A stretch of DNA of 38,922 nucleotides. It comes from an uncultured Lachnospiraceae bacterium. Its GTDB lineage: Bacteria > Bacillota > Clostridia > Lachnospirales > Lachnospiraceae. The translations under genes and the position numbers were made by a program. Shown here in pieces: positions 1 to 38,922 of this stretch; position 1 is the stretch's first letter, and every line of letters begins with the position of its first letter. The stretch lies in NCBI GenBank assembly GCA_902794825.1, contig CADBIU010000009.1:1-38922 (forward strand), given 5' to 3'. Below the pieces are notes generated by a model. That model searched no databases, was not told the DNA's origin, and saw nothing but the letters and a program-made list of their open reading frames with translations.

Positions 1-31
1 CTAAGGCCTGAAAAAGTATAAGGAGAATACC

Positions 32-1513
32 ATGGACGAGAATAAAGAAATCAAAGATAAGAACGAACAGCACAAACATGAAGAAAAGACCTATCTGACC
101 TGGGTCAACAAGATCGGTTACGGCTCCGGCGATATCGCGGGCAACGTAGTCTACGCCCTGCTCTCCGCATTCGTCATGATCTTCCTGACCGACACAGTGG
201 GAATGAACGCCGGCGTGGTCGGTACTCTGATTGCCGTCTCCAAACTCTTTGACGGCGTCAGCGACATCTTTTTCGGCTCCCTGATCGACAAGACCAACAC
301 CAAAATGGGCAAGGCCAGGCCGTGGATGCTATATGGATATTTTGGCTGCGCGATCTGCCTTGTGGCGATCTTCTGTATTCCCGCCGATCTGAGTGCGACA
401 GCCCAGTACGCCTGGTTCTTCATCGCCTATACCCTGTTGAACGCGGGCTTCTATACGGCTAACAACATCGCCTACTCGGCGCTGACAGCTCTGATCACCA
501 AGAATAACCACGAGCGCGTTCAGATGGGCTCCATCCGTTTCATGTTCGCCTTCGGCACCAGCATGCTGATCCAGACCATCACTGTCGCTCTCGTGGCATA
601 CTTTGGCGGCGGTGCGGCAGCATGGCGTACCGTTGCGATCATCTACGCTATCGTCGGTGTGATCTCCAATACCCTTTCCGTCATGTCTGTCAAAGAACTG
701 ACCCCTGAGGAGCTTGCGGAAGGAGAAGAAGTGACGCATGAGGAGTTGCCCGAAGGTGAAGAAGTTGCAATCAAGGAATTTGCCGAAGGCGAAGAGATAA
801 TTGCCGCAGCTGAGGAGGAAGAAAAATATACTCTGATCGACGCCTTCAAGCTTCTTATCAAGAACAAATACTATCTGATGATCTGCGCCTCCTATATTTT
901 GATGCAGATCTACTCCGCCACACTGAACATGGGCATCTACTACATGACCTACGTTCTCAAAAATGCAAACCTTCTGGGCGTCTTCTCCTGGTTCATTAAC
1001 ATCCCGATGATCATCGGTCTTTTGTTCACACCGGCGCTGGTCATGAAGTTCGGCGGCATGTACAAGCTCAACCTCATGGGCTACACCATCGGCACACTGG
1101 GCCGTCTCGGCGTCGTCATCGCAGGTTACCTGGGCTCCGTGCCGCTCATGTTGGTCTGTACGGCTATCGCTGCTCTCGGTATGAGTCCGCTGCAGGGCGA
1201 CATGAACGCCCTGATCGCCACCTGCTCCGAGTACACTTACCTGACCCACGGCAAGCGCGTAGACGGCACCATGTATTCCTGCACCTCCCTCGGGACCAAG
1301 CTGGGCGGCGGCATCGGTACAGCCCTCGCAGGCTGGCTCCTGGCCTTTAGCGGCTATGTCGGCGGCGCGGCTGTCCAGTCCGCTTCTACTATGAACATGC
1401 TGCACATCATGTACCTCTGGATGCCGATGATCTTCAATTTCCTCATCACTCTCATCCTGACAAGACTCAACGTCGAGCAGGCCAACGAGGAACTGCGGGA
1501 GAAACTGAGTTAA
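32..1513 (+). CDS. GPH-family sugar:cation symporter (MFS)
   Basis: A 493-residue polytopic membrane protein, probably importing a glycoside, pentoside or hexuronide with Na+ or H+. The family signature is visible near residues 65-100: a D-x-FFGSLIDKT segment, then GKARPW, the loop 2-3 motif of GPH (MelB-like) transporters. About twelve hydrophobic segments are split by a central cytoplasmic loop. That loop (about residues 224-266) is unusual, with three imperfect acidic repeats of the form EELxEGEEV. The start ATG follows AAGGAG (20-25) at good spacing. A strong terminator lies just downstream, so this is the last gene of its transcript; what lies upstream is outside the window. The substrate cannot be told from sequence alone. 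Confidence in the family is high. Confidence 0.88.
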   Translation: MDENKEIKDKNEQHKHEEKTYLTWVNKIGYGSGDIAGNVVYALLSAFVMIFLTDTVGMNAGVVGTLIAVSKLFDGVSDIFFGSLIDKTNTKMGKARPWMLYGYFGCAICLVAIFCIPADLSATAQYAWFFIAYTLLNAGFYTANNIAYSALTALITKNNHERVQMGSIRFMFAFGTSMLIQTITVALVAYFGGGAAAWRTVAIIYAIVGVISNTLSVMSVKELTPEELAEGEEVTHEELPEGEEVAIKEFAEGEEIIAAAEEEEKYTLIDAFKLLIKNKYYLMICASYILMQIYSATLNMGIYYMTYVLKNANLLGVFSWFINIPMIIGLLFTPALVMKFGGMYKLNLMGYTIGTLGRLGVVIAGYLGSVPLMLVCTAIAALGMSPLQGDMNALIATCSEYTYLTHGKRVDGTMYSCTSLGTKLGGGIGTALAGWLLAFSGYVGGAAVQSASTMNMLHIMYLWMPMIFNFLITLILTRLNVEQANEELREKLS

Positions 1514-1540
1514 GCTTCAAGGAGCTCTCCATTCAATAAA

Positions 1541-1585
1541 AGTTCTGGGGCAGTTTGCTATGCAAACTGCCCCAGAACTCTTTTT
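1541..1585 (+). terminator. Rho-independent terminator after the GPH symporter
   Basis: A perfect 18-bp stem (1541-1558 with 1562-1579) with a TAT loop is followed by CTTTTT. It sits 27 bases after the symporter stop. On the minus strand the hairpin is followed by TTTATTG, so it may also weakly terminate the convergent nitroreductase. Confidence 0.93.
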
Positions 1586-1602
1586 ATACTATAATCATTT
1601 TT

Positions 1603-2262
1603 TCAGACTTTATGCCCCGAAGCCGCCTCGAAGTTATACTTCACAATTCCCAGGTCAATCCCTGTCATGGGTCCTTTGCCGGCTGTGATCACAGGGTCAT
1701 TCCCGTCTAAAGTGATCTTGAATTTCTGCTGATTCATCGCTGTCGGTGCCATCATAGCAGCCTTCACGCCGTTTTTAAACCAGACCGGCATATCGGCCTC
1801 CGGAACATCACAGATTTTTGACAGAGGTTTGGATTTATGCTTCGTGCCCTGATTCTCGCCGTAACCGATTGCGATCACACACACGATCTTTTCGTTGTCC
1901 GCGATCTCCGCCTTACATTTGCCGCGCTTATATGTGCCTGCAACCCAGCATGTGTTCAGTCCCATCATCTGCGCCGCAAGGACAACCTTCTGTCCGTAAT
2001 ATCCGCCCCTCACATCGAGATCCGCCATAGATTTGGGCCCGACAACGGCGATATAATTCTTCACGTTCTTGAACATTCCGTAATGTGCCAGCAGCGTGTC
2101 GAAGCATTCCGGATCATCCACGACCAGCTGCATACTAAGGCCGCTCTCCTCATTACACTGCGAAATGAGCGCCTCCAGTTCCGCCCGCTGCTCATCTAAA
2201 ATCGGCTCGTCCTTGTAATATCTGACACTGTGACGCGCCTTGATCGCTTCTTTGATATCCAT
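1603..2262 (-). CDS. Nitroreductase-family flavoprotein (TM1586-like)
   Basis: A 219-residue protein of the FMN-dependent nitroreductase superfamily. The N-terminus (KEAIKARHSVRYYKDEPI) carries the RhSvRxY FMN-phosphate contact typical of the family. The middle has the LAAQMMGLNTCWVAGTYKRG segment, and a second repeat-like half near residues 165-219 (PVWFKNGVKAAMMAPTAMNQ) supplies the APTAMN motif. The N-terminal half lacks that motif, so the layout resembles the pseudo-dimeric TM1586-type nitroreductases, in which one chain holds both halves. The start follows AGGAGAGG. The gene is monocistronic or the end of a transcript from the 2303 side. The substrate is unknown; NAD(P)H-dependent reduction is inferred from the family. 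Confidence 0.85.
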   Translation of the reverse strand: MDIKEAIKARHSVRYYKDEPILDEQRAELEALISQCNEESGLSMQLVVDDPECFDTLLAHYGMFKNVKNYIAVVGPKSMADLDVRGGYYGQKVVLAAQMMGLNTCWVAGTYKRGKCKAEIADNEKIVCVIAIGYGENQGTKHKSKPLSKICDVPEADMPVWFKNGVKAAMMAPTAMNQQKFKITLDGNDPVITAGKGPMTGIDLGIVKYNFEAASGHKV

Positions 2263-2302
2263 TTCTGTTTCCTCTCCTGTTTAGTCAGCCCCGGAAGGCC
2301 CT

Positions 2303-2920
2303 TTACATAACATACTCATACACCAGCCTGTAATTATGGTCCCTGCACGCGATGACATCCGAGTTCCACAGTGGTCTGAAGTCTGTGAAAACATCCTCGA
2401 ACACAAACCCGCCGATATCGACGCCTTTGTCTGTATTCCTTAACACATAACCGTTCGGCAGCGAGAAACTTACCCGGCTCACGCCGTTTTTGAACTTCAT
2501 ACTGTCCCTGCTGATCTCGGCCAGATCTATGGTCTCCGGGTCCGCGTATTCCTGCGCGTACCACAGCATGTGGTCCCCTGTCAGTCCGAGATACCGGTCT
2601 TTCGAGAATCTCTTCCAGTCTGCTTCGCAGGCTATTTCCAGGTTGTTTACGTCAAAATATCGCTTTCCCGACGCCTTATCGAATGCACTCAGCCTGTAAT
2701 AGAAGGTATATTCGAACATATCGTTGCAGCTGTCGAACTCATCCTCCTGATCATATTCCAAAATCAGTTCGGTTTGGCCGTTGTCTGTCCGGTTCTTATA
2801 CTCTTGTGTCATGGCAAAATCCTGCTTCGCCAGACACTCTCTGCGCTGCGGAATCGGAGTCGGCTCATCAGACGTCGGAACGACCGTGATCAGGCTCCCC
2901 CGCTTTATAGTAAGCGCCAA
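2303..2920 (-). CDS. Unknown protein overlapping the kinase 3' end
   Basis: I do not recognise this protein. It is soluble, with no signal peptide or membrane segment, and the C-terminal half looks beta-rich (for example SFSLPNGYVLRN and GGFVFEDVFTDF). The full open frame is 205 residues but begins with TTG at 2920, inside the kinase gene. It overlaps the kinase by 53 bases in the +1 frame and has no Shine-Dalgarno before the TTG. The first ATG in frame is at 2812 (residue 37), preceded by AGGAT at usable spacing; that would give 169 residues and no overlap. A third reading is that kinase and this frame are one protein split by a frameshift, since a GGGGG run lies in the overlap. It probably shares the kinase transcript and may work with it. 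Confidence 0.6.
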   Translation of the reverse strand: MALTIKRGSLITVVPTSDEPTPIPQRRECLAKQDFAMTQEYKNRTDNGQTELILEYDQEDEFDSCNDMFEYTFYYRLSAFDKASGKRYFDVNNLEIACEADWKRFSKDRYLGLTGDHMLWYAQEYADPETIDLAEISRDSMKFKNGVSRVSFSLPNGYVLRNTDKGVDIGGFVFEDVFTDFRPLWNSDVIACRDHNYRLVYEYVM

Positions 2921-5060
2921 GTTCAGACCACAGCCGCATGGACGGCTCGTGCATTGTGAGCACCTGGTCAGAAAGGCTCTTACTCAGGGCACTATGCGTC
3001 CCAGCGACATCTCCCTTTTCCCAGCACTCATTTGCTTCCTCGTAGTACCTGATCATATCCTGTTCTGCCTTCAGCCTTGCGTCCACCGTGGCAATCCCGG
3101 CCAGTTCATAAAAAAGCTCTGTCTCCGGCCGGAGCCTTATGGCATCTACAGTCCAGCGCCCCCATCGCTGCTCCCAGTTCATGTACTCGATGATCCCGCT
3201 CTCTGTATAGCCAAGCACTTCATAGGGCATTGTATCTCCGTCTTCGTCGGGCAGAGGCGGCATGGAAAGCAGCAGCCTGCCGCTCGATGCTTCAAAAAAC
3301 CACAGCACATCCGCCTGCATTATGACGAGCTCTGAATCAGTACCGGCAAATTTCACATCGTCACTTTTATAATAGTGCGGATGCATGTAACTTCCGCCGC
3401 GCGGTGTTGATTCCCCATAGTCCTCATAGTCGTTCGCGTAGTCCCTGACCTCTCCGGTCCTCAGGTTTTCGATCCTGTATCCGTATTTTTCCGGTTGGAA
3501 TCTCTCTTTTGTCATATAGCCCTTAACCTGATACGTGCCGTTACTGCTCGTATCTGAAAGGGGCAGCAGCTCCTCCAGATTTCCGGGGCGCTCGTTTTTC
3601 CTGTAAGAATACACCTTCCTGCCAAGATCCCAGTTTCCTCGCATTCTTAAAAGCTTGTCCATGACCTTCGTGTGCAGGTCGCTCTCATCCGCTTTCCCGC
3701 GCAGATAAGTCATAAACGCGGCATCGCTGATCAGTCTCCTGTTCCAGCGGTGCAGCGCGTAATTATAGTGATACAGGAAAACGCTTCCGTCCCTGGAAAC
3801 CGCTTGCCTCAGAAGCTCATCGGCCTCATCATCCCTGCCGAGGTCTATATAGCTCAGCGCCTTATTGTTGAGGCTGGCCGCAGTATCTGCCGCACTTCTC
3901 GGATCACTTCGCAGGTAAGGATGGCCGCTGACTGATCGATAGATCTTTTCCAGTTCTGCTTCAATGATGCCAAAATCATGCGGACGGTCCTCCGGTTTCT
4001 CAGCCAGGCAGCAGGTTAAAAGCGCCCGAAGCGATTCCGGTATTACGACACGGCTCTTGTCAAAATATTGTCCGCAGTTCCGCCCGGCCTCCGTTCCGTT
4101 CTTCCACGGCCTTGTACCGAGATACATCTCCAGTACAGATAATGCCCAGCTGTATATATCCGTTCGGCGTGTCAGGGGCTCCCCAAGACACTGCTCTGAC
4201 GAGCAGTAGGCAGGAGTATAGCCGCCCGTCGGAGCAATAAGCGTGGCACCGGAATCTGCCCCGAAAGTGCCCGCGGGCTGCGACCCGGCCCTTTTTGCGG
4301 TATCCTCCCCTTGTTCTGCCAGCAGCTGAGTGCGCGCACGCGCAAGCCCGAAATCAGCGACCTTTGCTTCCCAGGACTTTGTCAGGAGCAGATTGTCCGG
4401 TTTGACATCCTGGTGGATCAAACGGTCTTTTGACTCATGCGCATAGTGAAGGCCTCTTGCAAACTGGATCGCGATATCCAGAAGCCGCACCTGAATGATC
4501 CGTTCCCGATCACCGCCGTTCCGTCCCTGCTCCCCTGAGATCTCGTACAGCGCGCCGTCCTCGATCCGGTTCTTGAGGCTCCCGTTTTCCATCCACTCGG
4601 AAAAAATCGTCGGGACTCCGCTTATCTCGCGGACGTAATAACAGGAAACAATATTGGGATGGAGTCCCAGATTGATCCATGCTTCGCACTCGTGAATAAA
4701 TCTCTCCTTCCGCTTCATACTGCCTTCCGAGAAAAACCTGGGCTGAGGGCGCTTCATTGCAAGATCCGTGTTCCACCCGCTGTGGTGAACCTTCCAGACA
4801 CTTCCCATACCGCCTCTGACAGCGTCGGAAATTACCTCGTAAGTATCAAGAATTCTCGTTCCCCTGACGATCTCCTCATTAGTAATGGAATCCCGTTTCT
4901 CAGCGATTCCTGCCTCAGGCTCGTCCGGCTGGCTGTCCTCTTCCTGAATCGATCCTTTGCTCATACTCAGGCTCATGCTAAGGCTAAGACTCTCATCCTC
5001 AAACTTCTCCTCAGGCGCTGTTTTTTTATTCTTATTCCTGAACAGGTCCAAAAATCCCAT
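2868..5060 (-). CDS. Hanks-type Ser/Thr protein kinase with TPR-like and C-terminal beta-rich regions
   Basis: A cytosolic protein kinase of about 730 residues. The start is ATG at 5060; AAGGAG lies 7 bases before it, whereas the ATG at 5066 is too close to that site. In numbering from 5066, the kinase domain spans about residues 75-375: glycine loop GGMGSVW (85-91), catalytic Lys in AMK (105), HQDVKPDN (218-225, with HQD replacing HRD), VADFGLA (236-242), and a GGYTPAYCSSEQ activation-segment end before RRTDIYSW. The N-terminal tail (20-50) is acidic with SLS/SMS repeats. Residues about 395-450 look like TPR helices (SLNNKALSYIDLGRDDEA). The C-terminal third is beta-rich with an extra helical segment near 690-715. 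There is no transmembrane anchor or PASTA domain, unlike the usual PrkC of Firmicutes. The HQD change keeps the catalytic Asp, so activity is plausible. Confidence 0.88.
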   Translation of the reverse strand: MGFLDLFRNKNKKTAPEEKFEDESLSLSMSLSMSKGSIQEEDSQPDEPEAGIAEKRDSITNEEIVRGTRILDTYEVISDAVRGGMGSVWKVHHSGWNTDLAMKRPQPRFFSEGSMKRKERFIHECEAWINLGLHPNIVSCYYVREISGVPTIFSEWMENGSLKNRIEDGALYEISGEQGRNGGDRERIIQVRLLDIAIQFARGLHYAHESKDRLIHQDVKPDNLLLTKSWEAKVADFGLARARTQLLAEQGEDTAKRAGSQPAGTFGADSGATLIAPTGGYTPAYCSSEQCLGEPLTRRTDIYSWALSVLEMYLGTRPWKNGTEAGRNCGQYFDKSRVVIPESLRALLTCCLAEKPEDRPHDFGIIEAELEKIYRSVSGHPYLRSDPRSAADTAASLNNKALSYIDLGRDDEADELLRQAVSRDGSVFLYHYNYALHRWNRRLISDAAFMTYLRGKADESDLHTKVMDKLLRMRGNWDLGRKVYSYRKNERPGNLEELLPLSDTSSNGTYQVKGYMTKERFQPEKYGYRIENLRTGEVRDYANDYEDYGESTPRGGSYMHPHYYKSDDVKFAGTDSELVIMQADVLWFFEASSGRLLLSMPPLPDEDGDTMPYEVLGYTESGIIEYMNWEQRWGRWTVDAIRLRPETELFYELAGIATVDARLKAEQDMIRYYEEANECWEKGDVAGTHSALSKSLSDQVLTMHEPSMRLWSELGAYYKAGEPDHGRSDV

Positions 5061-5070
5061 AACCATTCTC

Positions 5071-5113
5071 CTTCACACAAACGACCTCAGGAGCAGTTTG
5101 TTCCTTCATTATA
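5071..5113 (-). promoter_or_regulatory. Candidate promoter and leader motif of the kinase gene
   Basis: TATAAT lies at 5113-5108 on the minus strand. The best -35 (TTGCGT) is 19 bases upstream, so it is weak. The leader holds CTGAGGTCGTTTG (5090-5078), which recurs in the same place in the nitrilase-gene leader near 14100. The shared stretch begins at TTGTATAATGA and runs about 38 bases with small differences. A regulator site is inferred. Confidence 0.5.
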
Positions 5114-5117
5114 CAAC

Positions 5118-5160
5118 AAAAGCAGATAGTGTACGCAATACTGGATACCTATCTGCTTTT
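5118..5160 (-). terminator. Probable terminator after the DAC-domain gene
   Basis: A 12-bp perfect stem (5118-5129 with 5149-5160) encloses 19 bases that can add three more pairs. It begins 23 bases past the 5183 stop. On the minus strand the 3' arm ends in TTTT followed by GTTG, so it is of moderate strength. It overlaps the kinase promoter region, separating the two transcripts. Confidence 0.6.
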
Positions 5161-5182
5161 TATCGTTATTTCAATCAGTCTC

Positions 5183-6301
5183 TTATACAAGCGGCAGCGC
5201 CACATTGTCATACACAACGACTTTACCGTCATGCTGCGTGCACGCCTCGATCGTTCCATCCTGTGAAATGACGAAAGCCACGCTGTCCGGAACTGCGCTG
5301 CAGAACCTGTATCCGGCCCTGTGCCGCATTCCATTGTCCTTGAACTGCTTGCGTGTGTTTTCTGTATTGTCAAATTCCATAAACTGCATCGCGGGGTGCT
5401 TGCTGCCCATCTTATCCACCAGCGTCTCAGCCCCGAACCCAAGCAGATGAAGATCCTTTGTCAGCACCACTGATCCGTCCACCGACGTCAGCTTCGCGAT
5501 CAGATCCGCGTAAGTAACGATTTCTTTCTCCCGGGCGTTCCCCGACAGTTCTTCCAGCCGCTCGCTGTCGCTGAACAGATACCCGGAAGGCAGCCGGTAC
5601 TTGATGTCGACAAATTCCTTGCACGACTCCTCATCCGGCACGATCAGAATAGCGCCCCCGTGGCGGTAATCACTCACCATCCACAGGATCCGGTAGAGCA
5701 GCCTCAGACGTTCTTTAGCACTCACATGCGCGCCCTTTTCGAGCTGCTGTGACACCAGTGTAGATGTGAAAGTATCCGTCCGGTAGAAAACGCAGTGCCC
5801 GGCCCGGTAATTTACAAGCGATCCCTCGCCGAAACAGGCCTCCAGTTCTCCCGGCCCGTCAACCAGAATATTGGGGATCCTGGGCATCCTGTTGCCCGTA
5901 GTAAGCTCGCGGGTGATGATCTTTTGCCATGTTGTGTAAGAAGCTATGATCCCGATCGCTTTAAACGGCCTCTCGCTGATATCCAGTACCAGATAACTCA
6001 TGTCCGGATTCAGCGCTGGCGCGAGCTTGTTCATTTCTCTGGTATTGAATTCGATCGGCTTACTGAAAAGAAGCGTGTGCGAATAAATGTATGCGCTCAG
6101 CAGTTCCGAATCCGGCCGGATAAAGCACACTCTGAACGAAGGGAATCTTCCCTCCTCGCGCATGCAGCTGATATTTAGCAGAGTCTGGCACACATCCTCC
6201 AGCACATCTTTTGAAGGAAGCCGCTGATCATCTTCAAAGGAATCCCCCATCCTCTCATAGCAGTTGTATATTGCTTCGACAAAATCTGTAATACCGCCCA
6301 T
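5183..6301 (-). CDS. DAC (DisA_N)-domain protein, putative noncanonical diadenylate cyclase with N-terminal sensor
   Basis: A soluble 372-residue protein. Residues about 255-360 read as a diadenylate cyclase domain: SVDGSVVLT (273-281) matches the DGA motif with Ala changed to Ser, and GMRHRAGYRF (324-333) matches the GTRHRAA nucleotide-binding motif, followed by DSVAFVISQDGTI, the typical next strand. In DisA and CdaA these motifs bind ATP and metal to make c-di-AMP. The N-terminal 250 residues are not DisA's helical or HhH parts, nor CdaA's membrane segments. They resemble the sensor-like DACNV class attached to divergent DAC domains, including HGGAILIVPDEE (214-225). It starts one base after the stop of the 6303 gene, so the two are translationally coupled. 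Whether it is an active cyclase is inferred. Confidence 0.72.
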   Translation of the reverse strand: MGGITDFVEAIYNCYERMGDSFEDDQRLPSKDVLEDVCQTLLNISCMREEGRFPSFRVCFIRPDSELLSAYIYSHTLLFSKPIEFNTREMNKLAPALNPDMSYLVLDISERPFKAIGIIASYTTWQKIITRELTTGNRMPRIPNILVDGPGELEACFGEGSLVNYRAGHCVFYRTDTFTSTLVSQQLEKGAHVSAKERLRLLYRILWMVSDYRHGGAILIVPDEESCKEFVDIKYRLPSGYLFSDSERLEELSGNAREKEIVTYADLIAKLTSVDGSVVLTKDLHLLGFGAETLVDKMGSKHPAMQFMEFDNTENTRKQFKDNGMRHRAGYRFCSAVPDSVAFVISQDGTIEACTQHDGKVVVYDNVALPLV

Positions 6302-6302
6302 T

Positions 6303-6869
6303 TTAGTTCTCGAGGTCCTCCATCCGGCAGATTATAAAGCCAACCTTGATCACATCCGGAATCTCCGCGCTGGGGAACCTTTCATCAAATGCCTTGACCA
6401 TCTTTTCTCCATCCGGAGAATTCGTGTATGCATAGAACATATCAGAGAAATCCTCATACCGCCTGCAGAATCTCTCTACCGAATCGCCTTTCTGCGGAAT
6501 CTCGAGTTTAAAAAACTCCTTCGCGAGTTTCTCGTCCCAGATAGCAAACCTTGGATTGATCGTATGCACCAGAATACTCGCTGCTGTCATGACGTTTCCG
6601 TTCTCGACCTCCATCAGCTTTTCAAAAGCCTCCCTGAAGGATATGTTGCTCATACGCTTCATCTCTTCCAGCAGATAGAAAAACTGTGTCATGAACTTTT
6701 CCGAGTATCCGTCGTTAAGCCTGTAAAGGTCGCAGTATGTGCCCTGAAAAGTATAGTCATCCGACACATCTGTATTAAACAGCGCTCCCGTGACAAATTT
6801 GTATTTCCTGAGCATATCAGCAATCGCATCACTGGCTGCAATTTCCTTAACATTCGCTATATCGATCAT
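6303..6869 (-). CDS. Unknown protein co-transcribed with the DAC-domain gene
   Basis: I cannot assign a family. The start is placed at ATG 6869 because GAGGAGGAAGG lies directly upstream, which makes the nine-codon extension to 6896 unlikely; this gives 188 residues. It is helical and soluble, with no signal peptide. The segment NGNVMTAASILVHTINPRFA followed by IWDEKLAKEFF faintly recalls helical DNA-glycosylase-like proteins in which an N-x-A-x-K-x-L helix precedes PxxFPIWD, but catalytic residues are not evident. It ends one base before the DAC-domain start, and both are read from the promoter at 6945-6974. Tight coupling suggests a partner or sensor of the cyclase-like protein. Confidence 0.7.
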   Translation of the reverse strand: MIDIANVKEIAASDAIADMLRKYKFVTGALFNTDVSDDYTFQGTYCDLYRLNDGYSEKFMTQFFYLLEEMKRMSNISFREAFEKLMEVENGNVMTAASILVHTINPRFAIWDEKLAKEFFKLEIPQKGDSVERFCRRYEDFSDMFYAYTNSPDGEKMVKAFDERFPSAEIPDVIKVGFIICRMEDLEN

Positions 6870-6944
6870 ACCTTCCTCCTCATGTGGTGAGCTCAAAACA
6901 GCGGCATATGACTTCTAAAGTAATGTGCTTTTGCCTGTCCTTAA

Positions 6945-6974
6945 ATTATACAACAGATCAGACGCCTCTGTGAA
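6945..6974 (-). promoter_or_regulatory. Promoter of the unknown/DAC operon
   Basis: On the minus strand TTCACA (6974-6969), an 18-base spacer and a perfect TATAAT (6950-6945) make a good sigma-A promoter. The leader to the ATG at 6869 is about 70 bases. The 160 bases between this operon and the isomerase gene hold nothing else I can identify. Confidence 0.72.
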
Positions 6975-7056
6975 GACTCACGCGGCTTCGTCGAGCGCCT
7001 CCTCTTTCAGTATCTGCGGGCTCCTCCGGCATCGGGACAACTGAAGCTCCACCCAG

Positions 7057-7854
7057 TCACGGTGTATAGTCCGCCCACAATTCCGGGCAACGGGCCGGGT
7101 CTGCAACAAATAAGAATCTGTCTTTATCTTTCTGAAACTGCGTATAGACCGGCACCCCGGCTTCCAAAGAGAAATCTTCCCAGGTCCGCGCATCCTTTAT
7201 GATGAGCTCTCCCCCTTCATAGGCAGGATTCCTGCGCCATTTCAGGGTTCCGTCTTCCACATAGGGGTAAAAAGCGATTCCCCTGTGTCTTCTCACCTCT
7301 CCGTAGTCAAAACCGTAGTCCCGCACGCACCAGGCGCCGAAGCTCATGTTCTGACTGACTCCCGCATTGATCGCGGCGTGGACACATCCGGGAGGTACGA
7401 TGACAACGTCGCCGGGGTGCGCGTAAACCGCATAGCATTTTCCCGGGTTATCTGAAGCTGATTCCTGCATATAGATCACTGCTTCCCCGTCCCAGATCTC
7501 GTATACTTCCGGCGTTGAAGCGCCGCAGGAGGCGCTCACCGCGTGCATATGTCCCTGGGACCGGACCGGTTCCTTGCCGATCAGGCCGGCCGCATAAGTC
7601 ACCGCGCCAAAAAGAAGATTTCTCTTTACGATCTCCTCTCTGTCAGCCTTTATCCCCACATCCATCACGATCGCATATACCTCGTCCGGACCTTCGCTCA
7701 ATGGATCTGAAAGGGATGCTCTGATAACGTCAAGCCTCCTGATCTCAGGTTCCGGTCCGAAAACGTCTTTACCGTATTGGAAGCCGAAGGGTTCCCTCGT
7801 AGCCTTCAGGTCAAAACCCGGATAAAACGCCATGTCTTTTTCTATACTTTCCAT
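7057..7854 (-). CDS. Cupin-type (archaeal-type) glucose-6-phosphate isomerase
   Basis: A cytosolic enzyme of about 265 residues, predicted to interconvert glucose-6-phosphate and fructose-6-phosphate. It belongs to the metal-dependent cupin GPI family known from Archaea and some bacteria, unrelated to ordinary Pgi. The metal site is visible as SQGHMHA, then PEVYEIWDGEAVIYM, then VPPGCVHAAINAG, giving the H-x-H, Glu and His ligands. The early GFQYGKDVFGPEPEIRRLD segment is also typical. The frame opens with GTG at 7875, overlapping the upstream stop as GTGA. ATG at 7854 is preferred because GGGGAG lies 10 bases upstream, but the coupled GTG remains possible. It is the last gene of a three-gene set with the 65-residue protein and the PHP phosphatase. 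Confidence 0.85.
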   Translation of the reverse strand: MESIEKDMAFYPGFDLKATREPFGFQYGKDVFGPEPEIRRLDVIRASLSDPLSEGPDEVYAIVMDVGIKADREEIVKRNLLFGAVTYAAGLIGKEPVRSQGHMHAVSASCGASTPEVYEIWDGEAVIYMQESASDNPGKCYAVYAHPGDVVIVPPGCVHAAINAGVSQNMSFGAWCVRDYGFDYGEVRRHRGIAFYPYVEDGTLKWRRNPAYEGGELIIKDARTWEDFSLEAGVPVYTQFQKDKDRFLFVADPARCPELWADYTP

Positions 7855-7871
7855 TGCCTCGCAGCTCCCCG

Positions 7872-8069
7872 TCACTTGATAAACCCAAGTTTTCTTGCCT
7901 GCTCGGTGTACTTGGGGAGATCTTCCAGTGAAACTTTCACGTTGTGCTTTCTTGCAAAATGCATGAACTCCATAATAGTGATCTTGCCGTCCGCCACGAT
8001 CTGGGCCACCTCTTTCTGAAGTTCCTTGTCTGTTTCATACTGCTTAACCAGTTCATCTACTGTTGCCAT
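7872..8069 (-). CDS. Small 65-residue protein, weakly Nif11-like
   Basis: A small, charged, helical protein with an excellent ribosome site (AAGGAGG, 7 bases before the ATG), so it is almost certainly translated. The pattern KELQKEVAQI, then EFMHFARKHNVKVSLEDL, loosely follows the Nif11-type arrangement, where a D-x-x-L-x-x-x-L helix is followed by E-F-x-x-x-A-x-x-x-x-x-x-x-x-x-x-D-L. There is no Gly-Gly cleavage site or Cys-rich core, so it is not an obvious peptide precursor. It overlaps the isomerase frame by four bases if the GTG start is used, and lies 38 bases after the PHP phosphatase. Its function is unknown; a regulator or chaperone role is speculation. Confidence 0.72.
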   Translation of the reverse strand: MATVDELVKQYETDKELQKEVAQIVADGKITIMEFMHFARKHNVKVSLEDLPKYTEQARKLGFIK

Positions 8070-8107
8070 GTTTTTCCTCCTTATAAGTCTTTGTATAACA
8101 ATTGTTT

Positions 8108-8974
8108 CTATTCCGGCGATTCCTTGAAGTAATGCGGGACAGGGACCATTTTGTCGAAAGTATAGAATGCTTTAAATCCGAGAGCCTTCATCTCGTCCAT
8201 CGTCTCGCACACAAACGCTCCAAGGTGGGCCTTCTTGTGGCTGTCACTCCCGATAGTGATCACTTCGCCTCCGAGATCGCGGTACAGCCGCAGGATATCC
8301 CTTGACGGCGTTAGATCGCTCAGACCATAGCGGCGGCTCGAGGTATTGATCTCAATGCCCTTTCCGTCATCGATGACTGTCCTGAGGATTTCCGCGACAA
8401 TAGGACGGATCTTTTCGAACGGGAAATACCCTGCCTTATCATAGCGGGAGATCAGATCCAGGTGACCGAGAACGCTGTAATTGTGATAGCGCCGAACCAA
8501 TTCCAGTATTTCCTCATAGTAGCGAAGGTTATACTCTTCCTGGGTCCGTCCCCTCTGGAAATCCTGTGTCCAGAACTCCTTGTCCTCCACCTGATGCACG
8601 GACAGGATGATAAAGTCAAAGGGATATGAGGAGAACAGTTTCTCATACTGCGGGATCGTATGCGTCTGCATACCGAATTCCATCCCCATTTTAAGGGTGA
8701 TCTGATCCTTATACTTCTCCTTCAGTCTTCCGAACTCGGCGGCATACTCGGGATAGTTTACATTCACAACGGGCATCCTCTCGGGTTCTCCCGGTCCTCC
8801 GCGCCGGTATTCCACTCCCCTCGGATCATCCCAGTCCCGTTTAATACCGTAATCTACATGATCCGTGAAGCAGATCTCAGACAATCCGAGCGCGATCGCA
8901 TCTCTGACGACCTCCTCCATCGGATACTCGGAATCGTCACTGTATTTAGTATGAACGTGATAATCTGTAAGCAT
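8108..8974 (-). CDS. hisJ: PHP-domain histidinol-phosphatase (HisJ/HisK family)
   Basis: A 288-residue metal-dependent phosphoesterase of the PHP superfamily. Members dephosphorylate L-histidinol phosphate in histidine synthesis, although many HisJ-like copies lie outside his operons and may have other substrates. The metal-binding motifs are all visible in order: DYHVHTKYSDDS (His6, His8), CFTDHVDYG, KMGMEFG (Glu), ILSVHQVEDKEFW, SVLGHLDLISRYD, and TIGSDSHKKAHLG at the C-terminal end. The length is usual for the family. There are no histidine genes nearby; the downstream neighbours are a small protein and a sugar-phosphate isomerase, so a sugar phosphatase role cannot be excluded. The ribosome site is weak (AAGGGC). 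Confidence 0.85.
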   Translation of the reverse strand: MLTDYHVHTKYSDDSEYPMEEVVRDAIALGLSEICFTDHVDYGIKRDWDDPRGVEYRRGGPGEPERMPVVNVNYPEYAAEFGRLKEKYKDQITLKMGMEFGMQTHTIPQYEKLFSSYPFDFIILSVHQVEDKEFWTQDFQRGRTQEEYNLRYYEEILELVRRYHNYSVLGHLDLISRYDKAGYFPFEKIRPIVAEILRTVIDDGKGIEINTSSRRYGLSDLTPSRDILRLYRDLGGEVITIGSDSHKKAHLGAFVCETMDEMKALGFKAFYTFDKMVPVPHYFKESPE

Positions 8975-8991
8975 AATATTCTGCCCTTTTT

Positions 8992-9020
8992 TTGATCAGA
9001 TATTTTGTTTTGCTGATCAA
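8992..9020. promoter_or_regulatory. Palindrome TTGATCAG/CTGATCAA upstream of hisJ-like gene
   Basis: Two perfect 8-base arms (8992-8999 and 9013-9020) are separated by 13 A/T-rich bases. They sit 17 bases before the hisJ-like start, in the divergent region shared with the ABC transporter. It may be an operator, or an RNA hairpin next to the ribosome site. The adjoining T runs do not favour a terminator in either direction. Confidence 0.4.
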
Positions 9021-9105
9021 TATTTTACCTTATCCAAAAGAGTAATTACAGGGTTTTCAAGTTCCGGGAACTCCGGTACGTCCATTTTTGCGATCGTTCC
9101 GTCTA

Positions 9106-9134
9106 TTGTCTCCCTTTGCCAGCTATGATAAGAT
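9106..9134 (+). promoter_or_regulatory. Candidate promoter of the ABC transporter
   Basis: TTGTCT (9106-9111), a 17-base spacer and TAAGAT (9129-9134), each hexamer four of six to consensus. A GCCAG/CTGGC inverted repeat flanks the -10 region (9118-9122 and 9143-9147). Confidence 0.45.
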
Positions 9135-9191
9135 ACAAAAAACTGGCAGATACTGTTTGATATTCTGCTATGTGAAGGAGATTTTTGTTTA

Positions 9192-9884
9192 ATGTCGGAA
9201 CGAATATGGAATATTCTTGTCGAAGGTTTCGTCAAGATCATGCTGGCGAGCATCAAAGTCACAATTCCGCTGACCGTGCTCGGCTTTTCGTTTGCCATGA
9301 TCATCGCTATGTTCATGGCCTTGGTGCAATATGCCAAAGTTCCGGTACTTCGTCAGCTCTCAAGGCTCTATATCTGGATCTTCAGAGGCACGCCTCTTCT
9401 GGTACAACTGTTTCTTGCTTATTATGGTTTCCCCAAGATCGGAATCGTTCTGAACTCTTTCGTTTGCGCAGTGATCGTCTTTTCACTCAATGAGGGCGCT
9501 TACTGTGCGGAGACGATGCGCTCGGCGCTGGAGGCAGTTCCTGAAGGACAGATGGAAGCAGGCTATTGTGTCGGAATGAACTATCTGCAGATCATGCGCC
9601 ATGTTGTGATCCCGCAGGCGCTTCGCACTGCGTTTCCTCCCCTCTCCAACTCAGTGATCGCAATGCTCAAGGATACATCCCTTGTGGCGGAGATCACAGT
9701 TGCGGATATGTTTATGGCGGCGCAAAAGATAGTAGGCCGTACTTATGAGCCCCTCTGGCTCTACTGCGAAGTGGCACTGATCTATCTTTTCTTCTCTACG
9801 ATCCTTACTTTCGTACAGCGCTATTTTGAAAAGAGACTCAGCGCTTATAACAGCAGGGAAACCGAAGTGCGCGCACAGGAGTGA
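9192..9884 (+). CDS. Polar amino acid ABC transporter permease (HisM/TcyB-like)
   Basis: A 230-residue inner-membrane permease of the polar amino acid uptake family. It has about five hydrophobic segments. The EAA coupling motif is clear near residues 115-150 ([20 protein letters not shown] followed by [20 protein letters not shown]), as is the family-specific [10 protein letters not shown] near residue 65. The C-terminus ([20 protein letters not shown], then RTYEPLWLY) resembles cystine-type permeases such as TcyB/YecS. AAGGAG lies 11 bases before the ATG. Its stop overlaps a GTG of the next frame as GTGA. With the following ATPase and binding protein it forms a complete importer. Substrate is inferred only: cystine or a related polar amino acid. 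Confidence 0.9.
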
Positions 9885-9892
9885 GGAAAATT

Positions 9893-10636
9893 ATGGAGAT
9901 CAAAGAACTCAGAAAATCTTTTGGAGCAAATACGGTGCTCAAGGGTATTGATCTTACGGTAGAAAAGGGAGATGTGATCGCGATCCTCGGTCCGAGCGGA
10001 AGCGGAAAGACCACACTTCTTCGCTGTATCAATTTTCTGGAGAAATCCGATTCCGGAACAATGATATTCGACAATGAGACTTACGATCTCGGCCATATGC
10101 GCAAGGCGGATATCGCTGCGATCCGGAAAAATACAGCGTTTGTATTCCAGAACTACAACCTCTTTGCAAATCTGACGGCACTCGGCAATGTCACTCTCGG
10201 GCTTACATCCGCCAGAAAGATGGACAAAGAAAAGGCTTGTCAGATCGGTATGGAAATGCTGGACAAGGTCGGCCTGTCGGACCGCGCGGACTACTACCCC
10301 ATCCAGCTCTCCGGCGGACAGCAGCAGCGTGTCGCGATCGCAAGGGCGCTGGCGACAAACCCGGAGATCATCTATTTTGACGAGCCGACTTCAGCGCTCG
10401 ATCCCGAACTGATCGGCGAAGTACTGGCCGTCATGCGGCAGCTTGCGGAGGACGGGATGACCATGCTTGTGGTCACACACGAGCTCAGTTTCGCGGAGAA
10501 TGTCTCCAGCCGCGTCATCTTCATGGAAAACGGCAGTATTGTGGAGCAGGGACCTTCCAAGGAATTCTTCGCTAGTCCCAGGGAGCAGCGAACAAGGGAA
10601 TTCTTAAAGAACATGCGCACACAGCATGACGCGTGA
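9893..10636 (+). CDS. Polar amino acid ABC transporter ATP-binding protein
   Basis: A 247-residue ATPase that powers the importer encoded around it. Walker A is GPSGSGKT (33-40), the Q-loop lies in [14 protein letters not shown], the signature is [15 protein letters not shown], Walker B is [14 protein letters not shown] and the switch His is in VVTHELSFA. These match the GlnQ/TcyC class. The frame extends back to a GTG at 9881 overlapping the permease stop, but ATG 9893 is favoured by GAGGA at about six bases and by the normal N-terminus [11 protein letters not shown]. Confidence 0.93.
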
Positions 10637-10715
10637 GCTGTTCTGCCCCGGCAAAGAACTCAATATTATTTACATAAATGACGAATATCTATATTGAAAA
10701 GAAGGAGGATTACAC

Positions 10716-11591
10716 GTGAAGAAAAGTGTAAAGAAATGGTTTAAACTGCTGCTCGCCGGCGCGCTGGCAGCTTCTGTGCTGGCAGGATGCGGCGGATCCG
10801 GTTCCGGTGCTCCTGCTAAGGAGGAAAACGCAGAACCGGCAGCAGAGAATACTGCACCTGCAGAAACTGCAAGTGACGATCTTTTGGCCAAAATACAGAA
10901 AGATGGAAAGATCGTGATCGCCATGGAAGGCAACTGGGCTCCCTGGACTTATGAAGATGAGAGCGGCAATCTCGTCGGCTTTGAGGTAGAGGTCTCAGGA
11001 GCAGTGGCTGAGAAGCTCGGTGTCACACCTGAATATGTGACCGGTGAGTGGGATGGGCTTCTCGCTGGCGTGCAGGCAGGACGCTACGATGTTATGGCAA
11101 ACGGTGTCGGCTATACGGACGAGCGGGCACAGGCTTACTATTACAGCGATTTCTATGCGTTCAACAGGACGGTCCTGGTCGTGCGGGGAGACAACGAGGA
11201 TATCAAATCGATGGAGGATCTGGCAGGAAAGACGACCTGCAACTCCGCAAACAGTACTTATCAGCTGACCGCCGAAAAATACGGTGCCACTGTCAAGGAC
11301 GTTGAGTCTCTTGCAGGAACGATCGACGAACTGCTGGCAGGCCGTGTCGACGCGACTCTCAATGCAGAAGTGTCCATCAACGACTACATGAAAGAACAGC
11401 CTGACGCCAATATCAAGATCGCTGCCTATGACCCCGAAGTCGAGCAAGTCGGCATGATCATGCCCTATGGAGATTCATCCGAGTCTCTGCGCGCCGCGAT
11501 CAACGACGCCCTTAAGGAGCTCAGAGAAGACGGCACACTGGCCGCGATCTCCAACAAGTACTTCGGAATGGATATCACAGAGAATAAATAA
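10716..11591 (+). CDS. Polar amino acid ABC transporter substrate-binding lipoprotein
   Basis: A 291-residue extracellular solute-binding protein of family 3. The signal peptide ends in a lipobox (SVLAGC, Cys25), so it is anchored to the outer face of the membrane. A 30-residue Ala/Glu/Pro-rich linker follows. The binding fold begins with DGKIVIAMEGNWAPWTYEDE and contains the usual GFEVEVSGAVAEKLG, WDGLLAGVQAGRYDVMANG and TDERAQAYYYSDFY blocks. The start codon is GTG with GAAGGAGG at eight bases. The gene comes last, after permease and ATPase, with an 80-base A/T-rich gap that could hold its own promoter. A terminator follows directly. The ligand is inferred to be a polar or sulfur amino acid. 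Confidence 0.92.
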   Translation: MKKSVKKWFKLLLAGALAASVLAGCGGSGSGAPAKEENAEPAAENTAPAETASDDLLAKIQKDGKIVIAMEGNWAPWTYEDESGNLVGFEVEVSGAVAEKLGVTPEYVTGEWDGLLAGVQAGRYDVMANGVGYTDERAQAYYYSDFYAFNRTVLVVRGDNEDIKSMEDLAGKTTCNSANSTYQLTAEKYGATVKDVESLAGTIDELLAGRVDATLNAEVSINDYMKEQPDANIKIAAYDPEVEQVGMIMPYGDSSESLRAAINDALKELREDGTLAAISNKYFGMDITENK

Positions 11592-11605
11592 TGCTTTTGA
11601 CATCA

Positions 11606-11638
11606 GAGGGTGCTGCGCTTCGCAGTACCCTCTTTTTT
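11606..11638 (+). terminator. Terminator of the ABC transporter operon
   Basis: A 12-bp stem with one G-T pair (11606-11617 with 11621-11632) and a CTT loop is followed by six T. It starts 14 bases after the binding-protein stop. Confidence 0.92.
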
Positions 11639-11672
11639 ACTGTATATAGACACCCCGGAGTCCGTTTGTTCA

Positions 11673-11681
11673 TGTTATAAT
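11673..11681 (+). promoter_or_regulatory. Extended -10 promoter of aspartate kinase
   Basis: TGTTATAAT is a perfect extended -10 (TGnTATAAT). No good -35 is seen, as is normal for this class. It is 32 bases before the lysC ATG, leaving a leader too short for a lysine riboswitch. Confidence 0.65.
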
Positions 11682-11713
11682 TGCTTCATATTCTATGCCA
11701 TGGAGGAATCATT

Positions 11714-13039
11714 ATGAAGGAGCGCATTGTTGTCGCCAAGTTCGGCGGCACTTCAGTCGCGGACGCCGGCCAGGTCCGCAAGATCAGCGACATTGTTCGG
11801 AGCGATCCGGCCAGAAGGTTTATCGTCGTTTCTGCGCCGGGGAAAAGATTCAGCGATGATATTAAAGTGACAGACCTTCTCCTCGACCTGTATGAGAAGG
11901 CGAAAGCCGGCGAGCCTTTTGCCGCTGAGCTGCGGCAGATTAAAATGCGTTTTCGCGAGATCATAAACGGCCTTGGGATCAGTTTTCCCCTCGACGAGGA
12001 ATTCGAGATCCTCGAGCAGTCGCTCAGGACTGAGCCGATGCGGGACTACACCGCGAGCCGCGGCGAATATCTGACTGCCAAAATAGTTGCCAAATATCTC
12101 GGCTTTACCTTCGTAGATCCTGCATGGTGCGTCTGTTTTGACCAGGACGGGCACCTGAACGGTCCGATGACATCGCGCACCATGTGCGCTTCTCTCCTGC
12201 CGCTGAACCGCGCTGTGATCGCCGGTTTCTACGGATCGGACATGAGCGGCGTGATCCATACCTTCGAGCGCGGCGGCTCGGATATCACAGGAAGCCTTGC
12301 GGCCTGCGCTGTCGGCGCTGATCTCTACGAGAACTGGACCGACGTCTCCGGGCTTTACGCGGCAGACCCCCGCATTGTCGAGAACCCCGAAACCGTCTCT
12401 TACATGAGTTACCGGGAACTTCGGACTCTTTCTTATATGGGTGCGTCAGTGCTCCACTCAGACGCGGTTCTCTCAGCCTCAGAACTCGAGATCCCGATCA
12501 ACATCCGCAACACGGACCGTCCTGAAGACGCCGGCACCATGATCGTTCGCCACCTTCCTTCCGGCGTAATCAAAAACCCCGTGACCGGCGTCTCCGGCCG
12601 CAAAGGAATGTCCGTGATCCAGATTGAAAAGGTCATGGTCAGTGACGGCTCGGGATTCAGCGCGCTGATGCTCGATATTTTGAAAGAGCGCGCGCTGCCT
12701 TTCGAATACTGCCTTACCGGCATCGACTCGATCACGCTTGTGATCCGCAAAGACCTTCTGGATGATTGCAAGGAAGATCTCTTTGAAGAGATCCGCGAGA
12801 CACTGCATCCCGATTTCATCGGCCTTCGCGAGAATCAGTCTCTGATCGCCGTGACCGGCGAGAAAGCAACGGAATCGAGCGACGCAAACGTGCGTGTTCT
12901 GGAGAAACTCACTTCAAAGGGGATCGAGATCAGCACCATCAACCAGGGCGCCGGCAAACTCAACCTTCTGATCGGTGTGCCTGAAGAGCGCTATGAGGAT
13001 GCGATCCGGGCTATTTATGAATTCAGACAGAGTTTGTGA
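11714..13039 (+). CDS. lysC: Aspartate kinase
   Basis: A 441-residue cytosolic enzyme that phosphorylates L-aspartate, the first step toward lysine, threonine, methionine and diaminopimelate. The nucleotide-binding N-terminus VVAKFGGTSVADAGQV is diagnostic. RGGSDITGSLAACAVGADLY carries the ATP/aspartate contacts, and ENWTDVSGLYAADPRIV is the next conserved block. The last 140 residues form two ACT-like regulatory units (SVIQIEKVMVSDGSGFSALM and LIAVTGEKATESSDANVRVL), so allosteric control by an end-product amino acid is expected. Start: ATG 11714 after TGGAGGA; the longer frame from 11681 lacks a ribosome site and would begin in the promoter. Transcribed alone between its own promoter and terminator, with no other pathway gene nearby. 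Confidence 0.92.
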   Translation: MKERIVVAKFGGTSVADAGQVRKISDIVRSDPARRFIVVSAPGKRFSDDIKVTDLLLDLYEKAKAGEPFAAELRQIKMRFREIINGLGISFPLDEEFEILEQSLRTEPMRDYTASRGEYLTAKIVAKYLGFTFVDPAWCVCFDQDGHLNGPMTSRTMCASLLPLNRAVIAGFYGSDMSGVIHTFERGGSDITGSLAACAVGADLYENWTDVSGLYAADPRIVENPETVSYMSYRELRTLSYMGASVLHSDAVLSASELEIPINIRNTDRPEDAGTMIVRHLPSGVIKNPVTGVSGRKGMSVIQIEKVMVSDGSGFSALMLDILKERALPFEYCLTGIDSITLVIRKDLLDDCKEDLFEEIRETLHPDFIGLRENQSLIAVTGEKATESSDANVRVLEKLTSKGIEISTINQGAGKLNLLIGVPEERYEDAIRAIYEFRQSL

Positions 13040-13071
13040 GTTCTGAGGTAATTTGTTCACGAATAAAGAAA

Positions 13072-13125
13072 GCGTCGCTCCCGCTGATTAATCAGCAGGG
13101 GCGGCGCTCTCTTTTTTCTTTTTGT
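13072..13125 (+). terminator. Terminator of lysC
   Basis: A long stem from 13072 to 13107, closed at the top by the palindrome GCTGATTAATCAGC, with one mismatch and several G-T pairs. It is followed by CTCTTTTTTCTTTTTG. Confidence 0.88.
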
Positions 13126-13134
13126 TTAGTAAGC

Positions 13135-13200
13135 CTTGGAGGTTGATTGCTGTATTAGAGCCCTTAGAGGCATCTCTAAGGGCTCGATTGCATCTCCAAG
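13135..13200. repeat. Nested inverted repeat, function unknown
   Basis: The core is a perfect 12-bp stem (13158-13169 with 13174-13185) around GCAT. Outside it a second perfect 7-bp stem pairs CTTGGAG (13135-13141) with CTCCAAG (13194-13200). The bases between the stems contain GATTGC on each side as a direct repeat. Neither strand has a following T run, so it does not read as a terminator. It lies between the lysC terminator and the nitrilase stop. The rest of 13201-13255 shows nothing I recognise. It could be a small structured RNA, a palindromic repeat unit or a mobile-element relic. Confidence 0.6.
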
Positions 13201-13255
13201 AAAGACATCCGGTATGAATTGAGATCATTTACTCCCAAGAATACGAACTATACAC

Positions 13256-14059
13256 TTACCGCAGCGGTATCTGCTGCCTGACACTCTCCACTGTGTCAAG
13301 ATTGATCTGTGCAGCAAGAATTCCCTCCTCTGCGCCCAGTTCCTTCACAATTCTCCCCCACGGGTCCGTCAAAATGCTGTGCCCGTAAGCGACATAGGAA
13401 GCATTCTCGTCTCTGGCAGCCGCACATCCAAGCATAAAGATTTGCTGGTCAAGGGCCCGGCTTCTGAAAAGTATCTCCCAGTGTGCCGGTCCGGTGGTCA
13501 TGTTGAAATCCGCAGGTACGAAGACCATCTTCACACCTGCATCACGCATCGAGGTGAATAGATCCGGAAAACGGATATCGAAACAGATACATACTCCCAT
13601 CTTCCCGTATTCCGTATCGAAAACCGTCATTTTCTCTCCGGGAGAAAGCACATCTGATTCCTTATAATACTGCCCGCCCTCTATATCGATATCAAACAGA
13701 TGAACTTTGCGATGTTTCCCGATCAGGGCTCCGCTTCGGTCAAACACATAAGATGTATTATATAGTTTTCCGTCATCCAGTTCCGGAACAGAGCCTCCTA
13801 TCACATACATCCGCCTGTCACGCGCCAGCTCCGAAAGAAATCTGTAAACAGTTCCTCCATCGCTCTCCGCAAACTCATGAAAGCATTTGTTGTCATAGGG
13901 GCAGGTGAATATCTCAGGCAGCACCAGGAAATCAATCTTCGGCCCTGTACAGAGATTTCCATCATAGGCGTCCAGCATCTGACGCACGGAAGCCATGTTC
14001 TGCTCCGACGTTTCATATGCCTTTTTCTGCACTGCGACAACATTGAATATACTGCCCAT
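13256..14059 (-). CDS. Carbon-nitrogen hydrolase (nitrilase/omega-amidase-like)
   Basis: A 267-residue cytosolic amidase of the nitrilase superfamily. The catalytic triad is visible as Glu49 (VLPEIF), Lys118 (HRKVHLFD) and Cys159 (CICFDIRFPD). The HRKVHLFD and CFDIRFP blocks are closest to the Nit2/omega-amidase branch, which hydrolyses alpha-ketoglutaramate and similar short amides, clearing transaminase by-products. The length is usual for that branch. The start follows AGAAGGAGG. It is transcribed alone from a promoter whose leader resembles that of the kinase gene near 5100. Exact substrate is inferred from the motif class only. Confidence 0.88.
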   Translation of the reverse strand: MGSIFNVVAVQKKAYETSEQNMASVRQMLDAYDGNLCTGPKIDFLVLPEIFTCPYDNKCFHEFAESDGGTVYRFLSELARDRRMYVIGGSVPELDDGKLYNTSYVFDRSGALIGKHRKVHLFDIDIEGGQYYKESDVLSPGEKMTVFDTEYGKMGVCICFDIRFPDLFTSMRDAGVKMVFVPADFNMTTGPAHWEILFRSRALDQQIFMLGCAAARDENASYVAYGHSILTDPWGRIVKELGAEEGILAAQINLDTVESVRQQIPLR

Positions 14060-14080
14060 TTCTTCCTCCTTCTATGACAA

Positions 14081-14130
14081 ACGACTTAGGATCAGGAAAA
14101 CGACCTCAGAGGTATCTTGTTCTCATTATA
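14081..14130 (-). promoter_or_regulatory. Promoter and duplicated leader motif of the nitrilase-family gene
   Basis: TATAAT lies at 14130-14125 on the minus strand, with no clear -35 because the lipoprotein terminator occupies that space. The leader carries CTGAGGTCGTTTT (14109 down) and, 20 bases on, a second version CTAAGTCGTTTGTC (14089 down). The first is shared with the kinase-gene leader in the same position relative to its -10. Confidence 0.5.
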
Positions 14131-14131
14131 C

Positions 14132-14165
14132 AAAAAAAGAGGCCGCCGCATACAGCGGCAGCCTC
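14132..14165 (-). terminator. Terminator of the 14201 lipoprotein gene
   Basis: On the minus strand a GAGGC-T-GCCGC stem pairs with GCGGC-G-GCCTC around TGTAT (14165-14139) and is followed by seven T (14138-14132). Confidence 0.93.
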
Positions 14166-14200
14166 CGACATATCACTGATTATTCAATTTTTGCTAATTC

Positions 14201-15232
14201 TTACTGAATTCCGTTCGCCTCAGCAATCGCGTCGTACCACTCATGCATGATCTCGCTGGCTTTGGATGTGCCATCCTCGAATGTCACCTTTGTGAAGAAC
14301 GTATACTGCTCTTCGCCCTCGGGTCCCTGCACTGTGCGGATGAGGTTCTCGCTTCCCTCTGCGAAGAAGAAATCGTAGCGCACCTGCTCATCGGGGAATG
14401 CAAGTACGACATACTCGCCGTCGGGCACTTCATTTTCTGCCACATCAACATTCTCGTACAGGGCTCCCTTAGTCATCTTCTCGTAGAAGGGGAGGGGATC
14501 AACGCCGTTGGGAGCAAGGGGACCATGCTCTGTTGTGCTGATGGTATAATTGGCCTCCTTGTCGAATGCAGCTTTTGCAAGCGCTGATTCTGCAAGTGTA
14601 TTGTTGAAGCCGATCACAGTCAGACCGTTTTCCTTTGCAAAGTTCTTCATGATGGAGTTCGCCCACTCACAGGCTGCTGTCCACTCTCCCTGATCCTTAT
14701 CCATATCCTCTACGGTCGCGCGCTCATAGCGGACGTCTGTCGGATGGTTAAAGATCAGGTAGACGCCGTCCGCTGTAACTGCGATCGGCTGCTGGTCGCC
14801 AATCGCATCGATCATCATCTTGCGTGCTTCCTCTTCATTTCTCTCGGTAATGGTAAAGAGCCAGCCATAACCCAGATTATCATTTCCTTTGGCCTTAGCA
14901 GCCTCGACGGATTTCGTCTCATACGCGCTAAAAATTACGCCATCGTCGTTGAGGTCAGGTGCTTCTACTGTGATCTTATCCGCCAGCTCGCCGGGAACAG
15001 ACAGTTTATAGCCTCTGTTCTCATAGAGTTTCGGCTCTGCAGTTGCCTCAGCCGCCTCGGCAGCAGGCTCGCCTGACTCTGTGTTCTCTACGGCTTCGAC
15101 AGCCTCTGTTGTCTCAGCCTTGTCATCCGCCGGTGTACCCTGGGCACTTGCTGCTCCGCAAGCTGCCATTGAGACGATCAGTGTGGGGATCACAACACCG
15201 ATCTTTACCAAATCAGCAAAATTTTTTCTCAT
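14201..15232 (-). CDS. Lipoprotein of unknown function
   Basis: A 343-residue predicted lipoprotein. The signal peptide has a basic start (MRKNFADLVK), a hydrophobic core and a lipobox (VSMAAC, Cys25). Residues about 30-66 are a low-complexity Glu/Ala/Thr linker. The mature part (67-343) is acidic and mixed alpha/beta, opening with YENRGYKLSVPGELADK, which reads like the start of a periplasmic-type stand-alone fold with an 'is it a valid value' strand pair rather than an enzyme site. I do not recognise a family. The start follows AGGAGGA. The A/T-rich 15300-15370 stretch upstream probably holds the promoter, but no single hexamer pair stands out. It is transcribed alone, with a strong terminator. 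Confidence 0.8.
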   Translation of the reverse strand: MRKNFADLVKIGVVIPTLIVSMAACGAASAQGTPADDKAETTEAVEAVENTESGEPAAEAAEATAEPKLYENRGYKLSVPGELADKITVEAPDLNDDGVIFSAYETKSVEAAKAKGNDNLGYGWLFTITERNEEEARKMMIDAIGDQQPIAVTADGVYLIFNHPTDVRYERATVEDMDKDQGEWTAACEWANSIMKNFAKENGLTVIGFNNTLAESALAKAAFDKEANYTISTTEHGPLAPNGVDPLPFYEKMTKGALYENVDVAENEVPDGEYVVLAFPDEQVRYDFFFAEGSENLIRTVQGPEGEEQYTFFTKVTFEDGTSKASEIMHEWYDAIAEANGIQ

Positions 15233-15448
15233 AATTCAAATCCTCCTGAATGTCTTTTTCTTGTTCTTTTCATTAACATTAAGTTCGTTATATGTCAGAA
15301 GCCCTTTCTCTAAAATCGAGCTTCAAACTTATAATATAATATACGAAACTTTCGCTAATATCCACTAATTAATAATCTTTTAATGCTTTATCACTTTAGC
15401 GCTTCACCGCAAAATACAGCCCATGCAGACAATCTGACTGCCCTCAGT

Positions 15449-18400
15449 TTACTTCTCTACCCAGGGAATCCCCCTCGCGTCCAGACGCCTCTGGACCTCG
15501 GTGCCAGCGTTGCAGTGAACGACAAATCTGTACTCTCCGGTCTCGTAATCCTTAGCTCCGATATTTCCGATATTCAGAATGGAATCCGGAAGATAAATGT
15601 CCGTCACCTTGTCACAGCCGTCAAGGGCCGAATACTCAATATACAGGGTTCCGTCGGGAACGACCAGATCTCCTTCAGCGAGGGTGGGAACAGCTACAAG
15701 CGTCCTGCCGTCTTTGCTCATCAAAAGCCCGTCAGCCGCCATATACTTCTCACTCTTTTCATTAACCTCAAACCTCTCGAAAAGGATATTGTCGAGGAAT
15801 TTTTCCGTGATGACAAGATTTGCCGGAATAAGGATCACATCCTGTGTGAACGGCTCGCCGTACCTGGCGGTGAAAGCAGAGTAACCCATTTTCTCCAGTT
15901 TATCCGGAAGCTCGATCTTTCCAAACCCTTCGCCCGGCGTAAAGGCTGACGAGCCGATCGAGGTAACAGAGGAAGGAAGTTTCACATCCTTTAGAGGACA
16001 GTTGTTGAAGGCCCTGGCTCCGATCTCTTTGAGACCCTTGGCAAATTCCACATCAGACAGTGATGAGCAGCTTCCGAACGCGCTCTTTCCGATCGTCCTC
16101 AGGGACTTGGGCAGCGTGACTTTCGTCAGCAAAGTATTGAGGTAAAAGGCGTTTTCCCCGATCGTCACTGTTTTGCCGGGGACAGTATATTCCGCGTCTT
16201 CCTTCTGTTTCGGATAGAGTATAAGGGTCTCCCCCTTAGCGTCAAACAGGACGCCGTCCACACATTTATAGTTCTTATTGCCGGCGCCGGTCTCCAGTTC
16301 CTTCAGCATGTAGAAGTCAGAGAAGAACTTGCTCTCAATCGTGCTCACGCTGTCCGGAATGACGACTTTGGAATAGAAGCAGTTATTGTACAGGGATTTC
16401 TCGCTGCGTATCGCTGTCACGGGCAGTTCTCTGAACTCAGACGGGATCGTGAGTGTTCCTTTGTCATTTCCGCTGCAGGCGACCAGTTCCGCGTGATCTT
16501 TAAAGACATGCCATGTCAGTGTCGCGGGTTCCGCGCCATCCGTACCGGCCATCTCCTCCGTCACAGTCTCATAGACAAGGTTCTCCGGATCCACCACGTC
16601 GTCATAGGCGATCTCAAACTGTTTTGCATAAGACTCTGCGGCAGAGCCCTCTGAGCAGTGCAGTTTGACGTCGTAGATGTACTGATACTGCCCGTTCTCG
16701 TCTTTTTCTCCGAGCTCGTATGGGAAGACGTATTTCCCGAAGCGGAAAACGCTGTCCGGGATCACAATATCCGCGGCGTCTTCGCAGTACTTGAGGAGAT
16801 AATCCTGTAAAGTAGTGATTCCATCAGGGATCATGACAATTTTGCCCAGCCCCTGCGGCACCTCAATTATCATATCCTTGGCCTTGCTCGTGATGAAACC
16901 TCCCGACGAGGCAAAATAGGGATTGTTCTCATCCACCTCAAAGGCCGCGATGTTCATCATGCTGAAGGCTTCTTTTCCTATATGCCGCACGTTTGGTCCG
17001 ACGCGCATCGACTCAATGAGCGGATTTTCTTCCTCCCCGAACCTGAACAGCATATATTCCCCGAAAGCGGAATCTCCGACTGACTCAAGACTGTCGGGAA
17101 GATTGAAAGAGGAAAGGCCATCGCATTCGAAGAAAGCCATGTTCTCTATACTCTTAAGAGATTCCGGCAGGACCGCGCTCTCAATAAGCGATCCCGCAAA
17201 GGATCCGTAGGCGATCGTCTCCGTACCGTTCTCCACCTTGTATTCACCGCTCTTCGCGCCGGGATATTGAATAAGTGTCTTTCCGTCCTTGGTGTACAGG
17301 ACGCCGTCCACCGTCTTATAGTTTTCATTGCACTCACAGATCGAGATCTCCGCAAGGTTTTCGCAATCAGCGAACGGAATGGTGCCTATGTATGAAAGCC
17401 CCTTGGGAAGTGTGACCGACGTCAGTTTCGTTCTTGAAAACGCGGCTCTCTTTATCGTCTCCACGCTCTCAGGGATCTCGACCGATTCGATACCGCTGCC
17501 ACGAAAAGCCGATATTCCGATCGTTCTGATTCCCTCGGGAAGCGTGATCTTCCTGCACCCGCTCAGCCCTGATAAGGCTTCGTCACCGATCTCCGTCACT
17601 TTTTTGCCGGCGATCTCGGAAGGAACTGTGATCTCTGTGTCTTCTCCCTCGTAGCCGGTTATCACTGCCTCTTCTCCCCGGACTTCGGCGTACAGGGTTC
17701 CGTTTTCCGTACTGACCTCTTCATATTCCCTGTCGTGATCCAGTTCCAGATCGATATACTCCGATCCGTGGACTCTGCCGTTAATGTCCTTAATCGTAAC
17801 TTGGCAGATGAAATCCTTGTCAAAGCCGGAGGCCGGCTTCATTTCTAGTCTGAAACCGTGATCCAGGCACAGCGGGTACATTTCATATCCCGAGAATTTC
17901 CATTCGAAAAACGGCTTCATATTGCCATTTTCATCGCGCCGGGGATTATAGGAAATGCTCCCCGCGTTTATAAGAGATTCATAGTTGGATACGTCAATAG
18001 ACGCCTTGCCTCCCGCCCAGGCGCTGCCGGAAGCGGAAGTGATATCGAGGACAGAGGTCTCCGTCTCACCCGCAATATTTTTCGCGGTGATAACAACTTC
18101 TTCATCCTTGTCCCAGTCAACGTCCATGAACTCATGTCCGGACGTGAGGTAACAGCTGAGAGTTCTGTAAACAGACTCTCCGTTGTTGCTCTGCGACTGC
18201 AGGCATGTAAGAGGAGCCGGCGCTTCCTCCATGTCTGTTGCGACGTTCAGGAGCATCGGGTCTGCCGGAATGTGCAAAACATTGTTCTCATCAGGTTCTA
18301 TAGCGATATTAGCCGTAGTGATCGCGTAATCACCGAAGCTGTTCCTCTGCAGCACTGTATAGAAAGCCTGGGAGGCATTTCTCACCTGCTCGTCGGTGAG

Positions 18401-19867
18401 CTGCAGCGTCAGCTCATCTCCCTCGCGCATGATCTCAGGGAGAGTCCAGTCAGTATTTGATCCTGCAATCCAGCTGTCCATATAGGCGGTGACAAAAGCC
18501 GAATACTCAGGGGACAGCGAGATCTCTTCAGAATACAGTTCTCCGGATACGCCGTAAAGGTCGGGATTGTCGCCGGGAAGATAGATGGAGACGCCGTTCG
18601 CGCCGCTGACATTGGATGTGCTTCGCACCACCATTTCATCGATCGCCTCAAGGATCCCGCGGCTCTCCTCGGGATACAGCTCCGTGACGTTCTCAGCGAG
18701 ATTTTTCAGATCAAGAAGGTCATAGGCGTCCTCTTTGCCGCTGGCTGCTCCAAGGCCGAAAGCCTTCGTCTTCGCTCTCGCCTGGTTGATCTCAGGGTAA
18801 TTTCCCTGTTCGATCCCGCTCTTCATCGCCGCAAAAAGTGTGTTCGCGCTCTCGATGAGCTGATCCGTTTTGCTCAGGTCCATTGCCGCCAGAGTCACAT
18901 CGGGGTTGAAGAACTCCGACTTGTTGTTTTCATAATACTTTCCATATGCCTCAACGATCGCGCTCACGATCGTTCTGGCGTCGTCCGTCTCATTGAGAGT
19001 ATTGAGGAAACTGTAGTCCCACCCGCGTCCGGACTCGAGTTCCTCCGAGCCGACCATGTACTGAGCGTAATCCTTCCAGAGCCTTGCGCTCTCAACGGAC
19101 CCCATCAGACAGGCGTCGAAACCAACGAAGTCAAGTTTGGAATCACCGTTAAACTGTGTCTGATCCATCGCGCCTTTCAGTTCCTCCAGAAGCAGACTGT
19201 CATTTCCGAACAGCTCATCACTCCCGTAGCCCCACAGGGGACCCGCGCCGTGATCCCACAGCACAAGTCCGTAGTGCTTTGCCGGGTAATGGGCCGTACA
19301 GTAATTGATAAATTCAGCCAGCGTGCCCGCTGCGCCCATGTCCGCTGTCTCCGATGTCTGCGCCGTCACCTCCAGCTGCTCGCCGTTTTCCATATTGATA
19401 ACGCTGTTGCATATATTTGATATAGCGCTGGTCCATCTCTTGCTGCCGCCGGTATAGACAAGGAGATTGTTCCTCGTGAAATCAAGATCAGCTCCGATCA
19501 TCTCCTTCATGTCGTTTGTGGCAGCGCCGTAACGGCTCTCAAGATTGGAGCCGACGATGTAGACCATGACCGTGAAATCCTTGGCCAGAGCTTTCGGTCC
19601 GTCTTTTGCCGCATAGAGCGCTCCGCTCCTGACATTGGTCTGCTCTGTCTTTTTTGCCTGCACAGCGCGGCTGTAATCCTGGGCCTCTTCGCCCATTATC
19701 ACAAGCTCCGGCTTTTTATTCTGCTCCGGGATCTGAGCTGCCGTCTCCGTTTCTGCTGATGTCGCCCCCGTGCTGCTCACCGTCGCGGAGGATGATCCGC
19801 TGCCGGTGCAGGCATTGAGCGCCAGAATCAGGCAAATAAGCAATGCAGATATCTTTCTCTTCTTCAT
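15449..19867 (-). CDS. Giant surface lipoprotein: clostripain (C11) peptidase domain plus BspA-type leucine-rich repeats
   Basis: A 1,472-residue lipoprotein (lipobox LALNAC, Cys20). Residues about 95-480 form a C11 clostripain-family cysteine peptidase: the first strand is FTVMVYIVGSNLES, the catalytic His206 lies in LVLWDHGAG, and Cys253 lies in FVGFDACLMGS. C11 enzymes cleave after Arg or Lys. Residues about 480-720 are beta-rich with no motif I know. From about 735 to the end come many LRR_5 (BspA-like) units of the pattern I-x-x-x-AF-x-x-x-x-L-x-x-V-x-LP-x-x-L-x-x-IG. These occur in surface proteins that bind host or bacterial partners. The last units look degraded but continue to the stop. 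The start follows GAGGTGAC. Surface proteolysis with target binding is inferred. Confidence 0.9.
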   Translation of the reverse strand: MKKRKISALLICLILALNACTGSGSSSATVSSTGATSAETETAAQIPEQNKKPELVIMGEEAQDYSRAVQAKKTEQTNVRSGALYAAKDGPKALAKDFTVMVYIVGSNLESRYGAATNDMKEMIGADLDFTRNNLLVYTGGSKRWTSAISNICNSVINMENGEQLEVTAQTSETADMGAAGTLAEFINYCTAHYPAKHYGLVLWDHGAGPLWGYGSDELFGNDSLLLEELKGAMDQTQFNGDSKLDFVGFDACLMGSVESARLWKDYAQYMVGSEELESGRGWDYSFLNTLNETDDARTIVSAIVEAYGKYYENNKSEFFNPDVTLAAMDLSKTDQLIESANTLFAAMKSGIEQGNYPEINQARAKTKAFGLGAASGKEDAYDLLDLKNLAENVTELYPEESRGILEAIDEMVVRSTSNVSGANGVSIYLPGDNPDLYGVSGELYSEEISLSPEYSAFVTAYMDSWIAGSNTDWTLPEIMREGDELTLQLTDEQVRNASQAFYTVLQRNSFGDYAITTANIAIEPDENNVLHIPADPMLLNVATDMEEAPAPLTCLQSQSNNGESVYRTLSCYLTSGHEFMDVDWDKDEEVVITAKNIAGETETSVLDITSASGSAWAGGKASIDVSNYESLINAGSISYNPRRDENGNMKPFFEWKFSGYEMYPLCLDHGFRLEMKPASGFDKDFICQVTIKDINGRVHGSEYIDLELDHDREYEEVSTENGTLYAEVRGEEAVITGYEGEDTEITVPSEIAGKKVTEIGDEALSGLSGCRKITLPEGIRTIGISAFRGSGIESVEIPESVETIKRAAFSRTKLTSVTLPKGLSYIGTIPFADCENLAEISICECNENYKTVDGVLYTKDGKTLIQYPGAKSGEYKVENGTETIAYGSFAGSLIESAVLPESLKSIENMAFFECDGLSSFNLPDSLESVGDSAFGEYMLFRFGEEENPLIESMRVGPNVRHIGKEAFSMMNIAAFEVDENNPYFASSGGFITSKAKDMIIEVPQGLGKIVMIPDGITTLQDYLLKYCEDAADIVIPDSVFRFGKYVFPYELGEKDENGQYQYIYDVKLHCSEGSAAESYAKQFEIAYDDVVDPENLVYETVTEEMAGTDGAEPATLTWHVFKDHAELVACSGNDKGTLTIPSEFRELPVTAIRSEKSLYNNCFYSKVVIPDSVSTIESKFFSDFYMLKELETGAGNKNYKCVDGVLFDAKGETLILYPKQKEDAEYTVPGKTVTIGENAFYLNTLLTKVTLPKSLRTIGKSAFGSCSSLSDVEFAKGLKEIGARAFNNCPLKDVKLPSSVTSIGSSAFTPGEGFGKIELPDKLEKMGYSAFTARYGEPFTQDVILIPANLVITEKFLDNILFERFEVNEKSEKYMAADGLLMSKDGRTLVAVPTLAEGDLVVPDGTLYIEYSALDGCDKVTDIYLPDSILNIGNIGAKDYETGEYRFVVHCNAGTEVQRRLDARGIPWVEK

Positions 19868-19920
19868 AGTGCGTCACCTCTTCAGTATCCGGATATTCTG
19901 TCAAAATAACATACACCTGT

Positions 19921-19929
19921 ATTATACCA
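19921..19929 (-). promoter_or_regulatory. Extended -10 promoter of the clostripain-LRR gene
   Basis: On the minus strand TGGTATAAT is a perfect extended -10. The -35 is poor. The start codon is 54 bases downstream. Confidence 0.6.
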
Positions 19930-19990
19930 CATCCCATATATATTAAGTGACGTGCTTTCCCCGTCCTTGTTACATAAATATTACAAACTA

Positions 19991-20019
19991 TTGCAAATTT
20001 TTACGCCATGGGTTAGAAT
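19991..20019 (+). promoter_or_regulatory. Promoter of the DUF3048 lipoprotein gene
   Basis: TTGCAA (19991-19996), exactly 17 bases, then TAGAAT (20014-20019). It diverges from the clostripain-LRR promoter about 65 bases away. Confidence 0.7.
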
Positions 20020-20079
20020 ATGCATATGCTTATCTTTTGGCTGAACAAATAAAACAAGAATAATATCGGGAGGACTTTT

Positions 20080-21429
20080 ATGCGTAAAAGAAGTCTTTGT
20101 GTTCTGACGGTCGCCACACTGGCATTGTCCACAGCTCTTACCGGCTGCGGCGGTTCAACCTCCGCTCAGACTCAGCAGGAAGAAACTACAGTTGAAACAG
20201 AAAAGAAGGCAGAGGAAGCTGCGGCAGCAGACACAACAGTCGTCCAGGCAGCAACCGAAGCGATCTCTAAGCCTGAACCCGAACCTGTACCGGAACCGGT
20301 GCCCGAACCCGAACCCGAGCCCGAACTCCCCAGAAGCCCTCTGACCGGAAAGGTCATGGATGAGGAGCTTCTCAAACAGCGCCCTCTGGCTTTCATGTTC
20401 CCCATCAATAAACAGGCGCAGCCCCAGTATGGTCTCGACAGAGTCGATGTATTCTATGAGATCATGGAAGAAGGCAACATGAGCCGCCAGATGGGTATCA
20501 TGCAGGATTGGCAGGATCTTGACAGGATCGGCAACGTCCGCAGTATCCGTTCCTATTTTGTCTACGAAGCTCTTGAGTGGGATCCGATCATCATTCATTT
20601 CGGCGGTCCTTCCGACTACACCGGAGAAATACTCTCCCGCGAGGATGTAGATAACATCAACGGTACCGGACATCCGTCCATGGGACCGGATTACGGAGCT
20701 TTCTACCGCATTCCTCACGACGGCGTCGCGATCGAGCACACAGCCTACACGGATGCCGATCACATCCTTAACGCTATCGAAGAAGCCGGATTCGAGAAAG
20801 AGCACCGTGAAGAGTATTATCACGACAAGCATTTCACTTTCGCAAAGGATGGACAGATCAATGATCTCTCCCAGTATCCGGATGCTGTAAACGCGACAGA
20901 AGTAGATATGGCGGGATCCTTCCCTGTCACTCAGTCCGCGCTTTACTACGACGAAGATGATCATCTCTATTACAAGACCCTGTACGGCAACGACCAGTGC
21001 GACGCGGCCACAGGCGAGCAGATGGCGTTCACCAACATCTTCATTCAGCGCGCTGAATGGGTATATGCGAACAACGACTCCCGCGAGTGGGAAGACGGCA
21101 CACACGGATACCTCTGGTTCAGGATCGAGGATCCCGGTTACGACGGATTCTACATCACAAACGGCAAGATGATCCATGTCACATGGAACAAAGAAGACGA
21201 CTATGAGCCCACACTGTTCTACGATGACAACGGAAACGAAGTCACTGTAAACCAGGGCCGCACCATGATCTTCATCATCCGCGACGACAGAGATGATTTC
21301 GATATCGACGGAATCACCTACTATCCCGAAGATCACGCTACTATTACCGCTCCTCGCGAGGACGCTTCCGACAGTTCTACCGAAGAAGAGAGCGCTCCCG
21401 TTGAAGAGCCTGAAAACGAAGAAATGTAA
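20080..21429 (+). CDS. DUF3048 (YerB-like) lipoprotein
   Basis: A 449-residue membrane-anchored lipoprotein (lipobox ALTGC, Cys23). A linker contains a Pro-Glu repeat (PEPEPVPEPVPEPEPEPE) that probably crosses the cell wall. The rest matches the two-part DUF3048 fold of Bacillus YerB: an N-terminal portion with PLAFMFPINKQAQPQYGLDR, YEIMEEGNMSRQMGIMQDW and RIGNVRSIRSYFV, and a C-terminal portion with FTNIFIQRAEWVY, GFYITNGKMIHVTWNKE and VNQGRTMIFII. Function in the family is not established; the fold has been linked to cell-wall or germination processes only loosely. The C-terminal tail is acidic and unstructured. The start follows GGGAGGA. Transcribed alone. Confidence 0.88.
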   Translation: MRKRSLCVLTVATLALSTALTGCGGSTSAQTQQEETTVETEKKAEEAAAADTTVVQAATEAISKPEPEPVPEPVPEPEPEPELPRSPLTGKVMDEELLKQRPLAFMFPINKQAQPQYGLDRVDVFYEIMEEGNMSRQMGIMQDWQDLDRIGNVRSIRSYFVYEALEWDPIIIHFGGPSDYTGEILSREDVDNINGTGHPSMGPDYGAFYRIPHDGVAIEHTAYTDADHILNAIEEAGFEKEHREEYYHDKHFTFAKDGQINDLSQYPDAVNATEVDMAGSFPVTQSALYYDEDDHLYYKTLYGNDQCDAATGEQMAFTNIFIQRAEWVYANNDSREWEDGTHGYLWFRIEDPGYDGFYITNGKMIHVTWNKEDDYEPTLFYDDNGNEVTVNQGRTMIFIIRDDRDDFDIDGITYYPEDHATITAPREDASDSSTEEESAPVEEPENEEM

Positions 21430-21430
21430 T

Positions 21431-21469
21431 AAAAAACCTCCGGACCCGCAAGCGGTCCGGAGGTTTTTT
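21431..21469. terminator. Bidirectional terminator between DUF3048 and histidine phosphatase genes
   Basis: A perfect 16-bp stem (21431-21446 with 21454-21469), with AAAAAA at one foot and TTTTTT at the other, works for both convergent genes. Confidence 0.95.
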
Positions 21470-21483
21470 CTGTTCGGTATTCT

Positions 21484-22161
21484 TTATTTTGACGGGATTG
21501 AACTGTAGGAAAACTGAAGCTCCTTCGGCACATGATGTTTATCATCCACAAATTTCAGTGTTGTATGGTCCTCTTCGTCTACCGTGACGCAGCAGACACT
21601 GACGTTATACAGCAGATAACGGTCCATTTTATCCGCCGGGATGCCTTCGGCATAGTTGAGGAAAGTCTGGATTGCCGTGCCGTGGGAGGCGATCACAATA
21701 GTATCTCCCCTGTGCTCTCTCACGATCCTCATGATCGCTTCGCTCACGCGCCCGTAGACTTCGATCATCGTCTCTCCGCCCGGCGCCCTGGCGTGGCCTC
21801 TGTCCTCATTAAGCACATACATTCTGTAGAATTCCGGATACTTCGCCTGGATCTCCTCTTTGGTCCAGCCGTCTATGAGACCGAAGTCGATCTCCATAAT
21901 GCCGGGCTCTACCAGAACGGGGACCTCATGATCCTGGGTAGCAAGACTGTATTCCAATGTTTTGACAGCGCGCTGCAGCGGGCTGGTCACCCCCAGATCA
22001 ACATGAATATCCTTGAAGTATTCCTCAAGACAGGCTCCCTGTCTCTCTCCTATCTCATCGAGCGGATTATCTGTCTGTCCCTGATAGCGAAGCGCCTGAT
22101 TCCAGGCTGTGGTGCCATGGCGCACCAGATATAGGGTTGTAACCTTTTTGTTCTGATCCAT
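21484..22161 (-). CDS. Histidine phosphatase family protein (phosphoglycerate mutase-like)
   Basis: A 225-residue cytosolic phosphatase of the cofactor-dependent PGM superfamily. The phospho-acceptor His lies in LYLVRHGTTAWN (His15), the TSPLQRAVKT arginine block follows, then an acidic MEIDFG, and the second catalytic His sits in VIASHGTAIQ. Members range from phosphosugar phosphatases to alpha-ribazole phosphatase (CobC); no cobalamin gene is nearby, so the substrate stays open. The start is ATG 22161, with AGGAG seven bases upstream; an extension to 22194 lacks support. Confidence 0.85.
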   Translation of the reverse strand: MDQNKKVTTLYLVRHGTTAWNQALRYQGQTDNPLDEIGERQGACLEEYFKDIHVDLGVTSPLQRAVKTLEYSLATQDHEVPVLVEPGIMEIDFGLIDGWTKEEIQAKYPEFYRMYVLNEDRGHARAPGGETMIEVYGRVSEAIMRIVREHRGDTIVIASHGTAIQTFLNYAEGIPADKMDRYLLYNVSVCCVTVDEEDHTTLKFVDDKHHVPKELQFSYSSIPSK

Positions 22162-22275
22162 ATTGCTGCTCCTGTCCTCTTTTCTCAAATCCATTTATCC
22201 CGGATCTTCAGTTTCTGTTTTTCTGTACTTTATTGATTATAATCGACTTTTAATGGGAGCGGAACCGTTTTCCTG

Positions 22276-22305
22276 TTGCGATTTGGAGACTCTCTGGTCC
22301 ATAAT
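22276..22305 (+). promoter_or_regulatory. Candidate promoter of the 22371 hydrolase gene
   Basis: TTGCGA (22276-22281), 18 bases, CATAAT (22300-22305). A second candidate is a perfect TATAAT at 22238-22243 with no good -35. The two cannot be separated from sequence. Confidence 0.45.
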
Positions 22306-22370
22306 TAGTTTTGCAGCAGGAACTGACGCGTCCAAATGCCGAGTAAGCTTACACACCGGGAGGACACAAA

Positions 22371-23273
22371 ATGGAATTTACATCTTTTGACGGTGAGGAA
22401 ATATGGTACAAAGTCTGGGAAGCGGAAAGCCCCCGCGCTGTGGTCCAGATCATGACAGGACTGGCGGAGGTCGCCGACTACTATGAGATCTTTGCCGGCG
22501 AAATGGTCAAGTCCGGTTACACAGTCGCCCTGCATGAGTACAGAAAGCATGGCAGGACCCGGGCTGAATACGGGGAAGGAAATCTTTTCCGTGGTTTTGC
22601 GTTAGACGGCTCCTCCCTCTGCGCGATCCTGCGCAGATCATTCCCCGGACTTCCCGTAGTCCTTTTTGCCCACAGTCTCGGCACGACTGTGTCACAGATC
22701 GCGATTTACGAGAAGATGGCGCAGTGGGACGGCATTATCTACACCGGTCCTTCCCACGCTGTGATCGCGCCTGAAAAGATGGAGGAACTCCTGGCCATCA
22801 CAGACAGAGATATCCTTCTTCACGGCGCGGATTCTGTAAACGTGATGATCTTTCCTCTGGTCTTCGGCCGTCTCAACGCGCCTTTCGCTTCAGACAGAAG
22901 TTCTCTCGGCTTTATCACTTCTGACGCTGAAAGGCGCAGATGGCTCGCCGCGCTGCCCTATGACAGTCCTGACTACACAAATCGCTTCTTCAGAGATTTC
23001 GTCGTCATGCAGGCTGATCTGGCCGTTAATGAGACGCTGGAGAACACAAATCCGCCCCTCACAGATACGCCGGTCCTTTTCCTAACGGGAGGCGACGATG
23101 TTACCGCAGCAAACGGAACTTACGGCGATACCCAGGCGCAGCTTCTTCGTGATGCAGGCTATAGAGATGTCACTTCCATTGTCTATCCCAGCCTTCGCCA
23201 CTCCCTTCTGCAGGAGACAGCATACGCCAAAGTCATCGATGATATCAAAGCATGGATGGCAAACAGATACTGA
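22371..23273 (+). CDS. Alpha/beta hydrolase (lysophospholipase/monoacylglycerol lipase-like)
   Basis: A 300-residue soluble serine hydrolase of the serine-aminopeptidase S33/Hydrolase_4 group. The nucleophile elbow is FAHSLGTT (Ser102), the acid is in FLTGGDDVTA and the His in YPSLRHSLLQE. The early QIMTGLAEVADYYEIFAGEM segment matches the HG-x-x-E-x-x-x-x-Y block of lysophospholipases, with MTGLAE in place of the usual HGxxE oxyanion segment. The start follows GGGAGGA. It is transcribed alone and ends before a strong hairpin. Acyl-glycerol or lysophospholipid hydrolysis is inferred. Confidence 0.86.
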   Translation: MEFTSFDGEEIWYKVWEAESPRAVVQIMTGLAEVADYYEIFAGEMVKSGYTVALHEYRKHGRTRAEYGEGNLFRGFALDGSSLCAILRRSFPGLPVVLFAHSLGTTVSQIAIYEKMAQWDGIIYTGPSHAVIAPEKMEELLAITDRDILLHGADSVNVMIFPLVFGRLNAPFASDRSSLGFITSDAERRRWLAALPYDSPDYTNRFFRDFVVMQADLAVNETLENTNPPLTDTPVLFLTGGDDVTAANGTYGDTQAQLLRDAGYRDVTSIVYPSLRHSLLQETAYAKVIDDIKAWMANRY

Positions 23274-23280
23274 ATCAAAT

Positions 23281-23320
23281 AAAGCCGCAGCACCGGACGA
23301 TCCCGGTACTGCGGCTTTTT
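23281..23320. terminator. Terminator between the hydrolase gene and pheT
   Basis: AAAGCCGCAG pairs with CTGCGGCTTT and, past one mismatch, ACCGG pairs with CCGGT around ACGATC; TTTTT follows on the plus strand. It lies between convergent genes and may act weakly for pheT too. Confidence 0.9.
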
Positions 23321-23333
23321 ATTATTACAATGA

Positions 23334-25766
23334 TTATGCTCTGAGTGTGATTCCGAGCACTGCATCCAGCTTCTTGAGGATCTTGGCCACATATCTGTCA
23401 AGATCTTCTGAAGTGAATTCCTCTTCGCCAGCCCTGAAAGTGAGGGTGAAGGCCATGCTCTTCATAGTGGGCGGAATAGGAACGCCTTCGTATACGTCGA
23501 AGAGTCTGATGTCGCGGACGTACTTGCAGGCTGCCCTGATCTGATCCTCAACCTGCGCGCAGGTGATGTTCTTGTCCATGACAAGCGCGAGGTCACGGGA
23601 GACATCCAGGAACTTCGGCAGGGGTTCAAAGGCCGGTGTATTTCCGCACAGCGGATACAGAGCAGCCAGATCCAACTCCATCAGATAGAGGTTTGTGCGC
23701 ATGCTCTCGGCTTCAGCGATGTCGTATGCAAGAGTGCCTATATATCCTACAGTCTGACCTTCGCAGATCACATCAGCGGTCTGGTAGGGATGTGTGAAGC
23801 TTCGGGTTGCAGCCTTGTATGCAAATTTCACATGCAGCGTATCCGCTACTGTCTCAGCAGCGCCCTTTACAGTGAAGAAATCCTCTCCTTTTCCCCAGAA
23901 AGCGACAACCAGGTGATCTCTCTCATCCGGATACTCGGTAAGAGGAAGCGCCTTGGGCACGAAGACTTTCGCGATCTCAAAGAGTCTGCCGTCGAGGCGG
24001 CCGTTCTTCTGGTTGCGCACGACTGCATGGAGCATGGAAGCCGTCAGCGTGGTGCGCATCAGGGACAGTTCCTCGCTAATGGGGTTCATAATGCGGATGG
24101 CATTGCGCTCCGGAGCGTCCGCGGGATAACGCAGAAGGTCCAGATCGGAAGGTGAGAAGAAGGAATAGTGCATGCACTCGTAAGCGCCGAGTCCGCACAG
24201 AGCTTCCTTAATGCGCATCTCACGGCGCTGAACAGGGTTCCAGCCGCCGGTGGTGACCTCCGCCTTCTTGAGGAATGTGGGAACCAGCTTGTCATAGCCA
24301 TACAGGCGGATGACTTCTTCAGCGACGTCCTGATATCCTTCCATGTCGTCGCGGTATGCCGGGACCTGAAGGGTCAGCATGCGCCTGCCGTCTTTCTCAC
24401 TGATCTCAGGCTTCATGTCGAGGTTGTTCATGATGCGGACGATGTCCTCATCCGGAACCGTAATTCCAAGAACGCCGCTGATCTTATCGATCTCGACGGT
24501 CATCTCACGGGACTCTACGCTGTTTCCTGTGTTCACGTCGAAGTGAGTGGAGGAAACCTTGCCGCAGCCGAGCTCCTCAACCAGGTGCAGGGCGCGCTTC
24601 ATAGCCATAACGGTCGCGTACTCGTCGACGCCCTTCTCATAGCGGGCGCTCGCGTCTGTGCGCTTGCCGACGCTTCTGGAAGTGCGGCGGATGTTGTCGC
24701 GTGCGAACTTCGCGGACTCGAACATAACCGCTTCCGTAGTGGGAAGGATCTCGGAATTGAGACCTCCCATAACGCCTGCCAGTGCGATCGGGCGCTCACC
24801 GTCGCAGATGACCAGGTTGGAACTGTTCAGTGTCAACTCCTGCTCATCAAGAGTGACGATCTTCTCTCCGTCCTTCGCGGTGCGGACATTGATGCCGTTG
24901 CCGCGCAGATACGCATAGTCAAACGCGTGCATGGGCTGTCCGAGCTCTGTCAAAATATAGTTGGTGATATCAACCATATTTGAAATAGCGTTCATTCCGA
25001 CGAGTGCCAGACGGCGGCGCATCCAGGCGGGGGAAGGAGCTATTTTGACATCATAGACATAGTGGCCGATATAGCGGGGGCACAGCTGCGGAGCTTCTAC
25101 GGTAATGTCAAAGTTTTCAAGTCTGACGTCTGTCTCTGTATAGTCGAGAGCAGGCATCCTGAGAGGCTTCTCCAGTACAGCGGCGACTTCGCGCGCGATG
25201 CCGAAGATGCTCTGGCAGTCAGGGCGGTTAGCCGTGATGGCAATATCGAAAAGCCAGTCGTCAAGACCAAGGATCGGCTTTACGTCCGCTCCGACCTCTG
25301 CTTCATCGGGAAGGACGAGCAGTCCGTTGTAGCCCGCGCCGGGATACATATCTTCGCTGACGCCAAGTTCAACTCCCGAGCAGAGCATGCCATGGGACTC
25401 AAATCCGCGAAGCTTGCCCTTCTTGATGGTCATAGTTCCTTCAACTGTAGTGTGGTCACGGCTCGTGGCGTATACAGTCGCGCCGACCAGCGCTGTGGGA
25501 AACTTCTTTCCTGCCTCGACGTTATCCGCGCCGCAGCAGATCTGGAAAGTGCCGTGCTCACCGCAGTTTACGGTGCAGACGTGCAGATGTGTGTCCGGAA
25601 TAGCCTCACAGGTCTCAACCAGGCCTACGACGACCCCTGAGATATCCTCTCCCACTTCATGGAGTTCTTCTACCTCAAATCCACAGGAGAAAAGCTTGTC
25701 CTGCAGCTCCTGGGGAGTGCAGTCGATATCAACGTATTCTTTTAACCAGCTAAGTGGTGCGATCAT
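23334..25766 (-). CDS. pheT: Phenylalanyl-tRNA synthetase beta chain
   Basis: The 810-residue beta subunit of the alpha2-beta2 enzyme that charges tRNA-Phe. The start MIAPLSWLKEYVD is typical. Residues about 40-150 form the tRNA-binding OB (EMAP-like) domain, with ICCGADNVEAGKKFP and GVELGVSEDM. The B3/B4 editing domain (RPDCQSIFGIAREVA onward) and B5 domain follow, and the C-terminus is an anticodon-binding FDX-ACB domain (FEPLPKFLDVSRDLALVMDK, ending FTSEDLDRYV). AGGAGGA precedes the ATG. It lies 24 bases after pheS in the same T-box-controlled transcript. Confidence 0.97.
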   Translation of the reverse strand: MIAPLSWLKEYVDIDCTPQELQDKLFSCGFEVEELHEVGEDISGVVVGLVETCEAIPDTHLHVCTVNCGEHGTFQICCGADNVEAGKKFPTALVGATVYATSRDHTTVEGTMTIKKGKLRGFESHGMLCSGVELGVSEDMYPGAGYNGLLVLPDEAEVGADVKPILGLDDWLFDIAITANRPDCQSIFGIAREVAAVLEKPLRMPALDYTETDVRLENFDITVEAPQLCPRYIGHYVYDVKIAPSPAWMRRRLALVGMNAISNMVDITNYILTELGQPMHAFDYAYLRGNGINVRTAKDGEKIVTLDEQELTLNSSNLVICDGERPIALAGVMGGLNSEILPTTEAVMFESAKFARDNIRRTSRSVGKRTDASARYEKGVDEYATVMAMKRALHLVEELGCGKVSSTHFDVNTGNSVESREMTVEIDKISGVLGITVPDEDIVRIMNNLDMKPEISEKDGRRMLTLQVPAYRDDMEGYQDVAEEVIRLYGYDKLVPTFLKKAEVTTGGWNPVQRREMRIKEALCGLGAYECMHYSFFSPSDLDLLRYPADAPERNAIRIMNPISEELSLMRTTLTASMLHAVVRNQKNGRLDGRLFEIAKVFVPKALPLTEYPDERDHLVVAFWGKGEDFFTVKGAAETVADTLHVKFAYKAATRSFTHPYQTADVICEGQTVGYIGTLAYDIAEAESMRTNLYLMELDLAALYPLCGNTPAFEPLPKFLDVSRDLALVMDKNITCAQVEDQIRAACKYVRDIRLFDVYEGVPIPPTMKSMAFTLTFRAGEEEFTSEDLDRYVAKILKKLDAVLGITLRA

Positions 25767-25790
25767 GATCTATATCCTCCTTTCCCCGCG

Positions 25791-26816
25791 TCAGGCATCG
25801 TTGATCTGCTCAAGGACGCGAAGGTCGGACTCGAACAGGAGCTTGATGTTGTTGATGCCGTACTTGAGCATAGCAGCGCGCTCGATACCGATACCGAAAG
25901 CGAATCCGCTGTACTCGTTGGGATCGATTCCGCAGTTCTCAAGGACCTTGTTGTTTACAACGCCTGCGCCGAGGATCTCGATCCAGCCGGTGCCCTTGCA
26001 GAGTTTGCATCCCTTGCCGCCGCATGCGAAGCAGCTGCAGTCAACTTCTACGCTGGGCTCTGTGAAGGGGAAGAAGGAAGGGCGCAGTCTTGTGCGCGTT
26101 CCCTCGCCGTATACCTGCTGCACGAACTCGTCCAGCATTCCCTGAAGGTCGCAGAGAGTGATGCCCTTGTCAACTACAAGGCCTTCCATCTGGCTGAACA
26201 TCGGGGAATGAGTGGCGTCGTCATCGGAGCGGAAAACCTTGCCGGGGGACAGGATCTTGATCGGGGGCTTCTTGGCCTCCATCACGTGGATCTGTCCTGC
26301 GGAAGTCTGGGTCCTGAGCAGATACTCGGGAGACAGGTAGAAAGTATCCTGCATGTCTCTTGCCGGATGATCCATGGGGGTGTTCAGAGCTGTGAAGTTG
26401 TAGTAATCATTTTCGATCTCCGAACCTTCATAGATCTCAAATCCCATTCCCGCGAAAATATTGACCATCTGGTTCTTCATCTGCGTGATGGGGTGAAGAT
26501 TACCGCGGGGATCCTTATCCGCAGGGATCGTCACGTCGATCTTCTCGCTCTCGTAGCGGCGCTGCAGCTCGGCCTCTCTGGCCTTCTCTTCCATTTTGGT
26601 AAGATTCTCAAGCACCCAGTCCTTGAGAAGGTTCACGTTCTTACCGAAATCGGCCTTCTCATCCTTGGGAATGTTGCGCATCTCCTTCATCAGCGCATTC
26701 ACTTCGCCCGCTTTGCGGTCCAGATACTTCTTGCGAAGCTCATAGATGCTGCGGGAGTCAGTGCGGCCTTTGGCTTCTTCCAGAAATTTCTCCCGGATCT
26801 CATCAAACCTGCTCAT
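25791..26816 (-). CDS. pheS: Phenylalanyl-tRNA synthetase alpha chain
   Basis: The 341-residue catalytic subunit. After an N-terminal coiled-coil arm (residues about 1-85), class II motif 1 lies in [12 protein letters not shown], motif 2 in [20 protein letters not shown] and motif 3 in [32 protein letters not shown] is the short Cys-rich element found in many bacterial PheS. The start is ATG 26816 after AAGGAG; an upstream in-frame extension runs into the T-box terminator region and is not used. Together with pheT it is controlled by the T-box. Confidence 0.97.
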
Positions 26817-26844
26817 AGCTTCTCCTTTTTTATAAATATTATTG

Positions 26845-27178
26845 TGCAAATACAAAGTCCCATATCCGGCTTCTGTTTATGAAACCGAATATGGGACGAG
26901 AAAGGACAAATTCCCGCGGTACCACCCACGTTCAGACGGCTCCTGCCATCTGCTCTCATTGATTACTGCTCATCGCTGCCGCAGCGGCATCCGCTTATCG
27001 CCGTTTTTATTAAAGCGCCTCGCGAAGGACTCCCATGCTGAAATTCACAGCGCCGCGCGCACCCCCGTCTCTCAGCCGGTGAACGGGTTCTCTGTCGGTG
27101 TACGGGATCGGCCTGCTACTGACACATGTTCAGCGTCCGCCTGTCAGATTTAAAAGTACTCCTTTATAAACCGTAACA
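26845..27178 (-). promoter_or_regulatory. Phe T-box riboswitch leader of pheST
   Basis: This leader fills the gap between pheS and its promoter. On the minus strand the T-box core GTGGGTGGTACCGCGGG lies at 26930-26914. It precedes a 13-bp terminator stem (26897-26857) followed by TTTGTATTTG. Upstream, Stem I has an AGTA-type bulge (GGAGTAC, near 27160), the apical GGCTGAGAG (near 27077) and a UUC triplet followed by a purine at 27042-27040, which reads as the Phe specifier. Uncharged tRNA-Phe would pair with the specifier and T-box and favour the antiterminator, raising pheST expression when phenylalanine is short. The specifier assignment is by eye. Confidence 0.92.
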
Positions 27179-27184
27179 AACGCT

Positions 27185-27213
27185 ATTTTAGGCACTTTTC
27201 CGGGTGTTGTCAA
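27185..27213 (-). promoter_or_regulatory. Promoter of pheST
   Basis: On the minus strand a consensus TTGACA (27213-27208), exactly 17 bases, then TAAAAT (27190-27185). It is among the strongest promoters in the window. Confidence 0.9.
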
Positions 27214-27253
27214 GAGATTCGCCGTCTATTAACGCTTCCGTCTCCGGCCTGCC

Positions 27254-30199
27254 TCAGTCTTTATTCACGCGGATCAGGAATTTCAGAGTGTAATCTTTCT
27301 TAGCACTGTGCTGATATTCAGGCATTACTCCGGGTCCGCAGGCTCCTGTGCCGATGCCCTGCTGGAAAGCCTGGATCGTCACATAAGTGCCGGTACGCTT
27401 TTCATCTTCGCGGTGTTTCATCCTGCAGAGAGACCAGTCGGAATAAGGCTTGATACCAAGCTCAAAGGGCTTGTCCACAGCCTTGAAAGTGACTGTCACC
27501 TTTCCGCTGCTCACACTGGCCTCTGTGCAGTCGCAGCGGTTTCCGCTCTCCTGGGGGCGGATATTGGGTTCTGTCATATCAGCCACTTTGCACTCCACAG
27601 TGCGGATCGGGAACTGGTCTTTCATGTCGCAGTAGCTCTCCCCGCATCTTCCGGTGTACCTGACGTCGTCAAAAACTGAATCCAGGCGGAAAGTTTTGCC
27701 GAAGCGGGGAACAATATCACCGCCGGAGACACAATGGAGCGTGCTGGTGACCAGAATCCCATCCTCTGTGCCTTCGTAGCTGTCGATCACATTGAACTTG
27801 CCGCTCTTATTGACCAGTTCGCTTTCGACGCGGTACCCGTTGAGGATCCTGCTGCACGAGATCACAGTCTCCTCCTGGTGCATATAGGGTTCCATCGAAT
27901 TGCTGAACTTCAGGTCCGTGTCGTTATCTGTAGGCGCGCGGTAAAGGATCGTATATTCCGAGTTGCTTCTTAGTTTCTCCCCACCCGGCAGTTCCAGCAC
28001 AAAGTGTCCGTTCGGGAAAGTGCATTCTTCGGGAAGCAGATGGCCGCCTTCTTCGCCCGGGACGCACTGTCTGATCACGATCTGTTCCTCCGACACTATT
28101 TTGCCGGTTCGAAGGTCCTTAGCGCTCACGATGACAGAGAGATTTCCCTCTACAGCCTCCGGCTCGGGTACTATAACAACAGACTTCTGAAGCGGTCCGG
28201 CGTCGGGCGTGATCACGGTCACGCTGCCGTCGTTCCAGGTAAATGTCAGTTGATAGCGGCTGCCCTCCGAAAAAGCTGTTGTGTTGAACACCTCGAAAGT
28301 GCTTCCCGATATATGTCTGACCCTGATCGGGCGATAGATGAATCTGATGATCTTCGCGCCGGCGGAAGGAGTCCTGTCGGGATAGAAAAGGCCGTCCACA
28401 CAGAAATTGCCGTCGTGGCTCCACTCGCCGTGGTCTCCTCCGTAGGTGTAGCTGCCGTCCTCGTGGAGAACCGCGTGATCGACCATCTCCCACACGCAGC
28501 CGCCGATCAGGTTGTCGTATTTATAGATCTCTTCCCAGTAGGCTTCGGTATTGCCGGGTCCCACTCCCATGGCGTGCGCGTATTCGCACATGAAATAGGG
28601 CCTGTCGTTGAGCTGCTTCTGCTTGCGGCAGTGCTCGCCGGCGTCATGGACCATCTTTACGGAAGGGTACATCTCGCTGCCGACATCATAAGCGATCCTC
28701 TTGCAGTGGATGGCGCTCTCGTAGTGTACGGGCAGATCCGAGCGAAGCTTCAGGTAGTCGTACATCGCGTCTGTATTGTGATAGCCGCCCGCCTCATTTC
28801 CGAGACTCCACATCACGATCGATGTGTTGCTGTGGATCTTATCTCGCTGGTAGAGACGGCTGATCCGGTCGATGTAGTGAGACTCCCATTTGCGGTCATG
28901 GCTGATGGTATTGTAGGTCGCGGGAAGCTGCATCGCAAATGTCCCGTGGGTCTCCAGGTCGTTCTCGTCCACGATATAGAGACCGTATTCGTCAGCGAGC
29001 TCTAAAAGCAGCGGATCAGGAGGATAGTGGGACGTGCGGATCATGTCGATATTGAAATCCTTGCAGATCCTGACATCTCTCTCGATCTCATCAGGCGTCA
29101 TTGTGTAGCCGTTTGTACAGCTTGTGTCGTGATGGTTTACTCCGTGGAACTTGATCTTTCTGCCGTTTACAAGGAATAGATCGCCCTCTATCGCAACGGT
29201 TTTGAATCCAATCTTCTCCTTCACGCAGCAGCTCTCTGTCTCGTAGTAGATGTTATAGAGAACGGGCTCTTCCGCGTTCCACTCTGTCACTTCCAGATCC
29301 TCGAAAGTCACAGAGACCATACACTCGGCTGCCTTGGCAGTCTTGCTGCGGGAAATTCCGTGTCCCTCAATCGTGAAGGTGATATCGGCGGGTTTCAATG
29401 TTTTGGCACTGAGTTTGAGGCTGTAGGTATCTCCGGTCTTCTCCGTATGCGCGTCGATCTCACAGATATCGCTGTCGTCGGAGATCCTGAGCAGTACATC
29501 GCGGAAAATACCGTTGTTGCGGAACATATCCTGGTCCTCAAGATAAGTTCCGTTGCACCAGCGGTGCACCACGACCACGAGCTCGTTGGTCCCGGCGCTG
29601 AGCATTCCGCTGAGGTCGAACTCCGCGGTATTATGAGCGCCCTCGGAATAGCCGACAAAGCGGCCGTTGACATAGAGATCCATGCAGCTGGCAACTCCGA
29701 GGAAAGAGATCACGTAGTTCTTGCCAGGGTCATCGATCTCAAGATCCCTGCGGTAAATACCGACAAAATTGTACTCCTCGCCCGGATCCTTATAGCGCGG
29801 CGAGACCTTCTGGTCCACACCCACCCAGGAGAAGACTCTCCCAACCTTATCGGTCGTGGGGATCACCGGCGGCTTGAAAGGAAACTGATAGCGGATATTG
29901 ATATAGAACGGCTTATCGTAACCCCTGAACTGCCAGCAGGCGGGTACGTCGATGGTATCGAAAGCCGTTTTTTCCGTATCCAGTATCTCCGGCACCTCCG
30001 CCGGTCTTTCATAGAATTTGAAATCCCACCTGCCGTTCAGGCACACCACCTTGGAGGAAGAATATCTCTTCTCCTTAGGCGTCACGGCGTCAGCGGCAGC
30101 CCTGTCCGGATAAGGGATAAAATAGCTCCTGCCGGGCATTTTGTTGATTTCGTAAGTAGAAAAAGTATGATAGTTGTTCTGGTCAATGCGGTATTTCAT
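27254..30199 (-). CDS. lacZ: Beta-galactosidase, glycoside hydrolase family 2
   Basis: A 981-residue cytosolic enzyme that cleaves terminal beta-galactosides such as lactose. Domains in order: N-terminal sugar-binding jelly roll (CLNGRWDFKFYERP, then PFYINIRYQFPF), an immunoglobulin-like domain, a TIM barrel (GVNHHDTSCTNGYT, MIRTSHYPPDPLLLELAD, and YIVDENDLETHG), and a C-terminal small-chain domain. The acid/base Glu469 lies in WSLGNEAGGYH and the nucleophile Glu539 in FMCEYAHAMGVGPGN. No signal peptide is seen. AAGGGGG precedes the ATG. No sugar transporter is adjacent; the nearest is the GPH symporter 27 kb away. No terminator separates its end from the pheST promoter. Confidence 0.93.
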   Translation of the reverse strand: MKYRIDQNNYHTFSTYEINKMPGRSYFIPYPDRAAADAVTPKEKRYSSSKVVCLNGRWDFKFYERPAEVPEILDTEKTAFDTIDVPACWQFRGYDKPFYINIRYQFPFKPPVIPTTDKVGRVFSWVGVDQKVSPRYKDPGEEYNFVGIYRRDLEIDDPGKNYVISFLGVASCMDLYVNGRFVGYSEGAHNTAEFDLSGMLSAGTNELVVVVHRWCNGTYLEDQDMFRNNGIFRDVLLRISDDSDICEIDAHTEKTGDTYSLKLSAKTLKPADITFTIEGHGISRSKTAKAAECMVSVTFEDLEVTEWNAEEPVLYNIYYETESCCVKEKIGFKTVAIEGDLFLVNGRKIKFHGVNHHDTSCTNGYTMTPDEIERDVRICKDFNIDMIRTSHYPPDPLLLELADEYGLYIVDENDLETHGTFAMQLPATYNTISHDRKWESHYIDRISRLYQRDKIHSNTSIVMWSLGNEAGGYHNTDAMYDYLKLRSDLPVHYESAIHCKRIAYDVGSEMYPSVKMVHDAGEHCRKQKQLNDRPYFMCEYAHAMGVGPGNTEAYWEEIYKYDNLIGGCVWEMVDHAVLHEDGSYTYGGDHGEWSHDGNFCVDGLFYPDRTPSAGAKIIRFIYRPIRVRHISGSTFEVFNTTAFSEGSRYQLTFTWNDGSVTVITPDAGPLQKSVVIVPEPEAVEGNLSVIVSAKDLRTGKIVSEEQIVIRQCVPGEEGGHLLPEECTFPNGHFVLELPGGEKLRSNSEYTILYRAPTDNDTDLKFSNSMEPYMHQEETVISCSRILNGYRVESELVNKSGKFNVIDSYEGTEDGILVTSTLHCVSGGDIVPRFGKTFRLDSVFDDVRYTGRCGESYCDMKDQFPIRTVECKVADMTEPNIRPQESGNRCDCTEASVSSGKVTVTFKAVDKPFELGIKPYSDWSLCRMKHREDEKRTGTYVTIQAFQQGIGTGACGPGVMPEYQHSAKKDYTLKFLIRVNKD

Positions 30200-30220
30200 A
30201 GTACCCCCTTACAGTGTGAT

Positions 30221-30243
30221 CAGACGCCCGGAGGCGCCGTCTG
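30221..30243. promoter_or_regulatory. Inverted repeat in the lacZ leader
   Basis: CAGACG (30221-30226) and CGTCTG (30238-30243) flank 11 G/C-rich bases, between the lacZ promoter and its ribosome site. It could be a repressor operator or a leader hairpin. Confidence 0.35.
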
Positions 30244-30258
30244 CGCAATGCTGCAATT

Positions 30259-30287
30259 ATTATGAACTATTATCCCCCAAAAGTAAA
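30259..30287 (-). promoter_or_regulatory. Promoter of lacZ
   Basis: On the minus strand TTTACT (30287-30282), exactly 17 bases, then CATAAT (30264-30259). The start codon is 60 bases downstream. Confidence 0.6.
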
Positions 30288-30289
30288 TT

Positions 30290-30317
30290 GAGCCAGGTGG
30301 ACTATTCCGCCTGACTC
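30290..30317 (-). terminator. Probable terminator of the GlsB-type gene
   Basis: On the minus strand GAGTCAGG-C-GGA pairs with TCC-A-CCTGGCTC around ATAG, followed by AATTTACTTTT. It lies 24 bases after the stop. The T run is interrupted, and the -35 of the lacZ promoter falls within it. Confidence 0.6.
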
Positions 30318-30340
30318 ATTACAACTTGCAATTTCCTTTT

Positions 30341-30574
30341 TTACTTGATCATTCTCATGACGGCAATGCAGATGCACGCGCCGATCACCGCGACAATGAT
30401 GTTTCCGATCGTGCCGTAACTGTAGATCCCTACGAACCTCAGTACAGTGCTGCCGACGAATCCGCCGACTACGCCGATGATGATATTTCCCAGTACGGAA
30501 AATCTGCTTCCCATGATCTGACCTGCAAGCCAGCCTGCGATTCCGCCGACAATAATTCCAATAATGATATTCAT
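30341..30574 (-). CDS. GlsB/YeaQ/YmgE-family small membrane protein
   Basis: A 77-residue protein with three hydrophobic segments (about 2-20, 27-50 and 55-75). The glycine pattern IIVGGIAGWLAGQIMG then GNIIIGVVGGFVGS is the signature of the 'transglycosylase-associated' stress-membrane family. Members are induced by envelope or general stress; their molecular role is not settled. The start follows TAAGGAGG. Its promoter region carries three copies of ACATGT. Confidence 0.92.
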   Translation of the reverse strand: MNIIIGIIVGGIAGWLAGQIMGSRFSVLGNIIIGVVGGFVGSTVLRFVGIYSYGTIGNIIVAVIGACICIAVMRMIK

Positions 30575-30616
30575 TTTAAATCCTCCTTAAAATTCGCTGT
30601 CCTCAGCGCCACACAC

Positions 30617-30688
30617 AGTGTAGCACGCGAAGATAACATGTGTAAAGTGAACATGTTTACAGATCCGCTGCCTGCGGTTCACATGTTC
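30617..30688 (-). promoter_or_regulatory. Promoter and ACATGT repeat array of the GlsB-type gene
   Basis: On the minus strand TTTACA (30646-30641), 18 bases, TACACT (30622-30617). Three copies of the palindrome ACATGT start at 30636, 30651 and 30681, that is 15 and 30 bases apart. The first overlaps the -35, and the flanks of the first and third are inverted (AACATGTG and CACATGTT). A regulator binding there would touch RNA polymerase. Confidence 0.5.
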
Positions 30689-30759
30689 CCTCTGCCTGTC
30701 ATAATAACAAAACGCAGTTTTTCTGATTTTCTTACATTCGAGCCCAGGCATTCCCAACC

Positions 30760-30787
30760 TTGACTCATCCCCGAAAAGAAGTAAAGT
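30760..30787 (+). promoter_or_regulatory. Promoter of the GDPD/lysophospholipase operon
   Basis: TTGACT (30760-30765), 16 bases, TAAAGT (30782-30787). The start codon is 45 bases downstream. Confidence 0.6.
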
Positions 30788-30831
30788 ATTTATATAGCAC
30801 AAACCGCTCACAACTTGGAAAGGCATGCATT

Positions 30832-31575
30832 ATGAATACATCAAAATATCCCCTGATCTGGGGGCATCGGGGAGCCAGCGGGTACGCCCCTGAAAATACA
30901 CTTCCCGCTTTTAAAATGGCAGCCGACATGGGCGCCGACGGTGTCGAACTGGACATCCAGATGACCAAAGACGGCGAGATCGTGGTCTGCCACGACGAGG
31001 CCATTGACCGCACAAGCAGCGGCAAAGGCTGGCTCAAAGACTTTACTTTCGAGGAGCTCCGCAGGCTGGATTTCAGTAACGGAAACTCAGCTTACGAGGG
31101 CGTAAAGATCCCGACAATGGAAGAGGTTTTCGATCTTCTTGAGCCCACCGGGCTGCTGATCAACATCGAGATCAAGACCGGCATCGTCTTTTATGAGAAG
31201 ATCGAGGAAAAGATCCTGGAACTTACAAAGCGCAAGCACTGGGAAGACCGTGTTATCTACTCTTCCTTCAATCACTATACGGTACGCAGGATCAAAGAGC
31301 TGGATCCCGAAGCGAAGACAGGCCTTCTCTACGGAGACGGTCCCATTGACATGCCCGGTTACGGACACAGACTTGGCGCGGACGCTTTGCACCCCGCTTT
31401 CTACAATCTCCAGTATCCTGATTTCATGGAGGACAGCCGCAAATACGGTCTCGACGTCAATGTCTGGACCGTCAACTCCGCCGCCGAACTTCGGGCCTGC
31501 AGGGAGTACGGCGTAAATGCGGTCATCACTAATTATCCGGCAAAAGCCAGAGAACTGTACGAGGCAGAATCATGA
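30832..31575 (+). CDS. Glycerophosphodiester phosphodiesterase
   Basis: A 247-residue cytosolic GDPD, releasing sn-glycerol-3-phosphate and an alcohol from deacylated phospholipids. The active-site blocks are WGHRGASGYAPENTLPAF (catalytic His, Arg and the E-N pair), ADGVELDIQMTKDGEIVV (Glu and Asp metal ligands) and CHDEAIDRTSSGKG (second His). The later VNVWTVN strand is also typical. There is no signal peptide, unlike GlpQ, so it is like UgpQ. The start is ATG 30832 after GGAAAGG; the longer frame from 30760 would begin inside the promoter. Its stop overlaps the next ATG (ATGA). Confidence 0.93.
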   Translation: MNTSKYPLIWGHRGASGYAPENTLPAFKMAADMGADGVELDIQMTKDGEIVVCHDEAIDRTSSGKGWLKDFTFEELRRLDFSNGNSAYEGVKIPTMEEVFDLLEPTGLLINIEIKTGIVFYEKIEEKILELTKRKHWEDRVIYSSFNHYTVRRIKELDPEAKTGLLYGDGPIDMPGYGHRLGADALHPAFYNLQYPDFMEDSRKYGLDVNVWTVNSAAELRACREYGVNAVITNYPAKARELYEAES

Positions 31576-32552
31576 TCGAACACAAGATTCATTTCCTTGG
31601 AGAAAAGGATTATATTCCCGTAATGGAGACTCAAAACCGGCTCTGGCGGGAGCAGCATGTAAAGAACGGTAAAATCACTACACGGGACGGGATCAAACTC
31701 AACTACTATTACGCGGAACACCCGAATCCCAAAGCGGTTGTAGTCATACTGCACGGCTATTGCGGGTTCTGGGGCAAATACCACGAATTTGCCTGGTACC
31801 TGTGGCAGGCAGGCTATACGATCTTCTTTCTCGAGCAGCGCTGCCACGGTTATTCCGGCGGAAAACTTCCAGAATATGATGTAGTCCACATCGACACCTT
31901 TGACACCTATGTGAAGGACCTGCGTGAATTTATGGACCGGGTAGTGATGCCCGCTTCCGGAAAGCTTCCCCGTCTCCTGCTGGCCCACTCTATGGGAGGC
32001 GCTGTCGGCGCTCTCTTCCTCGGAACCTATCCAAAGACTTTTAGCGGAGCTGTCCTCACTTCTCCTATGCTCAAACTCCATACCGGGAAAATGACTCCCC
32101 GCAGGATTGAAGCTTTGCGGACCTACATGAAGATGACCCGCAGTCAGAAAAAGCTGTGCTTCGGACAGCATCACTTTGATCCCGAGCCCGAGTTTCCAAA
32201 TAGCAGTACGCTCTCGAAGGCGCGCTACATGTACTTTTTCAGGCAGCGTATTTTCGACTCCCATTATCGCACTTCCGCTCCATCCTTTGGCTGGGTGATG
32301 GCGGCGGTCGATGTGACCGGACTTATTATGAAACGCGCGCACAGAATAAAGATCCCCGTCACGCTGATGCAGTCGGGAATCGACACACTGGTGGATGCGG
32401 CCGGCTTCAGTGAATTCATGAAGAGAGTTCCCCAGGCCAGACTTATACGTTATGAAAATGCCAAACACGAACTCTTCAACGCGGCGTCAAAAGAGAGAAA
32501 GCAATATTTTGCCGATGTGATAGCCCAGTTCGACCGAATGTGCGGACAGTAA
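31572..32552 (+). CDS. Alpha/beta hydrolase, lysophospholipase-like
   Basis: A 326-residue serine hydrolase (Hydrolase_4 group, PldB/monoacylglycerol lipase-like). The oxyanion block is VILHGYCGFWGKYHEFAWYL, the nucleophile elbow LLAHSMGGAVG (Ser140), the acid in QSGIDTLVDAAGF and the His in ENAKHELFNA. It overlaps the GDPD gene by four bases and is co-translated with it. The pair gives a sensible route: the hydrolase removes the last acyl chain from lysophospholipid and GDPD splits the glycerophosphodiester. It is only loosely similar to the 22371 hydrolase, so the two are not a recent duplication. Confidence 0.9.
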   Translation: MIEHKIHFLGEKDYIPVMETQNRLWREQHVKNGKITTRDGIKLNYYYAEHPNPKAVVVILHGYCGFWGKYHEFAWYLWQAGYTIFFLEQRCHGYSGGKLPEYDVVHIDTFDTYVKDLREFMDRVVMPASGKLPRLLLAHSMGGAVGALFLGTYPKTFSGAVLTSPMLKLHTGKMTPRRIEALRTYMKMTRSQKKLCFGQHHFDPEPEFPNSSTLSKARYMYFFRQRIFDSHYRTSAPSFGWVMAAVDVTGLIMKRAHRIKIPVTLMQSGIDTLVDAAGFSEFMKRVPQARLIRYENAKHELFNAASKERKQYFADVIAQFDRMCGQ

Positions 32553-32556
32553 AAAA

Positions 32557-32590
32557 CAGCAGGTGACAAGTCACCTGCTGCTTCTTTTTT
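32557..32590. terminator. Bidirectional terminator after the lysophospholipase gene
   Basis: An 11-bp perfect stem (32557-32567 with 32570-32580) is followed by CTTCTTTTTT on the plus strand. On the minus strand it is followed by six T (32556-32551), serving the convergent UMF1 gene as well. Confidence 0.93.
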
Positions 32591-32598
32591 ATTCATTA

Positions 32599-33867
32599 TT
32601 ATTTTGCCAGCGGCTGCTTATCCGAGAGTCTCAGGAAAACGAAACCCAGCAGGAAGAAGACAGCCAGAGAAGCGACCGCGATGTTGATCGTACCGCCGGC
32701 AAGCTTGACCCATGCGATGACGGCAGAACCAAGGAAAGACGCTCCTTTGGCAAAAATATCGTAGATGCCGAAGTATTCTCCGGAGTTCTCCGCAGGAATG
32801 ATCTTGGAGAAATAACTTCTTGAGAGGGACTGGATCGATCCCTGGAAGCACCCGACGCCAAACGCGAGAATGCCGAAATCGATCAGTGTGTGCAGCGTCA
32901 GCGCGTAGATACAGACGCAGAAATATCCGACGATACAGGCCAGGATCAGCGGCACAGTGTCAAATTTCTTGGAAAGCTGCGCAAACACAAGCGATCCGCC
33001 AAAAGCCACGACCTGTGTAGCCAGAAGGAAAACGACCTGTCCGACGGTGGGAAGCCCCAGATCCGTACCGATATTGATGCAGTTGTCGATAATGGTGCCT
33101 ACGCCGTCGATATAGAGGAAGAAGGCGATCAGGAAGAAAAGCACCTTCTTGTCGTGGGTAGCGATCTTTCTGAGCGTCCCGTAGATCTTTCCAAATACAG
33201 CAGATATCTCTCCCCTCTCCGCTTCAACGTAGTTGATCTGCTTGTATTCTTTCAGAAGAGGTAACGTTACAATGAGCCACCAGATACCGGTCACTGAGAA
33301 ACCTATGATCTTGGCGACCATGGGCGAAAACACCATGAGATCTTCGCTCAGACCGCCGCCCAGGATATAAGCCACCATTGCAATTATGAAAGGAATGCAG
33401 GAACCGATGTATCCCCATGCGTAGCCGTAGGAAGAGACCTCGTCCATACGCTCTTCCGTCGTGATGTCGTTGAGCATCGAGTCATAGAAAGTCAGCGACA
33501 TGGAATAAAAGATCTTAGTCAGGACAAATATGACGATGAACATGACCCAGGACATCGCGAAGCCGTTCAGGATGCAGCCTGCAACGCCGAGCGCCACGGC
33601 GGTCTGGAAAAAGATCTTCTTGCGGTTCTTGTGGTCGGCGAAAGCTCCGCAAATCGGTCCGAGGATCGCCACGACGATGGTTACCACCGAGATCGCGATA
33701 GAATAATAAGCAGTTGCCTTGTCGCCTGTGATCTGTCCCGGTGCGTCGCCGATCGCGAGAGCCTTGAAATAGATCGGGATCAGGGAACAGGCCAGCATCG
33801 TGAAGGCCGAATTTCCCACATCATACAGTACCCAGGCGCGTTCTTTTTTGCTCAGATTGCTAAACAT
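32599..33867 (-). CDS. UMF1/Atg22-family MFS transporter
   Basis: A 422-residue membrane protein with about twelve hydrophobic segments. The N-terminus (LSKKERAWVLYDVGNSAFTM) is the family hallmark, as is FYDSMLNDITTEERMDEVSSYGYAWGYIG in two parts. The yeast relative Atg22 exports amino acids from the vacuole; bacterial substrates are unknown. The start is ATG 33867, six bases after GGGGAG; an ATG at 33882 lacks support. It probably has its own promoter near 33905-33945 (TATAAC is seen but no good -35). It is the last gene before a bidirectional terminator. Confidence 0.88.
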   Translation of the reverse strand: MFSNLSKKERAWVLYDVGNSAFTMLACSLIPIYFKALAIGDAPGQITGDKATAYYSIAISVVTIVVAILGPICGAFADHKNRKKIFFQTAVALGVAGCILNGFAMSWVMFIVIFVLTKIFYSMSLTFYDSMLNDITTEERMDEVSSYGYAWGYIGSCIPFIIAMVAYILGGGLSEDLMVFSPMVAKIIGFSVTGIWWLIVTLPLLKEYKQINYVEAERGEISAVFGKIYGTLRKIATHDKKVLFFLIAFFLYIDGVGTIIDNCINIGTDLGLPTVGQVVFLLATQVVAFGGSLVFAQLSKKFDTVPLILACIVGYFCVCIYALTLHTLIDFGILAFGVGCFQGSIQSLSRSYFSKIIPAENSGEYFGIYDIFAKGASFLGSAVIAWVKLAGGTINIAVASLAVFFLLGFVFLRLSDKQPLAK

Positions 33868-33983
33868 AGATATCTCCCCCATAGAGTTTTCGGTTATACC
33901 GCTGCTTCAAGTATGCTACTGAAATAACGTGAAATTCAAGTGTTTTATCGATTCGCGCATCGACTCCCTCAGTTTAACGCCGC

Positions 33984-35867
33984 TCAGTTCCCGGAGTCTA
34001 TGGTCCGCCTGTCATGAAGCAGAAAGATGAAATAAGCAAGCATGACAGGCAAAGTATACATGATCGGGAAGGAGTACCTCGGGTGTCTCTTTATTACCGG
34101 AGCCAGAATGATCACGACCACGCTGAGAAGTCCCGGAAGCGATATGATGAGATACCTGTACAGTTTCTTCTGAATGGCAAGTATGATACTTGCCAGCAGG
34201 ATGATCACATAACTCGCATGATGAAGCAGAAGCCCGGCGGCAGGCAGTGAATACAATATAGACTGCAGATTGTATATAAGATCCTTGAGCACAGGATTTC
34301 TTGTTCCTTCGCTGACGCCTGTTTCCTTAAGGACTGTGACCATGAGTTCATCTCTTCCCGGCTCATAGTTTAACGTAGCATCATAAAGTGCCCTGTTTTC
34401 CTCCCGGGGATAAACAAGCAGATAATTCTGGTTAACTGTGGCCTTCACATATGCAGCCGGATATTTAAAGAACATCCTGAACCATGTCACAAGATACCTT
34501 ATAAGAGCTTTACTGTCTGCATCTTTCCTGATTGTCGCTTTCACAGGATCCGAAAGATGTGGTTTGTAGTTCTCCGCCAGGCTGTTATAATCCAAAACTG
34601 CGTCGATTGCCTCCTTTTCTTCCTGCGTGATCTCATCACCGTGCTCAACTACCGTTCGGGCAGTCTGCTGGAAAGGAAATGAGAGTGCCTCCCCAATACT
34701 TCCGGGTTCAATATCATGGACTCGGATCACTCCCTTTTCCAGAATTCCGGCAAAAGTAACGGAGACCAGGATCAGGACCAGGATTCTCACAACAACGCTC
34801 TTTCCGAGTTCCTTGCGCTTAATCAAGACAAAAACTGCGGCCAGTGCCAGCGTGGGGTACAGTATGTGTTTGCCATTGTTCCTGAAGAGCGCTGTGCCCA
34901 AAATAGAAAAGAAAGACAATATCCAGTGCCTCTTTCCGCTGATGAAATCCCCAGGATCCCGTATCGCACAGATGAGTTCATCTACAAACAGAAGCACCAT
35001 GATCGAGTAAAGACTGTCCTTAATGATCGTACATGCATAATTCTGAAAATGAGGGGCAAAAATGGCCAGCAGCAGGAATAAAGTCATGAGCCATGCAGGC
35101 GTTTGCATCCTGATCATCAATATATATGTATATGCAAGAACCGCGGCAAATATGATCGTCTGAAACAATACAAAGGCATACAGTCCACCGTTCATGCTTC
35201 CCAAAGCTTTCCCGGCTCTGCTGAAGAGGCCGAGCAGTACTGTATGGACCGGTGGATGATGCGATGTAAAATCATTATATCCCCAGTACTGAAGCATCTG
35301 TGTCCAGGAATCATTGCACATATACCCCGGATAACAGACATATACCGGTAATGCCCACACTGCCAGAATTCCAACGAAAGTGCGCAGAAAAGGTCCGGCT
35401 GCCCTTATCTCCCCGCTTCCTTCAGTCCGCAGGATATTTCCGTCCTCTAACGCCATCAGATGGCAGAAGGCTGCCAGGATCTCAAAGATCAGATACGCAG
35501 CTCCCATCACATAGATCAGAGATTTCAGGATCTGCCCGGTGTCCGCAGTAAGATAACCAAGTGTATCATCGATGCGGAAACTCTCAGCAGCAAGCCACAC
35601 CAGAGAAACCAGAAAGGAAAATACCATAAAGACTGCCCTTCGGGGCATGTCTCTGTCATATCTGCGGACGCCCAGACAATACAGCGCACAGAGCAGGATC
35701 GTCATGACAAGGGACTTACCCTTAAGAGCCCGGTTGACGCTTATGAACATGTCCACGACTGCATGACCTGTTATCTCTCCTTCTATACTCCCTATATTCA
35801 GAAAAGGCATCATTGCAGCAAGAAAAGAAAAAATCAGTATTACAGCTTTTTCTGTCTTTGTATTCAA
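33984..35867 (-). CDS. Large polytopic membrane protein, DUF6020-like (GT-C-like)
   Basis: A 627-residue membrane protein with roughly a dozen hydrophobic segments. The extracellular-type loop after segment five reads YPGYMCNDSWTQMLQYWGY followed by FTSHHPPVHTVLLG, an Asp plus His-His-Pro-Pro arrangement resembling the first loop of GT-C glycosyltransferases and characteristic of DUF6020. A large soluble portion (about 400-530) precedes three final segments. The start codon is TTG at 35867, with AAGGAG 12 bases upstream and no ATG in reach. It lies 45 bases after the mannose-6-phosphate isomerase and is probably co-transcribed, which would fit a role in surface glycan assembly. Activity is inferred from the loop only. 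Confidence 0.75.
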   Translation of the reverse strand: MNTKTEKAVILIFSFLAAMMPFLNIGSIEGEITGHAVVDMFISVNRALKGKSLVMTILLCALYCLGVRRYDRDMPRRAVFMVFSFLVSLVWLAAESFRIDDTLGYLTADTGQILKSLIYVMGAAYLIFEILAAFCHLMALEDGNILRTEGSGEIRAAGPFLRTFVGILAVWALPVYVCYPGYMCNDSWTQMLQYWGYNDFTSHHPPVHTVLLGLFSRAGKALGSMNGGLYAFVLFQTIIFAAVLAYTYILMIRMQTPAWLMTLFLLLAIFAPHFQNYACTIIKDSLYSIMVLLFVDELICAIRDPGDFISGKRHWILSFFSILGTALFRNNGKHILYPTLALAAVFVLIKRKELGKSVVVRILVLILVSVTFAGILEKGVIRVHDIEPGSIGEALSFPFQQTARTVVEHGDEITQEEKEAIDAVLDYNSLAENYKPHLSDPVKATIRKDADSKALIRYLVTWFRMFFKYPAAYVKATVNQNYLLVYPREENRALYDATLNYEPGRDELMVTVLKETGVSEGTRNPVLKDLIYNLQSILYSLPAAGLLLHHASYVIILLASIILAIQKKLYRYLIISLPGLLSVVVIILAPVIKRHPRYSFPIMYTLPVMLAYFIFLLHDRRTIDSGN

Positions 35868-35912
35868 TCTCTTTCTGTTCTCCTTTTGATTGAGTAAGAC
35901 TATCCCTGAAGG

Positions 35913-37628
35913 TCAGTTCCTCACGTAAGCCTGCATGACTTTGACCGGCCCGTTTACTGCCCTAAGGCGATATTTTCCTACAGATTCGGGGACGATAAAT
36001 GTCTCCGCGTAATGCACTTCGTAAGGCTCGAACTCCCCGCCGATGCTCTCTACGAGGCAGCTTGTCCCCTCCACAAGGTTCAGCACGTTAACACTCTCAT
36101 GGCAGTCCACATCTGCGTGGTCGCGTATCGTGAAGCGCCTCGTCTCGATGAATTCCAGCTCATGAAGACCTGTGTGCTCCTGCGTGTAGTTCTCCTTCTC
36201 TTCCACAACGCTGAACCGGCTCACCAGATTCTCCATGACCCATCCGGTGCGCCTCTCCTTAATGACTTTGGAGCCGCGCTCTATATTGATCGGCCTGGGC
36301 TTTCCGTCCAGTCCCAGACGCCCCCAGTCCCAAAGTTTGAAAGTGAAGATATAAGGAGTTGCACTGATCTCCAGGACCATAGCCCCGCTGCCCGAGCAGT
36401 GAATGGTGCCTGCCGGGATCAGGAAGTGGTCGTGCTTCTTCGCGGGGATCTTGTTGATATACTTCTCAGCGTCAAAAGGCGCTTCACCCTTCTGCGCCTC
36501 CTCCAGCGCCGCGATCAGGTCGGCGATCTCTACGCCTTCCTTCAGTCCCAAGTATACGCAGGCGCCTTCCTCCGCGTCCAGAATGTAGTAGCTCTCGTCC
36601 TGGGTATAAGCCATTCCGAACTGCCTGTGAATGTATTCCGTGGTCGGGTGGACCTGCAGCGACAGGTTCTGCCCTCCCATTGTATCCAGAAAGTCGAAGC
36701 GGATCGGGAACTCCGCGCCAAAGCGCGAGTACACTTTTTTCCCCAGCAGTTTCTCCGGGTGCCTGAGGATCAGGTTCATGGCAGGCATCTCCAGGATCGT
36801 TCCGTCGAAGTCAAAGCATATGCTGTTCTCTTCCGGCACTCCGTCGAAGCTCCACGCGTAATTGGGCTTGTACGGGTCCAGTCCGCACACCTTCTTCATC
36901 CACTGCCCGCCCCACACTCCGGGGTCAAAATAGGGAACGACCCTGAAAGGCTCTGAGGCCTCTTTGATAAGAGCCTCCTCAAACAGATCCCTGCTGATCA
37001 TGACGAGGTCGTCGTCCCGGTTCGCGTCAATAAAAAACGCCATCCGGTCCATGCATTCCGCTTTTAATTTGTCAGCGATCCGCCATTCCAGAAAATAGCC
37101 CTGCTTGAACTTCTTCAGAATATCTTCCTCCGGATTGTATGAGAAATAATTGGGCATACCGGCGCGGTAACGCAACTGGATCTCCCAGCGGCTCATATCG
37201 GCGTAGACACACAGCCCGCCGTCACACAAAAGGGACGCGCCAAAACCGTAGACGGCGACTTTCCCACTGCACGACGCTATTTTGGCACGGAAATAATCAG
37301 CCTTGACGGGGTCGATGAAATCGGTGAGCTCTCCGTAGTACATCTTTCCGAAGACGCGGTCATCAGTGAGGGTATTCTTCAAAAGAATCTCCAGCGCATC
37401 CCCGTCCTTCAGGATCTGTCTTGCCGATACGATCAGATCCGGCTTGAGCTCTTCCAGGACACCACGCATCTCCTCCTCACAGACTCCCGGATAGGTCTCC
37501 AGCACAAGGCTCCAGCTGTCGCCTGACAGTTCGGATCCCAGACGATCGAGAATCTCCTCTCTGCCTCTGAACACTCTTCCTTTACTATTATCAACACGTT
37601 TCGCCGGGCGCTTGACGTAACCTGACAT
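35913..37628 (-). CDS. Class I mannose-6-phosphate isomerase with a long unassigned N-terminal region
   Basis: A 571-residue cytosolic protein. The C-terminal part (about residue 230 onward) is a cupin PMI, interconverting mannose-6-phosphate and fructose-6-phosphate: FDPGVWGGQWMKKVCGLD opens it, LSLQVHPTTEYIHRQFG gives the Gln and His zinc ligands, DESYYILDAEEGACVYLG the Glu, and HDHFLIPAGTIHCSGSG the last His. The second cupin half ends YAETFIVPESVGKYRL. The first 230 residues are not part of a normal PMI (usually 310-390 residues). They include KVAVYGFGASLLCDGGL and YADMSRWEIQLRYRAGM, show no P-loop, and I do not recognise them. The start follows AGGAGGTGG. It probably heads an operon with the DUF6020-like gene. 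Confidence 0.85.
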   Translation of the reverse strand: MSGYVKRPAKRVDNSKGRVFRGREEILDRLGSELSGDSWSLVLETYPGVCEEEMRGVLEELKPDLIVSARQILKDGDALEILLKNTLTDDRVFGKMYYGELTDFIDPVKADYFRAKIASCSGKVAVYGFGASLLCDGGLCVYADMSRWEIQLRYRAGMPNYFSYNPEEDILKKFKQGYFLEWRIADKLKAECMDRMAFFIDANRDDDLVMISRDLFEEALIKEASEPFRVVPYFDPGVWGGQWMKKVCGLDPYKPNYAWSFDGVPEENSICFDFDGTILEMPAMNLILRHPEKLLGKKVYSRFGAEFPIRFDFLDTMGGQNLSLQVHPTTEYIHRQFGMAYTQDESYYILDAEEGACVYLGLKEGVEIADLIAALEEAQKGEAPFDAEKYINKIPAKKHDHFLIPAGTIHCSGSGAMVLEISATPYIFTFKLWDWGRLGLDGKPRPINIERGSKVIKERRTGWVMENLVSRFSVVEEKENYTQEHTGLHELEFIETRRFTIRDHADVDCHESVNVLNLVEGTSCLVESIGGEFEPYEVHYAETFIVPESVGKYRLRAVNGPVKVMQAYVRN

Positions 37629-37757
37629 ACCCCACCTCCTGCATTTGTTCGAATTTACTATTATCTTATTCTGACTGAAATTCTCCCTCTTTCTTTATAA
37701 CATAAGCCTCAGACAGGGAAAAGCCGGAGAACGCGCCAAAACAGTGTTAACCTTTCA

Positions 37758-37786
37758 TTGCATGGATTTGATGTATATTTTATAAT
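37758..37786 (+). promoter_or_regulatory. Promoter of the MgtC pair
   Basis: TTGCAT (37758-37763), exactly 17 bases, TATAAT (37781-37786). Transcription would start near 37793, which rules in the ATG at 37851 over that at 37797. Confidence 0.75.
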
Positions 37787-37850
37787 TATTTTGTAAATGC
37801 TTTTCCTATTATTTACATTTTCTTTACCTATACTTAGTGAAAGGGTCCTT

Positions 37851-38585
37851 ATGTCTGCAATACTTGCTTCTTTAAAGGAATTCAATTTTTTCTCCGCTGT
37901 GGTCCGGCTCATCCTGGCAATGGCCTGCGGCAGCGTCGTCGGATTCGGAAGGTCCAAGAAGAAACAGAACGCCGGCCTTCGCACCTATGTGCTCACTTCC
38001 ATCGGCGCGGCCATGTCGGTACTGCTCGCCTGCTACGAATATAAGATGATGACAGGACAATGGGCGGCTGCTGTCGCGGAGATCGGCATGAAATTTGACG
38101 CCTCCCGCTACTCAGCGCAGGTCATCAGCGGCATTGGCTTTCTGGCAGCCGGTACGATCCTGTCCTCCGGGCATCAGCAGGTCACCGGTCTTACCACGGC
38201 TGCCGGCCTGTTTACCTCCGCGTGCATGGGTATGGCTGCCGGTGCCGGCATGTACGACTGCGTGATCATCGTCCTTGTGATCCTGATCGTCGTGCTTGAT
38301 GTCTGCTATCCACTGGAGAGCGCTTTCAAGAGACGGCTCCGCAACATGACGATCTATGTGGAATTTGCCTCGATCGAGGACTTTGACGATATCCTGGACA
38401 CCATCCGGGGGGAGGAAGCCACAATCTATGATATCGATATTGAGCGCACCAAGCGCGAAGGCAGTAAATATCCCGCCGCCGTGATCGTTTTGCAGATGGG
38501 CCGGGAAAATGCTTCTCACTCAGGAATGCTCTCCACCATCGCAGGGCTTCCCTGTGTCCATACGATTCATGAGCTGATCGCCTGA
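37851..38585 (+). CDS. MgtC/SapB-family membrane protein
   Basis: A 244-residue protein with four or five N-terminal membrane segments and a soluble C-terminal domain. AGLRTYVLTSIGAAMSVLLA and SAQVISGIGFLAAGTIL are the two diagnostic MgtC blocks. The C-terminal 80 residues (MTIYVEFASIEDFDDILDTI onward) look ACT-like. In the first block the normally acidic G-x-ER position reads VVGFGRSKK, so the conserved Glu is a Gly. The start is ATG 37851 with AAAGGG upstream; the frame open from 37797 would need a leaderless start. MgtC proteins affect magnesium homeostasis and, in pathogens, modulate F1F0 ATPase and survival in low Mg2+. It is 55 bases before a second family member. Confidence 0.9.
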   Translation: MSAILASLKEFNFFSAVVRLILAMACGSVVGFGRSKKKQNAGLRTYVLTSIGAAMSVLLACYEYKMMTGQWAAAVAEIGMKFDASRYSAQVISGIGFLAAGTILSSGHQQVTGLTTAAGLFTSACMGMAAGAGMYDCVIIVLVILIVVLDVCYPLESAFKRRLRNMTIYVEFASIEDFDDILDTIRGEEATIYDIDIERTKREGSKYPAAVIVLQMGRENASHSGMLSTIAGLPCVHTIHELIA

Positions 38586-38640
38586 GTCTGCAGTTCTTAT
38601 CCATTGCTGATTTACCGGATCCATTGTAAGGAGGTTTCCA

Positions 38641-38922
38641 GTGCTCTCTTTTTTCAATAGTTTTCGCGACATCAATACTGTCAACATTTTTTTCCGCATG
38701 GTCTTCGCGGTTATCTGCGGCGGCGTCATCGGAATCGAGCGGTCTATGAAAAACAGACCTGCCGGTTTCAGGACACACATTCTCATCATCACCGGAGCGA
38801 CCGCCGCTTCTCTGACCGGCCACTACGTTTATCTGGTCATGGGACTTCCCACCGACATGAGCCGCCTCGGTGCCCAGGTCATCACAGGACTTGGCTTTAT
38901 CGGCGCGGGCACGATCATTGTC
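38641..38922 (+). CDS. MgtC/SapB-family membrane protein, partial (runs off the window)
   Basis: A second MgtC-like gene, cut by the window end after 94 codons. It starts with GTG at 38641, after AAGGAGG at good spacing, and stays open to the edge. FRMVFAVICGGVIGIERSMK, then PAGFRTHILIITGATAASL and GAQVITGLGFIGAGTIIV match the family throughout. Unlike the upstream copy it keeps the Glu of G-x-ER. No terminator or promoter separates the two, so they are probably one transcript. They are related but clearly diverged, so the duplication is old or the pair works as a heteromer. Confidence 0.9.
   Translation, partial: MLSFFNSFRDINTVNIFFRMVFAVICGGVIGIERSMKNRPAGFRTHILIITGATAASLTGHYVYLVMGLPTDMSRLGAQVITGLGFIGAGTIIV

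Follow-up and report, generated by a model that had tools for sequence, protein, structure and literature searches.

A putative soluble DACNV-DAC diadenylate cyclase and its apparently lineage-specific neighbour gene in an uncultured Lachnospiraceae bacterium

Among the diadenylate cyclases (DACs), CdaA is recognised by an N-terminal transmembrane region and an adjoining cdaR gene, and DisA by a DAC domain that is followed by a C-terminal helix-hairpin-helix. Another arrangement is seen in a plasmid protein of Hymenobacter monticola (WP_243520307.1), which is annotated as a “putative sensor domain DACNV-containing protein” and carries a DACNV domain (PF21751) followed by a DAC domain (PF02457). 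Such sensor domains are reportedly described in the census of Galperin (J. Bacteriol. 2023, “All DACs in a row”). Our search of the literature, which ran without most subscription papers, found no experimental work on DACNV, nor did it find the names DACNV, DACNH, DACNG, DACNK, and DACND in this meaning. The DAC gene of the CBASS-linked defence system DS-2 likewise lies outside the housekeeping setting: it is reported to be located next to a CBASS pair and to be required for phage defence, and mutating two of its predicted catalytic residues abolished the protection (PMC13092281). Accessory DACs can thus be important for more than housekeeping. This has no direct bearing on the DACNV-DAC gene described here, beside which no CBASS CD-NTase or effector gene was found among seven window ORFs (Pfam) or three (PADLOC).

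The gene of interest (positions 5183..6301, minus strand) encodes a 372-residue protein, which we regard as a putative diadenylate cyclase on the basis of the ORF call, Pfam matches, family alignment, and dN/dS values. The window, in other words the whole stretch of 38,922 nucleotides that was analysed, is contig C9 of a 2.74 Mb genome that consists of 127 contigs and is given as 84.6% complete. Residues 24-119 (5945..6232, minus strand) match the Pfam model of DACNV, a probable sensor domain, far above the curated cut-off (PF21751, E 3.2e-19, 69.4 bits against 27), and the DACNH model cross-matches weakly (E 0.0076). The preliminary description had spoken of an unassigned sensor; the sensor, however, already has a name, by which the plasmid genes are annotated. 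The match to DAC itself is confined to residues 317-354 (5240..5353, minus strand) and stays below the cut-off (PF02457, E 3.3e-5, 23.9 bits against 27), although the extent of the domain, when read by eye from its motifs, is about residues 200 to 365. NCBIfam returned no match, and PADLOC a single weak one (E2, E 0.029). Because the DAC cut-off is missed, and because the annotated Hymenobacter protein also falls just short of it (E 1.6e-5, 24.9 bits against 27), we file the 372-residue protein under DACNV and treat its membership of the DAC family as probable.

Both catalytic motifs named in the preliminary description are present at the residues given there and in the order expected of a DAC domain, DG(A/S) and then RHR: D275-G-S (residues 275-277; 5471..5479, minus strand) and R326-H-R (residues 326-328; 5318..5326, minus strand), the latter 51 residues past D275. 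We aligned 19 sequences, namely those of the window, four close relatives, thirteen further members of the genus, and one Hymenobacter plasmid protein; the fragment L027 was omitted, as was the gene of Hymenobacter volaticus, which lies in two ORFs, N-terminal and C-terminal (L058:5037-6279). All 19 match both the DACNV and the DAC model at E <= 0.01. With identity down to 24%, D275, G276, R326, H327, R328, S346, Q347, and D348 are invariant in all 19, whereas the residue after the DG is serine in 15 and alanine in four. The DGS motif, noted in the preliminary description as standing in place of DGA, is ordinary variation within the family. The distance from the aspartate to RHR is 51 residues in each of the 18 sequences from the genus, 50 in the Hymenobacter protein, and 31 in the CdaA of the same genome; the low DAC score may plausibly be due in part to this altered spacing. 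One homologue (L040:8271-9470, in G284) is longer by 28 residues, which are inserted in frame ahead of the DG motif, within the C-terminal half.

How does this protein compare with the described enzymes? It shares with the H. monticola protein the order of the two domains, the invariant DG and RHR, and nearly the same spacing; the two differ in that they are 24% identical overall, come from hosts in the Bacillota and the Bacteroidota, and carry DGS and DGA, respectively. With CdaA it shares DG(A) and RHR in the same order, but it has DACNV in place of a transmembrane region, SQD where CdaA has SEE, and the wider spacing, and its neighbours in the window are the gene of a 188-residue protein and a kinase gene, not cdaR. 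Averaged over 19 residues, its Kyte-Doolittle hydropathy peaks at 1.13, compared with 2.32 in the CdaA of the same genome, so that hydropathy gives no membrane segment, in agreement with the earlier statement that a CdaA-type anchor is missing. The absence of the DisA-type region was also borne out, since no helix-hairpin-helix family matched in Pfam at E <= 1 and the DAC stretch lies at the C-terminus.

Fourteen same-genus CdaA proteins were used for a profile, drawn from 30 loci after 16 had been dropped because no plus-strand frame held the strings TRHRA and DGA. When the family profile was compared with these by hhalign, only the RHR block was aligned, over 27 columns (E 5e-4 with probability 31.8; the reversed-alignment control gave E 0.18 with probability 0.3), a match that is not convincing alone. 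A search of the PDB with the family profile gave two hits, an unrelated pyocin first (E 0.009) and a diadenylate cyclase second (E 0.1), and a search with the single 372-residue sequence found nothing. Structure prediction from five rows, with 91-96% identity to the window, gave a mean pLDDT of 37.8 for the cyclase, a model not usable for the proposed check of whether D275 and RHR share one pocket, and 45.6 for the 188-residue protein, whose low-confidence model is helical.

Within the genus, the cyclase gene was found in 18 of 62 genomes (18 of 61 in another search). A sample of the family covered 334 genera with 397 genomes, of which 319 had a completeness of 90% or more and a contamination of 5% or less; the genome studied here was the sole match, and none was found in the 333 other genera. 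It was again the only match among 250 genomes searched with the DACNV model, and among 398 in a search across the phylum. When the single protein was scanned against 84,980 species, each represented by one genome, a search whose reach is limited to close relatives, it returned the four Lachnospiraceae loci (L004-L007). Outside these genomes, DACNV-DAC genes were seen on two Hymenobacter plasmids. A cdaA tree of 60 genomes could accommodate 17 of the carriers, which form two groups (7 of 11 rows and 10 of 12), and the carrier label has to change five times on it. Faster evolution of the cyclase in the clade of the window was looked for and none was seen; the tree behind this comparison is star-like, and 6 of its 16 inner branches have good support. 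A phage origin was rejected because neither protein of the pair has a phage match and 16 viral pattern matches gave no confirmed viral contig.

The genome studied here also encodes a canonical CdaA (G000:C35, L001:1102-1998). A DAC match above the cut-off is present in 59 of 61 genus genomes, and the two genomes without it are both carriers of the DACNV-DAC gene. One of them (G303) has a CdaA piece, residues 1-135, that stops at a contig end, and the other (G293), whose assembly is given as 92% complete, has neither cdaA nor cdaR. Replacement of CdaA by the DACNV-DAC protein was considered for these two and set aside, because of the contig end in the former and because the joint loss of cdaA and cdaR in the latter fits an assembly gap. 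CdaA was found in 17 of the 18 carriers, and in these the DACNV-DAC gene is an addition to CdaA. Two genomes, G282 and G292, contain a further DAC-like frame of 489-495 residues (L148:1053-2537 and L149:2426-3892) that scores 37-38 bits, above the cut-off, and keeps IDGA, with GARYNS in the place of RHR.

Upstream of the cyclase gene on the same strand lies a gene for a 188-residue protein (6303..6869, minus strand; ORF call, profile searches, and dN/dS), to which no family was assigned. The preliminary description was correct that the 372-residue ORF starts one base after the stop of this ORF: the gap is position 6302, and it is also one base long in all four closest relatives at this locus, which are uncultured Lachnospiraceae genomes (L004-L007). 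Between the window and these four relatives, the dN/dS of the cyclase gene is 0.043-0.056; it is 0.113 against the more distant L028 and saturated against L033. For the 188-residue gene, the ratio is 0.065-0.105 (ten pairs from five genomes) and saturated against L059. Purifying selection thus acts on both genes.

A promoter-like site, TTCACA-18-TATAAT, is located upstream of the pair (6945..6974, minus strand) and has 11 of 12 consensus matches. The -10 element, TTGTATAATTTAA, is conserved in all five genomes (the window and L004-L007), and the -35 element TTCACA in four of the five, L004 being the exception. What had been called one good promoter therefore stands as a conserved site, although the scanned region is no richer in such sites than its shuffles (three observed, 2.8 expected); conservation is better evidence here than the consensus scan. 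On the 3' side of the cyclase gene, a hairpin at about 5113..5166 (minus strand; -23.5 kcal/mol and z -6.34, both for the window only) may serve as a terminator. A comparable inverted repeat, judged by eye, is present in three of the four relatives, L005 lacking it, and the consensus terminator scan of the region reported no terminator, this hairpin included. Since one base separates the two genes and a single promoter-like site is conserved ahead of them, they are probably co-transcribed and translationally coupled. The transcription unit is taken as the pair alone, because in L005 the downstream kinase gene is missing at the locus while the pair is retained. As for the operon proposed earlier, the arrangement is real, but the two genes adjoin in only five close genomes of the 18 that carry the cyclase.

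Some features of the flanking genes should be mentioned. A Ser/Thr kinase-TPR gene (2303-5066 of the window) is split into overlapping frames of 732 and 205 residues, whereas it is a single frame of 920-938 residues in L004, L006, and L007; the split reflects either a frameshift or a sequencing error. The kinase (2868-5066) matches the PADLOC defence kinases mad6 (E 2e-38) and PD-T4-6 (E 6e-30), but its score of 86 bits is far under the NCBIfam MAD6 cut-off of 460, and these matches may reflect only general kinase likeness. On the other side, a GPI/cupin gene (7057-7875) is intact in the window and in L007, and L004, L005, and L006 have just a part of it or fragments.

The 188-residue protein has no meaningful family match in Pfam, NCBIfam, PADLOC, or PHROGs, and no match among phage or plasmid records; a plasmid origin was rejected on the latter ground. 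Its match to a cis-prenyltransferase in the PDB (E 4e-4) was dropped because a nine-sequence profile did not retain it at E <= 10. Homologues with at least 49% identity occur in 10 of 62 genomes, and distant relatives (22-30% identity) sit in other settings. In two genomes, a protein of 1342-1360 residues is encoded directly upstream of the homologue (L061:3753-7832 and L062:3520-7548), and the L061 copy has sub-threshold matches to DUF4062 and a STAND NTPase.

Could this protein be a dedicated regulator that forms one module with the cyclase? Such a role would be compatible with the cyclase reading, and its odds are separate. In its favour, the one-base gap is kept in five of five close genomes, the -10 element is conserved, both genes are under purifying selection, and nine of the ten genomes with a homologue also have the cyclase. 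On the other hand, 13 of the 18 cyclase carriers have no gene of this type at the cyclase locus (at some of them, little sequence is available on one side), the homologue and the cyclase lie on different contigs in four genomes (G272, G293, G302, and G303), and G270, a genome that is 77% complete, carries the homologue and no cyclase. The raw co-occurrence, nine of ten, looked strong, but the nine homologue genomes that can be placed on the cdaA tree all lie inside one clade of 12 genomes, so that shared descent accounts for it, and a test of independent pairs had only two pairs, with which significance is unreachable. These counts neither show nor exclude a functional link. Conservation of the neighbourhood, the check proposed in the preliminary description, was found in five close genomes and not for the homologues that lie on other contigs. 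A neighbour specific to the lineage fits the data better than an obligatory partner does; in the thirteen further carriers, the cyclase behaves as a stand-alone gene. We consider the dedicated regulator unlikely. It is somewhat more doubtful still that the protein was recruited in this clade as a translation-coupled regulator of the DACNV cyclase, an arrangement that would create a two-protein c-di-AMP input genetically separable from CdaA.

As to the 372-residue protein itself, our preferred reading, to which we give a probability of roughly 0.6, is that it is a soluble diadenylate cyclase and belongs to the DACNV-DAC class. An intracellular signal would most likely be bound by the N-terminal DACNV domain, and this domain would control the C-terminal DAC domain, which would condense two ATP into c-di-AMP. 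The gene would thereby add a conditional input to a c-di-AMP pool that is otherwise supplied by CdaA, the housekeeping enzyme of the membrane. Catalysis, product, sensing, and the control of the cyclase by DACNV are all predicted from sequence. The cyclase reading is supported by the DACNV and DAC matches (E 3e-19 and E 3e-5), the conserved motifs, the purifying selection, the RHR block aligned with CdaA, the diadenylate cyclase among the PDB hits of the profile, and the canonical DAC gene elsewhere in the genome; the sub-cut-off DAC score and its short extent, the spacing of 51 as against 31, SQD as against the SEE of CdaA, the lack of PDB hits for the single sequence, and the pyocin as best PDB hit count against it. 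The profile searches therefore left the earlier, motif-based proposal partly strengthened, with DACNV above its cut-off and a DAC match that is reproducible across the family but sub-threshold.

Several of these weaknesses would also fit a protein that retains the DAC fold, has lost catalysis, and acts as a nucleotide-binding receptor for c-di-AMP or ATP: the weak DAC score, the SQD in place of SEE, the larger spacing, and the fact that a CdaA is already in the genome. However, all 19 aligned sequences retain DG and RHR at identities as low as 24%, and an inactive domain would be less likely to do so, for which reason we regard such a receptor as improbable. The family-wide residues near the motifs that are unlike those of the genome's own CdaA (the GFG.E block, SQD, and the spacing of 50-51) could instead point to a DAC-fold nucleotide cyclase that is active and yields a product other than c-di-AMP, which seems to us very unlikely. 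A role in defence was also considered, prompted by the paper on the CBASS-linked DAC, a TIR-domain gene near the L040 homologue, the weak PADLOC E2 match, and the defence matches of the kinase. The surroundings of the cyclase gene vary in the genus, with an acetyl-CoA hydrolase/transferase gene in L032 and a GntR/UTRA regulator in L035, for example; because each sub-group has different neighbours, and the majority of those scanned or recognised are metabolic or regulatory, this role was not adopted. In short, the sensor of the proposed cyclase is already named, its DGS is ordinary, its upstream neighbour is lineage-specific, and the cyclase reading is likely.

The change in motif spacing extends across the family, and it poses a structural question that can be tested. 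The genus, with two carrier clades, other clades without the gene, and CdaA in 17 of the 18 carriers, offers a natural comparison for the role of an accessory source of c-di-AMP.
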